Positions 1 to 64,000 of a stretch of DNA of 64,000 bases are shown here, piece by piece (position 1 is the stretch's first letter; every line of letters begins with the position of its first letter). Location: assembly GCF_034259325.1 (NCBI RefSeq), contig NZ_JAXIVS010000001.1, positions 186,001 through 250,000 on the forward strand. The letters run 5' to 3'. The notes beneath the pieces were generated by a model. That model saw nothing but the letters and a program-made list of their open reading frames with translations, was not told the origin of the DNA and did not search any database. Position numbers and translations under genes: made by a program. This DNA comes from Hyalangium ruber. GTDB taxonomy: Bacteria > Myxococcota > Myxococcia > Myxococcales > Myxococcaceae.

Positions 1-1
1 G

Positions 2-403
2 GCGACAGTCAGGCGTCGAGAGGCCGCGCCCTCCCCCGCCAGGCGGAAGGCGCCCGTGGTGCCTCCGCCCGCCGACGCTCTCGCTGCTTCGGTCCAGCCC
101 GTGTCCGCACCTCCCGTGCCCGCGCTACCCGAGCCCGCCCCTCCCGAGCCTGCTCCGCAGCCAGCGGCGACCGGGATCCTCCACCTCGTGATGAAGGGGA
201 CCTGGGCGGATGTCTGGGTGGATGGGCAGAAGCTCGGACGCGTGCCCCCCACCCACAGCTACACGCTGTCCGCGGGTGCGCATGAGCTCGAGCTCCGCAA
301 CCCGGCCTTCGCGAACTATCGGCGCACACTCGTCATCCCCGCCGGCGGCAAGCTGCAACACATCGCTGACCTGAGCGCCGAGGCTTCCTCCCACTCGCCA
401 TGA
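2..403 (+). CDS. PEGA-domain protein, C-terminal part (probable Ser/Thr kinase), 5'-truncated
   Basis: The reading frame is open from the window edge, so the start lies upstream; the GTG at 56 is only an internal candidate. The visible part is a Pro/Ala-rich linker followed by a PEGA-type beta domain (residues such as WADVWVDGQKLG and a closing beta strand). In myxobacteria this arrangement is common at the C-terminus of membrane Ser/Thr kinases, but no kinase motif is visible here, so that part is inference. The TGA stop overlaps the ATG of the next gene (ATGA), indicating translational coupling and one operon with the exported TPR protein and probably the FHA regulator downstream. Confidence 0.6.
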   Translation, partial: ATVRRREAAPSPARRKAPVVPPPADALAASVQPVSAPPVPALPEPAPPEPAPQPAATGILHLVMKGTWADVWVDGQKLGRVPPTHSYTLSAGAHELELRNPAFANYRRTLVIPAGGKLQHIADLSAEASSHSP

Positions 404-1206
404 AGCTCCGCCCTGGGCTGTTCATGGTGGTGGCGCTCCTGCTGGTTTCAGGTTCCGCCTCGGCGCAGACGACGGGAATCGAGCACTACGAGTATGGGAA
501 CTTCGAGGCAGCGGCCCGGCGGTTCGAGCAGGAGCTGGCCGATCCTCAACTGCCCTCCGAGAGCCGGGCGCTGACCCGCATCTACCTGGCGGCCGCCCTG
601 TACGCCCTGGGGCAGGAGAAGGAGGCTCGGAAACCGCTGGAGGTGCTCGCGCGTGAGCACCCCGAGGTGCGGGTGGATCCCGTGCGCTTCCCGCCAGAGC
701 TGGTGTCACTCGCCGAGCTCATCCGCCAGCAGGTCGAGTCCGGGCGACAGCTCGCCATCCAAGAGGCCGCGCTTCAGAAGGCGCGAGAGAAAGCGCAGCG
801 GCGAGCCGTCCTTGCGGTTTCCAGCACGCTGAGACCCGAGGCGCTTGGCCTCTTCGAAGCCGTGGATCGTCGGTGGACCTTGGGGGTGGGACTCACCTTC
901 CAGCACGGCTCCCTGGAAGGCAGCATCCGCATGATGCTGGGCCATCCCCCGCTCTTCCAGGTGCAAGGCGGCGTGCTCCCGGGCTACGGAGTCTTGAGAC
1001 CCTTCCTGGGCTTGCGAGCCAGCCTGCTGCCCGGGCAGCAGACCTATGGCGTAGGGCCCGTGCTCGGTGGGCGCATCGCGCTGCCAGCCGGCCTCGTGGG
1101 CGTGGTAGATCTGGGAGCCGATTACTTCTTCACCCGCCGGGACGATCTCCAGCGCTTCGCCGTCACGGCCCATGCAGGGCTCGGCTTCGATCTACGCCTG
1201 CCGTGA
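400..1206 (+). CDS. Exported TPR-like/beta-barrel protein
   Basis: A protein of 268 residues with a clear signal peptide (hydrophobic core then SASAQ at about residue 24). Residues 28-120 are helical and TPR-like (HYEYGNFEAAARRFEQEL, then ALGQEKEARKPLEVL). Residues 145-268 are rich in alternating hydrophobic/Gly strands and end in a strand, like a small outer-membrane barrel. The start overlaps the stop of the preceding PEGA gene by 4 bp. The function is unknown. The position between a probable kinase and an FHA regulator suggests an envelope component of the same signalling unit (inference). Confidence 0.7.
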   Translation: MKLRPGLFMVVALLLVSGSASAQTTGIEHYEYGNFEAAARRFEQELADPQLPSESRALTRIYLAAALYALGQEKEARKPLEVLAREHPEVRVDPVRFPPELVSLAELIRQQVESGRQLAIQEAALQKAREKAQRRAVLAVSSTLRPEALGLFEAVDRRWTLGVGLTFQHGSLEGSIRMMLGHPPLFQVQGGVLPGYGVLRPFLGLRASLLPGQQTYGVGPVLGGRIALPAGLVGVVDLGADYFFTRRDDLQRFAVTAHAGLGFDLRLP

Positions 1207-1237
1207 CAGGAGCCCTGCCTCGACTGGAGGTGAGTTC

Positions 1238-3055
1238 ATGCCGAGGGACCCATCAGCGCAGGGCGACGCCCAAGAGACCGCGAGCATGGAGGGGCTCCTG
1301 GTTCGTGCGTACCTGCCACCTGTCCGGCTGCGCGTCGCGTTGATCGCCAACAGCGCGGGGGCCAAGGTGTCGCGCCTGCTCTCGCCGGACACTCCGCTCA
1401 TTGTAGGACGCGCTCCAGAGGCGGGGCTCCGCATCGAGGACCAGAACCTGTCGCGGGAGCACGCCCGGTTCCTCCTCTCCGGCTCGCGGGTGCTGGTGGA
1501 GGATCTCGGCTCGAAGAACGGCACCTTCTTCGCCGGCAGCCGTGTCGCCCGCATCGAGCTCACGATCGGCGATGAGATCGTCCTGGGTGGCGTCGCCCTT
1601 CAGGTGCAGGCCCTTGGAGCCACGGGGGACTCTCTTGGCATCGTCCGGGAAGAGCTGATCCGGCACCACCTGGAGGAGGAACTCACCCGCGCCCAGCAGT
1701 TTCGCCGCCCCTTCGGTCTGCTCCTGGTGCGAGTGCTGTCCAGGGGAGGAGGCGCCACGGCAGAGCGGGAAGATGGCTCCTGGATCGAGGCCGTACGCAG
1801 TCACCTCCGCCCGGTCGATCTCATGGCGCTCTACGGCTCCAGCGCGCTCGAGGTGTTGCTGCCGGAGACCGGCGCCGAGGAGGTCCATCGAATCGCCCGC
1901 GCCATCGCGGCCTCGCGCATCGGCGGAGGCGGCCAGCTGCTCGTGGGCCTTGCCCTCTACCCGGCCTCCGGTAGCACCGCGGACGCGCTGTTCGAAGCGG
2001 CTCGAGAGGCCGCCCATCGGGCCTCGACCGAGCACCCCGTGGAGGGCGGCCCGGCGGCATTGCTCGCCCAGGGCGAGAGCCCGGAAGGAGCGCTCATCGC
2101 TGGCGAGGTGATGCGGCCGGTGCTCGAGACGGTGGCGAGTGTTGCCACCTCGCGCATCCCGGTCATCCTGCAGGGCGAGACCGGTACGGGCAAAGAGGTG
2201 TTGGCACAGTTGATCCACGAGAGCGGCCCGCGAAAGGGCCGGCGCATCGTCCGCGTCAACTGCGGGGCGATCCCCAAGGATCTGGTCGAAAGCACCCTCT
2301 TCGGGCACGAGCGAGGGGCCTTCACCGGCGCCCAGCAACAGCAGAAGGGCGTGTTCGAGGAGGCCGATGGCGGCACGGTCTTCCTGGACGAGATCGGCGA
2401 GCTCCCACCCGCGGCGCAAGCCTCGCTGCTGCGCGTCCTCGAGGTGGGTGCCTTCAACCGCGTGGGTTCGAACCGCGAGATCGAAGTGGACGTGCGCATC
2501 GTGGCGGCCACGCATCGCGACCTCGAGGCCATGGCGGAGGCGGGCACGTTCCGGTCCGATCTCTATTACCGGCTCAGCGGCGTGGTCATCGAGATCCCGC
2601 CGCTGCGTGAACGCCGGGATGAGATCGAGCCACTGACACGAAAGTTCCTGAACGCGGCCAACAAGGCCAATAACCGCCGGGTCGAGAGCATTTCTCCGGA
2701 GACACTCGCGCTCCTCAAAGCCTACGCATGGCCCGGAAATGTCCGCGAGCTGCGCAATGTGATCGAACGCGCGGTGGTCGTCACTCAGGGCGTGCTGATC
2801 GGGCCGGAACACCTGCCCGCGCGAGTGCGCACAGGGGAGCACCGCCCCGAAGCCGGTCCGAGCAAGGCCTCCGCTCCAGTGGGCCCGGAGCCAGATCAGG
2901 CCCGCGGAAAGGTGCAGCAGTTCGAGGCCAGGATGCTCCAGGAGGCCCTCGCCTCGACCGGATGGAATCGGGCGGAAGCCGCGAAGAAGCTGGGCATGGC
3001 GGTACGGACGTTGTCGTATCGGCTGAAGGTGCTGGGCGTGAAGAAGCCCGAGTAG
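1238..3055 (+). CDS. Sigma-54 enhancer-binding regulator with FHA and degenerate GGDEF-like domains
   Basis: The ATG at 1238 is chosen because GGAGG sits at 1226-1230; this gives 605 residues. An N-terminal FHA domain (about 45-120; VGRAPEAG, SREHARF, DLGSKNGTFF) binds phosphothreonine in characterised family members. Residues 135-275 read as a GGDEF-fold domain without a GGDEF motif, so it is probably non-catalytic. The AAA+ domain (from about 295) has Walker A GETGTGKE, the sigma-54 contact loop GAFTGA and Walker B GGTVFLDEIGEL. A Fis-type HTH ends the protein. No receiver domain is present. An upstream kinase could supply the phospho-Thr signal (inference). Confidence 0.9.
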   Translation: MPRDPSAQGDAQETASMEGLLVRAYLPPVRLRVALIANSAGAKVSRLLSPDTPLIVGRAPEAGLRIEDQNLSREHARFLLSGSRVLVEDLGSKNGTFFAGSRVARIELTIGDEIVLGGVALQVQALGATGDSLGIVREELIRHHLEEELTRAQQFRRPFGLLLVRVLSRGGGATAEREDGSWIEAVRSHLRPVDLMALYGSSALEVLLPETGAEEVHRIARAIAASRIGGGGQLLVGLALYPASGSTADALFEAAREAAHRASTEHPVEGGPAALLAQGESPEGALIAGEVMRPVLETVASVATSRIPVILQGETGTGKEVLAQLIHESGPRKGRRIVRVNCGAIPKDLVESTLFGHERGAFTGAQQQQKGVFEEADGGTVFLDEIGELPPAAQASLLRVLEVGAFNRVGSNREIEVDVRIVAATHRDLEAMAEAGTFRSDLYYRLSGVVIEIPPLRERRDEIEPLTRKFLNAANKANNRRVESISPETLALLKAYAWPGNVRELRNVIERAVVVTQGVLIGPEHLPARVRTGEHRPEAGPSKASAPVGPEPDQARGKVQQFEARMLQEALASTGWNRAEAAKKLGMAVRTLSYRLKVLGVKKPE

Positions 3056-3073
3056 CGTCTCCCCTGCGCCAAC

Positions 3074-3679
3074 ATGAGCCCGTCCCGATCCGACAACATC
3101 TTCGAGAGGCTGCACCCCCAGCGTCAGTTCTACACGAGCGGCGAGGTGGAGCGGCTCGAGCGCCAGCTGAAGGCCGAAGTGGAGCGCGGCGCGCTGGAGC
3201 GCATCCAGGTGGGCAAACGGGCCTTGGCGACGTTTCCAGAGGAGTGGTACCGCGAGCCGACCTCGGGCGTGGTGTACCGCTACGTGGCGCCCGAGTTCCC
3301 CGCACCGGGACTCTGGGAGCCCGTGGACAAGCCTCAGGACGGCTACTTCTTCCGGCAACAGCGCGCCATGTCCCGGACCCGGTCGAACAAACCCCTGCTC
3401 GGGCCGCTCTGTCCTCATGAGTCACCCTCCCCGGAGGAGTATTCGCGGCTGCTGCAGGCATTGGACTCGCGCTGGGCTCGGGGCGAGGTGGAGCGCGCCA
3501 TGGACTGGAATGAGGGTCACCCCGTGACGCTCTTCCACCACCGGCCCACGGACGAGACCTACGTCCTCACGCCGCCCCGGACCTATGGAGAGCACGGGGG
3601 CTGGCGCAAGACCGACCTGTCCAGCCGGAATGGCACTTGGCCCGGGAGGCTGTGGCTCGACTGCCCGCCGCCGCCCTGA
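3074..3679 (+). CDS. Hypothetical protein (201 aa)
   Basis: Starts 18 bp after the stop of the FHA regulator, in the same direction, and shows the local codon bias. The product is soluble and hydrophilic, rich in Arg, Glu, Trp and Tyr, with no signal peptide, membrane segment or catalytic motif that I recognise. Aromatic-rich beta segments (EEWYREPTSGVVYRYV and HHRPTDETYVLTPP) appear twice and may be two related structural units. It may belong to the preceding transcript. The function is unknown. Confidence 0.6.
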   Translation: MSPSRSDNIFERLHPQRQFYTSGEVERLERQLKAEVERGALERIQVGKRALATFPEEWYREPTSGVVYRYVAPEFPAPGLWEPVDKPQDGYFFRQQRAMSRTRSNKPLLGPLCPHESPSPEEYSRLLQALDSRWARGEVERAMDWNEGHPVTLFHHRPTDETYVLTPPRTYGEHGGWRKTDLSSRNGTWPGRLWLDCPPPP

Positions 3680-3748
3680 CGCAACCGCGGCGTCCCTCCG
3701 CGCTGACGGTGGGAGCAATGTCCTCGGGGAATGGCTAGGGTCACGCGC

Positions 3749-4636
3749 ATGAATGAGGCCCCCTCGGGTCGTCCTCCGTGGACCCTGCCCCCCATCCCCG
3801 CGGTGCTCCTGGCTGTCATCAGCGTGCAGGGCGGCGCCGCCTTCGCGAAGGAGCTCTTCCCGGCACTCGGGGCGGCGGGCACGGCGGGCATGCGCATCGG
3901 GTTGTCCGCGATCCTGCTGTTCGCGGTGTTCCGACCACCGCTCACGCGGCTCACACGTGCGCAGTGGGGCGCGGTCATCCCGTATGGGGTCGTGCTCGGC
4001 GCGATGAACCTGAGCTTCTACATGGCGCTCGAGCGCATCCCGCTGGGGCTCGCCGTCACGCTGGAGTTCGCGGGGCCCCTGGCGCTCGCGGTGTTCGGGT
4101 CGAGGCGCGCCTCGGACTTCCTGTGGGTGGTCCTCGCGGCGGCCGGCATTGCTCTCATTACACCGTGGCGGGGTGGAGTCGGCTCGCTCGATCTGCTGGG
4201 GGTGCTGCTGGCGCTCCTCGCGGGGGGATTCTGGGCCGCATACATCGTGCTCGGCGGGCGCGTCTCCAAGGTGTTCCTGGGCGGGCAGAGCGTCGCGACG
4301 GGAATGCTGTTCGCGGCCCTGACGGTCCTCCCCTTCTCGTTCGCGGAGGGACTCGCGGCACGCCTGACGCCTCCACTGTTCGCGGGGGGCCTGGCCGTCG
4401 CGCTCCTCTCCGGTGCGATCCCCTTCACCCTCGAGATGATGGCGCTGCGTGTGCTCTCGAGCCGCACCTTCGGCATCCTGATGAGCCTGGAGCCCGCGGC
4501 CGCGGCCCTCTCGGGGCTGGTATTCCTGCGCGAGCGGCTCACCGTGACACAGTGGCTCGCGCTGGTATTCGTGAGCGCCGCGTCCGCGGGGGCCGCTCTC
4601 ACCGCGCGCCGCGTGCCTCCGCCAGTGGACGCATGA
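3749..4636 (+). CDS. EamA/RhtA-type drug/metabolite transporter
   Basis: A polytopic membrane protein of about 295 residues with roughly ten hydrophobic segments arranged as two EamA repeats, typical of the DMT superfamily and nearest in feel to RhtA-like amino-acid/metabolite exporters (GAMNLSFYMALERIPLGLAVTLEFAGPL-type signature in repeat 1). ATG 3749 is preceded by AGGG at a suitable distance; ATG 3731 in frame is the alternative. The substrate cannot be told from the sequence. It is probably monocistronic. Confidence 0.85.
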   Translation: MNEAPSGRPPWTLPPIPAVLLAVISVQGGAAFAKELFPALGAAGTAGMRIGLSAILLFAVFRPPLTRLTRAQWGAVIPYGVVLGAMNLSFYMALERIPLGLAVTLEFAGPLALAVFGSRRASDFLWVVLAAAGIALITPWRGGVGSLDLLGVLLALLAGGFWAAYIVLGGRVSKVFLGGQSVATGMLFAALTVLPFSFAEGLAARLTPPLFAGGLAVALLSGAIPFTLEMMALRVLSSRTFGILMSLEPAAAALSGLVFLRERLTVTQWLALVFVSAASAGAALTARRVPPPVDA

Positions 4637-4672
4637 GCAGCCGTGTCGCTGGCTGTCGCGTCCAGGCCGCGA

Positions 4673-5851
4673 TCAACGTCCGGTCCAGAATGCCTTATCG
4701 CCGTACTCCCACTTCCAGGGCACGCCCGCTTCACCCAGCACAAAGCTGGTCAGCCGCGGAAACGCGGCCTCGGCACGCACATCGTTGGCCAGGATCAGCA
4801 CGCAGCGGCGCCCGCGCGGCAGGCACACGAGGGTATTGCCCGTGCTGTCGTTGTGGCCGCCCTTGAAGAACCCGCGCCCCTGTGGCCCGTCGAACACCAC
4901 CACGCCCAGGCCCGCTGCCAGATCCCAGCGCTGCTGTTCCTGCGGCAGTTCGTCCTGCAGGGTGGGAAACTGGCTCCGGGTGGTGATCCGCAGCCGCGGC
5001 TCGGTCATCTCGGCCAAGGCCCGAGGCGACAAACCTTCGCCTCGCGCCAGCGCTGCCGCGAAGAGCGCCAGGTCCTGGATCGTGGTGTCCATCGAACCCG
5101 CCGCGCGTACGGTGCTGCGTTCGTCGTGCGGCTCCACGCTACCGTCGGTCTTCCAACCGTCGGCCAGGTTGCGCGCGAAGTCCGGCCGCCACCTCAGGCT
5201 GGTATTGCGCATGCCGAAGCGGTCGAACACGCGCCGCTGCAGCTCGGCTCCTACGTCCAGCCCGAGCCCGCGTTCGAGCACGAACTGCAGCAGGATGATC
5301 CCGTCACCGGAGTACGCGTAGCGGCTGCCAGGATTGAAGTGGATGCGCAGCCTGCCGTCGGGCTCGAGGAAGCCGAAGTTGGCGAAGCCCGCGCTGTGGG
5401 TGAGCAGGATCCGCGGCGTGATGGCCCTCCAGCGGTCGTCGTCGGCCAGGTGCGACCAGGTCGAGTACCGGTCTTCGTCCGCATAGTCGGGCAGCGGCCT
5501 GTCCAGGTACCGCGCGATCGAGGCGTCGAGGTCGAGGCGCCCCTCGTCCGCCAGCTGCATCACCAGGTAGGCGAAGACCGTCTTGGTGATCGAAGCGCCG
5601 TACATCACCGTGTCCGTCCTCAGCGGATCGCCCTTCGCATTGCGTGCCCCGTAAGCCCTGGCCGCCACCACACGCCCGTTGTCGATCACCGCGAGCGCCA
5701 GCCCCTTCGCGCCGGTCGCGGCCATCGCGCGCTCCACTTCGGCATCCAGCTCGGCCATGCCGGGGACGGGTGGCACCTCTCGGGGAACCGGCGCCGTGGC
5801 GCAACCGCTGGCGAACAGCACACACAGACTCCAGGCACGCAGCGTGTTCAT
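4673..5851 (-). CDS. Serine hydrolase lipoprotein (class C beta-lactamase/esterase family)
   Basis: 392 residues from the ATG at 5851. The N-terminus is a lipoprotein signal with lipobox ASGC, so it is likely anchored in the envelope. The beta-lactamase fold has the nucleophile motif SITK and the YSG variant of the Tyr-x-Asn/Gly motif. GGHNDSTGN near the C-terminus may be the KTG-equivalent strand. The length fits the class C/EstB/D-aminopeptidase group, which includes many esterases and peptidases without beta-lactamase activity, so the substrate is not assigned. A much longer frame is open upstream, but the lipoprotein signal fixes this start. Confidence 0.85.
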   Translation of the reverse strand: MNTLRAWSLCVLFASGCATAPVPREVPPVPGMAELDAEVERAMAATGAKGLALAVIDNGRVVAARAYGARNAKGDPLRTDTVMYGASITKTVFAYLVMQLADEGRLDLDASIARYLDRPLPDYADEDRYSTWSHLADDDRWRAITPRILLTHSAGFANFGFLEPDGRLRIHFNPGSRYAYSGDGIILLQFVLERGLGLDVGAELQRRVFDRFGMRNTSLRWRPDFARNLADGWKTDGSVEPHDERSTVRAAGSMDTTIQDLALFAAALARGEGLSPRALAEMTEPRLRITTRSQFPTLQDELPQEQQRWDLAAGLGVVVFDGPQGRGFFKGGHNDSTGNTLVCLPRGRRCVLILANDVRAEAAFPRLTSFVLGEAGVPWKWEYGDKAFWTGR

Positions 5852-6179
5852 GAGCTCGGCTCCCGACCGGTACTGGTTCGCCAGCAACGCTGGGAGCGCG
5901 CTTAACGCCTTTCCCTGCTGCCTATCAACCGTCCCGCGCGGCCCTCGGCCACTACAACCGTGGCAGGACGCCAGTCCACCCACGCGTGTTGCCACGGTGG
6001 CGGGTGTCCGACGCGTCCGCACGAGAGCAGGCGAGCGTGCTCCAGGGAGGAGTGCGCTCCCTCGGACTCGAGCCACCACCGGATTCGGCCAGCGGGTCGA
6101 ACCCGGGGACGGCACGCCAAATGCTTCTCTCGTCCGTGGCGGTGTTGCCCACCCCCTTGCCCTTCGAGAGGTATCCCAG
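5852..6179. other. Divergent intergenic region with an inverted repeat
   Basis: No convincing gene lies between the serine hydrolase (minus) and the DUF3014 protein (plus). Long open frames here are shadows of GC-rich DNA. A perfect 9-bp inverted repeat, ACCGTGGCA/TGCCACGGT, occurs at 5957-5965 and 5990-5998. Promoters of both flanking genes should lie here; none is clear enough to call. Confidence 0.4.
5957..5998. repeat. 9-bp perfect inverted repeat, 24-bp spacer
   Basis: ACCGTGGCA at 5957-5965 and TGCCACGGT at 5990-5998 are exact reverse complements. The position between divergent genes suits an operator, but such repeats also arise by chance in GC-rich DNA. Confidence 0.45.
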
Positions 6180-6977
6180 ATGAACGACTCTTCGCCGCGC
6201 CCTCCTTCACAGCCTGCCCCCGCCCCCTCCTCGTCCTCTCGAGGCCTGACCCTGGCAGGGTTGGGACTCCTCGTGGCGAGCCTGATCGCGGGCGCGGCAT
6301 GGTGGATCCAGCCGAGCACCCGCCCTACCGAGCGCGGCCCCCAGCCCGCGCCCGTGTCTTCCGCGGTCGCGGTGCCACAGGAGAAGGGTGAGCTGGGCCA
6401 CGTCCCGCCTCCCCGCGTGGCACTCGACTCCCTCTCCTCCGACCCCGGGTTCGCGCGTTGGCTGCAGGAGGCTGGGCTTGTCGAGCGCGTCGTCGCGGCG
6501 GTGGCCGCCGTTGCCGAGGGCAACAGCCCCCGCGAGCCGCTCTCCTTCCTCGCTCCCCAGGGTGCATTCACGGTGAGCGAGCGCAAGACGGGGACCTTCA
6601 TCTCCCCCGCGAGTCATGCGCGCTATGACGGAGTGACCCGCGTGTTCTGCTCTCTGGATGCGCAAGCGGTCGCGGGCGTCTATGCCACCCTGCGCCCGTC
6701 GCTCTCCGCGACCTTCGCCACCCTGGCTCGCCCGGGGGCTCGCTTCGACCAGGCGCTCCAAAGCTCCATCCAGAGCATGCTGGAGGTGCCCGTGGTGCGC
6801 GGCGAGGTGGAGGTGGTGCCCCGCGGCGCGGTGTGGGCGTACAAGGACGCCTCGCTCGAGGCACTCAACCCCGCCCAGAAGCACCTGCTGCGCATGGGTC
6901 CCCAGAACGTCGCACGGATTCAGGACAAGCTGCGCGAGCTGTCCAGCGCGCTCGAGTTGAAGCTGGCCCGGCGCTGA
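6180..6977 (+). CDS. DUF3014 domain membrane-anchored protein
   Basis: 265 residues from the ATG at 6180, preceded by GAGAGG. A short Pro/Ser-rich cytoplasmic tail is followed by one transmembrane segment (about 21-43) and a periplasmic domain of about 190 residues. That domain matches my memory of DUF3014 (FLAPQGAFTVSE, YATLRPSL, and the conserved VVPRGAVWAYKD strand). Such proteins are single-pass, of unknown function, and found mainly in proteobacteria including myxobacteria. Confidence 0.75.
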   Translation: MNDSSPRPPSQPAPAPSSSSRGLTLAGLGLLVASLIAGAAWWIQPSTRPTERGPQPAPVSSAVAVPQEKGELGHVPPPRVALDSLSSDPGFARWLQEAGLVERVVAAVAAVAEGNSPREPLSFLAPQGAFTVSERKTGTFISPASHARYDGVTRVFCSLDAQAVAGVYATLRPSLSATFATLARPGARFDQALQSSIQSMLEVPVVRGEVEVVPRGAVWAYKDASLEALNPAQKHLLRMGPQNVARIQDKLRELSSALELKLARR

Positions 6978-7055
6978 GCAGAGGCCCTCTTCCGTGGCAA
7001 GCTCGACAGCGTGCCACGGCCCAGAGCTGGCTTGCGGCGCGAAGGAGCTTCGCCC

Positions 7056-7397
7056 ATGGACCCGCAGCATCGCCTCGTCCCCATCATTCCCTGCAATGAC
7101 CTCGATGAGAGCCAGGCCTTCTATGAACGCCTCGGCTTCGAGGTGGAGTCGATCTACCCCACCCACGGTTATCGGATCCTGCGGGACTCGCGTGGCGCGA
7201 GCATTCATCTGACCGGCACGGTCCCTGGCTGGGTCGTTCCCGAGCGCAATTCCTACGGCGTCTACTTCTACGCCGAGAATGTCGACGTGCTTGCCGCCCG
7301 CTTCGGTCTCGAGGCACAGCACAAACCTTGGGGTCTCCGGGAGTTCGCTGTCTCGGATCCGAGCGGCACGCTCGTGAGAGTCGGCTGGCCGATCTAG
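7056..7397 (+). CDS. VOC-family (glyoxalase/bleomycin-resistance fold) protein
   Basis: 113 residues; the ATG at 7056 follows GAAGGAG. It has the paired beta-alpha-beta-beta-beta pattern of the vicinal-oxygen-chelate fold: PIIPCNDLDESQAFYERLGF at the N-terminus and FAVSDPSGTLVRVG at the C-terminus. The length and lack of a clear metal-ligand set resemble the bleomycin-resistance branch, whose members are often binding proteins. The ligand is unknown. Confidence 0.8.
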   Translation: MDPQHRLVPIIPCNDLDESQAFYERLGFEVESIYPTHGYRILRDSRGASIHLTGTVPGWVVPERNSYGVYFYAENVDVLAARFGLEAQHKPWGLREFAVSDPSGTLVRVGWPI

Positions 7398-7456
7398 CCG
7401 CGAATGGCGAAGCGCCGCCCAACTCGACAGCGAAAGCATCCGGTGCGCATGGACGC

Positions 7457-8524
7457 CTACGTCCCCATGGCCTCGCGCCGGTAAGCAGCGGGCGTGGTGC
7501 CGGTCCAGCGACGGAACGCCCGGTAGAAGGTGCTGACCTCCGAGAAGCCCAGCTGGAAGGCGACCTCTAGCACCTTGAGGTCCTTGTTGAGGAGCTGCCG
7601 CAGCGCGAGCTCCTTCCGCGCCTGGTCAACCACCTCTTGGAAGGTGAGCCCGCGCTCATGGAGCCGGCGTGACAGCGTGCGCGTGCTCATGCCCAGTTGG
7701 CGCGCCAGCGTCGCCGCGTCCGGCACACTGCCGCGCAGGGCTTGCCGAATGCGGTGGGCCAGATCGTCCACCCAGTCCACAGCCTGTGGAATCTCCTCCA
7801 GCCTGCGCTGCGCATACCGCTCCAGGAGCGCGGAGAGCTGGGGGTCCATCCCCTGGATGCGCAGGTCGAACACGGCCCGATCGAACTCGAAGTACACCTC
7901 GGGCTGGCTGAACCGCACGCCCGTGCCGAACACCTTCGTGTGCTCGGTGTCATCCACCGGGCGCGGGTACGAGAGGGAGACGGTGCGCGGCATGAAGGCC
8001 ACTCCCGTCAGCTGCCGGCCGATCGTCACCAGCTTCGCCAGGATGAAGCCGGTCGCCTGGGGTGGAACCTCAAGCGAGGGTGCGGGCCGGTGGGAGAGGC
8101 GCGCCACGTCGCCCTTGAGCTCGAAGTGATAGCCGGCCGCGTCGTGCAGCAGGCGCTGCCAACGGATCAGCTTCTGGTAGCACGTGGCGAGGTCGGCGCT
8201 GTTGCGCATGCAGTACTCGACCAGCTCGAAGGTCCCGAGCGGCACCACCTGCGCCAGGCGGAGGCCCAGCGAGGCGTCACCGAGCCGGCGGGGGACGTGC
8301 TCCCACAGGTCGACGAGGAGGGCATGAGGCACCCGGGCATCGAGCACCTCGAGGAGCGCTGGCTCGACGCCATGGCGGGCCAGGAGATCGTCAACCCGTG
8401 CGCCGCGCGCCGCCGCTGCCTGGGCAAGCATCCGTACGAACACCATGGATGCCGTGGGTTGGGCTGCCAGGGGCTCGCGCCCAGAGCGGAAGCTTCGAGA
8501 CGAGTTCGAGGAACACGAATCCAT
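7457..8524 (-). CDS. AraC-family regulator (OruR/ArgR-like N-terminal domain)
   Basis: 355 residues. The N-terminal ~200 residues match the arabinose-binding-like domain of the OruR/ToxR-type AraC group (LPHALLVDLWEHV-type segment, VEYCMRNSADLATCYQKL). The C-terminus carries the double helix-turn-helix: ATLARQLGMSTRTLSRRL and the second helix with LGFSEVSTFYRAFRRWTG. No strong ribosome-binding site supports ATG 8524; ATG 8446 is an alternative start that would lose a low-complexity N-terminus. The target genes are not evident; the neighbouring glyoxalase-fold gene converges on it. Confidence 0.85.
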   Translation of the reverse strand: MDSCSSNSSRSFRSGREPLAAQPTASMVFVRMLAQAAAARGARVDDLLARHGVEPALLEVLDARVPHALLVDLWEHVPRRLGDASLGLRLAQVVPLGTFELVEYCMRNSADLATCYQKLIRWQRLLHDAAGYHFELKGDVARLSHRPAPSLEVPPQATGFILAKLVTIGRQLTGVAFMPRTVSLSYPRPVDDTEHTKVFGTGVRFSQPEVYFEFDRAVFDLRIQGMDPQLSALLERYAQRRLEEIPQAVDWVDDLAHRIRQALRGSVPDAATLARQLGMSTRTLSRRLHERGLTFQEVVDQARKELALRQLLNKDLKVLEVAFQLGFSEVSTFYRAFRRWTGTTPAAYRREAMGT

Positions 8525-8735
8525 GGGAGACAGGCTCAGCACAGGCTCAGCACGGTGGCGAAGCATGCCAGTCTTCTGGCGGCCCCGGTCAATGTGGGCT
8601 CGGCCTCGCCCTGGCAGATTGGCGCTCGCCTCACCGGTGCGGAGCGGAGCATCCCGCTCATGCTCCTCACCCTTCCCTTCACACTGAGACACCCGCACAC
8701 CTGAGTGTCTCGTGTGCCCTCGGAGAACGAACACC

Positions 8736-9899
8736 ATGCGTCTTGGACTGCATCCGAATCATGGGCTTGGCTGGTTGCCCCGTGCGCTGATGGGGGGGAG
8801 CCTGCTGCTGGCCGTGGCTTGCGGCGGTGAGCTGCCTCCCGAGGAGGTGGCGGACCTGAGCACCCTCTCCTCCGAGCTGGACAGCTGCTCTCCCGACGTG
8901 ACGCCTCCGGTGATTTTTTGCCAGCCCGAGGCCGGCACCCGGGAGTGCCTCGGCTACGGGTACATCATCCAAGAGTCCGACCTCTCCTCCCTCCCGCGCG
9001 ACAACTGCGGGATCGGCTATGTGAACAGAGACCCCGTCAATACGCCCGGCGCGGGCACCTATCGGACCGGCGTCTCGGCGCAGGACATGGCGGGCAACTC
9101 CGCCGGCTGCTCGACGAGCTGGAGCATCATCGATACCCAGCCCCCGAGCATCACCCTGCGGGGCCCGGCGCAGCTGCTCCTGCCCTATGGCTCCCCGTAC
9201 GTGGAGCAGGGCGCCACCGGCAATGACTCCTGCGATATCTATGGTGCCAACTATCCCATTCGGATCTCTGGCTCGGTCGACCCCCACATGCCAGGCACCT
9301 ACCCCATCACCTACACCCTGTCGGACCGGGCCGGGCATGTCACCCGACGCACGCGTCTGGTGACGGTGCTACCCCAGGACTCCTGCACGGAGCAGCTCGC
9401 CGGGCCGGTGCTCGCGCTCCAAGGCCACAGCCAGGAGACGCTGGAGTGCGGCCGCAATGCCTGGAACGATCCGGGTGCGCTGGCCGCGGACGCGTGTGGC
9501 GCGGTGACGGTGCAGTCCTACAACTCGGGCCATGATGAGTACGGCCCAGGCCCCAACACGAGCGTCGAGGGGAACTACACGGTGCAGTACCTCGCCTGGA
9601 ACGGTCAGGGGACGACGAGCGCCCTGCGCACGGTGACCGTGCGGGACACCGTGCCGCCCACGCTCCGGCTCCAGGGCGAGATGTACATGAGGCACACGTG
9701 TGGCAGTGCCTGGGTGGAGCCGGGGTACAGGGCCGACGACTCCTGCTACGGCAACGTGTCCTACTCCGTGCAGGTCTCAGGCAATGTGAACGGGTGGGCG
9801 GCGGGTCGGTACACGCTGACCTACGAGGCGAGGGATCCGGGCGGCCGCCGGTCCAACCTCCAGAAGCGCATCGTGGACGTCGTCAACTGTCCCTGGTAG
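8736..9899 (+). CDS. Secreted lipoprotein with Ig-like (DUF5011/HYR-type) repeats
   Basis: 387 residues; the ATG at 8736 follows GGAGA. A signal sequence ends with a lipobox-like AVAC followed by GG. The mature part is a series of about 80-residue beta-sandwich repeats, each starting PP(S/T)(I/L)xLxG and containing YxExGxxxxDxC, a pattern typical of DUF5011/HYR immunoglobulin-like modules. Paired Cys residues in each repeat suggest disulfides outside the cytoplasm. It is probably a surface structural or adhesion protein; there is no catalytic domain. Confidence 0.8.
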   Translation: MRLGLHPNHGLGWLPRALMGGSLLLAVACGGELPPEEVADLSTLSSELDSCSPDVTPPVIFCQPEAGTRECLGYGYIIQESDLSSLPRDNCGIGYVNRDPVNTPGAGTYRTGVSAQDMAGNSAGCSTSWSIIDTQPPSITLRGPAQLLLPYGSPYVEQGATGNDSCDIYGANYPIRISGSVDPHMPGTYPITYTLSDRAGHVTRRTRLVTVLPQDSCTEQLAGPVLALQGHSQETLECGRNAWNDPGALAADACGAVTVQSYNSGHDEYGPGPNTSVEGNYTVQYLAWNGQGTTSALRTVTVRDTVPPTLRLQGEMYMRHTCGSAWVEPGYRADDSCYGNVSYSVQVSGNVNGWAAGRYTLTYEARDPGGRRSNLQKRIVDVVNCPW

Positions 9900-9921
9900 C
9901 CCGCTCCGCCCGCCCGCGGCT

Positions 9922-10641
9922 TCAAGTCGTGGCCTGTGGCTCGTAGCGCTCAACGACGAAGAGCTGCTTGTGCCGGGGCTCACGGTTGAATCTCTCGGCG
10001 AGGAACTCCAGCGCCACCCGTGAAGCCCCCCGTGTCACCAGATAGCGGCGGCCATGATCGTCCTGGCGGACGAGCGCCCACCGATGCGGCTCCAACTCCG
10101 TCGGAGGTAGCGCGGGCAGCGGGCCCTTCTGCTCGAAGAAGTACGACTGCTTGTGCCCCCGCGCTTCCAGCAGCGAGGCGTAGCACCGCGCCGAGTTCTC
10201 CCGCGAGAAGCGCTCCAGGTCGAACCGGTTCCCCCGGTCATCAATCCGCCACAGCTGCCAGCCTCCTCTTCCCGCTCGGCGGGCCTCTTCCTCGGCCACG
10301 GGCGGGAAGCGCGAGAGCACCTCACAGTCGAAAGGCAGGTGAGCGACGATGTGCGCGAGCTCTGCGGTCTCGTCACCGACCAGCAAGAGGTCCTCCGTGA
10401 CGAAGTTCTGCCAGAGCACGAACTCGAGGCCGCAGCTCGCGCGCAGCCACCACTGACGTCCGGGGGCGGGCGGCATGCCCTCCTCCCCCACGGCCGTCTC
10501 CGGAGCTTCTTCCTGCTGCGGCGCCCCCAGGAGTTCAAGAAACGGGCCCTTCGCGCGAATGCACCCCAGCTCGCGCAGTCCGCCCGAGGGTGGCAACCCC
10601 ATTCTCTCGACGCGTCCAGGTTCATCCCGTGTGGAGGACAT
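9922..10641 (-). CDS. Hypothetical protein (239 aa)
   Basis: The start is set at ATG 10641 (MSSTRDEP); upstream in-frame starts add a basic tail without a ribosome-binding site. The product is soluble, acidic and rich in Trp, Phe and Arg. It contains two similar sandwich-like segments, (W)QLWRIDDRGNRFDLERF and WALVRQDDHGRRYLVTRG, which look like an internal duplication of a beta-hairpin with a D-D/H-x-G turn. This pattern is common in small myxobacterial proteins of unknown function. There is no signal peptide. The next gene on the same strand begins about 630 bp further up. Confidence 0.6.
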   Translation of the reverse strand: MSSTRDEPGRVERMGLPPSGGLRELGCIRAKGPFLELLGAPQQEEAPETAVGEEGMPPAPGRQWWLRASCGLEFVLWQNFVTEDLLLVGDETAELAHIVAHLPFDCEVLSRFPPVAEEEARRAGRGGWQLWRIDDRGNRFDLERFSRENSARCYASLLEARGHKQSYFFEQKGPLPALPPTELEPHRWALVRQDDHGRRYLVTRGASRVALEFLAERFNREPRHKQLFVVERYEPQATT

Positions 10642-10725
10642 GGTCCCAGTGTACTCAGCCCGGGAGCCGAGGCGCATCGTCGGCTTCGGCATTCCACAGC
10701 GCAGCAGACTGCGCTCTCCCTGCCC

Positions 10726-11274
10726 TCAGTCCTCGTCAGTGACCCAAAGCAGGCCAATGCGGCCCGCGCCCACGACGACGATGCCGCCCTCGAAGGTGGC
10801 CGGAGTCAGGGCCCTGCCGCTGCCGTAGCCCCAACCGGTCTTGGGTGGCGAACCGTCCGGCAGCAGCACGGTGTGCAGGTCAGAGTTGCTCAGCAGACGG
10901 CGCGAGGGGCCGAAGAGTGCCAGAAACGCGAGTGCGCACTCCCGAGCGTGGAGGCGCTCTCGCTTGGGCTGGGCATAGGCCATGGTCTCGGACAACAGGT
11001 AGGTCAGCGTACGCACCGCCTCCTCATGGGTCAGCTCGTGCCACCCCGTCTGGCTCCAGTCCGGGCCCAGGGTGAACAGCTCCAGCTCGGAGAGGAACGC
11101 ATTGAGCACCGGCGTCAGCTCCGCGCCAGCCTCCAGCTCGGGGGTGGGCAGCAGCCTGACCTCGAGCCGCTCCCAACTCTCGTCGGATTCGAGCATTTCC
11201 TGGAGCCGTTCCACCTCCCGTGACAGCGCTTCACGGGGAGCGAGGGGCACGGGCGAGGGGTCGCGCTCGGTCAT
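10726..11274 (-). CDS. Hypothetical protein (182 aa)
   Basis: A predicted cytoplasmic acidic protein. The N-terminal half is helical (EALSREVERLQEMLES), the middle resembles an all-helical bundle (HELTHEEAVRTLTYLLSETMAYAQP) and the C-terminus is a Gly-rich beta segment. There are no catalytic motifs that I recognise. The codon bias supports a real gene. It lies upstream of the 9922-10641 gene on the same strand with an 84-bp gap, so they may be co-transcribed. Function unknown. Confidence 0.6.
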   Translation of the reverse strand: MTERDPSPVPLAPREALSREVERLQEMLESDESWERLEVRLLPTPELEAGAELTPVLNAFLSELELFTLGPDWSQTGWHELTHEEAVRTLTYLLSETMAYAQPKRERLHARECALAFLALFGPSRRLLSNSDLHTVLLPDGSPPKTGWGYGSGRALTPATFEGGIVVVGAGRIGLLWVTDED

Positions 11275-11335
11275 GGGGCCAGAATAGCGCAGCTGCTGGG
11301 TGCGCTCTTGGCTCGACGTTAGGAGATACCAAGCC

Positions 11336-12817
11336 TCACCGAGCCCCTTGCCTGCGCCGCAACCGCCGCAGCACCAGGGGTAGGCCCAGTAGCGCCAGAG
11401 GGGCCAGAGCCGACATGCCGCTGCCACAGCCGCAGCCCCCCTCCGCCGTCTCGTCCCCGCCTCCAGGCCTCGTGCCCGCGTCGGCGCTCGTCCCGGAGTC
11501 GGGCGTGCCCTCGCTCGGGCCTCCGTCCGGGCCGGAGACCGAGCCATCCGGGTTTCCCGGCGTCGTCCCTCCGTCCTCATCCGAGCCTCCCGCGTCGGGC
11601 CCAGAGCTGCCCGCATCCGCTCCCGCGCCCCCATCCGGTGACGAACCGGCATCCGGCGTCCCCGCATCGACAGCAACGCACGAGCCGTCCTGGCAAGTGC
11701 CTCCTGGGCAGGCGGTGCCATCCGCCACGGAGGGGAAGGTACACGTCCCCATCGGGCTACAGGCCACGGTGTGGCACGCATCGGGAGGTGGGCAGTCCGA
11801 GTCCTGCCGGCACTGCGCGCAGGCGAACTCGCCATTCTGGTTCACACAGAAGGGCGTCGCCGCCTGGCAGGGGGTGCATGCGGCTCCGCAGTAGAGTTCC
11901 GTGTTGCAGGGCGAGCACAGCGCCGCGCTGTTGCAATGGGTGCCCGGAGCACAGCCGCTGCTTCCTGGCGCGTTGACGAACTGCCGCTCGCACTGCGTGC
12001 ATTGCGTGAGATCGATCGACGAGGGGTGTCCTCGCTCGGTCTGATAGAACAGCTCGGGCGCGAAGAGCACGAAGCCCTGGTCCCTGAGATTGATGACGGG
12101 CGCCTGCTGTGCCGGGCGCTCGAAGTCCGTGAACGCGCCCTTGAGGAACGACATCTCGAGCGCGGCATGCTCGTAATTCTCGGTGTAGAGCACCTCGATA
12201 CCGTAGAGCCCCGGCTGGTTGAAGACCACGCTGTTCGTGGTTCGCCAGGCGGAGAATCCAATCTGCGGTGGCCGGGTGATGACCGCGTAGGCCGTCTGGT
12301 TCCTGTCGAAGAGCGTCAGGCTGACGGAATCATCCGTGTAGAAGCCCAAATGCACCGGCTGGCTCACCCAGTCGTTCGGCACGGCAAGCAATCCACGCAG
12401 GCGCGTGGCGAAGGAGGTGGTGGTGCCGTTGTAAGCGAAGCCACAACCGCCAACGCCACAACCTGGTACCGCGTTGGTGAAGTCGCCGTAGCTCGCCTGC
12501 ATCCCCGAGCTGTTGTTGTTCGACAGGTCCAGCGGCGTGCGGAGAACACTGGTGAGCCGAGATCCCGCCTGCGTCTCCATGAAGGCGTTGATGCCCGCGT
12601 TATAGGCCGCTGCGTTCTGGGGAAAATCGGCTGCGGGATTCTGGGAGCTGCTCGAGGCAGAGCAGAGCCCCGTCCCCTGCTGGTTTGGCAGCGGTGCGAT
12701 GGGATCCCCAGTGAGGACGACCTGGATCGGCTGGGCCTGAGCGGAGTCAGGCGCCAACCCTCCCCCCAAGGCGACAAGGACGAACAGGGACACGCGGAAG
12801 GCTGACGACAGGAGCAT
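11336..12817 (-). CDS. TraA-family outer-membrane-exchange-like surface protein with MYXO-CTERM anchor
   Basis: 493 residues. There is an N-terminal signal peptide (cleavage near AQA). Residues 30-250 resemble the PA14-like lectin domain of TraA-family proteins (GFYTDDSVSLTLFD, then GLYGIEVLYTENYEHAALE). A Cys-rich stalk follows (about 260-385, CxxC spacing, roughly three repeat units), then an Asp/Gly/Pro low-complexity linker. The C-terminus is a Gly-Cys sorting signal (GGCGCG), a hydrophobic helix and an Arg-rich tail, as in MYXO-CTERM proteins. The stalk looks shorter than that of the well-studied TraA. No traB-like OmpA gene is adjacent, so it is probably a paralogue rather than the exchange receptor itself. 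Confidence 0.7.
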   Translation of the reverse strand: MLLSSAFRVSLFVLVALGGGLAPDSAQAQPIQVVLTGDPIAPLPNQQGTGLCSASSSSQNPAADFPQNAAAYNAGINAFMETQAGSRLTSVLRTPLDLSNNNSSGMQASYGDFTNAVPGCGVGGCGFAYNGTTTSFATRLRGLLAVPNDWVSQPVHLGFYTDDSVSLTLFDRNQTAYAVITRPPQIGFSAWRTTNSVVFNQPGLYGIEVLYTENYEHAALEMSFLKGAFTDFERPAQQAPVINLRDQGFVLFAPELFYQTERGHPSSIDLTQCTQCERQFVNAPGSSGCAPGTHCNSAALCSPCNTELYCGAACTPCQAATPFCVNQNGEFACAQCRQDSDCPPPDACHTVACSPMGTCTFPSVADGTACPGGTCQDGSCVAVDAGTPDAGSSPDGGAGADAGSSGPDAGGSDEDGGTTPGNPDGSVSGPDGGPSEGTPDSGTSADAGTRPGGGDETAEGGCGCGSGMSALAPLALLGLPLVLRRLRRRQGAR

Positions 12818-12822
12818 GGCTG

Positions 12823-12847
12823 CCTCCTATCATCACTTGATGGGAGG
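12823..12847 (-). promoter_or_regulatory. Hairpin that could mask the ribosome-binding site of the TraA-like gene
   Basis: CCTCCTATCA (12823-12832) and TGATGGGAGG (12838-12847) pair at nine of ten positions around a 5-nt loop. In the minus-strand transcript the 3' arm contains the AGGAGG Shine-Dalgarno sequence, six bases upstream of the ATG (12817). A folded leader would therefore hide the ribosome-binding site. Function is inferred from position only. Confidence 0.4.
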
Positions 12848-13372
12848 ACTCCCGTCGGTCGCGTCCCCATCCTTCCGCTCTCTCAGCCGAAGTTGAGTCT
12901 CGCGCACTTGTGGCCAGGAGCCGGCGCTCTCGTCGCTCTGCTTGACACTGCCGCTCCATGCCCCTCCCTCGCACGCAACAGTGCCCTGTCCCTCGCCCCA
13001 TTTCTCAAAGGGAGAGCGATTGAGAGCTAGGGGGTGTTCTGCTTGGAGGCGGCGGGAATCGAAGCCGTGTAGGGGGTAAACCGGCCCGCTCTGAAAAACG
13101 GCGCCCCCCTCGGTTTCCCTCTGAAGATCGGCCCCTCGAAGCGTCCACACGCGTCCGCACGGGTCCAGTGGATTTGGTCCTTTTTTGGTCCCCAGGCCCG
13201 TTACCCGATCTGATCGTCCTACGGTTGAACGGGGTAACACAGGGCGGTGGAGCAGGAGCATTTCGCCCCTACTGAACCTCGTGATTCCATGGGTTTTCAG
13301 GCGGATGTCCCCTTGGAAAGCGCGCCTTGAGTGCTGTGCCGAAAGGGGACGAATGCCTTCTTGGCGAAAACC
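12848..13372. other. Gene-free region at the left edge of the accessory segment
   Basis: No frame here has convincing coding character. It holds a tRNA/tmRNA-3'-end-like sequence at 13044-13063 and AT-richer stretches such as a T6 run near 13173. The base composition shifts toward the lower GC of the neighbouring 13373-14347 gene, consistent with an old integration boundary. Confidence 0.4.
13044..13063 (-). repeat. tRNA/tmRNA 3'-end-like sequence, possible att remnant (copy 1)
   Basis: On the minus strand this reads TTCGATTCCCGCCGCCTCCA, which matches the T-loop and acceptor end typical of bacterial tmRNA (and some tRNA) genes. The T-stem just upstream is degenerate, and no tmRNA body, resume codon or tag reading frame was found nearby. 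It is therefore not a functional gene. Integrases often target such ends, so it is a candidate attachment-site scar. Confidence 0.4.
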
Positions 13373-14347
13373 TTACCGGCGTGCACGGCGTGCACGAACA
13401 AGTTCTTCGATCCGTGCTTCCCAGCCCTTGATATGGATGACGCGATCAAAGTCCCCCTCGTTGCCTTTGAGCAGTTCTAGGCGACTCTTGGCGCTCAGGG
13501 TCTCCCAGTCCTCGTACATTACGTAGGCTGCGTTCCCATAATTGAGGCATTCAAAGACCACGAGATCATCCGCGAACTGCGCGCCGAAGTACCGGAGGAA
13601 GCCCGACGTGCCACGGAGCCAGTTCTTCGGATCCAGCTTCTTGAGAACCTGAAAGCGCTCAAAAAAGCGCTTTTCTTCAGCGGGCTCGGGTGTCTTGCCC
13701 TTGAAGAACGCTTTCACCAATTGGTCACGCGTTCCTGGTGGCAAGATCTCCCAATCGACCTTCACTGAGGCCGTAAAGTCCTTGTAGCTCGCGGTCGTTG
13801 AGACTACATCCACGTCTCCCACATTTTCTTGGAGCAGATTGAGCGCGAACAGAAGTTCATCTGGGTCGGTGTTCTTCCGGCGAAACACCTGGGACACAGC
13901 AAACTTGATCTGCCATTCCAGTTGCTCGCGTTGGCGTTCGCTCAGCACTTCGACCGCGATCGTGTGTCCACGCGCCGGGATGAACTCTCTCTGGTAGGCT
14001 TTGTAGCTCCGGGTCATGGTGTGCGTTCGGTAGTAGGAACCCCAACTCGGGGCCTCCCACGTCGCTGTCTTCTCGATTTTCGGCAGGTCTTTCCGAACAA
14101 TCTCTTCACCATCAAGGTTGATGCGCGACGCTTTGCCGTTTTCAGGGGAGGGCAGGACGTCGTCGAGCACCTTCAACCCCTTCGGCGTGAGCGTGATCCC
14201 GAGGTGCGAATACATCCCCTCCGCAAGTTCCGACCTCTTAACCCAGAGCACACACGCAACCTGGAATTCATCGTCGGCCAAGTCAGTGATCGCTCGCACA
14301 ATCGAATCCGGGATCTTCCTGAAACTTTGCTTCCACTCGCCGGCCAT
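13373..14347 (-). CDS. Hypothetical protein (324 aa), lower-GC, probably acquired
   Basis: The ATG at 14347 is preceded by an ideal GAGGAGG. The base and codon use is visibly less GC-rich than the flanking genes. The product is cytoplasmic and rich in Lys, Glu and aromatic residues. There is no signal peptide or membrane segment, and the C-terminus is basic (RARRARR). The N-terminus (ITDLADDEFQVACVLWVKRSEL) could be a small helical domain, and residues 30-75 look like a winged-helix unit (LGITLTPKGLKVLDDVLP). I recognise no family. The atypical composition, the adjacent XRE regulator and the flanking att-like repeats suggest a mobile-element cargo gene. Confidence 0.7.
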   Translation of the reverse strand: MAGEWKQSFRKIPDSIVRAITDLADDEFQVACVLWVKRSELAEGMYSHLGITLTPKGLKVLDDVLPSPENGKASRINLDGEEIVRKDLPKIEKTATWEAPSWGSYYRTHTMTRSYKAYQREFIPARGHTIAVEVLSERQREQLEWQIKFAVSQVFRRKNTDPDELLFALNLLQENVGDVDVVSTTASYKDFTASVKVDWEILPPGTRDQLVKAFFKGKTPEPAEEKRFFERFQVLKKLDPKNWLRGTSGFLRYFGAQFADDLVVFECLNYGNAAYVMYEDWETLSAKSRLELLKGNEGDFDRVIHIKGWEARIEELVRARRARR

Positions 14348-14462
14348 GCCGCCTCCTCATGTTACACCGTCGAACGCTAGCCCGGTTTCTAACATAAAGT
14401 GGCCCTCCCATCATGTGTTGAGGGGATAGAACATCGTCGGGCGTCTTGCTGCGTGGGCGTGC

Positions 14463-14960
14463 TCATCTCCGATCTCTCCTCTGGCGCCGGGGGCGCTTGG
14501 GCTCAGCTAGGAAGGCCAGCACGAGGCGCAAGATCAGCTTGAGCTGTAGACCTTGAAGCCGTCCCAGTAGGCGCAGGAGGCGCCGCACTTCCGGCGAGTG
14601 CGCCAGCTCGGGCGGTACTTCGAGCTGTGCCGCTTGCGGCAGACTGGCCACGGGGGCAAAGCCCATCAGCTCGTGAGGGCCACTTCGCAGGGCCACGCAC
14701 AGCCGGAACAGCGTGGGCACGCTGGGAAGCATCTTCCCGCGCTCTAGCCGCCCGTAGACCTCCGGAGCCTTGCCGATGCTCGCGGCAAGGTCGGCCTGGG
14801 TGAACCCCGCGCGCATCCGCGCCGCTCGCAATGCCCTTCCGAGCGTTGCCCCGAGCCGTTGCTCTTGGCGCTTCGCGTCCCGAGGAAGCAGGGGACGGCG
14901 ACTGCGGGCCTTGCGCCGAGCGAGGGCCTCTGCGAGCCGTGCTGTCTGGTGACCTTTCAT
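14463..14960 (-). CDS. XRE-family helix-turn-helix regulator
   Basis: 165 residues from the ATG at 14960 (GAGG upstream). A basic N-terminal tail precedes a canonical XRE HTH at about 50-105 (RMRAGFTQADLAASIGKAPEVYGRLERGKMLPS), then a Leu-rich helical C-terminal segment and a very basic tail (RPRRQRRDRR). Such regulators commonly control integrated elements or toxin modules. It lies just upstream, on the same strand, of the lower-GC gene 13373-14347, with a 115-bp gap. Confidence 0.8.
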   Translation of the reverse strand: MKGHQTARLAEALARRKARSRRPLLPRDAKRQEQRLGATLGRALRAARMRAGFTQADLAASIGKAPEVYGRLERGKMLPSVPTLFRLCVALRSGPHELMGFAPVASLPQAAQLEVPPELAHSPEVRRLLRLLGRLQGLQLKLILRLVLAFLAEPKRPRRQRRDRR

Positions 14961-15355
14961 CGCGGGAACCTCGCGCGCCGCGCCAGCACGAAACACCCAA
15001 GCCGGGTGCGCATGGCAGGGAGAGAGGCAGGCAGCCGATCAGCTCACCGGGCGCGGTGAACTGCCGCGACCAGGGGCGCCCCCAGGATGCAGGGCGCCCC
15101 CAGTCGCTTCGCACTGGCCACGCCGATCCATCGTGTGGCCAGTGGCGCGCGCTTCGATGGGATCGGTCTGTCCCCCCTCCAAGGTCAGAGGCAAGCCGAT
15201 CCGTATCAGTTCGCCGCCCCCCGTCGCGACGAGGGCGTTAGCGCCGCGGCCGAGCTGGAAGCGGCGGCGATGGCTGCCGTCCTGGCGCGCGCCACGGGGC
15301 CGAGCTGGAGCTGTCCGACGTGGGCGCCACCGGCCCGAGCAGGACGCGGCGACGA
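14961..15355. other. Gene-poor region, possibly decayed sequence
   Basis: No convincing gene. The sequence is GC-rich, with short internal repeats (GGGCGCCCCCAG occurs twice between about 15073 and 15102) and several overlapping but poorly biased frames on both strands. It could be a degenerate gene; no family was recognised. Confidence 0.3.
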
Positions 15356-15610
15356 TCAGTCCCGAGCCGTGCTGGTGTCCTGAGCAGGGGACTTCACAGC
15401 GCCGTCAGCCGAAATGAAGCAATGGGTGGCCGGAGTGCAGAAGAGAGATCTCTCAGTAACCTCGCAGCAGATTTCGCCCTCTCCACACACGTCAGGTCCG
15501 CAAATCGCGGGATGATGTCGCTGCGCAGAGACATCATTGGCCTGCTCAGGATCTTCGACGCCACCGCATGCAGCCACGTTCAGTGCGAGGACGACAAGGG
15601 ACAGCCTCAT
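15356..15610 (-). CDS. Small Cys-rich lipoprotein
   Basis: 84 residues; ATG 15610 is followed by a lipoprotein signal with lipobox NVAAC-GG. The mature part is short and has six further Cys (CGPDVCGEGEICC, FCTPATHC), which suggests a disulfide-stabilised knot-like domain outside the cytoplasm. Many such small Cys-rich lipoproteins of unknown function occur in myxobacteria. It lies downstream of the toxin/immunity-like pair on the same strand, about 310 bp away. Confidence 0.65.
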   Translation of the reverse strand: MRLSLVVLALNVAACGGVEDPEQANDVSAQRHHPAICGPDVCGEGEICCEVTERSLFCTPATHCFISADGAVKSPAQDTSTARD

Positions 15611-15919
15611 TTTTAGTGCCTCCGTTGTGGGTGTGACGGCGCAGCAGGGTAGCGTAAGGCAAGATTCACCGGCCACCATCAATCAGCAGAGAGTGTGCAA
15701 TGCCAGAACCACGAGCACACCAAGCTTATCAAAGTGCATTTACGAGAATGGCGCGCGGGCGTGAATGCGAAATGCGCCCGCGAGGGAGCGCGGCGCCCGC
15801 GTCGAGGCTCGCCTGCTGCGCCGGTAGCCCGCGCGCGTCGGAGGGTGAATCGAAGCGGCGGCAATCGAACCCGCTCCGGGCGGTGCGAAACCTCTAGCGA
15901 AATCGCGCTCTCACCTCGA
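15611..15919. other. Intergenic region holding a second tRNA-end-like sequence
   Basis: No gene is supported here. It lies between the DUF5953-like gene and the small Cys-rich lipoprotein gene. It contains the tRNA/tmRNA-end-like repeat at 15855-15874 and a relatively AT-rich stretch around 15700-15760 that probably includes the promoter of the small lipoprotein. Confidence 0.35.
15855..15874 (-). repeat. tRNA/tmRNA 3'-end-like sequence, possible att remnant (copy 2)
   Basis: The plus-strand CGGCGGCAATCGAACCCG is almost the same as CGGCGGGAATCGAAGCCG of copy 1 (two differences), in the same orientation about 2.8 kb away. On the minus strand it reads as a T-arm (GCGGGTTCGATTGCCGC). No full tRNA can be folded around it. 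Confidence 0.35.
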
Positions 15920-16684
15920 TCAAGGGGTAGAGCGCCCGCCGATCTCGGGGAAGCGCTCGTAGGCCCGCAGAAGCGTTTCCAAATGAGCGGGCTTGTCGAG
16001 ATCGAGCGGCGCATTCGTGAGCCGGACAACCCACCCGCTCGTCGCGGTGCGCAGCGAGCGCGCCAGCAGCTCGGCGTCGCGTGCGGGGTCCGGGAAACCG
16101 ATGGCTTCTGCGGCAGCAGCCGACCAGTAATTCACCCATCCGAGGCGGTGCGGAATCTCTGGCGCTCGGATTTTCTCTGGGAGCTTGAGCGCTGGCAGCC
16201 CGCGCGGTGGGGGTTGCGGATTCGTCGCCCAGTTTTTCGTCTGGCGCGCGATATCCACTCCCGCACTGAACGGCGTCGCATGCCCCCAAAATGCGCTAGC
16301 ACCTTCCGCGATGCTCACCAGCACCTCGGCAGCCGCCGCGATGCCGTCTCCGGTCAGGGGCAACACCGCATGAATATCAAGCTGGGCTTGGCCACCCGGC
16401 GAGTGGCCCGCAGGTAGTTCCAACCCAGTCACCGTAACTCGGAAGTCATCATCCCCGTTGCGGAGGAGTGGAAATCCACGCCCGTTTGGCCTTCCTCGGG
16501 CGAGCCATGCTTCTCGCTGCGGCACTGGGACGCGCTGCCCGTCACTAGAAATCGTCCACTCCAGGCGCAAGCCAGGAAGTGCGCGCTCCATTCCCTGAAC
16601 AACTGCCAACGGGCGGCCATCATTGCCCACGAGGGCGGGCGCGTAGACGATAATGGCAAGTTCATTCTCTTGTGTAGCTGGCAT
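15920..16684 (-). CDS. DUF5953-like protein, candidate immunity protein
   Basis: 254 residues, ATG 16684, only one base after the stop of the upstream DUF6310-like gene, so translation is almost certainly coupled. The product has no signal peptide. The sequence pattern (IIVYAPALVGNDGRPLAVV at the N-terminus, RLGWVNYWSAAAAEAIGFP, and VVRLTNAPLDLDKPAHL near the C-terminus) matches my memory of the myxobacterial DUF5953 family, which commonly sits beside DUF6310. A cytoplasmic partner placed right after a toxin-like gene is the usual arrangement of an immunity protein. The immunity role is inference. Confidence 0.7.
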   Translation of the reverse strand: MPATQENELAIIVYAPALVGNDGRPLAVVQGMERALPGLRLEWTISSDGQRVPVPQREAWLARGRPNGRGFPLLRNGDDDFRVTVTGLELPAGHSPGGQAQLDIHAVLPLTGDGIAAAAEVLVSIAEGASAFWGHATPFSAGVDIARQTKNWATNPQPPPRGLPALKLPEKIRAPEIPHRLGWVNYWSAAAAEAIGFPDPARDAELLARSLRTATSGWVVRLTNAPLDLDKPAHLETLLRAYERFPEIGGRSTP

Positions 16685-16685
16685 C

Positions 16686-17609
16686 TCAGCACCACTTCAT
16701 GACTTCGATGATTCCATCGAGATCCGGGGCCGCGAGTTCCAGAGCGGCTTTGTGCGCGAGGCTCCGCACGCCAACCCGGAAGTCAAATCCACAAGCCAGA
16801 GCGAGAGCGCGCTCATGCCGCAACTTCTCTACCTGACTCTCGACCACAATGGCTCGAAGGTCGGGCGGGTACGTGTCGAAATTGTCGGTCTTGACCTCCC
16901 ACAGCGTGCGCGTGGCCAGTTGTAGCGCGTCAAAGTGCTTGCCATTGACGAGCACATCCCAGCCGGGAAAGCTGTTCTGCGGAATTGGGTCGGCGCATTC
17001 GTTGTGCGGATCATTGCCGCCCCGATGCGAAGCCCGCTTGGGCATGCATTCGGGGCGACGATCATGAGGATCCGAGGAGACTGGCGGGTCTGGGGGAAAC
17101 CAATCCCTACCCAACGGGGACCCTTCCCGCTTGGCCTTTCGATTCGCGACGGATTCCTGCTCGTTGGATGGCTGTGCTTGGGTCTTGGGCTTCCCACGCT
17201 CGCGGGAGGCGTTCCGCTCATGCGCATCCAGTTCCTCTTTTATGGCGACTGCCACCGCCACCACGCCAACAACAATCACTGCTCCGACGACGATCTCAGG
17301 TGCCGCAAAGACACAGAGCCCCATGCCCACGGCAGCTGCCCCTGCGGAGGCGACAGCGCACCTTCCTGTGACATCGCGGAACTTGACCCGATCACGGTCG
17401 AGAGCGTGGTAGCACTTCTCTACCAGGCTCGACCATTCGTTGGAGGCTTCTTGCACCACGCAGTGCCCATCATCCGTCCAGGGGTACTGCGCCGCCCGCT
17501 GAAGGTTGGCGATCCTCGCGTCCTGGGCGAGTGGCACTGTCGGGCTCGGCTCCATCGTTGCGCAGGCCGAAAGAAGTAACAGAAGTGCGATGCAGGCTCG
17601 GTGCAGCAT
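16686..17609 (-). CDS. DUF6310-like lipoprotein with C-terminal nuclease-like domain, candidate SitA-type toxin
   Basis: 307 residues from ATG 17609 (GAGGT upstream). The lipobox LLSAC gives a lipidated Cys16. A region with Cys50, Cys66, Cys84 and Cys99 follows, then a long hydrophobic stretch (about 86-123), a charged linker (125-200) and a C-terminal domain. The C-terminal domain has Asp227 (FDALQ) and EVK at 238-240 on the next strand (LWEVKT), the spacing of a PD-(D/E)xK nuclease core. It ends in Cys307. The overall pattern fits DUF6310 of myxobacteria. Lipoprotein plus nuclease-like tail plus downstream partner resembles SitA polymorphic toxins transferred by outer-membrane exchange (inference). 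Confidence 0.75.
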   Translation of the reverse strand: MLHRACIALLLLLSACATMEPSPTVPLAQDARIANLQRAAQYPWTDDGHCVVQEASNEWSSLVEKCYHALDRDRVKFRDVTGRCAVASAGAAAVGMGLCVFAAPEIVVGAVIVVGVVAVAVAIKEELDAHERNASRERGKPKTQAQPSNEQESVANRKAKREGSPLGRDWFPPDPPVSSDPHDRRPECMPKRASHRGGNDPHNECADPIPQNSFPGWDVLVNGKHFDALQLATRTLWEVKTDNFDTYPPDLRAIVVESQVEKLRHERALALACGFDFRVGVRSLAHKAALELAAPDLDGIIEVMKWC

Positions 17610-17700
17610 GGTCGCGACCTCACGGAAGGGATTCTGCCTGCGTCGTTCGACAGCGAGTGCGCCCGAGTTTGGCAGCACGCCCCCTTGGAGCGCCAGATCC

Positions 17701-18261
17701 TCAGAAATGCCGAGCGATGCACTCGGCCCACAACACACCAGGCTCAGAGAACACCTGCTCGGCACTTGCATCCATCAACACCCAGCCTCCTCGAGCAAGC
17801 TCCTGTTCGAGCTGTCCCGGTCGCCATCCCGCTACACCTGCAAAGGTGAGCGTATCGCCTTCCAGTGCCACTCCCTCGCGCCAGGAGAGCCCCTCCAAAA
17901 TCCGCCGCGCCCCTTCTGGGTTCTCTCGCGCCCGAATCAGCGTCGTGCGGCGCTCGGGCGTCACCGGGCCTCCCCAGCGCATCACGTCCGCGGGTAGCGG
18001 CGTGTCTTGAGGCGTCCGCAGCCGGTTGAGCACCAGCCCCCACGTCCGATCCGGACCTACCTCGATCAAGAGCACCACCGTCTTGTCGAAGTTGCGGTCC
18101 ACCCGGCCCGGTCGCGCTACGAGGAACAGGCCTGCACGTGGCGGACGCGAGGCGCGCTCCTGCTCCTGAAGCCAGTCGAACACCCTGGGCAGGACGCCGA
18201 GCATCAGCAGCGCGGCGACGACCACCAGGGTGAACAAGAGCCTTGGGGAGGGCGGCCTCAC
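17701..18261 (-). CDS. YqgE/AlgH family protein with N-terminal membrane anchor
   Basis: 186 residues from a GTG at 18261. One transmembrane segment (about 8-26) precedes a YqgE/AlgH domain (PGLFLVARPG-like start, NFDKTVVLLIE, GLVLNRL, GWRPGQLEQELARGGW). Typical YqgE is cytoplasmic and lacks the anchor, so this is a membrane-tethered variant. The biochemical role of the family is not settled. It diverges from the M28 peptidase gene. Confidence 0.85.
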   Translation of the reverse strand: MRPPSPRLLFTLVVVAALLMLGVLPRVFDWLQEQERASRPPRAGLFLVARPGRVDRNFDKTVVLLIEVGPDRTWGLVLNRLRTPQDTPLPADVMRWGGPVTPERRTTLIRARENPEGARRILEGLSWREGVALEGDTLTFAGVAGWRPGQLEQELARGGWVLMDASAEQVFSEPGVLWAECIARHF

Positions 18262-18373
18262 GCCCGGAAACGTAGCACCGTGACGGGCACTCCCCTGCTC
18301 CGGGAAGAAGTCCGGGTCCGCTATGTTCCCTCCGGCCCTGAGGGTGCTTCATTCGGCGCCTGCGGAGGAGCGT

Positions 18374-19354
18374 ATGGGTCGGCGATGGCTTCGGTGGGGA
18401 CTGGGCATGCTGGCGGTCGGCGCTGTGGCTCTCGCAGCCGGGCTCGCTTGGTGGCTCCGGCCGCTGTCGGCGCCACCTCCTTGTGAGCCCGGCACGGTGG
18501 ACCCTGAACGCCTGAAAGCCCACGTGCGTGCTCTGTCCGAGACGTTCCACCCTCGGGACTCCCTCCACCCGGAGAACCTGGAACGAGCCGCGACCTATCT
18601 CAGCGAGCACCTCTCCCGGGCCGGTGGTCAAGTGGACTCCCAGACCTACCGCGTGGGCGACACCCGCTACCGCAACGTCATTGCTCGCTTCGGTCCCGAA
18701 TCGGCGGAACGCCTCGTCATCGGCGCCCACTACGACACCGCAGGGCCGCTGCCGGGCGCGGACGACAATGCCAGCGGAGTCGCCGGCCTGCTCGAGCTGG
18801 CCAACCTCCTGGGCCAGCACCCACCACCGGTGCGCGTGGAGCTCGTGGGCTTCACGCTGGAGGAGCCGCCCTACTTCCGCACCGAGCACATGGGCAGCCG
18901 GGTTCACGCCAAATCCCTGCGCCAGGCCGGGGTGAAGGTTCGCGCCATGCTCTCGCTGGAGACCATCGGCACCTTCACGGACGCCCCGGATAGCCAGCAC
19001 TACCCCATCCCTCAGCTCCGGTGGCACTACCCCTCCACCGGAAACTTCATCGCCGTCGTGGGTGAGCTGAACGATGGCGGCCTCGTTCGCCAGGTCGCCA
19101 CGGCGATGCGCGCGGGTGGCCCCCTGCCCGTCGAGTTCCTCAACGCTCCCGCCAGCCTCGAGGGCATCGACTTCTCCGACCACGCCAGCTACCAGGCCGA
19201 AGGCTACCGCGCCGCCATGGTCACCGACACCGCCTTCTTCCGGAACCCGCGCTACCACGAGCCCACCGACACCTGGGACACCCTGGACTACGCGCGCATG
19301 GCCCAGGTCATCCAGGGCGTGCATTGCGCCGTGCGGGAGCTGACCCGACCCTGA
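18374..19354 (+). CDS. M28-family zinc aminopeptidase, membrane-anchored
   Basis: 326 residues; ATG 18374 follows GGAGG. A transmembrane anchor (about 8-28) is followed by a periplasmic M28 domain. Metal-binding motifs are visible in family order: HYDT, ADDNASG, the catalytic E of TLEEPPYF and a second metal-site segment at LSLETIG; a late DHASY likely supplies the last ligand. It is expected to remove N-terminal residues from peptides outside the inner membrane. A second M28 gene lies at 61985-63022. Confidence 0.88.
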   Translation: MGRRWLRWGLGMLAVGAVALAAGLAWWLRPLSAPPPCEPGTVDPERLKAHVRALSETFHPRDSLHPENLERAATYLSEHLSRAGGQVDSQTYRVGDTRYRNVIARFGPESAERLVIGAHYDTAGPLPGADDNASGVAGLLELANLLGQHPPPVRVELVGFTLEEPPYFRTEHMGSRVHAKSLRQAGVKVRAMLSLETIGTFTDAPDSQHYPIPQLRWHYPSTGNFIAVVGELNDGGLVRQVATAMRAGGPLPVEFLNAPASLEGIDFSDHASYQAEGYRAAMVTDTAFFRNPRYHEPTDTWDTLDYARMAQVIQGVHCAVRELTRP

Positions 19355-19441
19355 ACCGCGGGGCACCCCGGTTGACGCGCAACCGCACGGAACGATAGGG
19401 GGCAGGGCCGCTTCCCTGTTCCTCGAAAGGCCTCCGCTCCC

Positions 19442-20065
19442 ATGCGTCTCGCCATCGTCCTGCTGACCCTTGCCGCCAGCTCCGCCCTCGCCCAGGGGAC
19501 TCCCTCCGCGCAGGCCAAGGCGGGCGCCAACTCCACCATCACCGTGCGCTGCATGGATGACTGCTCCGTGCGGTTGGATGGCAAGGCCGGCATGCGCAAG
19601 GACCCGCGCACCTGGGAGTTCAAGGACGTCGCCCCCGGCCAGCGGCGGGTGGAGGCCACGGGTGGCTTCCTCAACCGCTCCCTCTACAACGGCTACGCCG
19701 ACGTGCCCGCGGGCATGCGGGTGATGGCGCAGATCAGCAGCAGCAACCGGCTCACCATCACCGAGAGCAAGCCCCTCACCGAGGAGAAGGAGGCCAAGGT
19801 CACTGGCACCACCCCCTCCGTGCTCACCATGCGCTGCCCCAAGCAATGCACCGTGTCCGTGGATGGCGCGCGCAAAGGCGCGGGCCAGTCTCAGCTCGTC
19901 GTCGTACGCGACCTCCCCCCGGGTGAGCACACCATCGAGGTGAAGTTCGTGCTCGGCACCAAGATGGTGCGCAGCCAGCTCGACATCCCCGCCGGCAGCG
20001 AGGTCTTCGCCACCGCCACCGAAGGGGGCATCACCATCACCAACAGCAAGCCGCTGGGCAAGTAG
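19442..20065 (+). CDS. Exported protein with two PEGA-like repeats
   Basis: 207 residues with a cleavable signal peptide (ASSALAQ). Two similar beta modules follow (TIT(V/I)RCMDDCSVRLDGK and VLTMRCPKQCTVSVDGARK), each with a C-x(2,3)-C pair. Both end in a strand of the type ITITxSKPL. They look like a tandem duplication of a PEGA-related domain. There is no catalytic residue pattern; it is probably an envelope structural or binding protein. Confidence 0.65.
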   Translation: MRLAIVLLTLAASSALAQGTPSAQAKAGANSTITVRCMDDCSVRLDGKAGMRKDPRTWEFKDVAPGQRRVEATGGFLNRSLYNGYADVPAGMRVMAQISSSNRLTITESKPLTEEKEAKVTGTTPSVLTMRCPKQCTVSVDGARKGAGQSQLVVVRDLPPGEHTIEVKFVLGTKMVRSQLDIPAGSEVFATATEGGITITNSKPLGK

Positions 20066-20069
20066 GGCC

Positions 20070-22373
20070 TCAGCCCCGGCAGAGTTCTCCGAGGATGCGC
20101 ACCGCCTCCCGCGCCGCCGCCTCGGGCCGAACGCTCGTGTCCGAGATGCCAGCGATGACCCGGGTGAGATCGTGATCCACCGGGCGCTCCTTGCCCGCCC
20201 ACCCCTGCCCCGTGGGCGCGGTGAGGTACGCCGAATAGCTGTGGTGCCCCGAGCCCGGGCGCTCGCCCACCACGTGGATCAGGGCCCTCGGCAACGTGTC
20301 CGCCGCGTCTCCGAAGAGCAGCTCGCCGATCTGGTAGCCCGCTCGCACGCGCCCGTAGCGCACCACCAGGTGCTCGGATGCCACGCGGTAGTTGGCCGCC
20401 TCCAGCTCGCGGCGCAGCGACTCCAGGAACGGTGCCAGGTGCCCCGCATCCATGAGCGAGCGCGGATCCAGCCCGTCCGAGATGACGAGCTGCACGTCCC
20501 ACTTTCCATCCCGGCCAGAGCGCAGCGCCTGCACCTCGCTCACCGACTCCACCGCCAGCCGCTCGCCCGACACCGGATGGAGGATGTAGTCGCGGCGATC
20601 CGCCGCCTGGGTGCGCAGCCGCACCGCCTGGGGAATCGTCTCGATGAAGGCGGCCGACAGCTCCGTCCAGATGCCCCGCTTGGCGTCCTCGTAGTGGCCG
20701 CGCACCTCGCGATCGAGCCCGGGCTCCAGGTCCCACGGGTGCTCGCCATACCCCGTCGCCAGCGCTACGCCGCGCGCGCGCACCTCGGCCATCTGCCGCT
20801 CGGCCTCCGCCAGCAGCTCCGCCTCCGGGCGCGTGTCTCCCTTGCGCCGCCGGTACTGTGCATAGACCCAGCGCGGGTCTCCGAAGTGCTCCGTGGGCTT
20901 GCCCTGCGCGTCGATGACGCCCAGCTCCTGGAAGAAGGCCCACATCCGGTCATCCACCTTCAGGCCGAAGCGCTCGCGCAGGCGCACGTGGTCCTGGAAC
21001 GCCGTCGTCAGGTAGCTGAGCATCGGATCATTGCGCGTCGGCAGCGCCATCAGATAGCCGGGGCTCGCCGGGGCGATCTGCTCCTGGCACCAGCCCAGGT
21101 CATCCAGCGACACGTCCATGTGCAGCGTGGAGCAGATGTCCAGGCCGATCATCAGCCCGTGCAGCTTGCCCATGACGATGTCCTCGAGGCAGCAGCGCAC
21201 CAGCTGCTCCTTCGAGCGGAACACCTCCGGACCGATGAAGCCCGCCACGTCGTTGACGTGGACCCAGGGCGCCGCCACCTTCCCCGCCCCCATCTGCGCC
21301 AGCGCCACGCGCCGCTTCAGCGCCCGGGCGAAGCCGTACTTGCGCGACTCCAGCAACACCATGTCGCAGCCGGCGTGCTGCCCGTTGGTCGCGTCCGCCC
21401 CCTGCCCCGTCTCGAAGTAGAGCCCAAATCGGCCCGTGCGCCGGGCCGCGTGCTCCACCATCCGCTCCAGGGTGACGTCGAAGGTGCGGTTGGCCGCCTC
21501 GGTGCCCGCGATGCTCTGGAACCAGATGCCCGTGGTGCCCGGCTGCAGTTCCTCCACCCGCGCCTGGATGTCGATGTGCGACAGCACGCAGTGGGGCATC
21601 ACCTCTTCCAGCCCGAAGGTGACGAGGATGTCGTGCAGCGCGGCCTCCACCGCTCCCACCGACTCGGGCGAAGACGACACCGGGTTGGTGCCCAGCACCA
21701 CGTCCCCCAGCGCGAAGGACCAGCCGTTGAACACCTGCCAGCGGATGTCCTCGGGGTGATCCGTGGGCGAGTTGGGCTGGATGCGCGCCCCCAGGTAGCC
21801 CCGCGCTCCCAGGTGGCTGCCCGGCAGCGGGTGGAACACCTTGCTCCCCACGTGGGTGAGCTCCGCGTCGCTCATCAGCTTGACGACGCAGGCGATGGCG
21901 TCACTGCCCAGCCCGCGGCAGGCCGCCTTGATCTCCTCCTCCCGCGCCGAGAGCAGGAAGTCCTTCAGCTGCCCCACCGTCCAACTCGCCGTGGACGCGC
22001 GAGCCTCGGCGTCGATCGCCTCCAGCATGAAGGCGTACAGCCGATCCTCCAGCGGTGGGTGCGCATGGAGATCTCCCAGTCGGGTGCGCGAGAGCAGGGC
22101 CCGGGCGTTGGCGCGGGACACCTCATCCGCCGCCGCCACGCCGATGGCCTCGTCCCCCTCTTTATATGCGTTGGCCGCTCCCAGCAGCTGCTGGTACAGC
22201 CGCGGCTCGAAAGCCCCCCGGACGCGCTGGAGGTAGCCGAACACATCCTCCTCGGGGCGGACCTCGGGGATGGAGACCCCACGCTCCACCGCGCCGCGCT
22301 TGGGAAGCGCGGCCTCATCGGCGGGAAGGCTGGGGGTAGAGAGCTCGGGTGCGGATCGCTGAGGCTGAGTCAT
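20070..22373 (-). CDS. eutBC: Ethanolamine ammonia-lyase, EutB and EutC fused in one chain
   Basis: 767 residues. Residues about 43-510 align by eye with EutB, the large (barrel) subunit: VAAADEVSRANARALLS, ARIQPNSPTD, GDVVLGTNPV, CVLSHIDIQ, LYFETGQGAD and GFIGPE. Residues about 570-767 align with EutC, the small cobalamin-binding subunit, including the signature GERPGSGHHSYSAYL. The enzyme uses adenosylcobalamin to turn ethanolamine into acetaldehyde and ammonia. The subunits are normally separate genes; here a linker of about 60 residues joins them. An N-terminal extension of about 42 residues is extra. No eutA reactivase or microcompartment gene is in the window. Confidence 0.9.
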   Translation of the reverse strand: MTQPQRSAPELSTPSLPADEAALPKRGAVERGVSIPEVRPEEDVFGYLQRVRGAFEPRLYQQLLGAANAYKEGDEAIGVAAADEVSRANARALLSRTRLGDLHAHPPLEDRLYAFMLEAIDAEARASTASWTVGQLKDFLLSAREEEIKAACRGLGSDAIACVVKLMSDAELTHVGSKVFHPLPGSHLGARGYLGARIQPNSPTDHPEDIRWQVFNGWSFALGDVVLGTNPVSSSPESVGAVEAALHDILVTFGLEEVMPHCVLSHIDIQARVEELQPGTTGIWFQSIAGTEAANRTFDVTLERMVEHAARRTGRFGLYFETGQGADATNGQHAGCDMVLLESRKYGFARALKRRVALAQMGAGKVAAPWVHVNDVAGFIGPEVFRSKEQLVRCCLEDIVMGKLHGLMIGLDICSTLHMDVSLDDLGWCQEQIAPASPGYLMALPTRNDPMLSYLTTAFQDHVRLRERFGLKVDDRMWAFFQELGVIDAQGKPTEHFGDPRWVYAQYRRRKGDTRPEAELLAEAERQMAEVRARGVALATGYGEHPWDLEPGLDREVRGHYEDAKRGIWTELSAAFIETIPQAVRLRTQAADRRDYILHPVSGERLAVESVSEVQALRSGRDGKWDVQLVISDGLDPRSLMDAGHLAPFLESLRRELEAANYRVASEHLVVRYGRVRAGYQIGELLFGDAADTLPRALIHVVGERPGSGHHSYSAYLTAPTGQGWAGKERPVDHDLTRVIAGISDTSVRPEAAAREAVRILGELCRG

Positions 22374-22490
22374 GGAGACCCCTTCAACCGCTGAGTCCCC
22401 GGCAGGTTAATGAGGGGGACGGCGGGCCGCCATGGCTGCCTCTCCTCCAAGCAGCCACTACTGAACTCAAGGAATTCCCGGCGCTTCTCC

Positions 22491-23630
22491 CTACATCATG
22501 CGGGACCAGGGCCCCATGAGCTCCTGGGACTCGTCCAGATGCCGGGGGGGACGCGCCCTCCGGGGGCTCGGCGTGGTGAGCTGGGCCGCCCGGTTGGCGG
22601 GCGGGTTGAAGTGGACGACTTGGGGCAACCTGGGCCCATCCACCGAATAGAAGCGGGGTGGCTCCGGCACGAGGATGCGACGCGACGCCTGCCCTCCCTC
22701 GCTTTGCTCCCAGGCGAAGGCCCGCGACGCCCAGACCATGCGGTTGCCAGCGGACATCGTCGCCATCAGCTCCGCGCTCAGCGCTCCCCCGCTTCGCGGG
22801 CGCTCGTCCGGGATCTTCGACAGCAGCCGAAGGATGACGGTGCCCAGACCCCGGGGCACCCTTGGGTTGATCTCCCAGGGAGCCGGCGGCATCCGCAGCT
22901 CGGCTTCCCGGTGGAGCTGATCCAACGACAGGCTCGGAGAGAACGGCGAGTGCCCCGTCACCAGCCAGTAAGCGGTGGCCCCCAGGGCGTACAGATCATC
23001 GGAGGGCCGGAAGTAATAGCGCAGGCCGCGCCGCCCCCAGTTCACCCGCAGGAAGCGCAGCGCCTCGGGGCTGCGGAACACCAGCGTCTCCGGCGGCAGG
23101 GGCATCTGCGTGAGGGTGTCCGCCCCCTCGTTACCGCCCGCCCGCAGGTCCAGCAGCACCGGCTCCCCATCCTCGTCCCGCACCCGGATGTTGTCCGGGC
23201 GGATGTCGCGGTGCCAGGTGTCCCCGCCGTGGATGTGGTCGATCGCGAAGGCCAGCCGGCTCATCAGCGCGACCACCTGCAGGAAGGTGGGGTTGACCTT
23301 CTCCGCCCACCCCGGAAGGGCCTGGCCTCGGATGTAGTCCCGGACGACGAAGAAGAAGCCTTCGCGCGAGCGCGGCCAGCGCCCACACGCGTGCAGCCTC
23401 ACCACGTTGGGATGGGAAGCCTTGAGCCGCGCCGTCCACTCATCAAAGTGGCCCTCGGACTCGCGCAGCGACATCTTCAAGGCCAGAGGGTGGCCCGGGT
23501 TGCGCACGTCCTCCACCCGGTAGATGGCGCCGTGGCCCCACCGGCCCAGTTGCTGGAGGATGCGCCAGTTCCCCACCAGCGTCCCAGGCGTCAGCTCATC
23601 TGGGCGTATGGGGGAGAACACCATGTCCAT
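22491..23630 (-). CDS. Ser/Thr protein kinase-like protein
   Basis: 379 residues. The kinase domain spans about 20-290: a Gly-rich loop (LGRWGHGAIYRV), the VAIK-type Lys (LALKMSL), and a catalytic loop HRDIRPDN with Asp and Asn intact. The DFG motif is replaced by DLR (LLDLRAGG), keeping the metal-binding Asp but losing Phe-Gly. The C-terminal 90 residues are basic and Pro-rich without a membrane segment, unlike the many membrane-anchored myxobacterial kinases. Activity is likely but not certain because of the altered DFG. The promoter candidate at 23664-23692 would drive it. Confidence 0.85.
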   Translation of the reverse strand: MDMVFSPIRPDELTPGTLVGNWRILQQLGRWGHGAIYRVEDVRNPGHPLALKMSLRESEGHFDEWTARLKASHPNVVRLHACGRWPRSREGFFFVVRDYIRGQALPGWAEKVNPTFLQVVALMSRLAFAIDHIHGGDTWHRDIRPDNIRVRDEDGEPVLLDLRAGGNEGADTLTQMPLPPETLVFRSPEALRFLRVNWGRRGLRYYFRPSDDLYALGATAYWLVTGHSPFSPSLSLDQLHREAELRMPPAPWEINPRVPRGLGTVILRLLSKIPDERPRSGGALSAELMATMSAGNRMVWASRAFAWEQSEGGQASRRILVPEPPRFYSVDGPRLPQVVHFNPPANRAAQLTTPSPRRARPPRHLDESQELMGPWSRMM

Positions 23631-23663
23631 TGTCGGGAACCCCAGGTGGCTGAAATTCTATGT

Positions 23664-23692
23664 ATTGTATCAGACCTATCAGGTCCACCCAA
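23664..23692 (-). promoter_or_regulatory. Sigma-70-type promoter candidate for the kinase gene
   Basis: On the minus strand TTGGGT and TACAAT are separated by exactly 17 bp in an unusually AT-rich patch; the -10 lies about 35 bp before the kinase ATG at 23630. A palindrome in the spacer (23673-23685) could be an operator. Confidence 0.45.
23673..23685. promoter_or_regulatory. Palindrome in promoter spacer, candidate operator
   Basis: GACCTATCAGGTC consists of two 5-bp arms (GACCT/AGGTC) around a 3-bp centre. It lies between the -35 and -10 of the kinase promoter candidate, a position where a bound repressor would block RNA polymerase. Inferred from position. Confidence 0.35.
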
Positions 23693-23850
23693 CCTACCCG
23701 CTCTTATAGGGCACTTAACGACGGGACGCCCCCTCATACTTCCCTTCTGGTCGCTGGGTTACACTCACTCCGCGTGGAAGGCGGACTGCCCAGAAGATCC
23801 CGTGGTTTTCAGGGGCTCGGGGATTCCCTGTCACCAAAGACAGAGCTGTC

Positions 23851-24771
23851 TCAGCGGCCCTGCGCGCCCGAGTGCAACGACTCGATGGCGCGAGCCAGCA
23901 GAGGAGCGATCGACACCACCTCTACCGGCACAGGGAGCCGCTCGGGCCTGGGGACGCTGTCGGTGGTGAGCAGGCGGCGCAAGGAGAGGCGCTGGAGCCG
24001 CTCGATCGCGGGGCCCACCAGCAGCGCATGGCTGGCCACCACGGTGACGTCCGGGGCGCATCCCGCCTCCAGCAGGGCCTGCACCGCCGCCTCGATGGTG
24101 CCGGCGGTGGAGATCATATCGTCCACGAGGATGGGCGCGCAGCCCTTCACCTCGCCGGTGATGTTGTGGGCCTGCACCTCGGAGCCGCTCATGCGGCGCT
24201 TGTGCACCACGGCCACCGGCAGCTTCAGGTGCGCCGCGTAGCGCTCCGCGCGCTTCACCGCCCCCAGGTCCGGAGAGACGATGACCGAGCGGGGAGCCGC
24301 CGTGCCGCGCAGGTGCTCCGCCAGGAGCGGCATGGCGCTCAGGTGCTCGACGGGGATGTTGAAGCAGCCCTCCACGGCCGGGCTGTGCAGGTCCACCGAG
24401 ATGAGCCGGTCCACGCCCGCGGCCCGGATCATGTCCGCCACCAGCCGCGCGCCCAGCGGCTCACGCCCCGTCTCCCGGCGATCATGCCGGGCATAGGCGA
24501 GGTAGGGCACCACGGCCGTCACCCGCGCGGCCCCCCGGCGCCGGCACGCGTCCACCAGGAGGAGCAGCTCCATCAGGTGCGAGTCCACGGGCGGCCCCAG
24601 GGGCTGGAGCAGGTAGACGTCACAGCCCCGCACCTCCTCGGCCACCTCGACGTGGTGCTCTCCGTCCGGGAAGCGGTCGACGACGCAGCGCCCGAGCTCC
24701 AGACCGAGCACCTTCGCGACGGCCTCGCCCAGCGCAGGGTGGGATGAACCGGACATCAGGGTGACGCGCAT
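23851..24771 (-). CDS. prs: Ribose-phosphate pyrophosphokinase (PRPP synthetase)
   Basis: 306 residues, near full length for the family. It makes PRPP from ribose 5-phosphate and ATP for nucleotide, His and Trp synthesis. Motifs in order: FPDGEHHVEV, PYLAYARHDR (ATP loop), VDLHSPAVEGCF, and the PRPP-binding loop ILVDDMISTAGTI. The MISTAGT version, rather than IVDTAGT, and the shorter chain recall archaeal-type or class II/III enzymes, so this may be a second, allosterically different PRPP synthetase. It diverges from the MscS gene. Confidence 0.9.
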   Translation of the reverse strand: MRVTLMSGSSHPALGEAVAKVLGLELGRCVVDRFPDGEHHVEVAEEVRGCDVYLLQPLGPPVDSHLMELLLLVDACRRRGAARVTAVVPYLAYARHDRRETGREPLGARLVADMIRAAGVDRLISVDLHSPAVEGCFNIPVEHLSAMPLLAEHLRGTAAPRSVIVSPDLGAVKRAERYAAHLKLPVAVVHKRRMSGSEVQAHNITGEVKGCAPILVDDMISTAGTIEAAVQALLEAGCAPDVTVVASHALLVGPAIERLQRLSLRRLLTTDSVPRPERLPVPVEVVSIAPLLARAIESLHSGAQGR

Positions 24772-24901
24772 GGAGACTCCCGGAGCAGGACTGCAGGCTC
24801 GGCATTGTGCCGTCCCGACGCGGTTCGATCACGTTGATCCTCGCGGGCGCCGCCAACGCCTGACATCATCCCCTGAACCGCACCGAGAGAGGAGCCAAGA
24901 C

Positions 24902-25978
24902 GTGAGTCACGAGTGGTTGACGGCATTCTGGGCCAAACACATCGGGATGCCGGCCTCGTGGCCCTTCGTGCTGGGGGTCGTCACCTCCATCATCGTGCTG
25001 GGCGAGTTGACCTATCGGTTCGTCTTCTCCGCGCTGCACCGCTTCTCCCAGCGGACGCAGACGCAGCTCGATGACCTGCTCGTGCGGCGGATGCGGCTGC
25101 CCGCGCGCGTGCTGCACCTGTTCATCGCCTTCCACGCCTTCCTGGCGCTGCGCGGCATCGAGAACGAGGTCGTCCGCACCGCCGTCTCCATCGTCGAGCT
25201 GCTGCTCGTCGCCTACCTCATCATCGAGGCGCTGGAGACCTTCGTCCTCCACTACTGGCTGGGGGAGCGCAAGGGCATCGAGGTGCCCGAGGTCGTTCGG
25301 CACCTGTTGCTGCTGGTCGTCTACACGGTCGTCGTCCTGTCGATCGTCGGCTCCGTCACGGGCATCAACGTCATCCCGGTGCTCGCCACCTCCACCGTGG
25401 TGACGGTGGTGCTGGGCCTGGCGCTCCAGGACACCCTGGGCAACCTGTTCGCGGGCCTGGCGCTCCACGTGGAGAAACCTTTTGGCCCCGGCGATTGGAT
25501 CCTCGTGGATGGGCTGGAGGGCCAGGTCGTCTCCATGGGCTGGCGCTCCACCCACCTGCGCACCTTCTCGTGGGATGTCGTCGTCGTCCCCAACTCGATC
25601 ATCGCCAAGGCGCGCCTGCAGAACTTCTATGCCCCCGACAAGGTCTGCGCGCGCAACGTGGAGTTCCTCGTGCGGCTGGACGCCTCGCCCGAGGTGGTCG
25701 AGCGGGTCGCTCGGCAAGCCTGCGAGTCGCGCGCCGAGATCCGCAAGGAGCCCGCCCCCAAGGTCTGGCTCGTGGGCATGACGCCCTTGTTCCAGCGCTA
25801 CGTCGTCAAGATCTGGATCGATGACTTCGGCCGCCACGACGACATCGAGTCCGATCTGTTGAAGGCGCTCTTCCGCGGCTGCCAGACCGAGGGCATCGCC
25901 TTGCGCGAGGGCGCGGTGCCCGCCCTGAGCGCCGAGGCGGGCTCCACGGCCATCGTTCCCGCGGTGCGCCCGCGCTGA
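24902..25978 (+). CDS. MscS-family mechanosensitive channel
   Basis: 358 residues from GTG 24902 (AGAGGAG upstream). About five membrane segments are visible, then the MscS pore helix and beta domain: VLGLALQDTLGNLFAGLALH, EKPFGPGDWILVDG, GWRSTHLRTF and VVVPNSIIAKARLQNF. The C-terminal alpha/beta domain is complete. It is expected to open on osmotic downshock or membrane tension. It is longer at the N-terminus than minimal MscS, like YnaI/YbdG-type channels. Confidence 0.9.
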   Translation: MSHEWLTAFWAKHIGMPASWPFVLGVVTSIIVLGELTYRFVFSALHRFSQRTQTQLDDLLVRRMRLPARVLHLFIAFHAFLALRGIENEVVRTAVSIVELLLVAYLIIEALETFVLHYWLGERKGIEVPEVVRHLLLLVVYTVVVLSIVGSVTGINVIPVLATSTVVTVVLGLALQDTLGNLFAGLALHVEKPFGPGDWILVDGLEGQVVSMGWRSTHLRTFSWDVVVVPNSIIAKARLQNFYAPDKVCARNVEFLVRLDASPEVVERVARQACESRAEIRKEPAPKVWLVGMTPLFQRYVVKIWIDDFGRHDDIESDLLKALFRGCQTEGIALREGAVPALSAEAGSTAIVPAVRPR

Positions 25979-26027
25979 ACGGGCCGGCTCCGTCCTCTCC
26001 GAGCACGCGGTGTATCCTCCGGGCACC

Positions 26028-27308
26028 ATGAGCCAGGGCCAGCACCGCATCCGGGGTCTCGAGAGCGTCGACCCTCTGTCCGTTCCCCTTCCCCACGGCA
26101 CAGAGGTCATCACCCGCGTCGCGCGCGTGGCCGGAGAGCGCCGCGTGCCCCAGGGCATGGTGGGCCGCGTCGTCCGCGCGCGAGACGGCGGGCTCGATGT
26201 GCAGATCGTCGGTGTGGGAGAGCTCTGGTACGCGCGCGAAGAGCTGGTCCCTCGCAAGCCGGGCCAGGTGCAGTTCGCCCTGCGCCGCGCCGCCGCCTGG
26301 GAGTCGCTCCAGCCCTGCGTCGTGCTGGAAGCCACCGTGGGCTCGCGCGCCTGGGGGCTCGCGCATGAGGGCTCGGACACGGATGCGCGCGGCGTCTTCG
26401 CCCTGCCTCAGTCGTGGACCTGGGGCCTGGGCGAGGCGCCGAGGGATCTCGTCAGCGCCGATGGCAGCACCACCTACTGGGAGTTCCGCAAGGCCATCGA
26501 CCAGGCGCTCCGCGCGGACCCCAACACGCTGGAGCTGCTTTTCGTCCCCTCCGCCCGCGCCCGGGACGTGCTCGGAGAGTGGCTGCTGGCCGAGCGCGAG
26601 GCCTTCGTGTCGCGCAACATCTTCGGCAGCTTCGGCCGCTACGCGCTCAGCCAGCTCCACAAGCTGTCCAGCTCGCAGCGGCTGGCCGAGCACCGTGACC
26701 TCGTCCTCGACTGGCTGTGCGAGGAGCCCGCGCCCGATCTGGACGAGGTGGCCCACCGGCTGGCGAAGCGCTCCCCGCGCCAGGCGCCCACGCAGGAGGA
26801 CGGCATCCTCGCGGCCAAGACGTACATCAAGCAGCTCTACCGCTCGATGTCCGATCAGGGGCTGATCGAGGCCAATGACTTCGCCGCCCTCACCCGCTAC
26901 GCGCGCGGCGGTGGCCGGCGCCCACCCGACGCGCGGGAGCTGCGGCCCAAGAACGCCTACAACCTCCTGCGGCTCATCGCCCTGGCCACGGGCTGGCTGC
27001 GCGACGGCACCCCCGTCTTCGAGGCCACGGGCGCGCTGCGCGAGCGCCTGCTCGACATCAAGCACGGCCGGGTCGCCCTGGACGAGGTGCTCCGGGACGC
27101 CGAGGCGCTCGCCCCGGAACTCGAGGCCGCCCGGGACACGAGCCCCTTGCCGGAGCACCCAGATTACGCCCGTGCCGACCGGCTGCTGCGCCGCGCGGGT
27201 GAGGAGCTGGCGCGGCGCTGGGTCCTGAAGGAGCCGGGAGCCTGGGGAAAGGACGCGCCCGAGGCCCCGGCCTACGCCGAAAGCGACTCCCCGAGCGAAG
27301 AGCCCTGA
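26028..27308 (+). CDS. RlaP-type nucleotidyltransferase
   Basis: 426 residues from ATG 26028. After an N-terminal beta-rich domain of about 80 residues (TEVITRVARVAGERRVPQG, GVGELWYAREEL) comes a polymerase-beta-type nucleotidyltransferase with GSRAWGLAHEGSDTDARGV, carrying the GS and DxD metal site. A helical C-terminal region contains the family segment AKTYIKQLYRSM. It resembles PF10127 (RNA-ligase-associated, RlaP). The substrate is unknown, and no RNA ligase gene is next to it. The N-terminal beta domain is not part of the core family and could bind nucleic acid. Confidence 0.8.
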   Translation: MSQGQHRIRGLESVDPLSVPLPHGTEVITRVARVAGERRVPQGMVGRVVRARDGGLDVQIVGVGELWYAREELVPRKPGQVQFALRRAAAWESLQPCVVLEATVGSRAWGLAHEGSDTDARGVFALPQSWTWGLGEAPRDLVSADGSTTYWEFRKAIDQALRADPNTLELLFVPSARARDVLGEWLLAEREAFVSRNIFGSFGRYALSQLHKLSSSQRLAEHRDLVLDWLCEEPAPDLDEVAHRLAKRSPRQAPTQEDGILAAKTYIKQLYRSMSDQGLIEANDFAALTRYARGGGRRPPDARELRPKNAYNLLRLIALATGWLRDGTPVFEATGALRERLLDIKHGRVALDEVLRDAEALAPELEAARDTSPLPEHPDYARADRLLRRAGEELARRWVLKEPGAWGKDAPEAPAYAESDSPSEEP

Positions 27309-27312
27309 GGGC

Positions 27313-28038
27313 TCAGGCGCCGGCGGGGCTCTCGGCGGCGGCCACGTCCAGGGCCAGCTCGATCATCTCGTCGAAGGTCAGCTGGCGATCCTCTGGCGAG
27401 AGCGCCTCGCCCGTGCGGATGTGGTCCGACACGGTGAGCAGCGAGAGCGCGCGGGCGCCGAACTCCGCGGCCACGCCATAGAGCCCGGCAACCTCCATCT
27501 CCACGGCGAGCAGGCCCATGCGCTCGGCCGCGTCCCAGAGGGCTTCCTGCGGGTGGTAGAACAGGTCCGAGGTGAAGACGGAGCCCACCCGCACCAGGCG
27601 CGAGCGCCGTTCGGCCGCCTCGACCGCGCGCCGCACCAGCGAGAAGTCCGCCACCGCCGGGAAGTCGTGGTCCAGCAACCGGATGCGATTGACCTTCGAG
27701 TCCGTGCCCGCACCGGCCGCGATGATGATGCTGCGCAGCGGCACGTCCCGCCGGATGGCACCGCAGCTGCCGACCCGGATGAGCACCTTGGCACCGTAGG
27801 CCTTGATGAGCTCGGTGGCGTAGATGGACAGGGAGGGGACGCCCATGCCGTGGCCCATCACCGAGATGCGGCGGCCTTGGTGGGTGCCCGTATAGCCGAA
27901 CATGTTTCGAACGGCGGTGACCTGGCGGGCACCTACAAGGAACTTCTCGGAGATGTAGCGCGCCCGCAGCGGATCGCCGGGCATCAGCACCACCTCGGCG
28001 AAGTCTCCAGGGGCAGCGGAGATATGGGGGGTTGGCAT
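27313..28038 (-). CDS. deoD: Purine nucleoside phosphorylase, DeoD type
   Basis: 241 residues, the normal size of hexameric DeoD. Motifs: LMPGDPLRA at the N-terminus, [17 protein letters not shown] (phosphate site), [13 protein letters not shown] (nucleoside site) and the catalytic Asp in TVSDHI. It cleaves purine (deoxy)ribonucleosides with phosphate to base and ribose 1-phosphate. It converges with the RlaP-type gene with only 4 bp between the ends, and lies 16 bp after the stop of the upstream P450 gene, possibly on its transcript. Confidence 0.95.
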
Positions 28039-28054
28039 GGCGGCGCACCATAGC

Positions 28055-29245
28055 TCAGGCCGGAGTCAGTCGAAGCGGCAGCGCGAGGGGCCCCCGGGCA
28101 ATCAGCGACGGAGACCACTGGAGCTCGGAGCCGGTCCGGGAGAAGTCCTGGAGCCGTGAGAAGAGGGCCTCCAGGCCGAGGCGCGCTTCAAGGCGGGCCA
28201 GCAGCGCTCCCAGGCAGTAGTGGATTCCGTGGCCGAAGGCCAGGTGGCTCGGCTTCTCCCGGTCGAGCAGGAAGCGGTCCGCCTGGGGGAACTGCCGCTC
28301 GTCCCGCAGCGCGGAGGCCAACAGGACCACGACCATGGCGCCGCGTGGCAGGCGCACCCCGGACAGCTCCGTGTCCTCCGTCACGAGCCGGAGGCTGGAG
28401 TGTCCGGAAGGCTCGTAGCGGAGGACCTCTTCGATGAGGCGAGGGATGAGGCCGCGGTCGGCCAAGACCCGCGCCCGCTCCTCCGGGTGCTCGGAGAGGA
28501 CGACCATCGTGTTCGCGAGCAGGTACACGGTGGTCTCCACCCCCGCGGGCAGCAGCGAGAAGAGGAAGCTGATGAGCTCGTCGTGGGACAGGACGGAGCC
28601 ATCCGCGTCCGGGCGGATCAGCTCGCTCACGAGATCGTCCCCCAGCGCCGCGCGCCGGGCCTCGATGAGCCCCTCGAAGCAGCGCTCCAGGCTCGCGAGG
28701 CTCTCGCGAAGCCGCGCCTGCTCCTCGGGAGGGTGTCGCCCCGCGGGCAGGCTGACCAGATCGTCCGCCCACTCCTTCAGCCTCGGGTACTGCGCGGGCT
28801 CCAGGCCGAACAGCAGGCCGAGGACACGCACGGGCAGTTGCAGGGAGAACTCCGCCATGAAGTCCACCTCACCCTCGCGGCGGACGAGCCGCTCGGCGAG
28901 TTCCTCGGCAATGGCGCGAATGCGCGGCTCAAGCACGGCCAGCGCCGCGGGCCCGAACGCCCGGCTGACCCGGCCTCGCAGCCGTGTGTGCTGCGGGGGA
29001 TCCTTCATCACCAGCGACTGGGTGACCGGGTTGCGCGGGAGCCAGGGAGGAAGGAACCCCTGTCCCAGCCCCTCGGAGGAGAAGCGCCGGGAGTCCTTCA
29101 GCACCGCCACCACGTCGTCATAGCGGCTGACGGCCCACATGCCTCCTGGCTCGATCGGACGGATGCCCGCCTGTCGAAGCTCGGCATAGAGCGGGTACGG
29201 GTTGGCGCGCGTCTCGGGGCTCATCAGGTCCAGAGCTCGTGACAT
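28055..29245 (-). CDS. Cytochrome P450 monooxygenase
   Basis: 396 residues, typical soluble bacterial class. I-helix oxygen-binding motif LPAGVETT (Gly/Glu/Thr kept), K-helix ExxR in EEVLRY, and heme loop [10 protein letters not shown] with the axial Cys344. There is no signal or fused reductase, so it needs a separate ferredoxin system. The ribosome-binding site GAGGAGT precedes ATG 29245. The gene diverges from a XylR/DmpR-like sigma-54 activator. A -24/-12-like element at 29284-29299 points to control by that regulator. The substrate is unknown; an aromatic or lipophilic compound is a reasonable guess. Confidence 0.93.
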
Positions 29246-29283
29246 TGGCGTACTCCTCGGGGTGAAGGGTCGGGGCTCTCCAC

Positions 29284-29299
29284 AACAAGTCCCGCGCCA
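29284..29299 (-). promoter_or_regulatory. Sigma-54 (-24/-12) promoter candidate for the P450 gene
   Basis: On the minus strand TGGCGC-N5-TTGTT matches the consensus TGGCRC-N5-TTGCW except for T in place of C in the -12 element. Transcription would start near 29272, about 27 nt before the P450 ATG, with the gene's GAGGAGT ribosome-binding site inside the leader. Confidence 0.5.
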
Positions 29300-29378
29300 A
29301 CCCTGGGCCCCTCGTGGTTTCCGTTGGTTACCGAGCGTCTCGGCGCAGCCCTCCTGCGGGATTCAGTCAAAGCGATGT

Positions 29379-29407
29379 AGGGGTTCCTTCAATTTGAAGG
29401 AGTCCCT
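29379..29407. promoter_or_regulatory. Long dyad, candidate enhancer site/operator of the sigma-54 activator
   Basis: The core is a perfect 17-bp palindrome (TCCTTCAATTTGAAGGA, 29385-29401). Outer arms AGGG/CCCT extend the symmetry to 29 bp with two G-T-type mismatches per side. It lies about 120 bp upstream of the predicted P450 start point, the usual enhancer distance. It also overlaps the ribosome-binding site of the regulator gene (ATG 29410), which would allow autoregulation. Confidence 0.55.
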
Positions 29408-29409
29408 GC

Positions 29410-31116
<1,707 letters not shown>

Positions 31117-32809
31117 GCTGCTCTCCGGAGAACTTCCCCCGATACGGGGCATGGACCCCACCGAGCTTCTCCGCCACGCCATCGCCCTTCAGGATGCCGC
31201 CCCGGCGATAACGGTTTCCGCGCAGGAGGCTCCCCGGCCGGTGCAGCTCGTGCCCCAGCCGGAGCAGGAGCTGCTGCGGGCCGCCCCGCAGGGTGTTGTA
31301 ACGAACCGTGAGCCCGGAGACGACCTTGCCGTCGGCGGCCACCATCAGGCCGTAGCTGGCCGTGTCCTGGATGACGTTGTCCGCCACCTGCACGTTCCGG
31401 GCAACCTCGATGCGGATGCCCTGGCCGTTGCCCGCCGGGACGTTGCGGATGTCCTGGATGGTGTTGCCGAGGATCCGCAAGTCCTCGGGAATGGCGCTCC
31501 CGCCCACCACGGACACGCCACGACCCGCCTGGGAGATGAGGTTGCCCTGGATGACGATGGTGCGCGCGGCTTCGTGGATGACCACCGCCTCGCCGGCGGA
31601 GCTGCCCCCCGGCCGGCGCGCCGTGTTGGGGAACCCCGACATCTCGTTGTTGCGCACGGTGACGCGATGGCACCGCTTGATGTCCACCGCGTTCTCACCC
31701 TCGTCGTGCAGCGTGTTGCCCTCGATCATCACCTCGTCGGCGGGCTGGTCTCCCGAGGCCTGGCACTGGACCGAGTCGCCCGAGTTGTCGTGGATGTCAT
31801 TGCCCCGGATGGTGACCTTGCGCGACGGGCCCACCACCAGCACGCCGTGGGAGTCATCCCGCGGCTTGATGAAGTGGTGGATGGTGTTGTTCTCGATGGT
31901 GATGTTCGCCGCGCCACTCACGAGCACGCCCGCGCCGGCCGTCCCGCCGTGCAGCTCGCTGCCGATCAGCCGGGAGTTGCTGGCCGTGCGCTCGAAGACG
32001 ACGGCGGCCATCGCCGCGCCCCCGAGATCGATGTGCAGGTTCTCCAGGTGGTAGCGCCCCCGGGCGATGATGACCGCGCTGCGCCGGGTACTGCTCGGAA
32101 CGATCGTGGGCAGCGGCGTGCCCTCTCCGCGAATGGTGATGGCGGCGGCGTTGGCACCGCGAGATTCGAGGGTGAGCTGCTCCGAGTACACGCCCGGGAG
32201 CACCCGAATGGTGTCGCCCGGTCTCGCGGCCGCCACGGCCTGGCTGAGGGTCTTCAGCGGTGACGCGCGCGTGCCCCGCCCACCCTGGGAGCCACTCGGG
32301 CTCACGAACCAGCTCTGCCCCGTGGGCTCCGGAGCCTGGGGCTGCGTCGGCGGAGGCGGCGCTGGCGGTTGCGACGCCGGCGGAGGCGGCTGTGGCGCTT
32401 GAGCAGGCGGTGCGGCCTCCGGAGCCTCGGCCTCTGGAGCCTCGGCCTCCGGCCCAGGCTGCGACACCAGCGGAGGCTGTGCCACCGGCACGGGCTGCGT
32501 GGGCGCTTCCCACGACGGAGACTGCACCGCTCGCGGGGAGTTCACCTCGGAAGTCAGCTCCCCCGCCGGCAGCCCCTGCTCACAGGCCACCATGAGCAAG
32601 CAGGTGAACACTCCACATGCGCCGGTGAGACTTTGCTTCGCGATCGCTCCTCGCTTCACCCTGTCCCCCTCCCGCCTGAGTCCCCTACAGGGCGCCAAAG
32701 CTCGCCATGAGGGACCCGGGCAACAAGGGGCACACGGGGCACTGAAGGTGGCGCATCAGGCTACATGCGACACTCCGCACCTACTCTGAGCGCCCATGCC
32801 ACACGCACC

Positions 32810-33958
32810 CTAGACCGGGCGTACGGCTTGCGCGCGGTCATAGTCCTCCAGGAGCTGGATGATCTCCTCCAGCGAGTCGGTGAGCCGCAGGTAACGCGCG
32901 TAATCCTGGCCCCGGGCGAGCTGCTCCAGCAGCGGGTAGACCGGGCGGGTGTGCGTCCAGAACTCGCGGCCCAGGAAGATCATCGGGCTGATCACGCCCA
33001 CGGAGTTGTAGTGATTCTGACAGGCGTCCTGGAAGACCTCCTGGATGGTGCCCGCACTGCCAGGGGAATAGACGATGCCGCCGCGAGCGATGGTGAGCAG
33101 GCCATCCTCCCGGACACTGTTGGCGAAGTACTTGGCCACGTGGGTGGCGAAGGCATTGGGCGGCTCGTGCCCGTAGTGCCAGGTGGGAATGCCCAGGCTG
33201 GCGCAGGCGGGGCGATCCTCCGAGGCCAGCGGGAACGCCTCGCGCACCACGAAGGCCTGGGCGAGCCACTCGCGGTCCTTGTAGCTGGGAGCCTTGGCGA
33301 GCAGGTCGATGCCGGCGTGCAGCTCCGCCTCGGTACGGCGGGCGAACCACGCGCCCACGTGGGTGGCCTCCATGGCGCCCGGTCCGCCGCCGCTCACCAT
33401 GAAGAAGCCGCGCCGGGTCAGCTCGCGGGAGAGCACCGCCACCGAGTGGTAGTCGGGCTGTCCCCGGAGCATGGAGTGGCCCCCCATGATGGCCACCACC
33501 TTGCGCGGCCCACCCTCGTTCGCCAGCAGCTCCTCCATCGCGTCGGTGACGGCGTGGTCATGCAGCCGCTGCGCCAGCGTCTCCAGGATGGACGGAGGGT
33601 TGGAGCCCCCGTGGTCCTTCCAGTGCGCGTAGATGCGCGCATCCAGCGTCTGGGCGTAGCTCTCGGGCCGGGCGAACTCGAAGCCCGCGTAGAGCTCCTC
33701 CGGCGTGTAGAGGCTGCCCCGGTACGGCACATAGGGCAGCCCCATGAAGGGCGGGAAGACCATGGCCCCATGGGAGAGCGCCGCCTGCAGGGCCTCCTGC
33801 TCGAGCTGGCAGCCCATGAAGGCGCACCCCGCGAGCGGAGCGACGCTCAGCTCCCGGGTGAAGTGCCGCAGGTCCAACCCCTGGATGACCACGTTGGAGA
33901 AGGGCTTGCCACCGCGCAGGTGCCGCTCGAATGCCTCAATGGATTCGATCTCGGTCAT
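32810..33958 (-). CDS. LOG-family (lysine-decarboxylase-like) Rossmann protein
   Basis: 382 residues. The C-terminal 260 residues carry the LOG/TIGR00725-type pattern: AIMGGHSMLRG, SGGGPGAMEATHVGA, and SPGSAGTIQEVF in place of the usual PGGxGTxxE. LOG enzymes release cytokinin-type bases from nucleotide monophosphates; the altered second motif makes activity uncertain. The N-terminal ~110 residues (SNVVIQGLDLRHFTRELS, GCAFMGCQLEQEAL) are an extra domain reminiscent of pentapeptide-repeat strands. It lies 20 bp after the alkyltransferase-like gene, probably in one operon. Confidence 0.8.
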   Translation of the reverse strand: MTEIESIEAFERHLRGGKPFSNVVIQGLDLRHFTRELSVAPLAGCAFMGCQLEQEALQAALSHGAMVFPPFMGLPYVPYRGSLYTPEELYAGFEFARPESYAQTLDARIYAHWKDHGGSNPPSILETLAQRLHDHAVTDAMEELLANEGGPRKVVAIMGGHSMLRGQPDYHSVAVLSRELTRRGFFMVSGGGPGAMEATHVGAWFARRTEAELHAGIDLLAKAPSYKDREWLAQAFVVREAFPLASEDRPACASLGIPTWHYGHEPPNAFATHVAKYFANSVREDGLLTIARGGIVYSPGSAGTIQEVFQDACQNHYNSVGVISPMIFLGREFWTHTRPVYPLLEQLARGQDYARYLRLTDSLEEIIQLLEDYDRAQAVRPV

Positions 33959-33978
33959 GCGCGGATTGTCCCGGCGCC

Positions 33979-34389
33979 TCAGAAGAGGCGCAACTGGGAA
34001 TCTGGGACCGCGGGGGCCCCCTCCTCCTTGGGGAGCATCTGGAAGCCATGGGAGCGGGCCCAGTCCTCGCTCGGCCCGGTCCAGCGGAACTTGCCCAGGT
34101 CCACGAGGCCGCGATCATCGAACTCGACGCCCTCGGCCTCCAGCTTGTCGCGCTGGTGCAGCCCCGAGGTGGTGACGCGCCCCTTGTCCCCCCTGCGCCC
34201 GATGACGCGCTGCCAGGGGACCTGCACCGAGCGGGGCCCCAGCGCCCCCAGCGCCTGGCCCACGGTGGCGGCCTCACAGCCATCCCCAACGATGGTGGCG
34301 ACGTCCCCATAGGTGGCGACCTTGCCTTTGGGGACCTGAGAGATGACCTGGTAGATGCGCTCGTAGTGGCGCTCGTCCTGGGGCTGCAT
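33979..34389 (-). CDS. Alkyltransferase-like protein (ATL), MGMT family
   Basis: 136 residues from ATG 34389. The MGMT DNA-binding core is clear (IYQVISQVPKGKVATYGDVA, VGQALGAL). The active-site PCHRV is PWQRV, with Trp59 in place of the alkyl-accepting Cys. Such ATL proteins bind O6-alkylguanine without repairing it and hand lesions to nucleotide-excision repair. The C-terminal tail of about 45 residues is longer than in minimal ATLs. It is upstream of, and probably co-transcribed with, the LOG-family gene. Confidence 0.88.
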   Translation of the reverse strand: MQPQDERHYERIYQVISQVPKGKVATYGDVATIVGDGCEAATVGQALGALGPRSVQVPWQRVIGRRGDKGRVTTSGLHQRDKLEAEGVEFDDRGLVDLGKFRWTGPSEDWARSHGFQMLPKEEGAPAVPDSQLRLF

Positions 34390-34428
34390 GACGGCTCCTC
34401 TCGGCCGGAGGCAGGCCCCGGCCGGATG

Positions 34429-34482
34429 GGTGGTAGTGGGTTGTGCCTCTAGCACACTACCACCTGGGTTGGGTGTCAACCC
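34429..34482. terminator. Two adjacent inverted repeats between ATL and hydrolase genes
   Basis: GGTGGTAGTG (34429-34438) pairs perfectly with CACTACCACC (34455-34464). GGGTTG (34466-34471) pairs with CAACCC (34477-34482), the latter overlapping the hydrolase stop codon. Neither is followed by a T-run, so they could end transcription by structure or be operator-like. Confidence 0.4.
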
Positions 34483-35303
34483 CGAGAGGCGCCGAACACC
34501 TCCTCGGCCAGCGCGTAGGTGTCGCGCTGCGAGGGGTGGAAGCCTGGACGGAAGTACTCCACGAAGATGGCCACGGCCCGAACGGCCATGCGGTTGGGCC
34601 CGAACAGCAACTCCTTGAGATCCTTCCAGGTTTGCTTGCGCCACAGCAGGCCCTCCTGCCGCAGCAGCATCACCAACCCCACGCCGATGAAGCCGGCCAC
34701 CACCAGGGCGCCCAGCAGGGCCCCCACCATACGCAGCAGGTAGGAACGGCGGGTGGCCATCAGCAGATCGAACGCGAGCGACTTGTGCTCGATCTCCTCG
34801 GCCGCGTGCCACTCCCAGGCCTCGGCCATGGAGGGCTCGGCGCCCCGCATCATCTTCCCGGAGAGGATGATCTCCGCCAGCAGCGCCGTGAGGTGCTCGA
34901 AGCCGGCGATGGTGGCCACGCACAGGAGCATTCCCAGCCGCCGCTCGAACCAGTGGCTGAAGATGTGCTCGCAGACATTGAGGTAGCGATCGATCTGGTA
35001 GCCCTGCTCCCGGAGGTTCTGCAGGTACTTGGCGTGGACGAACGAGTGCGTCGCCTCCTGGCCCATGAAGCCGCGGATCTGCCGCTCGAAGTCCGGATCC
35101 TTCAGGTGGGACAGGCGGCTGCGCATCACCCGCCCCATGAAGTCCTCGAAGGACACCACGAACAGGTTGATGGCGTTGAAGAAGTGGGTGCGGACGGGAT
35201 TACCCGCCAGCCAGTGCCTGGGAATGGAGTGTGGGAACGAGAACGCCGTGCGCCGAGGGCGTACGTTGTCCGGATCGAGCGGACGATGCTCGAAGCGGGG
35301 CAT
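34476..35303 (-). CDS. PF10118-type metal-dependent hydrolase (ferritin-like diiron fold)
   Basis: 275 residues from ATG 35303. It matches the COG3687 family: HSIPRHWLAGNPVRTHFFNA near the N-terminus, then helices with FMGQEATHSFVH, GFEHLTALL and EWHAAEEIEHKSLAFD. These are the Glu/His sets expected for a helical diiron site. Two hydrophobic segments near the C-terminus suggest membrane association. The reaction is unknown. It lies 151 bp after the 35455-41177 operon on the same strand and could be its distal member, giving that set three potential diiron proteins. Confidence 0.75.
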   Translation of the reverse strand: MPRFEHRPLDPDNVRPRRTAFSFPHSIPRHWLAGNPVRTHFFNAINLFVVSFEDFMGRVMRSRLSHLKDPDFERQIRGFMGQEATHSFVHAKYLQNLREQGYQIDRYLNVCEHIFSHWFERRLGMLLCVATIAGFEHLTALLAEIILSGKMMRGAEPSMAEAWEWHAAEEIEHKSLAFDLLMATRRSYLLRMVGALLGALVVAGFIGVGLVMLLRQEGLLWRKQTWKDLKELLFGPNRMAVRAVAIFVEYFRPGFHPSQRDTYALAEEVFGASRG

Positions 35304-35454
35304 GGGCTTTACAAACACAGAGGACGTTGGCTGCCCCAATGCGTGCCTCTACGGTGAAGGTGGCGCGTACGAGCTGATCCGAGCCTACCACCGGGATGAC
35401 ACGGAGGCAGCGCCTGGGCCCGCGGATCATCCTTATCGGACACAAGAGTGCAGC

Positions 35455-36063
35455 TCAAGCCACCGCGAGTGCCTTCTGGTGGATGATCACCCAGAAGTCC
35501 GCGGCCCTGCGCGCGCCCTCCAGCAGCACCTCGGCCTGTCCCTGCCCCAATTGCTGGCAGAGAGCGCGCGCCCGGGCGCCGTGCTCCAGGTCCGCGTCGA
35601 GGTGGACGAGGATGAAGCGCGACTGGCCCCGCTGCAGGCCGAGCTGCCCCAGGGCTTGCCGCGCCCCACCCTGGAGGTGGCGCGCCACCCCCTCCAGGAC
35701 GATCAGCGCGCCGAGGAACGCGAGTTGACGCTCCGCCCCAATGGCCTCCCAGAACGCATGGAAGTCCGCCACCTCGAGGGGCGTCCCTGCGGAGGGGGTG
35801 CGCCCGAACGCGGCGAGGTCGGCCTTGGCCAGGCGGTAGTGCTCCTGCTCGTCGCTCGCCAGCTCCGCGAAGAAGGACTTCAGCTCGGGGAGCGTGGCGC
35901 GGCTGGCCGCCAGCCGCAGCCGGTCTCCGCTGCGCGAGGTGTAGTGGTACATCATGTCCAGGAAGGCCACGTACCGCTCGGTCGTGACGGCGGGCAGCCA
36001 CTCCTGAACCCGCCGCGCCATGCCAACGGTGAGTTCTTCCAGCGCATCCAAGGTCGACGACAT
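35455..36063 (-). CDS. Heme-oxygenase-like diiron protein (HDO family)
   Basis: 202 residues, all-helical. It has an E-x(2)-E-H-type segment (ELASDEQEHYRLAK), a conserved central helix (FWEAIGAERQLAFLGALIVLEGVA) and a late His/Asp/His helix (FILVHLDADLEHG). These are the ligand positions of heme-oxygenase-like diiron oxidases such as UndA, and of TenA-fold relatives. HDO enzymes carry out oxidative decarboxylation, N-oxygenation and C-C cleavage in natural-product pathways. Its start is 2 bp after the stop of the CapA-like gene, so it is the last gene of the tight operon. Confidence 0.75.
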   Translation of the reverse strand: MSSTLDALEELTVGMARRVQEWLPAVTTERYVAFLDMMYHYTSRSGDRLRLAASRATLPELKSFFAELASDEQEHYRLAKADLAAFGRTPSAGTPLEVADFHAFWEAIGAERQLAFLGALIVLEGVARHLQGGARQALGQLGLQRGQSRFILVHLDADLEHGARARALCQQLGQGQAEVLLEGARRAADFWVIIHQKALAVA

Positions 36064-36065
36064 CT

Positions 36066-37295
36066 TCAGCTCCTCCGATCCGGAATCAGCGCTCCCAGGG
36101 TCCGCCGCGCGTGGGCGAGGTGGAGCGCGGCACGCTCGGGCTCCAGCTCGTCCAGGGTCACCACTCCGGCGTCGAGGAAGCCCTCGCCGCGCAGGCCCCG
36201 GCCGCACACGGTGGGCACCGCGCTCAGGTCCACGGGCTGGAGCTGTCCCCGCGCATCGCGCGCAAGCGCGAGCTTCAGCACGGCCCCCGTCTGACAGGCC
36301 CGCGTGGGCATGATGCTCAGGAAGTTGCCCAGCGAATACGCGATGAGGCCCATGCGCGAGGGCCCGCCTCGGCGCGCCTGCGTGGGACAAGTGGGGTCGG
36401 CCCCGTCGATGGACACCCACTCGATGGGCTGGAGCACGTGAGGCGAGGTGCCCAGGATGATGTCCGCTCCGCGCTCGATGAGCCACCGGGCGTGCTCGCG
36501 CTGGGGCGCCTCGGGCCAGTACTCGTACTCGAAGCCCCAGTGAGGCATGAGGACCACCAGATCCGGCCCCACCGCGCGGGCGGCATCGATCAGCGCGCCC
36601 AGCCGCTCCCAGTCCGGGGAGTGTCGGGGACTGCCCAGGCGTGCCACCGGCACCCCGGCGGGCGGCGGGCCCGCGAGGTGGTTGATGTCATACGTCACGG
36701 CGGCGATGCCGATGCGGACCCCGGCGACCTCCAGAGAGGCCACCGCATCCTCCGGCGCGCTCCCGCCCACACAGCGGTGCTCTGGCCGAGCCAGCACGCT
36801 CTCACGGGTCTTCGCGAGCCCCTCGGGGCCCTGGTCGAGCGCGTGGTTATTGCAGAGGGAGAAGACCCGGTGGCGCGCCGTACCCTCCCAGGCATCCAGG
36901 TACGCGGGCGGCGCGTTGTAGTGGAGCGTCTCGTAGACCCAGCGGGGCACCGGGCGGGTCGGGTCCACGGGGGTCTCCAGATTGGCGAAGGCCACATCGG
37001 CTCCCGCCAGGAGCGAGCGGACTCCCGGTGAAAGCGCACGGTGGAAGCCACTGCGGATCCACATCACGTCCCCCACGGCACGGAGGTGGAGCATGGGGTC
37101 GGCGGCGTGCCGCCAGCTCCCCGAGGCCCGGTGGCGCGCGACCCTCGCGAAGTGCTCCGCGTCCTCGGCCCGGCGGGGCTCGGGCACATGCAGCAGGCTC
37201 TTGGTGATGTAGCGGAGGTTGAGGTCCCACCGGGACAGGGGCCAGCGGCCGTCCTCGTAGCGGATGTCCGTATAAAGGTGGCGCAGAGGGCTCAT
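36066..37295 (-). CDS. CapA/PgsA-like metallophosphatase-fold protein
   Basis: 409 residues from ATG 37295. From residue about 75 it follows the CapA family: LRAVGDVMWIRS, ADVAFANLETPVD, SLCNNHALDQG, VLMPHWGFEYEYWP, GADIILGTSPHVLQP and AYSLGNFLS. These are the metal-ligand blocks of a calcineurin-like fold. CapA proteins are linked to poly-gamma-glutamate export, but many act in other pathways. There is no membrane anchor or signal here, which suggests a cytoplasmic hydrolase or ligase role within this operon. The start overlaps the desaturase stop by 4 bp. Confidence 0.8.
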   Translation of the reverse strand: MSPLRHLYTDIRYEDGRWPLSRWDLNLRYITKSLLHVPEPRRAEDAEHFARVARHRASGSWRHAADPMLHLRAVGDVMWIRSGFHRALSPGVRSLLAGADVAFANLETPVDPTRPVPRWVYETLHYNAPPAYLDAWEGTARHRVFSLCNNHALDQGPEGLAKTRESVLARPEHRCVGGSAPEDAVASLEVAGVRIGIAAVTYDINHLAGPPPAGVPVARLGSPRHSPDWERLGALIDAARAVGPDLVVLMPHWGFEYEYWPEAPQREHARWLIERGADIILGTSPHVLQPIEWVSIDGADPTCPTQARRGGPSRMGLIAYSLGNFLSIMPTRACQTGAVLKLALARDARGQLQPVDLSAVPTVCGRGLRGEGFLDAGVVTLDELEPERAALHLAHARRTLGALIPDRRS

Positions 37296-38263
37296 GGGTT
37301 CTTTCGCTCCAGGGTGACCAGCCGGACGTCCTCGTCCACCAGGGAGGGGCCGGCGCGAAGGGCGCTCCACATGACCTGGAGGTAGCTGTCGAAGACGGGG
37401 GCACCTTGCGCGAGCAGGACGGGGCGCAGGCGCGCGTGGAGCCTCGCCAGGTTGTAGCCGGGCACGCGGGGGAAGAGGTGGTGGTCGAGGTGATGGTTCA
37501 GCCCGTTCCAGAGGAACGTGACGAGGCGGGTGCTGCGCACCGTGGTGGCGGTGTGGAAGCGGCCTCCGCGCCAGACGTTGGCGTGGTGGTCGGAGATGGA
37601 CTTGAGGCCGTTCAGGGGGCTGGCGAAGAGCACGGGCACGAGCCAGCACTCCACCGCCACGCGGACGAGCCCATGGTCCGCCAGAAGCCAGAAGAGGCCC
37701 GTGTAGAAGACGGCGTACCCCAGCAGCACGCAGACATGGCGGCGCAGGCGAGCCCGGTCGAAGTGCTGCACGGGATAGAGGACGTTGAAGTAGACGAGGC
37801 TGAGCGGAATGCCGAACAGCACAGTGGCGTAATAGAGCGCGCTCAGCCCGAGCGAGCGGCGCCCGGCGTTGTAGGCATCCGGGTCCTTCTCGGTGCGGTT
37901 CCACCGGTGGTGGGCGAGGTGGTCATGCCGCATCGGCTCGTAGGCGATGCCCACGAGCAGGCTGAGCAGGTTGCCGAAGAGGCGGTTCTGCCAGGACTTG
38001 GGAAAGAGGTTCTCGTGCCAGGCATCGTGGTCGAGCTGGATGAGGCCCATCACCGCCCCACCCGCCAGCAACCACAGCGGCACCTTCGCCCACAGGCTCT
38101 CGACCTGGACGAGGGCCAGGGCCGCCAGGAGCCACACGCCCCCGTGGAGAACCCCCATGCCTACGGCCCGAGCGGGGCGGATGCGGAGCAGCTCCACGAG
38201 TTCGGGGCGAGACAGGCCCAGCCCGACGGGCACGGAGGAAACAGGAGAGAGGGTGTTCGACAT
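37292..38263 (-). CDS. Membrane fatty-acid desaturase/hydroxylase
   Basis: 323 residues with four or more hydrophobic segments. The three His boxes of integral diiron desaturases are present: HDAWHE (79-84), HDHLAHH (113-119) and NHHLDHHLFP near 258. It would insert a double bond or hydroxyl into a fatty-acyl or carotenoid-like chain at the inner membrane. It is the fourth gene of the tight operon; ATG 38263 is 6 bp from the preceding stop. Confidence 0.88.
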   Translation of the reverse strand: MSNTLSPVSSVPVGLGLSRPELVELLRIRPARAVGMGVLHGGVWLLAALALVQVESLWAKVPLWLLAGGAVMGLIQLDHDAWHENLFPKSWQNRLFGNLLSLLVGIAYEPMRHDHLAHHRWNRTEKDPDAYNAGRRSLGLSALYYATVLFGIPLSLVYFNVLYPVQHFDRARLRRHVCVLLGYAVFYTGLFWLLADHGLVRVAVECWLVPVLFASPLNGLKSISDHHANVWRGGRFHTATTVRSTRLVTFLWNGLNHHLDHHLFPRVPGYNLARLHARLRPVLLAQGAPVFDSYLQVMWSALRAGPSLVDEDVRLVTLERKNP

Positions 38264-38269
38264 GGCTCG

Positions 38270-38881
38270 TCAGAGGTAGCGGGGCACGCGCTGGAGGTAG
38301 CGCCCATAGGGCTCGCCGAGCCGGGTGGAGAGGTAGCGCTCCTCCTGGAGGACCAGCGCATGGAACAGCCCTCCGAGGGCGGCGAGAGCCCCGAGGGTGA
38401 GCAGCGAGGGAGCCCAGAGCGAGGCCCCCACGAGGTACAGATAGGAGAACACGTAGATGGGGTTGCGCGAGTACCGGTGGAGGCCGCGCTCGTGCAGGGA
38501 GGGCTGCTGCTCGCCGGCATCGACGCCGATACGAAACGCCGGGCCCATGCCGTACTGAGCGCAGAGCATGCCCAGAAGCCCTACCCCACCGAGGAGCCAG
38601 CCCGCGAGCGGAGGCAGGGAGAACAGCGGCCTTCCCCACGGCGAGGTCCACCACGCGGGCCAGAGCGCGGCGGCGATGATGGAGCCGGCCCAGACGAGCG
38701 AGGCGCCGCTGATGAGCCGGGTAACACGTGTGTGGGAGGGGTCCGCCTCGGTGCTCCGGTAGGCCAGCGGGCTCCTCCCGAAGCGCAGGCGGTAGAGAAG
38801 ACTCGACCCCAGGTGCCCCAACAGCAGGTGGAGCGAGATGAAGCCCAGGTAGAGCCCGGGCGCCTCGTGGATCGCCTTCAT
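38270..38881 (-). CDS. Isoprenylcysteine carboxyl methyltransferase-like membrane protein
   Basis: 203 residues with about five membrane helices. The ICMT/PEMT signature is near the C-terminus: HRYSRNPIYVFSYLYLVG and a terminal EERYLSTRLGEPYGRYLQRVPRYL-type block. Members methylate carboxyl groups or phospholipid head groups using S-adenosylmethionine. In a bacterial lipid-like operon it may make a methyl ester or act on a head group (inference). It shares ATGA with the acyltransferase gene upstream. Confidence 0.83.
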   Translation of the reverse strand: MKAIHEAPGLYLGFISLHLLLGHLGSSLLYRLRFGRSPLAYRSTEADPSHTRVTRLISGASLVWAGSIIAAALWPAWWTSPWGRPLFSLPPLAGWLLGGVGLLGMLCAQYGMGPAFRIGVDAGEQQPSLHERGLHRYSRNPIYVFSYLYLVGASLWAPSLLTLGALAALGGLFHALVLQEERYLSTRLGEPYGRYLQRVPRYL

Positions 38882-40152
38882 GGCCCGACCACCTCCACGG
38901 GCAGGCTCAGCGCCGAGGAGGCCCAGCCCGCCAGGCGCTCGGTGAAGCCTCGCAGCGCGTCTCGACTCCAGAGTCCCTCGAAAGTCGCCGGGTTGATGCA
39001 GAGCGTCTCTCCAAAGGAGAAGCCGGTAGCGCCCCAGGTAGGCGTGTGGCTGCGCAAGGAGCGGATGCGAAGCGGCGACTGCTCGAAGTGCCGGTCCAGC
39101 CGGCCCAGATAGGTCACCACCAGGGTGTTGGTGCGCGGCTCGGCGAGCAGGCCGGGACGCGCGTTCCGCCGGAGCACCTGACTTGGGGCGAGTCGTGCCA
39201 CCGCCATGCACTCCAGCGCCGTGGTCCAGTGGATGCCCGCGTCGAGCACGCGCTGGATCTCCGAGCGCGCCAGTTGGATCAACCCTTGGGGATCCTCCAA
39301 GCGGGCACGTACCTCGCTCAAGGGAAGCTCGATGGGCACGGCGGAGCAACCATTCCCCAGGATCCGCCCCAGGCCCAGGGAGCGTCGCAGGTCCACGGGC
39401 ATGCGCAGGCGTACCCTCCCCTCCTTCCGAGGCTCGTGCAGTGCTACCCCGGCGAGCAGGGCCGCGAAGAAGACATCGGACGGAACCAGATCCGAGCGGC
39501 CAGCCGGGATGCGCAACCGAACCGTGGTCATGAGCGAGGGGCCCGCGACATCCCCGCTGCGCTTCAATCCCATCCCCCGCGGCGCCAGCAACCGCCGCCG
39601 GGGGCTCGCCAGGCCGAGGAGCTGTTCGGGCCGTCGGAGCGCCGCGAGCAGCACCCTTCCATCCGTGAGCCGCGAGGGAGCGAGCGGACTGGACTCGGAC
39701 GCGCGCCCAGCGCAGTGCAGCCAGAGCCGCTCCAGCAGGTGCCCGAGCGCCTTGGCATCCCCGATGGCGTGGTGGAGCTGGACGCCCAGCATCCACGCTC
39801 CCTGTGAAGCGTCCTTCATGGGATGGAGGTGAAACCGGAGCGGCAGCTCCCGCGCCAGGTCCATCCGCGTGTTGATCACCCGTGCCACGGCCTCCTGCTC
39901 GTCCAGCGGCTCGGAGGTTTCGAGCACGGCCGCATCCACCTCGGCGGAGGGCCTCGCGACGGGCACCCACTCACACCGGGCATCGTCCCAGGCCACGTTG
40001 AGGCGCTCGCTCTCACGCACCAGCGCACGCAGCCCCTGTCGCAGGGCCGCCACGTCCGGCCGCTCCTCGAGGCGCAGCAACACCGTGGCCCAGATGGTGG
40101 CCACCTCGCCGTCCAGGCGCGCCATGAGCGTGTCTACGAAGTTCGCGCGCAT
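38878..40152 (-). CDS. Condensation-domain/wax-ester-synthase-like acyltransferase
   Basis: 424 residues from ATG 40152. The HHxxxDA catalytic motif is present (HHAIGDA; His127, His128, Asp132), followed by the two-lobed CAT-like fold expected of stand-alone condensation domains, PapA-type and WS/DGAT acyltransferases. A late strand, NTLVVTYLGRLD, fits the floor-loop region. It is expected to join an acyl-CoA or carrier-bound acyl group to an alcohol or amine. It overlaps the 3' end of the upstream gene by 19 bp. Confidence 0.75.
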   Translation of the reverse strand: MRANFVDTLMARLDGEVATIWATVLLRLEERPDVAALRQGLRALVRESERLNVAWDDARCEWVPVARPSAEVDAAVLETSEPLDEQEAVARVINTRMDLARELPLRFHLHPMKDASQGAWMLGVQLHHAIGDAKALGHLLERLWLHCAGRASESSPLAPSRLTDGRVLLAALRRPEQLLGLASPRRRLLAPRGMGLKRSGDVAGPSLMTTVRLRIPAGRSDLVPSDVFFAALLAGVALHEPRKEGRVRLRMPVDLRRSLGLGRILGNGCSAVPIELPLSEVRARLEDPQGLIQLARSEIQRVLDAGIHWTTALECMAVARLAPSQVLRRNARPGLLAEPRTNTLVVTYLGRLDRHFEQSPLRIRSLRSHTPTWGATGFSFGETLCINPATFEGLWSRDALRGFTERLAGWASSALSLPVEVVGP

Positions 40153-41177
40153 CGATCGCTCCACCCGGAGAAGAGAAGCTGGGCGTCCTGCCCTGCCAGC
40201 CGGGCCTGCCCCACCGCTGCGCACGCCACCTGAGCATCCGCGATGTGCTGGAAAACGATCTCGTCCGGCTCGTGGTGGCGCAGGCGAATCCCCGTCGGCC
40301 GGTATCCCGCCGCCAGCAGCGCGGAGGTGCCCTCGGACACCAGGCCAGCCTCGCCCATGGGCAGATGAACGAGATCCACCCGCGCACGAGAGGACTTCAA
40401 CCCTGGCTCTCCTCCTCCCCGTCCGACGAACAGGCGCCGTTCGAGCTGCAGCGATTCATTCCAGTCGAGCGGACGCAGCACGTAGCGCTCAGTGCCCCCG
40501 TGACCACGCTCCATCGGAACCTGAACCGCGGTGTCCGAGAGCCCCAGGCCCGCGAGGATGGACAGCAGCCAGTCGCCCCAGGCTCCCGAGGGCAGGTAGC
40601 GCGTGCGCTCGAGCGGCCCTCCGAGGAGGGTCGTCATGGCCAGGGCTTGCATGGGGACACCAGAGCCCTCCACTCCGATCAGCCTCTCGCCACGCGTGTA
40701 GTCGACGACCAGTCCCACGGGCACGGCACGCATGAACCGAGAGGCGTACCGCTGCGCCATCAGGTGGAGGGTGGAGGTGTTCTGGTGCAGGAAGCCCACG
40801 TGGTTCTTCAGCCTGTCGAGCACGTACTCCCACGCGTGAGCGTGCTCGGCGCGGTCCCCAGCCACGCGACGAGAAGGCCGGCTCAGGGAGAGTCCCGAGT
40901 CGACGGAGTCTCGGCCCGGCGTGACCCAGAGCCCCGTGTGCGAGAGCAGCGTCCCCCGCGCGTCGAACTGTCCCAGGCTGATCAGCCTGCCAGCGCTCCA
41001 GAGGCGCGAGGCTCCCCCCGGCTCATAGAGGAAGGGATAGGAGTAGCTGTCGCCATAACGCGCCTGGAGGAGCGCGCGAAAGGCGGGCTCGTCGCCCTCG
41101 CTCAGCCAGCGCGAACTCTCGGTGGGATTCGCGACTCGGAGATCGTCCAACAATGAAGCAGTGCAGTCCCGGCCCAT
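40134..41177 (-). CDS. Unknown protein, possibly GNAT-like, first gene of operon
   Basis: 347 residues from ATG 41177 (an in-frame TTG at 41189 is an alternative). It is soluble, with mixed alpha/beta sequence. A strand pair (AGRLISLGQFDARGTLLSHTGLWV) followed by a helix (HAWEYVLDRLKNHVGFLHQNTSTLHLMAQRY) resembles the core of a GNAT acetyltransferase, but the acetyl-CoA loop is not clear. I do not recognise the family with confidence. It leads a set of genes that overlap or nearly touch, so it probably takes part in the same pathway. Confidence 0.65.
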   Translation of the reverse strand: MGRDCTASLLDDLRVANPTESSRWLSEGDEPAFRALLQARYGDSYSYPFLYEPGGASRLWSAGRLISLGQFDARGTLLSHTGLWVTPGRDSVDSGLSLSRPSRRVAGDRAEHAHAWEYVLDRLKNHVGFLHQNTSTLHLMAQRYASRFMRAVPVGLVVDYTRGERLIGVEGSGVPMQALAMTTLLGGPLERTRYLPSGAWGDWLLSILAGLGLSDTAVQVPMERGHGGTERYVLRPLDWNESLQLERRLFVGRGGGEPGLKSSRARVDLVHLPMGEAGLVSEGTSALLAAGYRPTGIRLRHHEPDEIVFQHIADAQVACAAVGQARLAGQDAQLLFSGWSDRCARTS

Positions 41178-41330
41178 GCCCCAGGGCAATGCACCCTTGG
41201 GGCCAGTCCGAAAGCCCTCGCGACGCCGCTCCCCGAGGGTCCGCGCTTGCGCAGACCCTCACTCACACTGTGTAACCTCATGCACGGCTACTCCTCCACG
41301 CCATGCACAAGCAGCCACCTCCGGCCCGCG

Positions 41331-42839
41331 TCACTCGATGCCGTACTTGCCCGGGGCGAGGATGCCTTGCGGGTCCAGGGCCTTCTTGATCCGCGAGAGC
41401 ACCTCGGGCACCCCCTGCAGGCGCGCCATCACCTCATCCTGAACGTCGATCGGAGCGCGCGCGACGGGGTAGCCCGCATCGGCATAGGCCTGGATGAGCG
41501 CCCGCATACAACGTCCCGCGCGCTGTCGCTCCTCGGACTCCTGACGGTTGAAGATGAGGAGGTGCAGCGCCCGGCTCATGCGCGGGCCACAGGCGTATTC
41601 GAGGATCAGGTCGAAGCCGTGCTCGGCCAGGATGCGCCGCGACAGCGCCTGGTGCTCGTTGGCGACCCGCCCCACCATGGGAGTGGCCGGCAGGAACCAG
41701 GCGGCTCCGCCTCCCGGCCGCCAGCGGAGCAAGCCGAGCTCGTCCCGCGTGGGCTGTCCGCTGAACGTGTCGATGTGGATCTTCAGGATCCGACTCTTCT
41801 CCGCCTCGGCATGGGAGATGTAACGGGCCTTGCCGGACTTGAGGAAGTGGGCCTTCACCCGCTCGATCAGCGGCTGCACCGCCTCCTCCGTCGCGCCGTA
41901 GAAGGCGCCGGAGACAATCCACGCGCCAAGCCCGTGCTTCTCCCGCAACTCCTTGCGCAGCTCGGCGGACAGCGGCGTCCGGCCTCCCGTCCGGCCAAAG
42001 GGATAGGTCTCCTCCGTGCCGACCGCGTAGAGGTCCCCTGTCACCTTGAGGAGCGTGGGCACCACGTTGTTGAGCTTGATCGGCCGGACCAGCTCGAAGA
42101 TGTCCCCTAAGTCTTCATCATCCGGGAACGAGAAGAAGAAGGAGCGGACCACCGGCGGCCGGGGCATCAACCAGACGCCCATGCGCGTGACGATGCCCAG
42201 GTTCGACTGGATGAAGAGCCCGTCGAGGAACGGACCGTAGCCATACTTGGACAGGTACTGCGTCTGGGAGCCCGGCAGGGCGCCGTCGGAGGTCCGCACC
42301 ACCTCCCCCGTGGGCAGCACCACCTCGTAACCACAGCTCATGCCGAAGTGATCGAAGTAGGGGCTGTAGCCCGCGCCCTTCTCGAGCGTGTTGCCCAGGA
42401 TGCCTCCCTCCGGAGGCCCCGAGGTGGTGTCCATCATCAGCTTGTGGCCACGCCGGCCCAGCTCCTCGTACATCTGGGCGTAGGTGACACCGGGCTCCAC
42501 CACGGCGTAGGCGAGCGACTCGTTGATCTCGACGATGCGGTTCATCCGCCGCCCCAGATCCACCACCACCTGCCCCGGGCGCACCGGCGACTTGTACCCC
42601 AGGCCCCGGTTCTCGCCCGTGCTCAGGGGCCAGAGCTTCACACCGTGGGTATTGGCCGCCCGCACCACGGTCTGCACCTCCTCCGTCGAGCCCGGGTAGA
42701 CGACGCCCGAGGGGAGCCGATCCCCCCCTGGGAGCAGGTTGGCGCCGTAGCGCGCCAGGGTCTCGGGCGCCGTGTCCACCGCCTCGGGGCCGAGGCGCTC
42801 ACGCAGCGAGGAGAAGAACTGCTGAGAGGTAGAGGTCAT
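41331..42839 (-). CDS. VAO-family FAD oxidase/dehydrogenase (4-cresol dehydrogenase-like)
   Basis: 502 residues from ATG 42839. The N-terminal PCMH-type FAD domain is clear: GVVYPGSTEEVQTVVRAAN, WPLSTGENRGLGYKSPV, VDLGRRMNRIVEIN and EPGVTYAQMYEEL. The C-terminal cap fits p-cresol methylhydroxylase/vanillyl-alcohol oxidase (HIDTFSGQPT, and the final ALDPQGILAPGKYGIE). It is likely to oxidise a para-substituted phenol or similar alcohol. Candidate residues for covalent flavin attachment cannot be assigned by eye. It diverges from the glycosyltransferase gene with about 100 bp between starts. Confidence 0.85.
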   Translation of the reverse strand: MTSTSQQFFSSLRERLGPEAVDTAPETLARYGANLLPGGDRLPSGVVYPGSTEEVQTVVRAANTHGVKLWPLSTGENRGLGYKSPVRPGQVVVDLGRRMNRIVEINESLAYAVVEPGVTYAQMYEELGRRGHKLMMDTTSGPPEGGILGNTLEKGAGYSPYFDHFGMSCGYEVVLPTGEVVRTSDGALPGSQTQYLSKYGYGPFLDGLFIQSNLGIVTRMGVWLMPRPPVVRSFFFSFPDDEDLGDIFELVRPIKLNNVVPTLLKVTGDLYAVGTEETYPFGRTGGRTPLSAELRKELREKHGLGAWIVSGAFYGATEEAVQPLIERVKAHFLKSGKARYISHAEAEKSRILKIHIDTFSGQPTRDELGLLRWRPGGGAAWFLPATPMVGRVANEHQALSRRILAEHGFDLILEYACGPRMSRALHLLIFNRQESEERQRAGRCMRALIQAYADAGYPVARAPIDVQDEVMARLQGVPEVLSRIKKALDPQGILAPGKYGIE

Positions 42840-42943
42840 GGCGGAAATCCTGCCCCATCTGGAGCGGCCGGGGGCATCTGCCCTCCGGTGCCACAGGCTG
42901 TCGGACGCGAGCGAACACTTCCATGTAAGGTGCCGCACGATCC

Positions 42944-44446
42944 ATGCGCCGGCTCCTCCACAGCGCGCGAGCGTTCCACACGCGGCACCCCGTGGCGCTG
43001 GGCGTCCTCGGCACGTTCCTGCTCAGCCTGCTGCTGCGCCTGCTGTACCTCCAGGCCTCGCTGGACCGGGACTGGCCCTTCTCCATCTTCTTCTATGGAG
43101 ACACTCGCTTCTTCCACGGCTACGCCCTGGACCTGGCCCGGGGCAAGCCCGTGGAGGCGACCCTGCCCTACCACCCGCCGCTGTTCCCCGCCTTCCTCGG
43201 GCTGCTGTACCAACTGCTGGGAGAGCCACGCGGCAGCGCGTTCCCCTACAAGCTCAGCCTCGCACTGCTGAACTCCGCCACGGTGGCCTTCACCTGGGTC
43301 TGGTGGCGCCGGGTGCTCGGCACGGGCTGGAGCCTGCTCGCCGCCGCGCTCTTCTCCGCCAGCTTCGGGTGGCTGGTGCTCTCGACGACGTACAGCAACG
43401 AGGTGCTGTACGTGCTCTTCCTGTCCGCCACGTGCTGGCTGGTGCTCCAGTCCCGACAGGGGCTGGCGTGGTGGGCCGCCGCGCTGCTCGGCGCGGTGAT
43501 GGGGTTGGGCTCCCTCACCCGGGCCGAGCACCTGTACCTCTGGCCCTTCCTGCTCGCCTATGTCGCCTTCCACCGCGATCGCCAGGTGCCGTGGAAACCC
43601 CAGCTGGCCCGCTGGGCGGTCGCGGTGGCCGTATGCTTCGCGGTGCTGGCGCCGTGGAGCGTCCGCAACGCGCGCGTCCTCCGGGAACTCAACGCGCGCA
43701 CCCCCGCGCTCAAGCCGCTCCCGGAGCTGACGCTCGTCACCGCCTACGGCCCCATCAACTTCGCCATGGCCAACCACCCCCGGGCCACGGGCGGCTTCAC
43801 GCCGGACCTCGTCAACGAGCTGGGCAAGGGGGGCAACCTCGACGTGGCCAACCCCGCCCAGCGCCACCTGCTGCTGCACGGCTACGCCGAGGGCCTGCGC
43901 TGGATGGCCGAGCACCCCGGCGACGCGGCGGGACTGATGATCGACAAGCTGGAGCGCTGGCAGGACGGCCTCGGCCTGGGCTTCGGCGTGTCGGACTGGC
44001 CCTCGGGGCTGCGCGGCGCCCGGCCTCCCGTGGACCTCTTCGTCCCCGAGTCCACCTGGCTCAAGTGGCCGCTCACGCTGCTGCTGCTGCTCGGGGCGGG
44101 CCTCTCCCTGCGCGCGCCCTACCGCGCCTTCAGCCTGTTCACCCTCGTGATACTGCACCGCGCGCTCATCACCCTGGCCTTCTTCGGCTACGCGCGCGGG
44201 CTGTTCGTTCTCTACCCCGCACTCCTGCCGCTGCTGCTGCTGCCCGCGATGGCGCTCGCCTCGCGCCGCCCTGCCCTGGAGCGCCGGCTGCCCGTCCTCG
44301 CCGCCGCGGCCCTCCTCCTCTTCTGGCTCGAGGCCGGAGTACACGCGGCCGGCGAGCCCCGGAACTTCCACGCCAGCGGCAGCACCGACCAGGTCCGCGG
44401 CAAGCTCATCCAGGACGACTGGGTACAGATCTGGCCGAAAAGTTGA
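42944..44446 (+). CDS. ArnT/PMT-like membrane glycosyltransferase
   Basis: 500 residues with 10-12 hydrophobic segments. The N-terminus shows the GT-C pattern: after helix 1, a periplasmic loop with an acidic pair (FFYGDTRFFHGYA) and ATLPYHPPLFPAFLGLLY, like ArnT/PMT and family-39-type enzymes using polyprenyl-phosphate sugars. A large loop (about 240-340) and a C-terminal helical bundle follow. It probably transfers a sugar on the outer face of the inner membrane. The acceptor is unknown. Confidence 0.8.
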   Translation: MRRLLHSARAFHTRHPVALGVLGTFLLSLLLRLLYLQASLDRDWPFSIFFYGDTRFFHGYALDLARGKPVEATLPYHPPLFPAFLGLLYQLLGEPRGSAFPYKLSLALLNSATVAFTWVWWRRVLGTGWSLLAAALFSASFGWLVLSTTYSNEVLYVLFLSATCWLVLQSRQGLAWWAAALLGAVMGLGSLTRAEHLYLWPFLLAYVAFHRDRQVPWKPQLARWAVAVAVCFAVLAPWSVRNARVLRELNARTPALKPLPELTLVTAYGPINFAMANHPRATGGFTPDLVNELGKGGNLDVANPAQRHLLLHGYAEGLRWMAEHPGDAAGLMIDKLERWQDGLGLGFGVSDWPSGLRGARPPVDLFVPESTWLKWPLTLLLLLGAGLSLRAPYRAFSLFTLVILHRALITLAFFGYARGLFVLYPALLPLLLLPAMALASRRPALERRLPVLAAAALLLFWLEAGVHAAGEPRNFHASGSTDQVRGKLIQDDWVQIWPKS

Positions 44447-44461
44447 CCCGTACTTGAAGCA

Positions 44462-44491
44462 TTGAACAGACGCACTGTGGGTCCTTGTATA
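44462..44491 (+). promoter_or_regulatory. Promoter candidate for the secreted metalloprotease
   Basis: TTGAAC (44462-44467) and TGTATA (44486-44491) are 18 bp apart in an AT-richer patch just after the glycosyltransferase. They would give a leader of about 130 nt before ATG 44628. Confidence 0.4.
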
Positions 44492-44627
44492 TCCTAACAG
44501 TCTGGTTTAGAGAGCCTGCCTTGGAATCAAGGTTTCGGCGGCCTTTCTTCTTCGACCCCTCCCAGCGCTGCCCTCCTTGCCCCCCTGCATCCCCGTCCGT
44601 TCCGCGGTCCCCCACGAGGAGAGCCGT

Positions 44628-47600
44628 ATGCGCCGAGTAGCAAAACTGACCGCCTGTCTCGCGTTGTGTCTGTCGAGCGCGAGCTGGGCCATCGTCCCCC
44701 CCGAGTCTGGTCCCAGCTCGCTGTCGAGCCGGGCCTTCTTCAAGCCGGAGCTGTACATCCCCGTCACCAACGTGCCGCTCACGGAGGCTCGGCCGCAGCT
44801 GTCGGCGCGAGGCACCAGCGCGTGGGATGACTTCTTCATGCGCAACGGCAAGGACTTCAATGTCTACCTGGATCCGCGCACCGGCTCGGCCACCTCCATC
44901 CAGGGCGTGATTCCGCTCATCCCCGGCAATGGCGTGAACAACAAGGTCACGCTCAGCAGCATGGGCCAGTCGCTCGGGCGCGCGGTGACCCAGGTGAACG
45001 CGGCGGTCGTCGGCGACCTGATCACCAAGTTCATCATGGACAACTCGGCGGCCCTCGGCGTGGACCCGTCGCAGCTGGGCGAGGAGCGCGTGACGCAGGT
45101 GTCCGAGCACCTGTGGATGGTCCACATCCCGCAGCAGGTCAACGGCGTGAGCGTGCGTCACGCCCGCGTGGCGGCCGTCATCAGCCACGGCAACCTCGTC
45201 CTCCTGGGCACCGAGGCGTGGGCCAAGCCGAACGTGGACACCAAGCCGGCCATCGCCCCCGAGCAGGCGGTCGCCTTCGGCGGGGACCACCTGGGCCTGT
45301 ACGAGACGCCGACCGCCCTGTGGCAGCAGCCCACCCTGGAGATCGCCCCCCTGGCGCAGGCGGGCTCCCAGAACGGGCAGAGCTTCATCGGCACCTTCGG
45401 CGTGGGCTACAGCCACCAGCTGGTCTACACCTACGGCTTCCAGCGCCCCGGAGAGCATGAGCGCTGGAAGGTGACGGTGGACGCGCACACCGGCGAGGTG
45501 CTCGCGCTCGAGGACGCCAACCACTACCTGGACGCCAACATCACCGGCGGCGTGTACCCCTCCACCAACACGGAGATCTGCCCCAACAACGAGACGTGCG
45601 GCACCATGCAGCCGAACTCGCCGATGCCGTGGGCCAACACCGGCTTCGCCTCGCCCAACAACTTCGCTGATGGCGCCGGCGTCTACAACTACGCCTCCGG
45701 CACCGCCACCACCACCCTGGCCGGCAAGTACGTGCGCATCAGCGACAGCTGCGGCGCGGTGAGCTTCAGCTCCGCCACCGGCAGCATCAACATGGGCGGC
45801 GTCAATGGCAACCATGACTGCACCACCGGCGGCGGCGGCGCGGGCAACACCGCGGCGGCGCGCTCGGCGTTCTACGAGCTCAACAAGCTGGCCGAGCAGG
45901 CCCGCGGCTGGCTGCCCACCAACTCCTGGCTCACCGGGCAGCTCACCTCCAACGTCAACATCAACAGCACCTGCAACGCCTTCTGGAACGGCTCGAGCGT
46001 CAACTTCTACCGCAGCGGCGGCGGCTGCCGGAACACCGGCGAGATCGGCGCCGTGTTCGACCACGAGTGGGGCCACGGCATGGATGACTTCGATGCCAAC
46101 GGCACGCTGTCCAACTCCAGCGAGGGCTACGCGGACATCGCGGCCATCTACCGCCTGCAGACCTCGTGCGTGGGCCACGGCTTCTTCCAGAGCCCGGACA
46201 AGGGCTGCGGCATGACGGCGGACGGCACGGGCGTCAACGTGAACGAGGCGCAGACGGGCACGGCGCACTGCGCCACCAACTGCTCGGGCGTGCGTGACGC
46301 CGACTGGGCCAAGCACTCGGACAACACGCCGGACACCCCGCAGAACCACGTGTGCCCGCGCTGCACCGCCAGCACCGGCCCCTGCGGCCGTCAGGTGCAC
46401 TGCGCCGCCGCCCCCTCGCGTCAGGCCGCCTGGGACCTGGTCTCCCGCGATCTGCGTGGCGCGCCGTTCAACTACGACTCGAACACCGCCTTCATCGTCG
46501 CCAACAAGGTCTTCTACCAGGGCAGCGGCAACATCGGCACGTGGCACGCCTGCGACTGCACCGCCGGCACCTCCAACGGCTGCGGCGCCACCAACGGCTA
46601 CATGTCCTGGCTCGCGGCGGATGACGACAACGGCAACCTGAGCGACGGCACCCCGCACATGTCGGCCATCTACGCGGCCTTCAACCGCCACAACATCGCC
46701 TGCGCCACGCCGGCCCCCGTCAACAGCGGCTGCGCCGCTGGCCCCTCCACCGCGCCTTCCGCCACCGCCACCCCGGGCGATGGCCAGGTGGCCCTGAACT
46801 GGACCGCCTCCGCGGGCGCCTCCTCGTACTGGGTGATGAAGACGGAGGGCTTCGCCGGCTGCAACTTCGGCAAGGCGAAGGTCGCCACCGTGACGGGCAC
46901 CAGCTACACGGACGGCGAGGTGGCCAATGGCCGCCAGTACTGCTACTCGGTCGTCGCCGCCGGCTCCAGCGCCGCCTGCTACAGCCCGGGCAGCACCTGC
47001 GTCTGCACGACGCCCAGCTGCGCCTCGCCCACCACCCCGGCCCAGGTCAGCCCGGCTTCCGGCGCCACCGGCGTGGACTTCGCCGCGGCGCTCGACTGGA
47101 ACGACGTGACGGGCACCACCTATGACGTGCAGGTGTCCACCGACCCGACCTTCGGCAACGTGGTGGCCTCGGCCTCGGGCCTGTCCACCAGCGCCTGGAC
47201 CACCTCCCCGGCGCTGAACGCCAACACCACCTATTACTGGCGCGTGCGCTCCGCCAACAGCTGCGGCGGCTCCAGCGCCTGGTCCAGCGGCCGGACCTTC
47301 ACCACGCGCGGCTGCACCGTGCTGGCGGCTCCCACCCTGTCCAGCCCGGCCAACGGCGCCACCGGCGTGGGCGCTTCCGCCGACCTGGACTTCAGCGACG
47401 TGGCGGGTGCCACCGGCTACGAGGTGCAGGTGGCCACCGACGCCGCCTTCGCCAACGTGGCCCGCTCGAACACCGCGCTGGCGGCCAGCGCCTGGACGGT
47501 GTCCCCGGCCCTGAACGCCAACACCACCTACTACTGGCGGGCCCGCGCGAAGGACTCGTGCGGCGCGAGCGCCTACAGCGCCGGCTCCAGCTTCACCACG

Positions 47601-48212
47601 GCGAACGTCTGCTCGCCGCAGCTGGCCGCCTACAGCGCCACGCTCAAGGTCCCGAGCTGCACCGCCGCCTGCGGCTGTGACACCGGCGCCACCGCCATCA
47701 AGGGCCGTGGCACGATGACCAGCGGCAACGAGACCAACCGTCCCAACACCCTGGGCGGCACCTGCGCCGACGGCAACTCCGGCACCTACCAGACCGACGA
47801 GAGCGTCGAGCAGATCACCCTGAAGACCGTGGACCAGGGCACCCTGGCCCCGGGCAAGGCGGTGACGCTGGACGTGAAGGTCCACTGCTACAGCTCCTCG
47901 GACAAGCTGGACCTGTACTACACGACCAACCCCACCGCGGCCTCGCCGACGTGGACCGCGCTGGCCACGGGGCTGGCCTGCCCGTCCGCGCGCGGCTTCT
48001 ACACCTTCACCCGGACGTTCAACCTGAACGCCTCGGCCACGGGCCAGCAGGCGGTGCGCGCGAACTTCCGCTACAGCACCACGGCGGGGACGTGTACGAC
48101 CGGCGGCTACGACGATCGCGACGACCTGGCCTTCACCGTGTCGACCGCGATTGCCCAGAAGGCGTCCACCACGACGCCTCCGACGCAGGGTCGCAAGACG
48201 GCGGCGCGCTAA
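44628..48212 (+). CDS. Large secreted zinc metalloprotease with Fn3-like repeats
   Basis: 1194 residues; ATG 44628 follows GAGGAGA. Signal peptide (cleavage near SSASWA), then an FTP/PepSY-like propeptide (to about 300) and a protease domain with HEWGH (His479, Glu480, His483) and a downstream NSSEGYADIAA segment that would supply the third ligand Glu. Disulfide-rich insertions follow. Three Fn3-like modules come next; the last two, about 95 residues each, are close copies (both contain SPALNANTTYYWR). A C-terminal Cys-containing domain (about 1000-1194) may aid secretion or binding. It resembles exported myxobacterial predatory proteases. A strong terminator follows. Confidence 0.88.
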   Translation: MRRVAKLTACLALCLSSASWAIVPPESGPSSLSSRAFFKPELYIPVTNVPLTEARPQLSARGTSAWDDFFMRNGKDFNVYLDPRTGSATSIQGVIPLIPGNGVNNKVTLSSMGQSLGRAVTQVNAAVVGDLITKFIMDNSAALGVDPSQLGEERVTQVSEHLWMVHIPQQVNGVSVRHARVAAVISHGNLVLLGTEAWAKPNVDTKPAIAPEQAVAFGGDHLGLYETPTALWQQPTLEIAPLAQAGSQNGQSFIGTFGVGYSHQLVYTYGFQRPGEHERWKVTVDAHTGEVLALEDANHYLDANITGGVYPSTNTEICPNNETCGTMQPNSPMPWANTGFASPNNFADGAGVYNYASGTATTTLAGKYVRISDSCGAVSFSSATGSINMGGVNGNHDCTTGGGGAGNTAAARSAFYELNKLAEQARGWLPTNSWLTGQLTSNVNINSTCNAFWNGSSVNFYRSGGGCRNTGEIGAVFDHEWGHGMDDFDANGTLSNSSEGYADIAAIYRLQTSCVGHGFFQSPDKGCGMTADGTGVNVNEAQTGTAHCATNCSGVRDADWAKHSDNTPDTPQNHVCPRCTASTGPCGRQVHCAAAPSRQAAWDLVSRDLRGAPFNYDSNTAFIVANKVFYQGSGNIGTWHACDCTAGTSNGCGATNGYMSWLAADDDNGNLSDGTPHMSAIYAAFNRHNIACATPAPVNSGCAAGPSTAPSATATPGDGQVALNWTASAGASSYWVMKTEGFAGCNFGKAKVATVTGTSYTDGEVANGRQYCYSVVAAGSSAACYSPGSTCVCTTPSCASPTTPAQVSPASGATGVDFAAALDWNDVTGTTYDVQVSTDPTFGNVVASASGLSTSAWTTSPALNANTTYYWRVRSANSCGGSSAWSSGRTFTTRGCTVLAAPTLSSPANGATGVGASADLDFSDVAGATGYEVQVATDAAFANVARSNTALAASAWTVSPALNANTTYYWRARAKDSCGASAYSAGSSFTTANVCSPQLAAYSATLKVPSCTAACGCDTGATAIKGRGTMTSGNETNRPNTLGGTCADGNSGTYQTDESVEQITLKTVDQGTLAPGKAVTLDVKVHCYSSSDKLDLYYTTNPTAASPTWTALATGLACPSARGFYTFTRTFNLNASATGQQAVRANFRYSTTAGTCTTGGYDDRDDLAFTVSTAIAQKASTTTPPTQGRKTAAR

Positions 48213-48239
48213 GCCCCGCCTGAAGAGGAAGAAGTAGAC

Positions 48240-48269
48240 AAGGGCTCCCGGCACACACCGGGAGCCCTT
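48240..48269 (+). terminator. Intrinsic terminator of the metalloprotease gene
   Basis: A perfect 12-bp stem (AAGGGCTCCCGG / CCGGGAGCCCTT) with a 6-nt loop CACACA begins 27 bp after the stop codon and is followed by CTTC. It is the clearest terminator in the window. Confidence 0.85.
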
Positions 48270-48479
48270 CTTCACTGCGGGCCTGTGTGTCTCCAGGTTC
48301 CGCTTCACGGAGAGGCTGACTGTCGAGGGAGCAAGCAGCCCCATCTCGAACCATGCGCATCTCCACCCCTGCCGTCTCTCCGTGGGTGGGCTACGCTCTC
48401 CCCAGCGTGGCGGCGCAGGCACTCAGGAGGTTGCCACGATCACGCAGGGCCGAGAACCATCGCAGTCAGGAGTTCCGCG

Positions 48480-50492
48480 ATGAGCGCTGTGTCCGAGCCG
48501 CGGGGAACCTCGGCTCCTCTGGAGGAAGACTCGCTGCTGCGCGAGCTCATGGAAGTGGAGCGCGACAACCCGGAGGGCTGCCTGCTCCTGGGCGTCGTGC
48601 TGGACGCGGCGGGCTCCCTCACGGACTTCGAGTGCCATTACGGCAACCCCGCGGCCCAGGAGTTGCTGGGAGCGACCGAGGCGAAGCTGACGGGGCGGCA
48701 GCTGCGCAAGGTGCTGCCGGAGCGGGACCTGGGCGGCTGGTTCGCCCTGCTCTGCTCGGTGGAGGCCTCGGGACAGCCCGTGTCGGCGGACCTGCCCGAC
48801 AGCCGCGCGGGCATCGAGCTCGGCAATTGGTTCCACTGCACCGCGATGAAGATGCGGCGCTTCATCCTCGCGCGCTTCCGCAACGTCACCCCGGCCCGGC
48901 GCACGGCCTCGGCGCTGGAGGAGACGCGCAACCGCATGGTGGAGATCCTCGAGGGGACTCCCGATGCCTTCTGCAGCGTCGATGAGAACTGGAACTTCAG
49001 CTACATCAACGCGAACACCCAGGAGATCTCCGGCAAGGAGCGCGAGCCCATGCTGGGCAACAGCCTCTGGAAGGCCTGGCCGGAGATGCTCGGGACGGTG
49101 TACGAGCAGAACTTCCAGCGGGTGATGCGAGAGCGCGTCATGGTGCGCTTCGAGCACCCGCTCCCGCCGGACCACTACTACGAGGTACAGGCCTATCCCT
49201 CGGGGCGAGGCATCTCCATCTTCTTCCGGGAGATCCGCGAGCAGAAGCACCTGGAGAACGAACGGGACGCGCTGCTGGCGCGTGAGCACTCGGCACGACT
49301 GGAGGCGGAGGCGCTCGCCCAGCAGCGCGCGCGGGAGCTGCTGGCGGCGCAGGAGAAGCTCGTGCAGTCGGAGAAGCTCGCCGTGGCGGGCCAGCTCGCC
49401 GCGGGCGTGGGGCATGAAATCAACAACCCGCTGTCCTTCGTGATCGGCAACATCCACTTCGCCCTGGAGCAGCTGGCGACCCTCCCGCCCGAGCTGCTGT
49501 CGAGCCAGGGCTACCATGAGTCCCTGGACGCGCTGCGCGAGGCGAGCGTGGGCGCCGAGCGCATCCGAGGAATCGTCATGGACCTGAAGCGCTTCGCCCG
49601 GGCGGACGAGTCGCACATGGGTCCGGTGGACGTGTGGGAGGCGCTGGAGTTCAGCCTCTCCATGGCCCTGCCCCACATCCGCCACCGGGCGCAGGTGGAG
49701 CGGCGCTTCAGCCCGGTGCCCAAGGTGCTGGCGAACGAGGCGAAGCTGGGGCAGGTGTTCCTCAACCTGCTGGTCAACGCGGCCGATGCCATCCCCGAGG
49801 GAGACGTGGCCCGCCACCGCATCACCCTCAGCACGCGGATGGAGAATGAGCGGGTGGTGGTGGAGGTGAGCGACACGGGCCGGGGGATGACGCCGGAGGT
49901 GCTGGAGCGCGCCTTCGAGCCCTTCTTCACCACCAAGACGGTGGGGGCGGGGACGGGGCTGGGGCTCTCCATCTGCCTGGGGCTGGTGCAGGGAATGAAG
50001 GGAGAGCTGAGCGCGACCAGCCGGCTGGGCATCGGGAGCACCTTCCGGGTCGTCCTACCGCCGGCCAAGGAGCTGGCGCGGAACTCCACGCCGATGACGG
50101 TGGTCGCGGCGCACGAGCGCAAGCGGGTGCTGGTCGTGGACGACGAGCCCGGCATCGCCGCGGTGTTCCGGCGCATCATCGGCCGGCTCCACGAGGTGGT
50201 GGTGGTCCAGAGCGGCCGCGAGGCGCTCGCCCTGCTGGAGCAGGACGATGCCTTCGACCGCATCTTCTGTGACTTGATGATGCCGGACCTGACGGGCATG
50301 GACGTGTACGAGGCGCTGGCGCAGTGGCACCCGGACTGCCTGGAGCGCTTCGTCTTCATGACCGGGGGCGGCTTCACCGAGCGCGCCCGAACGTTCCTTC
50401 AGACGGTGCCCACGCCCCGGATCGACAAGCCCTTCGAGCCGGCGCTCATCCGCCAGCTCATCGCCCAGTCCCCGTCACGGACCGGAACCTGA
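48480..50492 (+). CDS. Hybrid sensor histidine kinase (PAS-PAS-HisKA-HATPase-REC)
   Basis: 670 residues; ATG 48480 is preceded by CAGGAG. Two PAS domains (about 30-140 and 155-275), a short coiled coil, then HisKA with GHEINNPL (His312), an HATPase_c domain (NLLVNAADAI, DTGRGMTPE, GTGLGLSI) and a C-terminal receiver domain (VLVVDDEPG, acceptor Asp598 in FCDLMMPD, Lys in RIDKPFEP). There is no membrane segment, so it senses a cytoplasmic cue. With the receiver last, phosphate probably passes within the protein or to a partner. No output regulator is adjacent. Confidence 0.92.
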   Translation: MSAVSEPRGTSAPLEEDSLLRELMEVERDNPEGCLLLGVVLDAAGSLTDFECHYGNPAAQELLGATEAKLTGRQLRKVLPERDLGGWFALLCSVEASGQPVSADLPDSRAGIELGNWFHCTAMKMRRFILARFRNVTPARRTASALEETRNRMVEILEGTPDAFCSVDENWNFSYINANTQEISGKEREPMLGNSLWKAWPEMLGTVYEQNFQRVMRERVMVRFEHPLPPDHYYEVQAYPSGRGISIFFREIREQKHLENERDALLAREHSARLEAEALAQQRARELLAAQEKLVQSEKLAVAGQLAAGVGHEINNPLSFVIGNIHFALEQLATLPPELLSSQGYHESLDALREASVGAERIRGIVMDLKRFARADESHMGPVDVWEALEFSLSMALPHIRHRAQVERRFSPVPKVLANEAKLGQVFLNLLVNAADAIPEGDVARHRITLSTRMENERVVVEVSDTGRGMTPEVLERAFEPFFTTKTVGAGTGLGLSICLGLVQGMKGELSATSRLGIGSTFRVVLPPAKELARNSTPMTVVAAHERKRVLVVDDEPGIAAVFRRIIGRLHEVVVVQSGREALALLEQDDAFDRIFCDLMMPDLTGMDVYEALAQWHPDCLERFVFMTGGGFTERARTFLQTVPTPRIDKPFEPALIRQLIAQSPSRTGT

Positions 50493-50495
50493 GCC

Positions 50496-50897
50496 TCAGA
50501 AGCTGACGACGACCGAGGCGGCCGAGCGCTTCGCCGGGCCGTGGAACACGGCCTCGATGTTGTTCCCATCGGGGTCGAGCACGAAGGCGGCGTAGTAGCC
50601 CGGGTGGTAGTGGCGCTCGCCGGGCCCACCATTGTCGCGGCCGCCCGCGGCGACCGCCGCCGCGTGGAAGCGATGGACGGTGTCCTTGTCGGGTGCCTGG
50701 AAGGCTAGGTGCATCTTCTCCGTCGGGGGCGCGTCCGCGCTGACGTAGAACTCATCGGCCCAGAAGGCGCCGGGGAACTCGCCTCCGAACGGGACGCCCA
50801 GCGACTCGAGCACCGCGCGGTAGAACTTCTTGCTCGCCTCGAGATCCCGAACGCGCAGGTGGACGTGATCGAACAGCCGGCCTCGGTGCAGCTCCAT
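50496..50897 (-). CDS. VOC-family (glyoxalase-fold) protein
   Basis: 133 residues from ATG 50897. Two VOC modules: FDHVHLRVRDLEASKKFYRAV with a metal-type His, and HYHPGYYAAFVLDPDGNNIEAVFH with His and Glu. This resembles glyoxalase/dioxygenase-like small proteins with a metal site, unlike the 7056-7397 homologue. The substrate is unknown. It converges with the hybrid kinase gene with 3 bp between ends. Confidence 0.85.
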   Translation of the reverse strand: MELHRGRLFDHVHLRVRDLEASKKFYRAVLESLGVPFGGEFPGAFWADEFYVSADAPPTEKMHLAFQAPDKDTVHRFHAAAVAAGGRDNGGPGERHYHPGYYAAFVLDPDGNNIEAVFHGPAKRSAASVVVSF

Positions 50898-50939
50898 GAT
50901 ACGGCTCCCTTCTGGGTGCGTCGGTGAAGGCAAGGGCCT

Positions 50940-51797
50940 TCAGGGAGGCGGAGGAGACAGCGCCCGGAATCCCTCGGCAATGGCGATGCCGACATTGGTC
51001 ATCAAGTCCTGTCGGGCATTCACCACATAGAGGTGCGGAGTCAGGGCCCACACCTCGCGCAGCACGCGTCGGGGCTCGGGGGCGGGAGGGCTCAGCTCCG
51101 TCTGGAGCAGGGGCAGGACCTTGTCGGACAGGCGCAGGGCGGTGTCCATGACGAAGATGGCCAGGTGGGGCCGCAACGCCCGGACGCGCCGGAAGAACGC
51201 CCCCACCTCGTCGGGAGCCAGGTGCTTGGGCGGCGAGGACTTCATCTCGAGGTAGAGGAGCTTGCCCTCGGCCGCGGCCACCACGTCGAGATCGCCGCCC
51301 ACGTCGGGAGCGTGGAACTTCACCCCGGCGGCCACGTCGAAGCCCAGGCGGCCCCGGAGCTCGCGCGCCACGTACCACTCGAGCGTGCCGCCGAAGCTCC
51401 GGACGGGGTAGCGCAGCCGGTAGCGTCCGCCCTCCTCCCTGACGGCGAGGTCCAGCGCCACCAGCTCCTCGGCCATCTCGCCGGCTTGGGTGGCCTCCAC
51501 GTAGCGCGTGGCGTCGGGAGGCGAGAAACTGCCCTGCTGCAAGATGGCGCCACGCAGGAAGAGGCGGAAGGCGTAGTGCCCGAGCCGCTCGGCCACCCGC
51601 TCGGCCATGGCCTCATCGAGCTCTTGAGGAAAAGGTAGATCCAGCGGGGCCACGGTCGGCTGGAACCCCCGGCGCACGAGCATCGCGAGCGCCTCGCCGC
51701 CCGGCGCCAGCAGCGTCCGCGAGGGCGGAGGGGCTCCAGCCGCGTGCAGCTCCTGGTCTCGCGCCGTGGGGCCTTTGATGGAACGTGGGTCTGTCAT
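50940..51797 (-). CDS. PD-(D/E)xK nuclease-fold-like protein
   Basis: 285 residues. The centre shows a restriction-nuclease-like core: GGDLDVVAAAEGKLLYLEMKSSPP gives Asp then E-x-K on consecutive strands, preceded by a helix (TLEWYVARELRGRLGFD). The N-terminal 130 residues look like a winged-helix or adaptor domain (RVAERLGHYAFRLFLRGAI). The C-terminal part is alpha/beta (LRPHLAIFVMDTALRL). It could be a nuclease or a nuclease-fold binding protein. The ATG overlaps the stop of the ceramidase-like gene by 4 bp, so they are coupled despite having no obvious functional link. Confidence 0.65.
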   Translation of the reverse strand: MTDPRSIKGPTARDQELHAAGAPPPSRTLLAPGGEALAMLVRRGFQPTVAPLDLPFPQELDEAMAERVAERLGHYAFRLFLRGAILQQGSFSPPDATRYVEATQAGEMAEELVALDLAVREEGGRYRLRYPVRSFGGTLEWYVARELRGRLGFDVAAGVKFHAPDVGGDLDVVAAAEGKLLYLEMKSSPPKHLAPDEVGAFFRRVRALRPHLAIFVMDTALRLSDKVLPLLQTELSPPAPEPRRVLREVWALTPHLYVVNARQDLMTNVGIAIAEGFRALSPPPP

Positions 51798-52549
51798 GGG
51801 CCTCCCTCCCGGGCTTCTTCACGACCAGACCTCTCCATGAGCCGGGAATAGTGCCGCGCCGCGAACAGCAACGCGAGCGCACTCCAGACATGCCAGGCCG
51901 CGTGTCCTTGCAGCCAATGATTGTCCGGGTCGCACCACACCCGTGTGAGGTCCATCACCAGGCACGCGGCCCCTACCGCCAGCAGCCCCACTGCCCACCG
52001 AAAGTCTCGCGACACTTCCCGGTGCTTCTCCTGTCGAGCCAGGCGCAGCTCGGTCCCCACGATGACCAGCACCGCGAACAGAATCACGAGCTGATACGGG
52101 ACGTGGACCTGCTTCATGACAGGCACGAGCAAGGTGGCCCCCACCGTCAGCCCCCAATGCACCCGTCCCACCTGCTCTTTTCGCAATACGCCCAGCCGGT
52201 GCAGGTTCACCGCAACCAAGAGGAAGACCAGGACATACATCCCCACGAAGTCCAGCAGCTGGGTGCCGAAGTTGTTCGTCGCGTGGTAGGCGAAGGAGAG
52301 CATTCCCACGAGCAACGTGACCCACGCGAAGCGCCCCATGGCGCGGCTGCGGGTAAGCAGCCAATGCCGCCAACACCACAGCGCTACCGCGAAGTAGGCC
52401 AGGTTGGACCAGGCGTTCGCGGGCTCGTTCACCCAGGTGCAGAGGGTTGCCTCACACCACTTGATGTTCGGCTCACCCCAGGCGACCCGCATGTCCCACC
52501 AGGGACACCCCGGGCCCATGAGCTTCGCGCCAATCGGCATGCTCCCCAT
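51794..52549 (-). CDS. Alkaline ceramidase-like (CREST family) membrane protein
   Basis: 251 residues with about seven membrane helices. The N-terminal segment ends in CEATLCTWVNEPANAWSN, and an intramembrane Ser/Asp/His set is visible: SFAYHATNNFGTQLLD and DPDNHWLQGHAAWHVWS. These are the zinc-site positions of CREST hydrolases such as alkaline ceramidase. It probably cleaves an amide or ester lipid in the membrane; myxobacteria contain sphingolipid- and ceramide-type lipids. It is coupled to the nuclease-fold gene. Confidence 0.8.
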   Translation of the reverse strand: MGSMPIGAKLMGPGCPWWDMRVAWGEPNIKWCEATLCTWVNEPANAWSNLAYFAVALWCWRHWLLTRSRAMGRFAWVTLLVGMLSFAYHATNNFGTQLLDFVGMYVLVFLLVAVNLHRLGVLRKEQVGRVHWGLTVGATLLVPVMKQVHVPYQLVILFAVLVIVGTELRLARQEKHREVSRDFRWAVGLLAVGAACLVMDLTRVWCDPDNHWLQGHAAWHVWSALALLFAARHYSRLMERSGREEAREGGP

Positions 52550-52573
52550 GTTGGGAGTCTGCCCTAGACCTCA

Positions 52574-52756
52574 TCAGTGGGGCACCAGCTCCACGTAGCT
52601 GGCGCGCAGCATGGGGATGAGTCGGATGAACTCCACGGTGAGCCCCTGCTTCTCGGCGAAGCGCTCCAGCAGGGCCCGGTCCTGCGCCTTGGGCATACCC
52701 TGGCGCGGCAGGAAGTCCTCGGTGCCGCGCCCCTCCTTTATCGGAATCCGGGTCTC
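52574..52756 (-). pseudogene. Fragment of an MltF/substrate-binding-like protein
   Basis: About 60 residues (GTEDFLPRQGMPKAQDRALL then ERFAEKQGLTVEFI) resemble the N-terminal strand-helix of periplasmic substrate-binding/MltF-type proteins, but the frame ends after one more turn and has no good start. It is probably the remnant of a truncated gene. A short real gene cannot be excluded. Confidence 0.35.
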
Positions 52757-52875
52757 GCTGTGGAGGGCCCCCCCGAGGCGTGGCCGCACCCGGACGCGGG
52801 GTGAATCCACACTCCGAAGCTGCACGACACCCAGCGGGGGCCTAGGCTCTGCGCCCGCCTCGCACCGGAGAAGCC

Positions 52876-54825
52876 ATGAACACTGCAAGGATGTGCCGCT
52901 GGGCCGTGTGCGGCCTGCTCCTCGGAATAGGCCTCGCGCCTACGCGGCTCCACGCGCAGCAGACCGCCAAGCCCGTGCTCCACGGCAAACACTGGGTGGC
53001 CATCACCGGCAAGCCGCTCGCGGCCACGGCGGGGGCCATGATGTTCCAGAAGGGCGGCAACGCGGTGGACTCCGCGTGCGCGATGCTCGCCGCCACCTCC
53101 ACCATGTGGGACGTGCTGAGCTGGGGCGGAGAGACGCAGGCCCTCATCTATGACCCGCGCGCGCGCAAGGTGGTGGGCATCAACGCGCTCGGCGTGGCTC
53201 CCACGGGCGCCACCGTGGAGTTCTTCCAGAAGAAGAACATGAAGTACCCGCCCGAGTTCGGCCCGCTGGCCGCCGTCACCCCGGGCACACCAGGCGGCCT
53301 GATGGTGATGCTGTCGGAGTACGGGACGCTCTCGCTGAAAGAGGTGCTCGGGCCCGCCATCCAGATGGCCGACGAGGGCTACCCCATCGAGGCCCAGACC
53401 GCGAACAGCATCGAGAAGAACAAGGACAAGCTCAAACAGTGGCGCTACTCGCGCGAGGTGATGCTGCCGCACGCCGGGCAGGCCCGAGAGGCACCCCACC
53501 CTGGCGAGGTGTTCCGGCAGAAGGACCTGGCGGCCACGCTGAAGAAGCTGGTGGAGGCGGAGCAGAAGGCACTCGCGGCGGGCAAGAACCGCAAGCAGGC
53601 GATCCAGGCCGCCTATGACCGCTTCTACCGGGGAGACATCGCCCGCGAGCTGGTGCGGGGCGTGCAGGAGGAAGGCGGCCTCATCACCCTGGAGGACCTG
53701 GCGCGCTGGAAGGTCCACATCGAGGAGCCCGTGAAGACGACCTACAAGGGCGTCGAGGTCTACAAGCTGACCACGTGGGTGCAAGGGCCGGTGCTGCTCC
53801 AGGCGCTCAACATCCTGGAGACGCAGGATCTGAAGTCGATGGGCTACAACAGCGCTCGCTACATCCACGCGCTGTACCAGGCGATGAACCTGGCCTTCGC
53901 GGACCGGGACTTCTACTACGGAGACCCGTACTTCCCTCCGGCCGAGCCAGTACGAGGGCTGCTCTCCAAGGAGTACGCCAAAGCGCGAGCGAAGCTCATC
54001 AACTGGGAGAAGAACGACCCGAACATCAAGCCGGGAGACCCCTACGCCTTCCAGGGAGAGAGCAACCCGTACGTGAAGCTGCTGGAGCAGTGGCCTCCCG
54101 CTCCGGCGCCTGGCGCGAACCCGAATGCGCCCCAGCCCTTCACCCAGCCTCCCGGAGCGCCGCAGCCCGCTACACCGCCCACGGGCGCGCCGCAGCCGGG
54201 CTCCCAACAGGCGAGCCTGGAGGACTTCGAGCGCGCCTTCTTCGCGGGGACGACCTCCATCCAGGCCGCGGATGAGAAGGGATGGGTGGTGTCGGTGACG
54301 CCCAGCGGCGGCTGGGTGCCCGCCGTCATCGCCGGACGCACGGGAGTGGGACTGAGCCAGCGGATGCAGAGCTTCGTGATGGACGCGGCGGAGAGCCCGT
54401 TCAATGTGCTGGAGCCGGGCAAGCGCCCCCGCGCGACGCTGACGCCGAGCCTGGCGCTGAAGGACGGCAAGCCGTACCTCTCCTTCGCGGTGCAGGGCGG
54501 AGACAGCCAGGACCAGAACCTGCTGCAGTTCTTCCTGAACGTGGTGGAGTTCGGGATGACGGTGCAGGAGGCGTCCGAGGCGGCCAACATCAACAGCTTC
54601 CAGATGCGCACCTCGTTCGGAGACCACGCGGCGAAGCCAGGCCGGGTGCTGCTGCACCAGGACGTGCCGCCCTGGGTGCGCTCCGAACTCAAGCGCATGG
54701 GCTACGAGATGAGCTTCGAGCCACGCACCTCGGGTCCCATCAACGCCATCTACTTCGACCACAAGAATGGCACCTTCTGGGGTGGCTCCAGCCATCACGG
54801 CGAAGACTACGGCATCGCCTGGTAG
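52876..54825 (+). CDS. ggt: Gamma-glutamyltransferase family protein, exported
   Basis: 649 residues with a signal peptide (RLHAQQ). The large-subunit part carries the GGT N-terminal glycine/aspartate pattern (GKPLAATAGAMMFQKGGNAVDSA, PGTPGGLMVML). The autoprocessing nucleophile is at Thr459 in GTTSIQAAD (TTS, where many enzymes have TTH), followed by SVTPSGGW. A Pro/Gln/Ala-rich insertion (about 412-447) sits just before the cleavage site. It is expected to mature into two subunits and to cleave gamma-glutamyl or related amides in the periplasm. It precedes the CocE-like hydrolase by 42 bp, probably one operon. Confidence 0.87.
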   Translation: MNTARMCRWAVCGLLLGIGLAPTRLHAQQTAKPVLHGKHWVAITGKPLAATAGAMMFQKGGNAVDSACAMLAATSTMWDVLSWGGETQALIYDPRARKVVGINALGVAPTGATVEFFQKKNMKYPPEFGPLAAVTPGTPGGLMVMLSEYGTLSLKEVLGPAIQMADEGYPIEAQTANSIEKNKDKLKQWRYSREVMLPHAGQAREAPHPGEVFRQKDLAATLKKLVEAEQKALAAGKNRKQAIQAAYDRFYRGDIARELVRGVQEEGGLITLEDLARWKVHIEEPVKTTYKGVEVYKLTTWVQGPVLLQALNILETQDLKSMGYNSARYIHALYQAMNLAFADRDFYYGDPYFPPAEPVRGLLSKEYAKARAKLINWEKNDPNIKPGDPYAFQGESNPYVKLLEQWPPAPAPGANPNAPQPFTQPPGAPQPATPPTGAPQPGSQQASLEDFERAFFAGTTSIQAADEKGWVVSVTPSGGWVPAVIAGRTGVGLSQRMQSFVMDAAESPFNVLEPGKRPRATLTPSLALKDGKPYLSFAVQGGDSQDQNLLQFFLNVVEFGMTVQEASEAANINSFQMRTSFGDHAAKPGRVLLHQDVPPWVRSELKRMGYEMSFEPRTSGPINAIYFDHKNGTFWGGSSHHGEDYGIAW

Positions 54826-54867
54826 ACGCGTCCCCTCGAAGACCTTCCCATCCTCAGGAGAGAGTCC

Positions 54868-56808
54868 ATGTCCTCCCTACCCCGTTCTCTCGTAGCGCTC
54901 GCGCTGATCGCCTTCGCCCTGCCAGCGTGGGCGCAGGCGCCCGCGAAGCCTCCGAAGTCGCCCAAGGAAGAGCAGGCGGAGCAGCGCGCCGAGTACATCC
55001 GCTCGCGCTACAGCAAGTTCGAGTACCGCATCCCCATGCGGGACGGCGTGCGGCTGTTCACGTCCGTCTACGTCCCCAACGAAGCGAGCGCCGGCAAGCG
55101 CTACCCCATCCTGTTCACGCGCACGCCGTACACGGTCGCGCCCTATGGAGCGGAGCGCTACAAGCGGGCGCTCGGCCCCAGCGAGGCGTACGAGAAGGAG
55201 GGCTTCATCTTCGTCTTCCAGGACGTGCGCGGCCGGAACATGTCCGAGGGCACCTTCATGGACGTGCGCCCGCAGGTGGCGACGAAGCGCGGGCCGAAGG
55301 ACATCGACGAGAGCACCGACGCGTACGACACCATCCAGTGGCTGGTGAAGAACGTGCCGAACAACAACAACCGCGTGGGGATGTACGGCATCTCCTATCC
55401 CGGCTTCTACACCTCGGCGGGCGCCATCGACTCGCACCCGGCGCTCAAGGCGGTGTCTCCGCAGGCGCCCATCGCCGACTGGTTCTGGGATGACATGCAC
55501 CGGCACGGCGCCTTCAACCTGGCGCTGGCGTTCAACTTCTTCTCGGGGTTCGGCAAGCCCCGTCCCCAGCCCATCGCCCCCGAGGACTGGGAGCACTTCG
55601 AGCACGGCACGCCAGACGGCTACCAGTTCTTCCTGGAGATGGGGCCGCTGAGCAACGCGGACGCGCGCTACTTCAAGGGAGACATCGCGTTCTGGAAGGA
55701 CGTCGTGGCGCACCCCAACTACGACGCGTTCTGGAAGGCGCGGAGCATCCTGCCGCACCTGCGCAACATCAAGGCCGCGGTGATGGTGGTGGGTGGCTGG
55801 TACGACACTGAGGATCTCTACGGGCCGCTGCACACCTACGCCGCCATCGAGAAGCAGAACCCGGGCACCCAGAACATGCTGGTCATGGGCCCATGGCCGC
55901 ACGGCGGCTGGCAGCGCACGGAGGGCCTCTCGCTGGGCGACGTGGACTTCGGCTTCCCCACGAGCAACACCTACCTGGAGCTGTCACTCGCCTTCTTCAA
56001 GCACCACCTCAAGGAGGGGCCCAAGCCGGCCCTGCCCGAGGCGCTGGTGTTCGAGACGGGAGCCAACCGCTGGCGCGGCTTCGAGTCCTGGCCGCCCAAG
56101 GGTGTGCGCGAGGAGAAGCTCTACTTCCAGCCCAAGGGAGGCCTGGCGTTCAAGCCGCCCACGGGCACGGGGCACCTCTTCGATGAGTACCCGAGCGATC
56201 CATCGCGGCCCGTGCCCTACACGGCGGAGATCACCCCGGGCTGGGCGAAGAACTACATGACGGAGGACCAGCGCTTCGCCTCACGCCGGCCCGACGTGCT
56301 CGTCTTCCAGACGGAGCCGCTGGAGAAGGATCTGACGCTGGCGGGGCCGCTGGAGGCGGAGCTGTGGGTGTCCACCACGGGTACGGATGCGGACTGGGTG
56401 GTGAAGCTGGTCGACGTCAACCCGGGGAAGATGCCGGGCTGGACGCGAGCGGACGACGAGGCGGGGAAGCGCAACCAGGGCTCCCAGCAGACGCTCGTGC
56501 GTGGCGAGCCGTTCCGCGGCCGCTTCCGCGAGAGCTACTCCGAGCCCAAGCCCTTCAAGCCGGGAGAGCCGACGAAGGTGCGCTTCGTCATCAATGACGT
56601 CTTCCACACCTTCCAGCGGGGGCATCGGGTGATGATCCAGGTGCAGTCGAGCTGGTTCCCCTTCATCGATCGCAACCCGCAGACGTACGTCCCGAACATC
56701 TTCGAGGCGAAGGAGGAGGACTTCGTGCGAGCGACGCACCGCGTGTACCGCTCGCCCGCGAACCCCAGCTTCCTCAAGGTGAACGTGCTGCCCTCAGCGG
56801 ACGAGTGA
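54868..56808 (+). CDS. CocE/NonD-family exported hydrolase (X-Pro dipeptidyl-peptidase-like)
   Basis: 646 residues with a signal peptide (PAWAQAP). The alpha/beta-hydrolase has PMRDGVRLFTSVYVP at the N-terminus, FQDVRGRNMSEGTF, nucleophile elbow GISYPGFYT, WYDTEDLYGPLHTY (acid) and GPWPHGGW (His). The C-terminal jelly-roll of the S15/CocE group begins near residue 410 (PDVLVFQTEPLEKDLTLAGP). It probably hydrolyses amino-acid esters, amides or X-Pro peptides outside the inner membrane. It is co-directional with the gamma-glutamyltransferase. Confidence 0.9.
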   Translation: MSSLPRSLVALALIAFALPAWAQAPAKPPKSPKEEQAEQRAEYIRSRYSKFEYRIPMRDGVRLFTSVYVPNEASAGKRYPILFTRTPYTVAPYGAERYKRALGPSEAYEKEGFIFVFQDVRGRNMSEGTFMDVRPQVATKRGPKDIDESTDAYDTIQWLVKNVPNNNNRVGMYGISYPGFYTSAGAIDSHPALKAVSPQAPIADWFWDDMHRHGAFNLALAFNFFSGFGKPRPQPIAPEDWEHFEHGTPDGYQFFLEMGPLSNADARYFKGDIAFWKDVVAHPNYDAFWKARSILPHLRNIKAAVMVVGGWYDTEDLYGPLHTYAAIEKQNPGTQNMLVMGPWPHGGWQRTEGLSLGDVDFGFPTSNTYLELSLAFFKHHLKEGPKPALPEALVFETGANRWRGFESWPPKGVREEKLYFQPKGGLAFKPPTGTGHLFDEYPSDPSRPVPYTAEITPGWAKNYMTEDQRFASRRPDVLVFQTEPLEKDLTLAGPLEAELWVSTTGTDADWVVKLVDVNPGKMPGWTRADDEAGKRNQGSQQTLVRGEPFRGRFRESYSEPKPFKPGEPTKVRFVINDVFHTFQRGHRVMIQVQSSWFPFIDRNPQTYVPNIFEAKEEDFVRATHRVYRSPANPSFLKVNVLPSADE

Positions 56809-56817
56809 AGCCCGAGC

Positions 56818-58059
56818 TCACTTCCGGGGCGGCGGCTCCACGGCCTTGGGAGGCTCGGGGGGCGCCTCGCTCTTGAAGGAGCTCCACGACACCACCACCT
56901 CCTGGCCGGTGGCGTCGTAGCCATACAGGAAGTCGAGGATCTGCTTGGTGCCCGGGGGCGCCTCCGAGGGGCTCACCCGCACATGCCCCCGGAAGCCGCC
57001 CCGCTCGAGCCCCTCGTCCACGCGGACCACCTCGCTCCACTTCCGGGTGGTGACGTCCACGCCACCATCCCAGCGTTGGGTGACGCGCTCGAGGCGATCC
57101 CAGGTGATGTCGCTCGAGACACTTCGCGCCACCACCTCGCTGCGCCAGCCGCCCTCCGGCATCGGACGCCACCGCGAGACCTCGAGCACTACCGGGTGGA
57201 GCTCATCGCTCGCGGGCTGCCCGCGGGTCTGCACGAACGCCGTCGCCGAGAGGGGTCCTCCACGAGACAGGCGAGCGGACAGCTTCACGGTGAAGCTCCG
57301 GGTCTCCTGTGCCCCCATCCCCTGGACCGCATAGGCGTGCTCGACCTGGGGCTCGCTCGTGGTCGTGGTCGAGCCGTCACCAAACTCCCAGACGTAGGCT
57401 TCGACGCGCTCACTGCCCTGGTAGCTCGCCTGGAACGAAAAGGCCCCTTGCCCGCGCTGGGTGACCGCCAACCGCAGCGGCTCGTACTCCTGGCGCTCCC
57501 CTCGGCCACAGGAACGCACGTCGATCTCGATGAGCCGCTCGGCCAATACCCCGACTCGCCGCCCTCCGAGATCCTTGCAGACCTGGAAGCGCACGGCGTA
57601 CCGCCCTGCCCTATCGGGTGCCTTCCACGAGAGCGTCGGTCCGGGATGAAGCTCCGCCTCTCCGCGCTCGGTGAGCCAGACCCACCGGTACACGGCCCCT
57701 GGCTCCGCGACACCACCGAATCGCGCGGACAGCCCCAGTGGCTCGCCCTCGCAGACCCAGGAGCGGTCGGTCTCAATCGCATCGACCACCACGCTGGATG
57801 TCAGCGGCACCATCTCCTCTCGGAGAGCCGAAGCGAGCACCTCCCTACTCGGGCCCGCGATGGCGGGCGCAGCAGAGGAAGGCGGAGGAGGTGGAACGAG
57901 AGGCGGAGGAGGCTCGACCACCGTCGCCACAGGAGGACTCACGCTCTCGACGCTGAGAGGAGCTGGAGCCTGCCTCTCTCCCCGGGGCCACAACGCGAGC
58001 CCCACGACCGCCAGAACCACGGCGACCCCGAGCGTCCAGCGAAGCCGCGCGTCTCCCAC
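56818..58059 (-). CDS. Membrane-anchored PKD-domain protein
   Basis: 413 residues. One transmembrane anchor (about 8-24) is followed by a Pro-rich linker. Two beta-sandwich modules come next; the second has the PKD signature YVWEFGDGSTTTTSEPQVEHAY, and the first has CEGEPLGLSARFGG. The C-terminus is beta-rich and ends in Pro-rich sequence. It is likely a periplasmic or surface binding protein. It is downstream of the 58066-58866 gene with 6 bp between, so probably one operon. Confidence 0.75.
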   Translation of the reverse strand: MGDARLRWTLGVAVVLAVVGLALWPRGERQAPAPLSVESVSPPVATVVEPPPPLVPPPPPSSAAPAIAGPSREVLASALREEMVPLTSSVVVDAIETDRSWVCEGEPLGLSARFGGVAEPGAVYRWVWLTERGEAELHPGPTLSWKAPDRAGRYAVRFQVCKDLGGRRVGVLAERLIEIDVRSCGRGERQEYEPLRLAVTQRGQGAFSFQASYQGSERVEAYVWEFGDGSTTTTSEPQVEHAYAVQGMGAQETRSFTVKLSARLSRGGPLSATAFVQTRGQPASDELHPVVLEVSRWRPMPEGGWRSEVVARSVSSDITWDRLERVTQRWDGGVDVTTRKWSEVVRVDEGLERGGFRGHVRVSPSEAPPGTKQILDFLYGYDATGQEVVVSWSSFKSEAPPEPPKAVEPPPRK

Positions 58060-58065
58060 GGACGA

Positions 58066-58866
58066 TTAGAACCCGAACTCGTTCAGGTGGCGGCGGTAGC
58101 CCTGCGAGTTGGGCCGGTACCACTGGTCATCCCAGCCCTTGAAGTCCACGTCATCCAGCAGGCGCTCCGTCTTGCCGTTGAGGACCACCTGGTTGATGAG
58201 CTGCACCGTCGTCGAGCCCACGTTCCGGGAGACGAGCTTCGCCGAGGTGTCGAGGTACTGGTACGTGGTGCGGCTGCAGTAGTCCTGCAGCAGGCAGCCT
58301 TTGTCGCAGTTGCTCAGGTTGTTGTACGTGGCGTGCTTGTCCTCGGCCACGTACAGCGTGGGCCAACCCCGGTACGCGTTGCGCGAGTCGATGGCGGTGT
58401 CGTACTCGAGCTGGTCGTACGCGTACCACGCCGACGAGTCGCAGCTGCTCTTGCGGTGCGCCGACAGATAGGCCCAGTCCAGGTACCACCGGCCACCCGA
58501 GTAATGGACCTCGAGCAGCTGGAACTCCGGGTCTCCGTCGTGCCCGGTGGTGACGCCGCTGTCCTCGAAGAAGGTGTCCAGGTAGAAGATCTGCAGCGTG
58601 CGCGTGGAGAAGCTGTGGTTCCTCACCGAGAAGTACGGGCGCCGCTCGAAGCCGCTCTCGCCGCTGTCGAACCACAACAGCGGCATGAACCAGTAGGCGA
58701 GCTGGTACTCGCAGTCGTCGTTGAGCCCGTCGCGGTCAGCATCCGCGCCGGTTCCCCAGCAGGTGTCTCCGTAGGAGATGGTGCCGAGCCCATCGGCGTG
58801 CGCCACGGGCGTCACGGCCAACAACAGGACCAGCGCGACGAGCGCGTTTCGAGCGGTGCGGTCCAT
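58066..58866 (-). CDS. Secreted protein of unknown function (266 aa)
   Basis: Signal peptide (VAHADG), then a Cys- and Tyr/Trp-rich mature protein: [22 protein letters not shown], a calcium-type Asp-rich turn near the N-terminus, [16 protein letters not shown], and [23 protein letters not shown]. The layout is faintly reminiscent of Vps62/NPP1-like beta-sandwich proteins, but no conserved motif settles it. Eight Cys suggest disulfides. It starts 8 bp after the acyl-CoA-binding protein gene ends. Confidence 0.7.
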
Positions 58867-58874
58867 GGAGCGCC

Positions 58875-59132
58875 TCAGCCCTTCAGCAGCCGGTCCACGA
58901 GCTGTACGTACTGCTGCATCGCCGCGTCGCGGCTCAGCCCCTTGCGGCCGGCCCAGGCGTCGTACTTGGCGCGGCCCTTCAAATCCAACATCCCGGGCCG
59001 CTTGCCCTGCACATCACCCTCCGTGCCCTGCTTGAAGAGCGCGTACAGCTCCAGCAGCGTGTCATTCGATGGACGGGTGGACAGCGTCTTGACCCGCTCC
59101 TGCGCGGCCTTGAAGTCCTCGGCCAGTGCCAT
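58875..59132 (-). CDS. Acyl-CoA-binding protein
   Basis: 85 residues, exactly the size of the four-helix ACBP fold. The ligand-binding signature is present: [16 protein letters not shown] (Tyr, Lys) and [21 protein letters not shown]. ACBPs hold long-chain acyl-CoAs and buffer their supply to acyltransferases. They are sporadic in bacteria but known in myxobacteria. It is the first gene of a small minus-strand run with the secreted unknown and PKD proteins. Confidence 0.93.
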
Positions 59133-59474
59133 GGGGAAGCCTCCTGGGCGCGCGAAGATACCCGATTGGCGGACGTGACGGGTCGCGCTCGCGCTCCTCC
59201 CCTGCCAGGTCCAGGCCTTCGCCGGATCTCGCGGGACGAGAATCGGAATCCACTCGAATCATGAGAAACCGGTACGCACGAAGGTTCGACGCGACCCGCC
59301 AAAACGCTCGAGCGGGCGGAAAAACGCGTGATCTGGCGCGTGCTTACGCCTGCCTGTTCTCGCGGTTCAGGATTTTTCTCTTCATGTCGTTTTGCATCTA
59401 GACGCAACTATGGTCTGGGACCGTACGATAACCCCTGTAGCTGGTTCGCTTGCCCATCACGCGGAGGGCTGAAC
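59133..59474. other. Divergent intergenic region
   Basis: There is no gene between the ACBP gene (minus) and the first small paralogue (plus). The right half is AT-rich (GGATTTTTCTCTTC, GTCGTTTTGCATCTAG) and probably contains the promoter of the small gene. A stem CCCGC/GCGGG occurs near 59305. The last 20 bp (CGGAGGGCTG) resemble the leader of the second paralogue. Confidence 0.4.
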
Positions 59475-59768
59475 ATGTGGATCGAGGCGATCGTCATGCC
59501 CCGGGAAGACTCCAAGCCCTACCGCCCTTCGCCCCAGCGCGACCGCCGTGCCGTGTACCAGTCCGGTTGTGACGAGAGCCTGCGCTTCCGCGACTCGGTG
59601 CTGAACTACCTGCAGAGCCAGAAGCTAATGGGCGCGGTGAAGTGGGTCAGCGAGCCGGGCTCCCTCCCCATGGTCACGCTGCACTGCCACGAGGGTGTGC
59701 TGGAGCAGCTGCGTCAGGTGCCCCAGTTCGAGGCTGGTCGCTCGGCTGCTGTCCAGATGGGCTTCTGA
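59475..59768 (+). CDS. Small unknown protein, tandem paralogue 1
   Basis: 97 residues from ATG 59475, preceded by GCGGAGGG. It is nearly identical to the next gene: the central block from PSPQRDRRAVYQ to the VSEPGSLPMVTL strand is the same. The fold looks like a small alpha/beta unit (a helix, RFRDSVLNYLQSQKLM, then strands around KWVSEPGS and VTLHCHEGVLEQLRQV), perhaps ferredoxin-like. No family was recognised. The duplication and the retained ribosome-binding leader suggest that dosage or pairing matters. Confidence 0.7.
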   Translation: MWIEAIVMPREDSKPYRPSPQRDRRAVYQSGCDESLRFRDSVLNYLQSQKLMGAVKWVSEPGSLPMVTLHCHEGVLEQLRQVPQFEAGRSAAVQMGF

Positions 59769-59809
59769 AAAACCCTGTTATCTCCAGAGCTTAGGCCATC
59801 ATTCGCGTT

Positions 59810-59828
59810 TCTCTGGTTTTGCCAGAGA
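59810..59828 (+). terminator. Hairpin between the tandem paralogues
   Basis: TCTCTGG and CCAGAGA form a perfect 7-bp stem around a TTTTG loop, 42 bp after the first gene. There is no T-run after it, so it may be a weak terminator or a processing site. Confidence 0.4.
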
Positions 59829-59941
59829 GTCGCACATGTCGCCTGAGCGCAACCATTCGGCGCCAAGATACAACCGTGCGAGGGATGCAACCCGGATCCG
59901 CCTTGCTAGTTTCCGCATGCGTGAACCGGAGGGTTGTGCAG

Positions 59942-60238
59942 ATGTGGATCGAGGCGATCGTCATGCCCCGGGAGGACTCGAAGGCGACCTGGCGCCCTTC
60001 GCCTCAGCGCGACCGCCGTGCGGTGTACCAGTCCGGCTGTGACGAGAGCCTGCGCTTCCGCGACTCGGTGCTGAACTATCTGCAGAGCCAGAAGCTGATG
60101 GGCGCGGTGAAGTGGGTCAGCGAGCCGGGCTCCCTTCCCATGGTCACGCTGCGCTGCCAGGAGCGCGTTCTGGAGCGGCTGCGCAAGGCGCCCCAGTTCG
60201 AGGCCGGTCGTTCCGCGGCCGTCGATCTGCACGCCTGA
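59942..60238 (+). CDS. Small unknown protein, tandem paralogue 2
   Basis: 98 residues from ATG 59942, preceded by CGGAGGGTTG, like the leader of paralogue 1. It starts with the same MWIEAIVMPREDSK and differs mainly at AT/PY after SK, at QERVLERLRKA versus HEGVLEQLRQV, and at the C-terminus. The near-identical DNA in the middle implies a recent duplication or gene conversion. The function is unknown. The PAS histidine kinase gene begins 52 bp downstream. Confidence 0.7.
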   Translation: MWIEAIVMPREDSKATWRPSPQRDRRAVYQSGCDESLRFRDSVLNYLQSQKLMGAVKWVSEPGSLPMVTLRCQERVLERLRKAPQFEAGRSAAVDLHA

Positions 60239-60290
60239 GTGGTAGATTGAACCTCTGGGGGCGCCCTCTCGCTCCCTCGAGGTTCTCTCC

Positions 60291-61967
60291 ATGGCTCCCG
60301 CGCGAGCGGCATCGAATCCCTTCCTGGAGCTGAGCCTCGAGCAGCTGCGCTTGTTGGTGGACAGCTTCACCGACAGCGTCTGGGTCTGGGACGCGCGCAC
60401 CGATCATCTGTTGGTCAACCGCCACTGGCTCCAAGCCTTGGGCTACGAAGAAGAGGACCTGGAGCCCAATACCGCTGGCTGGAGGGGCCTGTTGCATCCC
60501 GACGATGTCGCCGAGACCGAGCGGCGCTTCGAGGAGCACATGCAGGGCCAAACCCCGCACTTCGTGCAGGAGTACCGGCTGCGGCGCAAGGACGGGCAGT
60601 GGGCCTGGATCCTGGATCAAGCCCGGGCGGTGGCGCGCGATGAGCAGGGAAAGGTGCTGCGGGTAGTCGGCACCAACCTGGACATCACCGCCCGGAAGCT
60701 CAGCGAGGAGCGCATGAGGGGCCTGCTCCAGGCCATTCCGGACCTCATCTTCCGCACGCGGGCGGACGGCACCTTTCTCGACGTCAAACCCAATGCGGAC
60801 ATGCTGACACCGCACGACAACATCATTGGCAGCAACCTCCGCCAGGCTGGGTTGCCGCAGTCGCTGGTCGACAAGGCGCTCAAGCACCTGGAGCTCGCCA
60901 TCCGCCAGGGCACGGTGGAGATCTTCGAATACGAGGTGGAGGGCGCTCAGGGTCCACAGCACTTCGAGTCGCGGACCGTCCGCAGCGGGCCTGACGAGGG
61001 TGTGACCATCATCCGCGACATCACCGAGCGCAAGCTGGCGGAGCAGCGGCTGCGCCAACACGAGGAGGAGCTGCGGCGCCATCACGCGCGACTGGAGGAG
61101 CTGGTGCAGAGCCGCACCGAGAAGCTGCGCCAGACCACGCGCGAGCTGGAGGAGCGACAGGCCCAGCTCATCCAGTCCGAGAAGATGGCCTCGCTAGGAC
61201 AGATGGCGGCGGGCATCGCTCATGAGATCAGCAGCCCGATGGGCTACATCATGAGCAACCTGAACACGCTCTCACGGTACGTCTCGGCCCTGATGCCGCT
61301 GCTGCAGTTGCAGCGCGAGCTGCTGGCCATGAAGGGCCAGCCCGCCGAGGCCTCACGGGAGGAGCTGCTCTCCCGCCTGCGCGAGTCGTGGCAGGAGGAG
61401 GACGTGGACTCGATCCTCGTGGATGCCCCCGAGCTCCTCCAGGAGTCGCTGTGGGGGGCGCAGCGCATCAAGGAACTCGCCCAGAACCTGCGGCTGTTCA
61501 CCCGCGAGGACTCGGGAGAGCCCCAGCCGACGGACCTGAACGCGGAGCTGGAATCCACGCTGAAGATCGTGTGGAACGAGCTCAAGTACAAGTGCGAGGT
61601 GAGGCGGGACTTCGGGACGCTGCCGCTCATCCGCTGCCACCCCACCCAGCTGGCCCAGGTCTTCACCAACCTGCTCATCAACGCCGCGCAGGCCATCGAG
61701 GAGATGGGGACGATCCACATCCAGACCCGGCACGAGGGGCACGAGGTGGTGGTGCGGATCGCGGACACGGGCAAGGGAATGACGCCGGAGACGCGCGCCA
61801 GGCTCTTCACGCCCTTCTTCACCACCAAGCCCCGAGGCCAGGGCACGGGCCTGGGGCTCTCCATCAGCTACAGCATCATCGCCCGCCACAAGGGCCTCAT
61901 CGAAGTCCAGAGCGAGCCGGGCAAGGGGACGACCTTCATCATCCGCCTGCCCGTGACGGAGGGCTGA
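60291..61967 (+). CDS. PAS-domain sensor histidine kinase
   Basis: 558 residues. Two PAS domains (about 15-140, ending in the PAC segment VVGTNLDITARKLSEE, and 145-250), a coiled coil (LRQHEEELRRHHARLEELVQ), HisKA with AHEISSPM (His311) and an HATPase_c domain (FTNLLINAAQAI, DTGKGMTPE, GQGTGLGLSISYSI). There is no receiver and no membrane segment. It is a soluble kinase, probably working through an unlinked response regulator. The HEISSPM form with an extended linker is common in myxobacterial kinases. Confidence 0.9.
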   Translation: MAPARAASNPFLELSLEQLRLLVDSFTDSVWVWDARTDHLLVNRHWLQALGYEEEDLEPNTAGWRGLLHPDDVAETERRFEEHMQGQTPHFVQEYRLRRKDGQWAWILDQARAVARDEQGKVLRVVGTNLDITARKLSEERMRGLLQAIPDLIFRTRADGTFLDVKPNADMLTPHDNIIGSNLRQAGLPQSLVDKALKHLELAIRQGTVEIFEYEVEGAQGPQHFESRTVRSGPDEGVTIIRDITERKLAEQRLRQHEEELRRHHARLEELVQSRTEKLRQTTRELEERQAQLIQSEKMASLGQMAAGIAHEISSPMGYIMSNLNTLSRYVSALMPLLQLQRELLAMKGQPAEASREELLSRLRESWQEEDVDSILVDAPELLQESLWGAQRIKELAQNLRLFTREDSGEPQPTDLNAELESTLKIVWNELKYKCEVRRDFGTLPLIRCHPTQLAQVFTNLLINAAQAIEEMGTIHIQTRHEGHEVVVRIADTGKGMTPETRARLFTPFFTTKPRGQGTGLGLSISYSIIARHKGLIEVQSEPGKGTTFIIRLPVTEG

Positions 61968-61984
61968 GCGGCGTCACTGCCTGC

Positions 61985-63022
61985 TCAGGCCAGCGAGCTT
62001 TCGAGCCGAGCCACGAGCATCTGGAGCATGGGGCGCTCCGCATCCGAGAGGCGCCCTGTCGCGTCACACCTGCCCAGGAGATCCTCGGCCGCTGAGCGGC
62101 CCGCCGAGGCCATGGGCGACAGGGGCTCCAGGGCCCGGGTGAGGGCAATGAGGGAGCGCAAGGTCGATGCGTCATCGCGCACCTCCGGGAGGAAGCGGAC
62201 CTGTGGCTCGGGACGGGCGCACGCCTCCCGGGTGAGCCGCTCCAGCCAACGCGCCGTGGCCTCGATCTTGGGATAGTCGAGCTTGTCCGGCGTGTCCTCC
62301 GGCGTGTGGTAGTGGCGCCAGCGCCCGTTGGTCAGGAAGAGGAACGGCACGCGACGGCGCCAGAAGCCCCAGTAGTCCGAGAGCGGCGGGATGGTCTCGG
62401 CATCCATCCGTCGGATGACGGCCCCCGGTTCGGCGCGGACCAATCGATCCACCAGCGCGCCCGTGCCCTCGCTCCGCTCCGCCCCGAGCGCGAACACCGA
62501 CTGGCGGACCTCGGCGGGAGCCGCATCGGGCCCCACGGCGTGACCGACCAGATCCATGCAGACCATCAGATCGATGGTGTCCAGGGGCACGGTGGGGTGG
62601 CGGACGAAGTGCTCCGAGCCCATCGCCTCGGTGAGGAAGTACGGGGGCTCCTCTCCATCGAACGCGGCGAAGAGGATGCCTCGCCCCTTGGGTGGATTGC
62701 GCCGCAGGGCCCGGGCGACATCCAGGAGGATCGCCACCGCCGCCGCGTTGTCATCCGCGCCGTGGTAGGTGTGATGGCCCTCCTGCCCCAGGTGGTCATA
62801 GTGGGCCGCTAGGAGCACCCAGCGGTCCTGCTCTCCTCGAAGCGAGGCGAGCACGTTCGCCCCCTCGCACCCGGGAACAGGCTGCTCCACGGGCTCGAGG
62901 CCGGCCTCTCGGAACGCCTCCACCACGAGGGAGCGGGCCGCGAGGCTCCCGCGGGTTCCAGGGGCTCGTCCCGCACACCGATCCGAGCAGAGGCTCTCGA
63001 TGAAGCTTCGGAGGGTCTTCAT
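61985..63022 (-). CDS. M28-family metallopeptidase, apparently cytoplasmic
   Basis: 345 residues from ATG 63022 (a second in-frame start at 63031). M28 zinc ligands are visible: AAHYDHLG, GADDNAAAVA, FAAFDGEEPPYF and VCMDLVGHA; the last His is probably in YHTPEDTPDKLDY. There is no signal peptide, unlike the M28 enzyme at 18374-19354. The two share the EEPPYF segment. The C-terminal ~80 residues are an added helical extension. Confidence 0.88.
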   Translation of the reverse strand: MKTLRSFIESLCSDRCAGRAPGTRGSLAARSLVVEAFREAGLEPVEQPVPGCEGANVLASLRGEQDRWVLLAAHYDHLGQEGHHTYHGADDNAAAVAILLDVARALRRNPPKGRGILFAAFDGEEPPYFLTEAMGSEHFVRHPTVPLDTIDLMVCMDLVGHAVGPDAAPAEVRQSVFALGAERSEGTGALVDRLVRAEPGAVIRRMDAETIPPLSDYWGFWRRRVPFLFLTNGRWRHYHTPEDTPDKLDYPKIEATARWLERLTREACARPEPQVRFLPEVRDDASTLRSLIALTRALEPLSPMASAGRSAAEDLLGRCDATGRLSDAERPMLQMLVARLESSLA

Positions 63023-63297
63023 GGAGAGCACTCTATCTCACACTTCTTCGTGGCTGATCAGCGCCCTGCCCGCTTGGGCCTCCCAGCGCTCGCGCCTCTC
63101 CTCCTGCGTGAGGCGGAAGCTCTCCTCGTGGAACGCGACTCCTCTGGGAGCGCCTCCACCTCCTGCCGAGCCCCCAGGGACTGGGGGAGCGCGGGCACCA
63201 CATTGAAAGAAGAACGCCCCCAGGTCATGGAGACCTGGAGACTGACTCGAAATGCCAGGGGGGATTTTGAATCCGGCACGGGGGGGTGAACCTCTCC

Positions 63298-64000
63298 TCA
63301 GCTCGCGGCGCCTTCGACGTAGTGGCGCTTGTGGTCTCGAATCTCCGCCAGTCGGAACTCTCCCGGCGCGGGGGCCAGCACTTCCGGCCCATCGCCCGGC
63401 AGCTTCATGAGGCGCTCGTACTCCTCCACGGAGACGCGCTCGCGCCGCGCCATCACCGCCTCCACGTCCGTGCGCGCCATGCGCTGGGCCGCCTGCGCTC
63501 CCACCACGCCGGAGAAGAACTCCGAGGCGCAGCCACTGCCGTAGGACAGCAGGCCCAGCCGCTGCCCGGCCAGCGTCCCGCTCTCGGCGTGCAGCAGGCC
63601 CGCCAGCGCCAGGTACAGCGAGGCGGTGTACACGTTGCCCACGCGCGCGTTGAGGCTCAGCGAGGAGGCCACCTGTGCCTCGTAGCTGGCGCTCGACTTG
63701 GCCAGCTCCTCTCGCGCCTCGGCCGTCGTGTTGGCCGCGTTGGGCGCGTCCTCCAAGTCGCACAGCCGCAGCTGGGTGTGCGCCTTGCGCGCCATCTTGC
63801 AGAAGGGCACGTGGTAGAGGATTCGCGCCAGCTGCTCGCCCGGAGTCGTGGAGCCCCAGCGCACCACCTCGTGCGCCAGCGCCCGCTCACGCCAGCCTCG
63901 GTATGCTCCCGAGAGCGCCTCCAGGTAGCACTGGATGGAGTAGTGCCCGTCTACCACCGCCTCGCGCCGGCCCAGCGGACGCCAGAAGTCGTACACGTCC
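63298..64000 (-). CDS. Hydroxymethylglutaryl-CoA synthase, C-terminal part (gene continues beyond window)
   Basis: The frame is open through the right edge. About 234 residues are visible: DVYDFWRPLGRREAVVDGHYS at the N-terminal side, FCKMARKAH, NVYTASLYLALAGLL, and YGSGCASEFFSGVV, all typical of HMG-CoA synthase. The active-site Cys and catalytic Glu lie outside the window. The family condenses acetyl-CoA with acetoacetyl-CoA (mevalonate or isovaleryl-CoA routes) or makes beta-branches in polyketide clusters. The neighbours here do not settle which. Confidence 0.88.
   Translation of the reverse strand, partial: DVYDFWRPLGRREAVVDGHYSIQCYLEALSGAYRGWRERALAHEVVRWGSTTPGEQLARILYHVPFCKMARKAHTQLRLCDLEDAPNAANTTAEAREELAKSSASYEAQVASSLSLNARVGNVYTASLYLALAGLLHAESGTLAGQRLGLLSYGSGCASEFFSGVVGAQAAQRMARTDVEAVMARRERVSVEEYERLMKLPGDGPEVLAPAPGEFRLAEIRDHKRHYVEGAAS

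What the first reader, a model, noticed from the sequence alone, without database searches (positions are those of the whole stretch)
15920..17609. Lipoprotein toxin/immunity-like pair resembling SitA-type kin-discrimination toxins
Seen: a lipoprotein (lipobox LLSAC) with a hydrophobic middle and a C-terminal domain carrying Asp227 and E238-x-K240 in PD-(D/E)xK spacing, followed after one base by a cytoplasmic partner gene. Known: myxobacterial SitA toxins are lipoproteins passed between cells by TraA/TraB outer-membrane exchange, with polymorphic C-termini and a downstream immunity gene. Inferred: this DUF6310/DUF5953 pair may be a nuclease toxin and its immunity protein. A sitB-like helper gene is not visible, so it may be a different delivery type.
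Basis: partly seen in the sequence, partly recalled or inferred. Interest (0 to 1): 0.75.

Follow-up and report, generated by a model that had tools for sequence, protein, structure and literature searches.

The report
Lipoprotein nuclease toxin and its antidote
A myxobacterial gene pair appears to encode a membrane-anchored nucleic-acid-cutting toxin and its matching antidote, present in many differing copies, which the bacteria probably use to tell their own kind from close relatives.

Summary
Observation confirmed; toxin/immunity reading strongly supported. 16686-17609(-) encodes a lipoprotein ending in DUF6310; 15920-16684(-) is its DUF5953 partner. High-confidence models of both halves independently match the two halves of one solved toxin-immunity complex, TseT-TsiT (Tox-REase-5/Imm52). 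Asp227 and Lys240 are invariant in 154 distinct pairs; position 238 is E/D in 153. The genome holds 13 such pairs. The N-terminal domain also occurs with two other C-termini and other downstream genes; DUF6310-DUF5953 occurs on three other kinds of N-terminus. Toxin genes are degraded more often than immunity genes (18 of 119 against 2 of 103). Of 57 genomes with DUF6310, 54 have a full TraA (phylogeny confounds this). New: the toxin domain covaries with the first two thirds of the immunity protein (r 0.69), not with its own N-terminus (0.20) or the immunity protein's last third (0.19); in a sister family, 11 of 13 loci with a replaced cassette keep a ~100-bp DUF5953 3' scar. Toxicity and delivery by outer-membrane exchange are inferred. 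Membership of a named SitA family is open: SitA5 tested and not met, SitA7 not excluded.

The parts
16686..17609 (-). toxin gene: 307-aa lipoprotein with C-terminal DUF6310 nuclease-fold domain
17562..17609 (-). signal peptide and lipobox LSAC (residues 1-16); +2 Ala, +7 Ser, outer-membrane type by the rule quoted in PMC5562445
   Evidence: a simple lipobox rule is met in 107 of 154 distinct homologues (several of the misses show a lipobox by eye), +2 K/D in 0 of 107 and +7 A in 5 of 107
17076..17564 (-). N-terminal 'ED-A' domain (residues ~16-178), candidate escort domain; also found joined to two other C-terminal domains
17238..17360 (-). hydrophobic stretch of ED-A (residues ~84-124), possible membrane-crossing element
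   Evidence: sequence; seen by eye in the ED-A homologues printed
16689..17066 (-). DUF6310 domain (residues 182-307), PD-(D/E)xK nuclease fold resembling TseT (Tox-REase-5)
   Evidence: model m3637518813ee
16929..16931 (-). Asp227, predicted catalytic
   Evidence: invariant in 154 of 154 distinct pairs
16890..16898 (-). Glu238-Val239-Lys240, predicted catalytic E-x-K
   Evidence: E/D in 153 of 154, K240 in 154 of 154
16797..16886 (-). variable segment 242-271 (stretch and long helix after the active site), candidate specificity face
   Evidence: helix 72-95 of the model; residues 242-261 covary most with immunity residues ~40-100, r up to 0.57
15920..16684 (-). immunity gene: 254-aa DUF5953 protein resembling TsiT/Imm52
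16184..16684 (-). specificity part of the immunity gene (first two thirds), mean identity 52% among 116 trios, covaries with the toxin domain
15923..16183 (-). conserved 3' third of the immunity gene (77% mean identity), candidate recombination arm; its last ~100 bp survive as a scar in loci of a sister family

Best explanation
The pair is a polymorphic toxin-immunity locus. The lipoprotein is exported, sits in the outer membrane and is passed to touching cells, most likely by TraA/TraB outer-membrane exchange. Its N-terminal domain then helps the C-terminal PD-(D/E)xK nuclease into the cytoplasm of the recipient, where it cuts nucleic acid. The cytoplasmic DUF5953 protein binds the nuclease domain and protects sister cells with the same allele. 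The 13 differing pairs of this genome would act as part of an identity code. New specificities arise when the cassette [nuclease domain + first two thirds of the immunity gene] is exchanged between the conserved N-terminal domain and the conserved 3' end of the immunity gene. Supported by data here: nuclease and immunity folds, pairing, polymorphism, asymmetric decay, cassette mosaicism. Inferred: toxicity, neutralisation, OME delivery, cytoplasmic entry, role in kin discrimination.
For: Structure: both halves match the two halves of TseT-TsiT, found independently. Active site kept in 154 distinct pairs. Pairing: DUF6310 and DUF5953 occur in the same 13 of 60 genomes; 101 of 104 full DUF6310 domains are followed by a near-full DUF5953; 82 of 82 DUF6310 frames in the 80 named loci kept have DUF5953 near by on the same strand (this set was found by an active-site motif and so favours intact toxins). 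Asymmetry: 18 of 119 immunity genes lack a full toxin, 2 of 103 toxins lack a near-full immunity gene, Fisher p 6e-4. Polymorphism: ED-A with other C-termini and downstream genes; a sister lipoprotein N-terminus (ED-C) carries DUF6310+DUF5953 or another domain with an ankyrin-repeat partner. Cassette: CTD against immunity N-part r 0.69, CTD against immunity C-third 0.19, CTD against own N-terminus 0.20, n=116; silent-site identity 0.62 in the flanks against 0.48 in the cassette, flank higher in 36 of 36 pairs of 9 own-genome loci. Delivery: full TraA and TraB in the own genome; a full TraA in 54 of 57 genomes with DUF6310 and 8 of 138 without. A Tox-REase-5 toxin (SitA3-Mf1) has been shown to work by OME in PMC8546572 (passages).
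Against: No activity, transfer or neutralisation was tested. Sequence profiles alone do not join DUF6310 to Tox-REase-5 (hhalign probability 11% and 2%) and join DUF5953 to Imm52 only moderately (61% and 51%); no Foldseek match of the toxin model reaches E 0.001 (best 3.7e-3). The TraA association is confounded by phylogeny: all 57 are in one family, though within its 96 genomes the table is 54/3/8/31. G119 has DUF6310 but no TraA match, G114 only a partial one, and G008 has no TraA and a different, transglutaminase-bearing N-terminus. The N-terminal domain (~163 aa) is shorter than the ~375-aa escort domains reported (PMC8546572), and class B proteins lack the hydrophobic stretch. One full toxin (L324) has no DUF5953 beside it. 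Over all pairs of the 116 trios the silent-site contrast is weak and the N-terminal domain is not above the toxin domain (ED 0.515, CTD 0.534, immunity N-part 0.463, C-part 0.559), so the recombination reading rests on the own-genome loci, the mosaics and the scars.
Confidence: 0.77

Rival explanations
1. It is a genuine member of an already described SitA family, most likely SitA7, whose toxin domain is called a predicted, non-modular DNase in PMC8546572 without a family name in the passages seen; then only the domain assignment and the cassette analysis are new.
For: Several features asked of SitA are met: lipoprotein, C-terminal nuclease fold, immunity-like gene downstream, many alleles per genome, traAB host. 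SitA7's toxin domain is not named in the passages that I could read.
Against: Escort domains are reported as ~375 aa against ~163 here. SitA7 is reported as not modular, whereas ED-A carries three kinds of C-terminus. The SitA5 escort model does not match. The family-defining papers are not held.
Confidence: 0.3
2. The toxin and immunity pair is real but the lipoprotein reaches other cells by another route (vesicles, a Tad-like or other contact-dependent apparatus), not by TraA/TraB exchange.
For: The same domain pair sits on a transglutaminase protein in G008, which has no TraA match, so the pair is not tied to OME in all hosts. Class B N-termini lack a hydrophobic stretch.
Against: 54 of 57 DUF6310 genomes hold a full TraA; no secretion gene was recognised in the 12 neighbouring frames scanned; lipoproteins of outer-membrane type are the known OME cargo (PMC5562445).
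Confidence: 0.15
3. The pair is not for antagonism: a lipoprotein-anchored nuclease defends against phage DNA or processes environmental DNA, with DUF5953 keeping it silent in the producer.
For: PD-(D/E)xK nucleases are common in defence and DNA metabolism; the fold list also holds restriction enzymes and CRISPR-linked nucleases.
Against: Domain and partner swaps, allele-specific covariation and asymmetric decay fit toxin-immunity loci; both halves match an effector-immunity complex.
Confidence: 0.05

Closest known systems
[quoted passage not shown]
   Same: Lipoprotein of outer-membrane type, C-terminal nuclease domain, immunity gene directly downstream, many alleles per genome, host with traAB. 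The window genome also holds SitA5-escort proteins with Tox-REase-5 followed by Imm52.
   Different: N-terminal domain ~163 aa and not matched by the SitA5 escort model; no profile similarity to 5 SitA5-type N-termini (probability 0.1%); no phmmer hit of ED-A in 30 Tox-REase-5 proteins; no sitB.
TseT-TsiT (PA3907-PA3908), T6SS effector with Tox-REase-5 domain and Imm52-family immunity protein
   Same: Both folds. Toxin: Z 11.4 (9oz0_B, rmsd 5.7, 127 aligned) and 11.1 (7dym_A, rmsd 3.2, 115 aligned). Partner: Z 14.3 (9oz0_A, rmsd 3.3, 207 aligned), 14.2 (7dym_B, rmsd 3.8, 209 aligned), 12.6 (6jdp). D and E-x-K layout (weak hhalign alignment).
   Different: Only 10-15% identical in the structure alignments; delivered by T6SS, not as a lipoprotein; the Pfam scan does not list Tox-REase-5 or Imm52 for the window proteins.
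Alternative cassette on the ED-C lipoproteins (13 loci among L291-L315): domain with a weak Ntox16 match + ankyrin-repeat partner
   Same: Same locus plan in genomes that also hold DUF6310; occupies the slot otherwise held by DUF6310 + DUF5953, with a DUF5953 3' scar in 11 of 13.
   Different: No detected similarity of toxin domain or partner to DUF6310/DUF5953; ED-C shows no profile similarity to ED-A. The Ntox16 match is below the Pfam cut-off in one protein and absent in the other one scanned.
CdiA-CT/CdiI toxins of the PD-(D/E)xK fold (4g6v, 4zqu, 4g6u)
   Same: Fold of the toxin domain, Z 5.3-5.8, rmsd 3.3-4.2, 96-107 aligned; modular C-terminal toxin plus immunity gene.
   Different: Lower structural similarity than TseT, in a range where unrelated folds also score; delivered from a CDI surface protein.

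Membership tests
SitA toxins (broad sense) | type II signal peptide with lipobox, no +2 Lys or +7 Ala | tested here: met
   window: LSAC, +2 Ala, +7 Ser (rule); 107 of 154 homologues by a simple rule, +7 A in 5 of these
SitA toxins (broad sense) | C-terminal polymorphic nuclease domain with cognate immunity gene directly downstream | tested here: met
   by sequence and fold only: fold matches, one-base spacing, three kinds of C-terminus on ED-A; activity and cognate immunity not tested
SitA toxins (broad sense) | found only in species with traAB | tested here: inconclusive
   own genome has TraA and TraB; 54 of 57 DUF6310 genomes have TraA over the curated cut-off; G114 partial, G119 and G008 none
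SitA toxins (broad sense) | TraA-dependent transfer and killing of non-immune cells | not testable with these tools
   needs competition assays
SitA5 family | SitA5 escort domain (NF050093) | tested here: not met
   no match in the window toxin at E <= 1 while two Tox-REase-5 lipoproteins of the same genome match at 3.5e-70 and 7.8e-103
SitA1/2, 3, 4, 6, 7 families | homology to that family's ~375-aa escort domain | not testable with these tools
   the defining papers and sequences are not held; no NCBIfam model of these families appeared in the scans made
PD-(D/E)xK nuclease fold | alpha-beta core with D-x(n)-(D/E)-x-K | tested here: met
   model with that order of elements, matches, D227/E238/K240 conserved
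Tox-REase-5 (PF15648) | profile match above the family cut-off | tested here: not met
   Pfam scan at E <= 1 does not list it; hhalign probability 11% and 2%. Structural likeness only
Imm52 (PF15579) | profile match above the family cut-off | tested here: not met
   not listed at E <= 1; hhalign 61% and 51%; fold match to the imm52 protein TsiT, Z 12.6-14.3

The most novel reading that the evidence does not exclude
DUF6310/DUF5953 loci are exchange slots for kin-discrimination cassettes whose right-hand recombination arm lies inside the immunity gene. The conserved lipoprotein N-terminus and the conserved 3' third of the immunity gene flank a variable cassette of toxin domain plus immunity N-part, so a crossover swaps toxin and antidote specificity together and can install an unrelated toxin with its own partner, leaving a ~100-bp immunity-gene scar. 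The N-terminal domains (ED-A, ED-C, class B) would be further escort-domain families beyond the six described, some with less than half their length.
Probability: 0.5. Interest if true: 0.72.

Novelty: new variant of a known kind. Interest (0 to 1): 0.62.

Why it matters
It proposes a function for two families of unknown function that occur together in social myxobacteria (up to 21 DUF6310 matches in one genome), ties them to a solved toxin-immunity complex, and suggests how such loci can make new self/non-self types without a lethal intermediate: toxin and antidote specificity travel as one cassette between two conserved arms. That makes the origin of new kin groups testable by mapping crossovers in strains, and the short N-terminal domains would set a lower size for whatever carries the toxin across the envelope.

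Tried and rejected
Sequence search of solved structures with profiles of either domain gave nothing significant; 4rho, later the top fold match of the partner, was listed there at E 0.13 over 31 residues. hhalign between DUF6310 and Tox-REase-5 stayed weak (11%, then 2% with more rows), so I do not claim sequence homology. NCBIfam and Pfam gave no name for the N-terminal domain. Profile comparison of ED-A with ED-C, with 5 SitA5-type N-termini and with one other N-terminus gave 0.1-0.3%; ED-C with the SitA5-type N-termini gave 7% over 17 columns, which I do not read as homology. MYXO-CTERM hits alone did not reveal TraA; OmpA hits next to a Cys-rich frame did. No DUF5953 scar was found beside the ED-A loci with other C-termini L250, L251, L252 (0 of 3), nor beside L324; L249 ends with its contig and was not searched; L312, a broken ED-C locus, keeps 70 bp of it at 94%. 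Other ED-A frames without DUF6310 are broken copies or a contig end (L240, L245, L248/L253, L249, L254) and are not counted as polymorphism. An idea that the hydrophobic stretch is required was dropped because class B toxins lack it. Considered and set aside: ordinary toxin-antitoxin system (the lipoprotein signal argues against it).

Rows dropped before counts: one search used 41 distinct of 43 DUF6310 and 41 distinct of 43 DUF5953 rows, 30 Tox-REase-5 rows, and 26 of the 30 Imm52 loci fetched; one search kept the best 80 of 121 loci; one search used 57 of 79 toxin stretches and 58 of 81 immunity stretches, plus the window's own; one search kept 154 distinct pairs with near-full domains, 116 with ED-A; the 13 alternative ED-C loci are those among the 30 loci fetched, whose list had more matches, and one of them (L300) has a shortened toxin domain. 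One search used all 131 rows for DUF6310 ('full' = at least 115 of 126 positions) and, for DUF5953, the rows down to weak fragments plus one contig-end stub ('near-full' = at least 215 of 233), leaving out the remaining printed fragments and those the tool did not print; the Fisher test left out G008 and the contig-cut G003:C686. Some short remnants may be assembly errors. Some G genomes duplicate named records (for example G105 and L171), and only identical rows were removed. The Mantel and silent-site comparisons are between related sequences, so their p-values are not independent tests.
Full report
WHAT IS THERE. The window (G000:C1:186001-250000 of a 10.77-Mb myxobacterial genome) carries on its minus strand a 307-aa lipoprotein gene (16686-17609) and, after one base, a 254-aa gene (15920-16684). 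Pfam names DUF6310 (residues 182-307) and DUF5953 (20-253) as the only matches over their cut-offs. No paper in the held library mentions either DUF name.

IT IS ONE OF MANY PARALOGOUS PAIRS. The own genome gives 16 matches to the toxin and 15 to the partner, fragments included; 13 places hold both, one of them with an internally deleted toxin (L016). In 60 relatives both families occur in the same 13 genomes, with up to 21 DUF6310 matches in one genome, fragments included (G028). In a wider set 57 of 195 genomes of the phylum have DUF6310, all in one family and 9 genera. Named hosts include Myxococcus, Corallococcus, Archangium, Hyalangium, Pyxidicoccus and Citreicoccus.

FOLDS. AlphaFold2 models made from 58 and 59 aligned rows reach mean pLDDT 91.7 (toxin domain) and 93.8 (partner). 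The toxin model has the helix-strand order that I expect of a PD-(D/E)xK core. Its best matches in the PDB are TseT chains 7dym_A and 9oz0_B (Foldseek E 3.7e-3 and 7.4e-3, probability 1.00, none under 0.001; VIA Z 11.1 and 11.4, next 7.9), followed among others by XisH proteins, Card1/Can2 nucleases, restriction enzymes and three CdiA toxins. The partner's best matches are 4rho (a hypothetical Burkholderia protein), 7drg (PA0821) and TsiT (9oz0_A, 7dym_B, 6jdp 'imm52 family protein TsiT'), Z 12.6-14.3, against 5.3 for the next entry. Thus two separate searches reach the two halves of one solved toxin-immunity complex. TseT is listed as a PD-(D/E)xK, Tox-REase-5 DNase in PMC9990079 (passages). 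Sequence profiles alone give weak to moderate support (DUF5953-Imm52 61% and 51%, DUF6310-Tox-REase-5 11% and 2%; mismatched or reversed controls 1.3% or less). In 154 distinct pairs D227 and K240 are invariant and position 238 is E, D or K in 141, 12 and 1.

POLYMORPHISM. A search of 36 genomes with the N-terminal domain alone (residues 19-180, 'ED-A') found proteins with that domain and other C-termini: L250 and L251 carry an unnamed ~100-aa domain with an overlapping 149-aa downstream gene, and L252 a short Cys-rich domain with an overlapping, different downstream frame; Pfam names none of these C-termini or downstream products. Conversely, DUF6310+DUF5953 sits on short Pro-rich lipoproteins without the hydrophobic stretch (class B), on a third lipoprotein N-terminus 'ED-C' (L171, Archangium violaceum), and in G008 on a 1105-aa transglutaminase protein. 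ED-C in turn carries either DUF6310+DUF5953 or an alternative domain (weak Ntox16 match, E 2e-4, in one of two proteins scanned), which is followed 6 bp later by a 209-210-aa partner in 13 of the 13 such loci fetched; two partners scanned are ankyrin-repeat proteins.

ASYMMETRIC DECAY. In the 13 genomes, 104 full DUF6310 domains were found; 101 have a near-full DUF5953 match 57-66 bp further on, one has none (G027:C16, L324), one has a broken partner and one is cut by a contig end. Of 120 near-full DUF5953 genes, 19 lack a full toxin: 15 keep a toxin remnant at their 5' side, 3 keep none, and one is the divergent G008. Without the two special cases this is 18 of 119 against 2 of 103 (Fisher p 6e-4). 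Losing the toxin while keeping the antidote is what a toxin-immunity locus predicts. L298 shows the same: most of the toxin domain is gone and the partner is complete.

CASSETTE STRUCTURE. For 116 distinct ED-A/DUF6310/DUF5953 trios, distances of the toxin domain correlate with those of the first two thirds of the immunity protein (r 0.69) but poorly with its last third (0.19) or with the toxin's own N-terminal domain (0.20). Mean identities are 60% (ED), 57% (toxin domain), 52% and 77% (the two immunity parts). Pairs exist with ED 89%, toxin domain 43%, immunity N-part 45%, immunity C-part 81%, and the reverse (46%, 81%, 83%, 87%). For 9 own-genome loci, four-fold silent sites are more alike in the flanks (0.616) than in the cassette (0.482) in 36 of 36 pairs (the pairs share loci). 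Over all pairs of the 116 trios this contrast is weak and the ED is not above the toxin domain (0.515 against 0.534). Toxin residues 242-261 covary most with about residues 40-100 of the immunity protein and hardly with residues beyond 180. In 11 of the 13 alternative ED-C loci, the last ~100 bp of a DUF5953 gene lie about 20 bp after the partner gene, at 85.6-92.8% DNA identity, each starting at nucleotide 652-657 of 756 (reversed control 0 hits). The shared breakpoint could be one old event spread with the locus. I read this as replacement of the cassette between the N-terminal domain and the 3' end of the immunity gene.

DELIVERY. The own genome has a full TraA (NF033759, 1058 bits) directly followed by a full TraB (NF033763, 948 bits) on contig C19. 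TraA over the curated cut-off occurs in 62 of 195 genomes and in 54 of the 57 with DUF6310; exceptions are G114 (partial, 680 bits), G119 and G008 (none). Eight genomes have TraA without DUF6310. Phylogeny confounds this, so OME delivery stays an inference from anatomy and distribution. The same genome also has SitA5-escort lipoproteins with Tox-REase-5 followed by Imm52, and PMC8546572 reports OME killing by a SitA3 allele with a Tox-REase-5-type domain (PF15648; passages), so fold relatives of this pair are at work in the SitA system.

COMPARISON AND NOVELTY. It looks built to work like a SitA toxin. Whether it belongs to one of the six SitA families cannot be settled here: SitA5 is tested and not met, the other escort sequences and the 2019 and 2020 papers are not held, and SitA7, a 'predicted DNase' whose domain is not named in the passages seen, is the best candidate. 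Its reported lack of modularity and the reported escort length of ~375 aa argue against it. From PMC8546572 I saw passages and one section; from PMC5562445, PMC6372800, PMC10047993, PMC10433427, PMC9990079 and PMC9635880 passages; from PMC12077131 the outline with abstract and passages (its four toxin-immunity pairs are PAAR-linked, Toxin1 being an AHH nuclease, so they are not this family).

Noticed in passing
window 11336-12817 (-): A TraA paralogue (TIGR04566 TraA N-terminal domain, 373.6 bits; only positions 1-328 of the full TraA model) with its own MYXO-CTERM-like tail, 3.1 kb downstream of the pair, with no TraB recognised beside it; similar N-terminal-only matches occur in 11 other genomes of the listing.
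   Followed up: partly
L332 2404-6200 (G000:C19): The window genome's full traA-traB genes.
   Followed up: yes
L067, L075 (G000:C14, C9): SitA5-escort lipoproteins with Tox-REase-5, with Imm52 matches directly downstream, in the same genome.
   Followed up: partly
L291-L315 (13 loci): ED-C lipoproteins with another C-terminal domain (weak Ntox16 match in one of two scanned) and a 209-210-aa partner in 13 of 13 loci, 11 with a DUF5953 3' scar.
   Followed up: yes
L324 1183-2301 (G027:C16): A toxin whose signal region resembles, by eye, that of a Tox-REase-5 lipoprotein (L055), joined to ED-A and a DUF6310 domain, with no DUF5953 beside it.
   Followed up: partly
L017 (G000:C4): A DUF6310 gene broken near its 3' end, the last ~46 codons lying about 2.9 kb further on, with no DUF5953 match beside it.
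   Followed up: no
L015/L008 (G000:C13): One paralogue has Lys in place of the conserved Glu/Asp238 and may be inactive while its immunity gene is intact.
   Followed up: no

Follow-up and report, generated by a model that had tools for sequence, protein, structure and literature searches.

A compact and mobile six-gene operon of the Myxococcaceae with an unusual set of predicted biosynthetic enzymes

Six genes on the minus strand of a 64,000-nt stretch of DNA from Hyalangium ruber (the window, i.e. the whole stretch that was analysed) lie packed between positions 35455 and 41177. The encoded enzyme families raise the question whether these genes (A-F) constitute one functional unit, where such a unit ends and what kind of product it might make. 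Re-examination left the original prediction of six packed minus-strand genes unchanged, with all frames, the gene order, the strand and the coordinates correct. Gene A (40134..41177) overlaps gene B (38878..40152) by 19 bp, and B overlaps gene C (38270..38881) by 4 bp. A gap of 6 bp separates C from gene D (37292..38263), which overlaps gene E (36066..37295) by 4 bp, and 2 bp lie between E and gene F (35455..36063). The ATG of the next minus-strand gene, G (34476..35303), is found 151 bp downstream of the block, and gene H (41331..42839), also on the minus strand and encoding an FAD-linked oxidase, lies on its other side.

The family labels proposed earlier hold for C, D, E and F, which Pfam supports, and G was matched as well (Metal_hydrol, PF10118, E 8.1e-67). 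The 347 aa protein encoded by A matched no Pfam family. Its structure model has a mean pLDDT of 49.7 and is well modelled in the last third only; the C-terminal ~80 residues of this low-confidence model resembled GNATs with Z scores of about 4-5. Given the low pLDDT the fold assignment is tentative, and we tentatively regard the C-terminal half of A as weakly GNAT-like. A relationship to viral proteases was dismissed, as the PDB sequence matches had E values of 0.46 or worse and were taken as chance. For B, a candidate condensation/PapA5-type acyltransferase, comparison with the Condensation family (PF00668) yielded E 4.2e-7 and 29.5 bits against a gathering cut-off of 30.6. The protein carries the motif HHAIGDA, as opposed to HHxxxDG in the family, with H127, H128 and D132 invariant in 15 orthologues. 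The C sequence matched PEMT (PF04191; E 2.8e-8, 34.6 bits, cut-off 25) and stayed below the cut-off of the ICMT-proper equivalog NF040696 of NCBIfam (29 bits, cut-off 160); its RNPIY and EER motifs are invariant among orthologues, and we describe it as a membrane methyltransferase of the PEMT/ICMT type. D is a membrane diiron desaturase/hydroxylase (FA_desaturase, PF00487; E 9.1e-35, 121 bits, cut-off 29.7) with the His boxes HDAWH, HDHLAHH and NHHLDHH, whose histidines (H79, H83, H113, H115, H118, H119, H258, H261 and H262) are kept in all of 14 orthologues. The family match and the three boxes are shared with FADS-like enzymes such as DesA, CrtR and GntB of guanitoxin; D differs from the named FADS-like equivalogs in that none of them gives a score above about 40 bits, far under the cut-offs.

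E belongs to the CapA/PGA_cap group of calcineurin-like metalloenzymes (PF09587; E 2.3e-45, 155.5 bits, cut-off 27), and its metal-site residues D76, E107, N150, H151, D154, H252 and H286 are invariant among orthologues. A relative of CapA, MslH, is the epimerase of a lasso peptide (PMC10406935). Over the metal site, E retains the equivalents of Asp11, Glu44, Asn87, His88, Asp91, His259 and His295 of MslH, and thus both His/Asp catalytic dyads and three of the four Ca ligands tested (Glu44, Asn87, His259 and His261). The fourth, His261, is replaced by Gly254 in all E orthologues, which makes E a CapA-like protein rather than an orthologue of MslH. The score of E against the NCBIfam MslH model was 28.7 with a cut-off of 700, and A-F encodes neither a lasso precursor nor a cyclase. 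Instead of an epimerase, E could be a phosphatase or a structural protein. F matched Haem_oxygenas_2 (PF14518; E 8.6e-20), and its model (pLDDT 88.9) has a seven-helix heme-oxygenase fold. The structural matches comprised Sden_3740, an uncharacterised Shewanella protein (Z 19.7), and the heme-oxygenase-like diiron enzymes (HDOs) CADD (18.3), HrmI (16.8) and UndA (15.5), the known HDOs aligning over about 195-201 residues. E67, E72, H75, E124 and the H154-x3-D158-x2-H161 stretch of F are invariant in 15 orthologues and provide a candidate 3-His/3-carboxylate ligand set, with H-x3-D-x2-H on the last ligand helix and either E67 or E72 as ligand on the first. F thus has the fold and the residues expected for the 3H/3C diiron site of HDOs (UndA, CADD, BesC, HrmI, MboA); however, it is about 20% or less identical to the solved members, and its partner genes differ from those of all characterised HDO clusters found.

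Searches across genomes revealed that the six genes occur together. Close orthologues of A and B are present in the same 27 of the 147 genomes of the class, which represent six genera of one family, with identities to the window proteins of mostly 63-69% for A and 71-76% for B. Among 195 genomes of the phylum, F was detected in the same genome set, plus one weak partial match elsewhere, and full-length matches of E were confined to this set, all others being distant CapA paralogues or a fragment. D was found in 26 of the 27 genomes, the missing one being fragmented; outside the operon the 195 genomes contained no D orthologue at E 1e-20. A search of 84,980 species genomes from bacteria and archaea found relatives of B in Myxococcaceae only, namely Corallococcus, Myxococcus, Pyxidicoccus, Archangium, Hyalangium and one further genome of the family. 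The operon is missing from several genomes of the Myxococcus group. Comparison of 25 loci from other genomes showed the order A-B-C-D-E-F in every intact locus, and hence conservation beyond close strains, across six genera; a loss of gene order outside close strains had been named in advance as the result that would speak against the operon. The spacings of the block (35455..41177) are likewise kept, mostly to the base (-19 or -31/-40, -4, 6-7, -4 and 1-2); the few larger gaps between C and D reflect the start codon picked by the gene caller. Since the same six genes recur with near-identical spacings in every intact copy, the arrangement is conserved far beyond chance. Purifying selection acts on each of the six genes, with dN/dS values of 0.17-0.36 for the two most diverged pairs, estimates from closer pairs being noisier. 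Because they occur together, in one order, and move as a block, the six genes almost certainly work together, probably in making a small molecule that is oxidised and carries acyl and methyl groups. The view of A-F as one functional operon is strongly supported by a conserved block, co-occurrence, purifying selection and joint movement.

Two genomes contain partial copies or fragments. Corallococcus sp. CA053C has two partial A-B copies (L087 and L169); in one, ~3 kb of inserted DNA separates the piece of A from that of B, in the other A is split over two frames, and the operon of this genome looks broken or duplicated. In genome G057 a lone fragment of E (L074:414-626; 71 aa, 69% identical) lies ~7 kb from the intact operon; this isolated fragment is possibly the relic of an earlier copy.

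Where the unit ends can be read from genomes that lack it at the window's site. G and H lie on the same strand as A-F, 151-153 bp away from it in the window, which might suggest a larger operon that takes in both the FAD oxidase (H) and the ferritin-like metal hydrolase (G). In four close relatives, however, G and H are neighbours at a distance of ~165 bp with A-F absent between them, and neither these two nor other neighbours from the window lie beside A-F in any of the 25 other loci, where the flanking genes differ in almost every genome. The larger operon therefore has next to no probability. The adjacency of G and H without A-F identifies the metal hydrolase as a neighbour and not a member; of the original prediction, its presence 151 bp from the block stands, its assignment to the unit does not. 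One of the four relatives, G078, is empty at this site and has A-F at a different place in the genome. Beyond the edges of the block, the DNA of different loci stays similar for mostly ~120-190 bp on the upstream side of A and for 35-70 bp past the end of F. These comparisons show A-F to be one unit of selection and transfer with a leader of ~150 bp and a tail of ~35-70 bp of its own. The genes around it belong to an older, conserved neighbourhood, which is interrupted by A-F. Collinearity with relatives of genus g8 covers positions 32810-35303 and 41331-44446 of the window, which encode a 382 aa protein, an MGMT-like protein, the metal hydrolase, the FAD oxidase and a membrane protein.

The operon and its host genomes have different histories. 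The operon DNA of genomes G094 and G078 is 98.9% identical at an rpoB identity of 91.3%, and for Archangium violaceum Cb vi76 and Corallococcus llansteffanensis the values are 98.7% and 91.6%. Conversely, Corallococcus genomes with rpoB sequences 97-99% alike carry two operon types that are only 83% alike. The operon tree conflicts with the rpoB tree, and a single Corallococcus clade was rejected (p-AU 3.6e-61). Operon identities of up to 98.9% between genera, against ~91% for rpoB, imply that the block moved horizontally; A-F has been transferred between genera as one predicted transcription unit, leader included.

The flanks were also inspected for a means of this transfer. At four type-I loci from three genera (L069, L071, L073 and L079; genomes G114, G078, G109 and G059), a tRNA-Arg(CCT) gene is located on the 3' side of F, 50-250 bp from the operon end. 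This proximity suggests island-type exchange at these four loci. Mobility through tRNA islands alone was rejected, as most other loci have no nearby tRNA; at two further loci (L076 and L083) tRNA-Arg(CCT) lies 2-4 kb away from the operon. Carriage by a transposon or integrase was rejected as well: the 25 most frequent families listed for 117 nearby proteins included a single IS66 transposase, and among these families no mobility gene was common to the loci. A role in anti-phage defence was also set aside, PADLOC having matched none of the six genes.

A mobile and patchily distributed unit that consists of modifying enzymes only, with no enzyme that builds a scaffold, could also serve to inactivate toxins or antibiotics of foreign origin, or to degrade a compound of the prey. 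However, six dedicated steps that include acyl addition and desaturation would be unusual for resistance or catabolism, and neither a transporter nor a regulator is encoded. B was unmatched in 72,556 plasmids and D gave distant plasmid hits, those listed being <30% identical, which argues against plasmid carriage of A-F as well as against detoxification or catabolism; we consider such a function very unlikely.

The leader of the operon contains a putative promoter. An element CTGGCC...TGCATTGC directly before A is kept in all three sequence groups. In the window it corresponds to CTGGCCCCAAGGGTGCATTGC (41186..41206, minus strand), a sigma54-like GG-N10-GC sequence with 9 of the 11 consensus bases of the -24/-12 site, a fit equalled in 2.4% of shuffled leaders; the same element precedes A in 21 of 24 loci scored. 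Further upstream, TGTGCA/GTGCA and GTGCAG half-sites (41263..41310, minus strand) form a possible activator-binding dyad; the half-sites are strong in the other groups and weak in the window's own copy. In genome G076 the sigma54-like element is degraded, with both the -12 GC element and the upstream dyad missing, and in Archangium violaceum Cb vi76 (G046) the -12 GC is changed; these two cases render the assignment of a sigma54 promoter tentative. The operon of G076 (L083) lies 69 bp behind another gene, which gives it the look of being transcribed from this neighbour's promoter. Control of myxobacterial natural-product genes by sigma54 is documented (PMC7910581). A search of the leaders for half-sites of the activator Nla28 detected none except one distant site. 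In the tails, a hairpin plus T-run of an intrinsic terminator was not consistent across loci.

What the unit makes has to be approached through its enzyme families. From these we infer the chemistry of A-F, including a product of the lipid type (a fatty-acyl ester or amide carrying modifications). Acyl groups from cellular acyl-CoA or acyl-ACP would be moved onto an amine and/or a hydroxyl by A, as a GNAT-like protein, and by B, with its condensation fold. F, soluble in the cytosol, and D, in the membrane, would perform two separate O2-dependent oxidations of a fatty-acyl or amino-acid part, with desaturation, hydroxylation, N-oxygenation and C-C cleavage as candidate reactions. The CapA-type E may contribute acid/base chemistry or a hydrolysis, either epimerising an intermediate or taking off a phosphate-type group, and C may methylate a carboxylate, an amine or a hydroxyl at the membrane. 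Such a short pathway, fed by acyl-CoA/ACP plus an amino or fatty acid, would lead to a small lipid-like product that may stay bound to the membrane or leave by diffusion. As the weakest step of this proposal, the sigma54-like element may provide activation under particular conditions, e.g. starvation. Fatty acids and amino acids are the main substrates of those HDOs whose role is known (PMC13108848). For each of F, E and D there are relatives that use amino acids or peptides besides fatty acids, which keeps the lipid-type product a proposal. None of the six genes encodes a carrier protein, ligase, PKS/NRPS, scaffold synthase, regulator or transporter, and the absence of carrier, ligase, PKS/NRPS and transporter points to a product that is probably small and lipid-like. 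A cluster built on PKS/NRPS or ATP-grasp genes was not found, nor was any neighbour common to the loci.

The same enzymes might instead modify a lipid already present in the membrane, lipid A or the cell wall; the differences between strains would then stem from pressure that phages or predators exert on the surface. The membrane enzymes C and D, the PGA_cap protein and the acyltransferases are compatible with such a modification of the envelope, as is the patchy, mobile distribution, and C weakly resembles a model of the Leptospira lipid A 1-phosphate methyltransferase. This match, however, is far under the cut-off, the known relatives of the HDO F belong to small-molecule pathways, and the flanks contain no consistently linked envelope gene, which makes an envelope operon unlikely. 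We regard it as likely that A-F is a self-contained, horizontally moving transcription unit encoding one specialised small-molecule biosynthetic pathway. The further idea of a portable, carrier-free cassette, in which the diiron enzymes F and D, a CapA epimerase/hydrolase and two acyltransferases produce acylated small molecules of a new class, which predatory myxobacteria exchange as a chemical trait, is a possibility about which we are rather doubtful.

A comparable system is the mbo operon for mangotoxin, a six-gene operon with the HDO MboA and a redox partner (PMC13185094). Both are compact sets of six genes with an HDO, and in mbo a small metabolite is made without PKS/NRPS (PMC13185094). 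In contrast to mbo, which has ATP-grasp ligases and an amidinotransferase, A-F has neither and instead encodes acyltransferases, a membrane desaturase, a methyltransferase and a CapA protein. In agreement with the original prediction, no described pathway with this gene set was found in the literature searched, which took in few subscription journals; a survey of clusters conserved among myxobacteria mentions neither a desaturase nor an acyltransferase. We rate A-F as an uncharacterised mobile biosynthetic operon that is compact, unusual in its enzyme set and clearly mobile. Cluster finders that seek PKS/NRPS cores would probably overlook it. An undescribed set of enzymes whose members are found only together, borders marked by natural empty sites and a recent spread between genera make it a clean target for a new metabolite, and a route to assigning chemistry for an HDO, a CapA protein and an orphan desaturase.

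Elsewhere in the window, two adjacent small ORFs (59475-59768 and 59942-60238) encode nearly the same protein of 97-98 aa (MWIEAIVMPREDSK...), apparently as a tandem duplicate.
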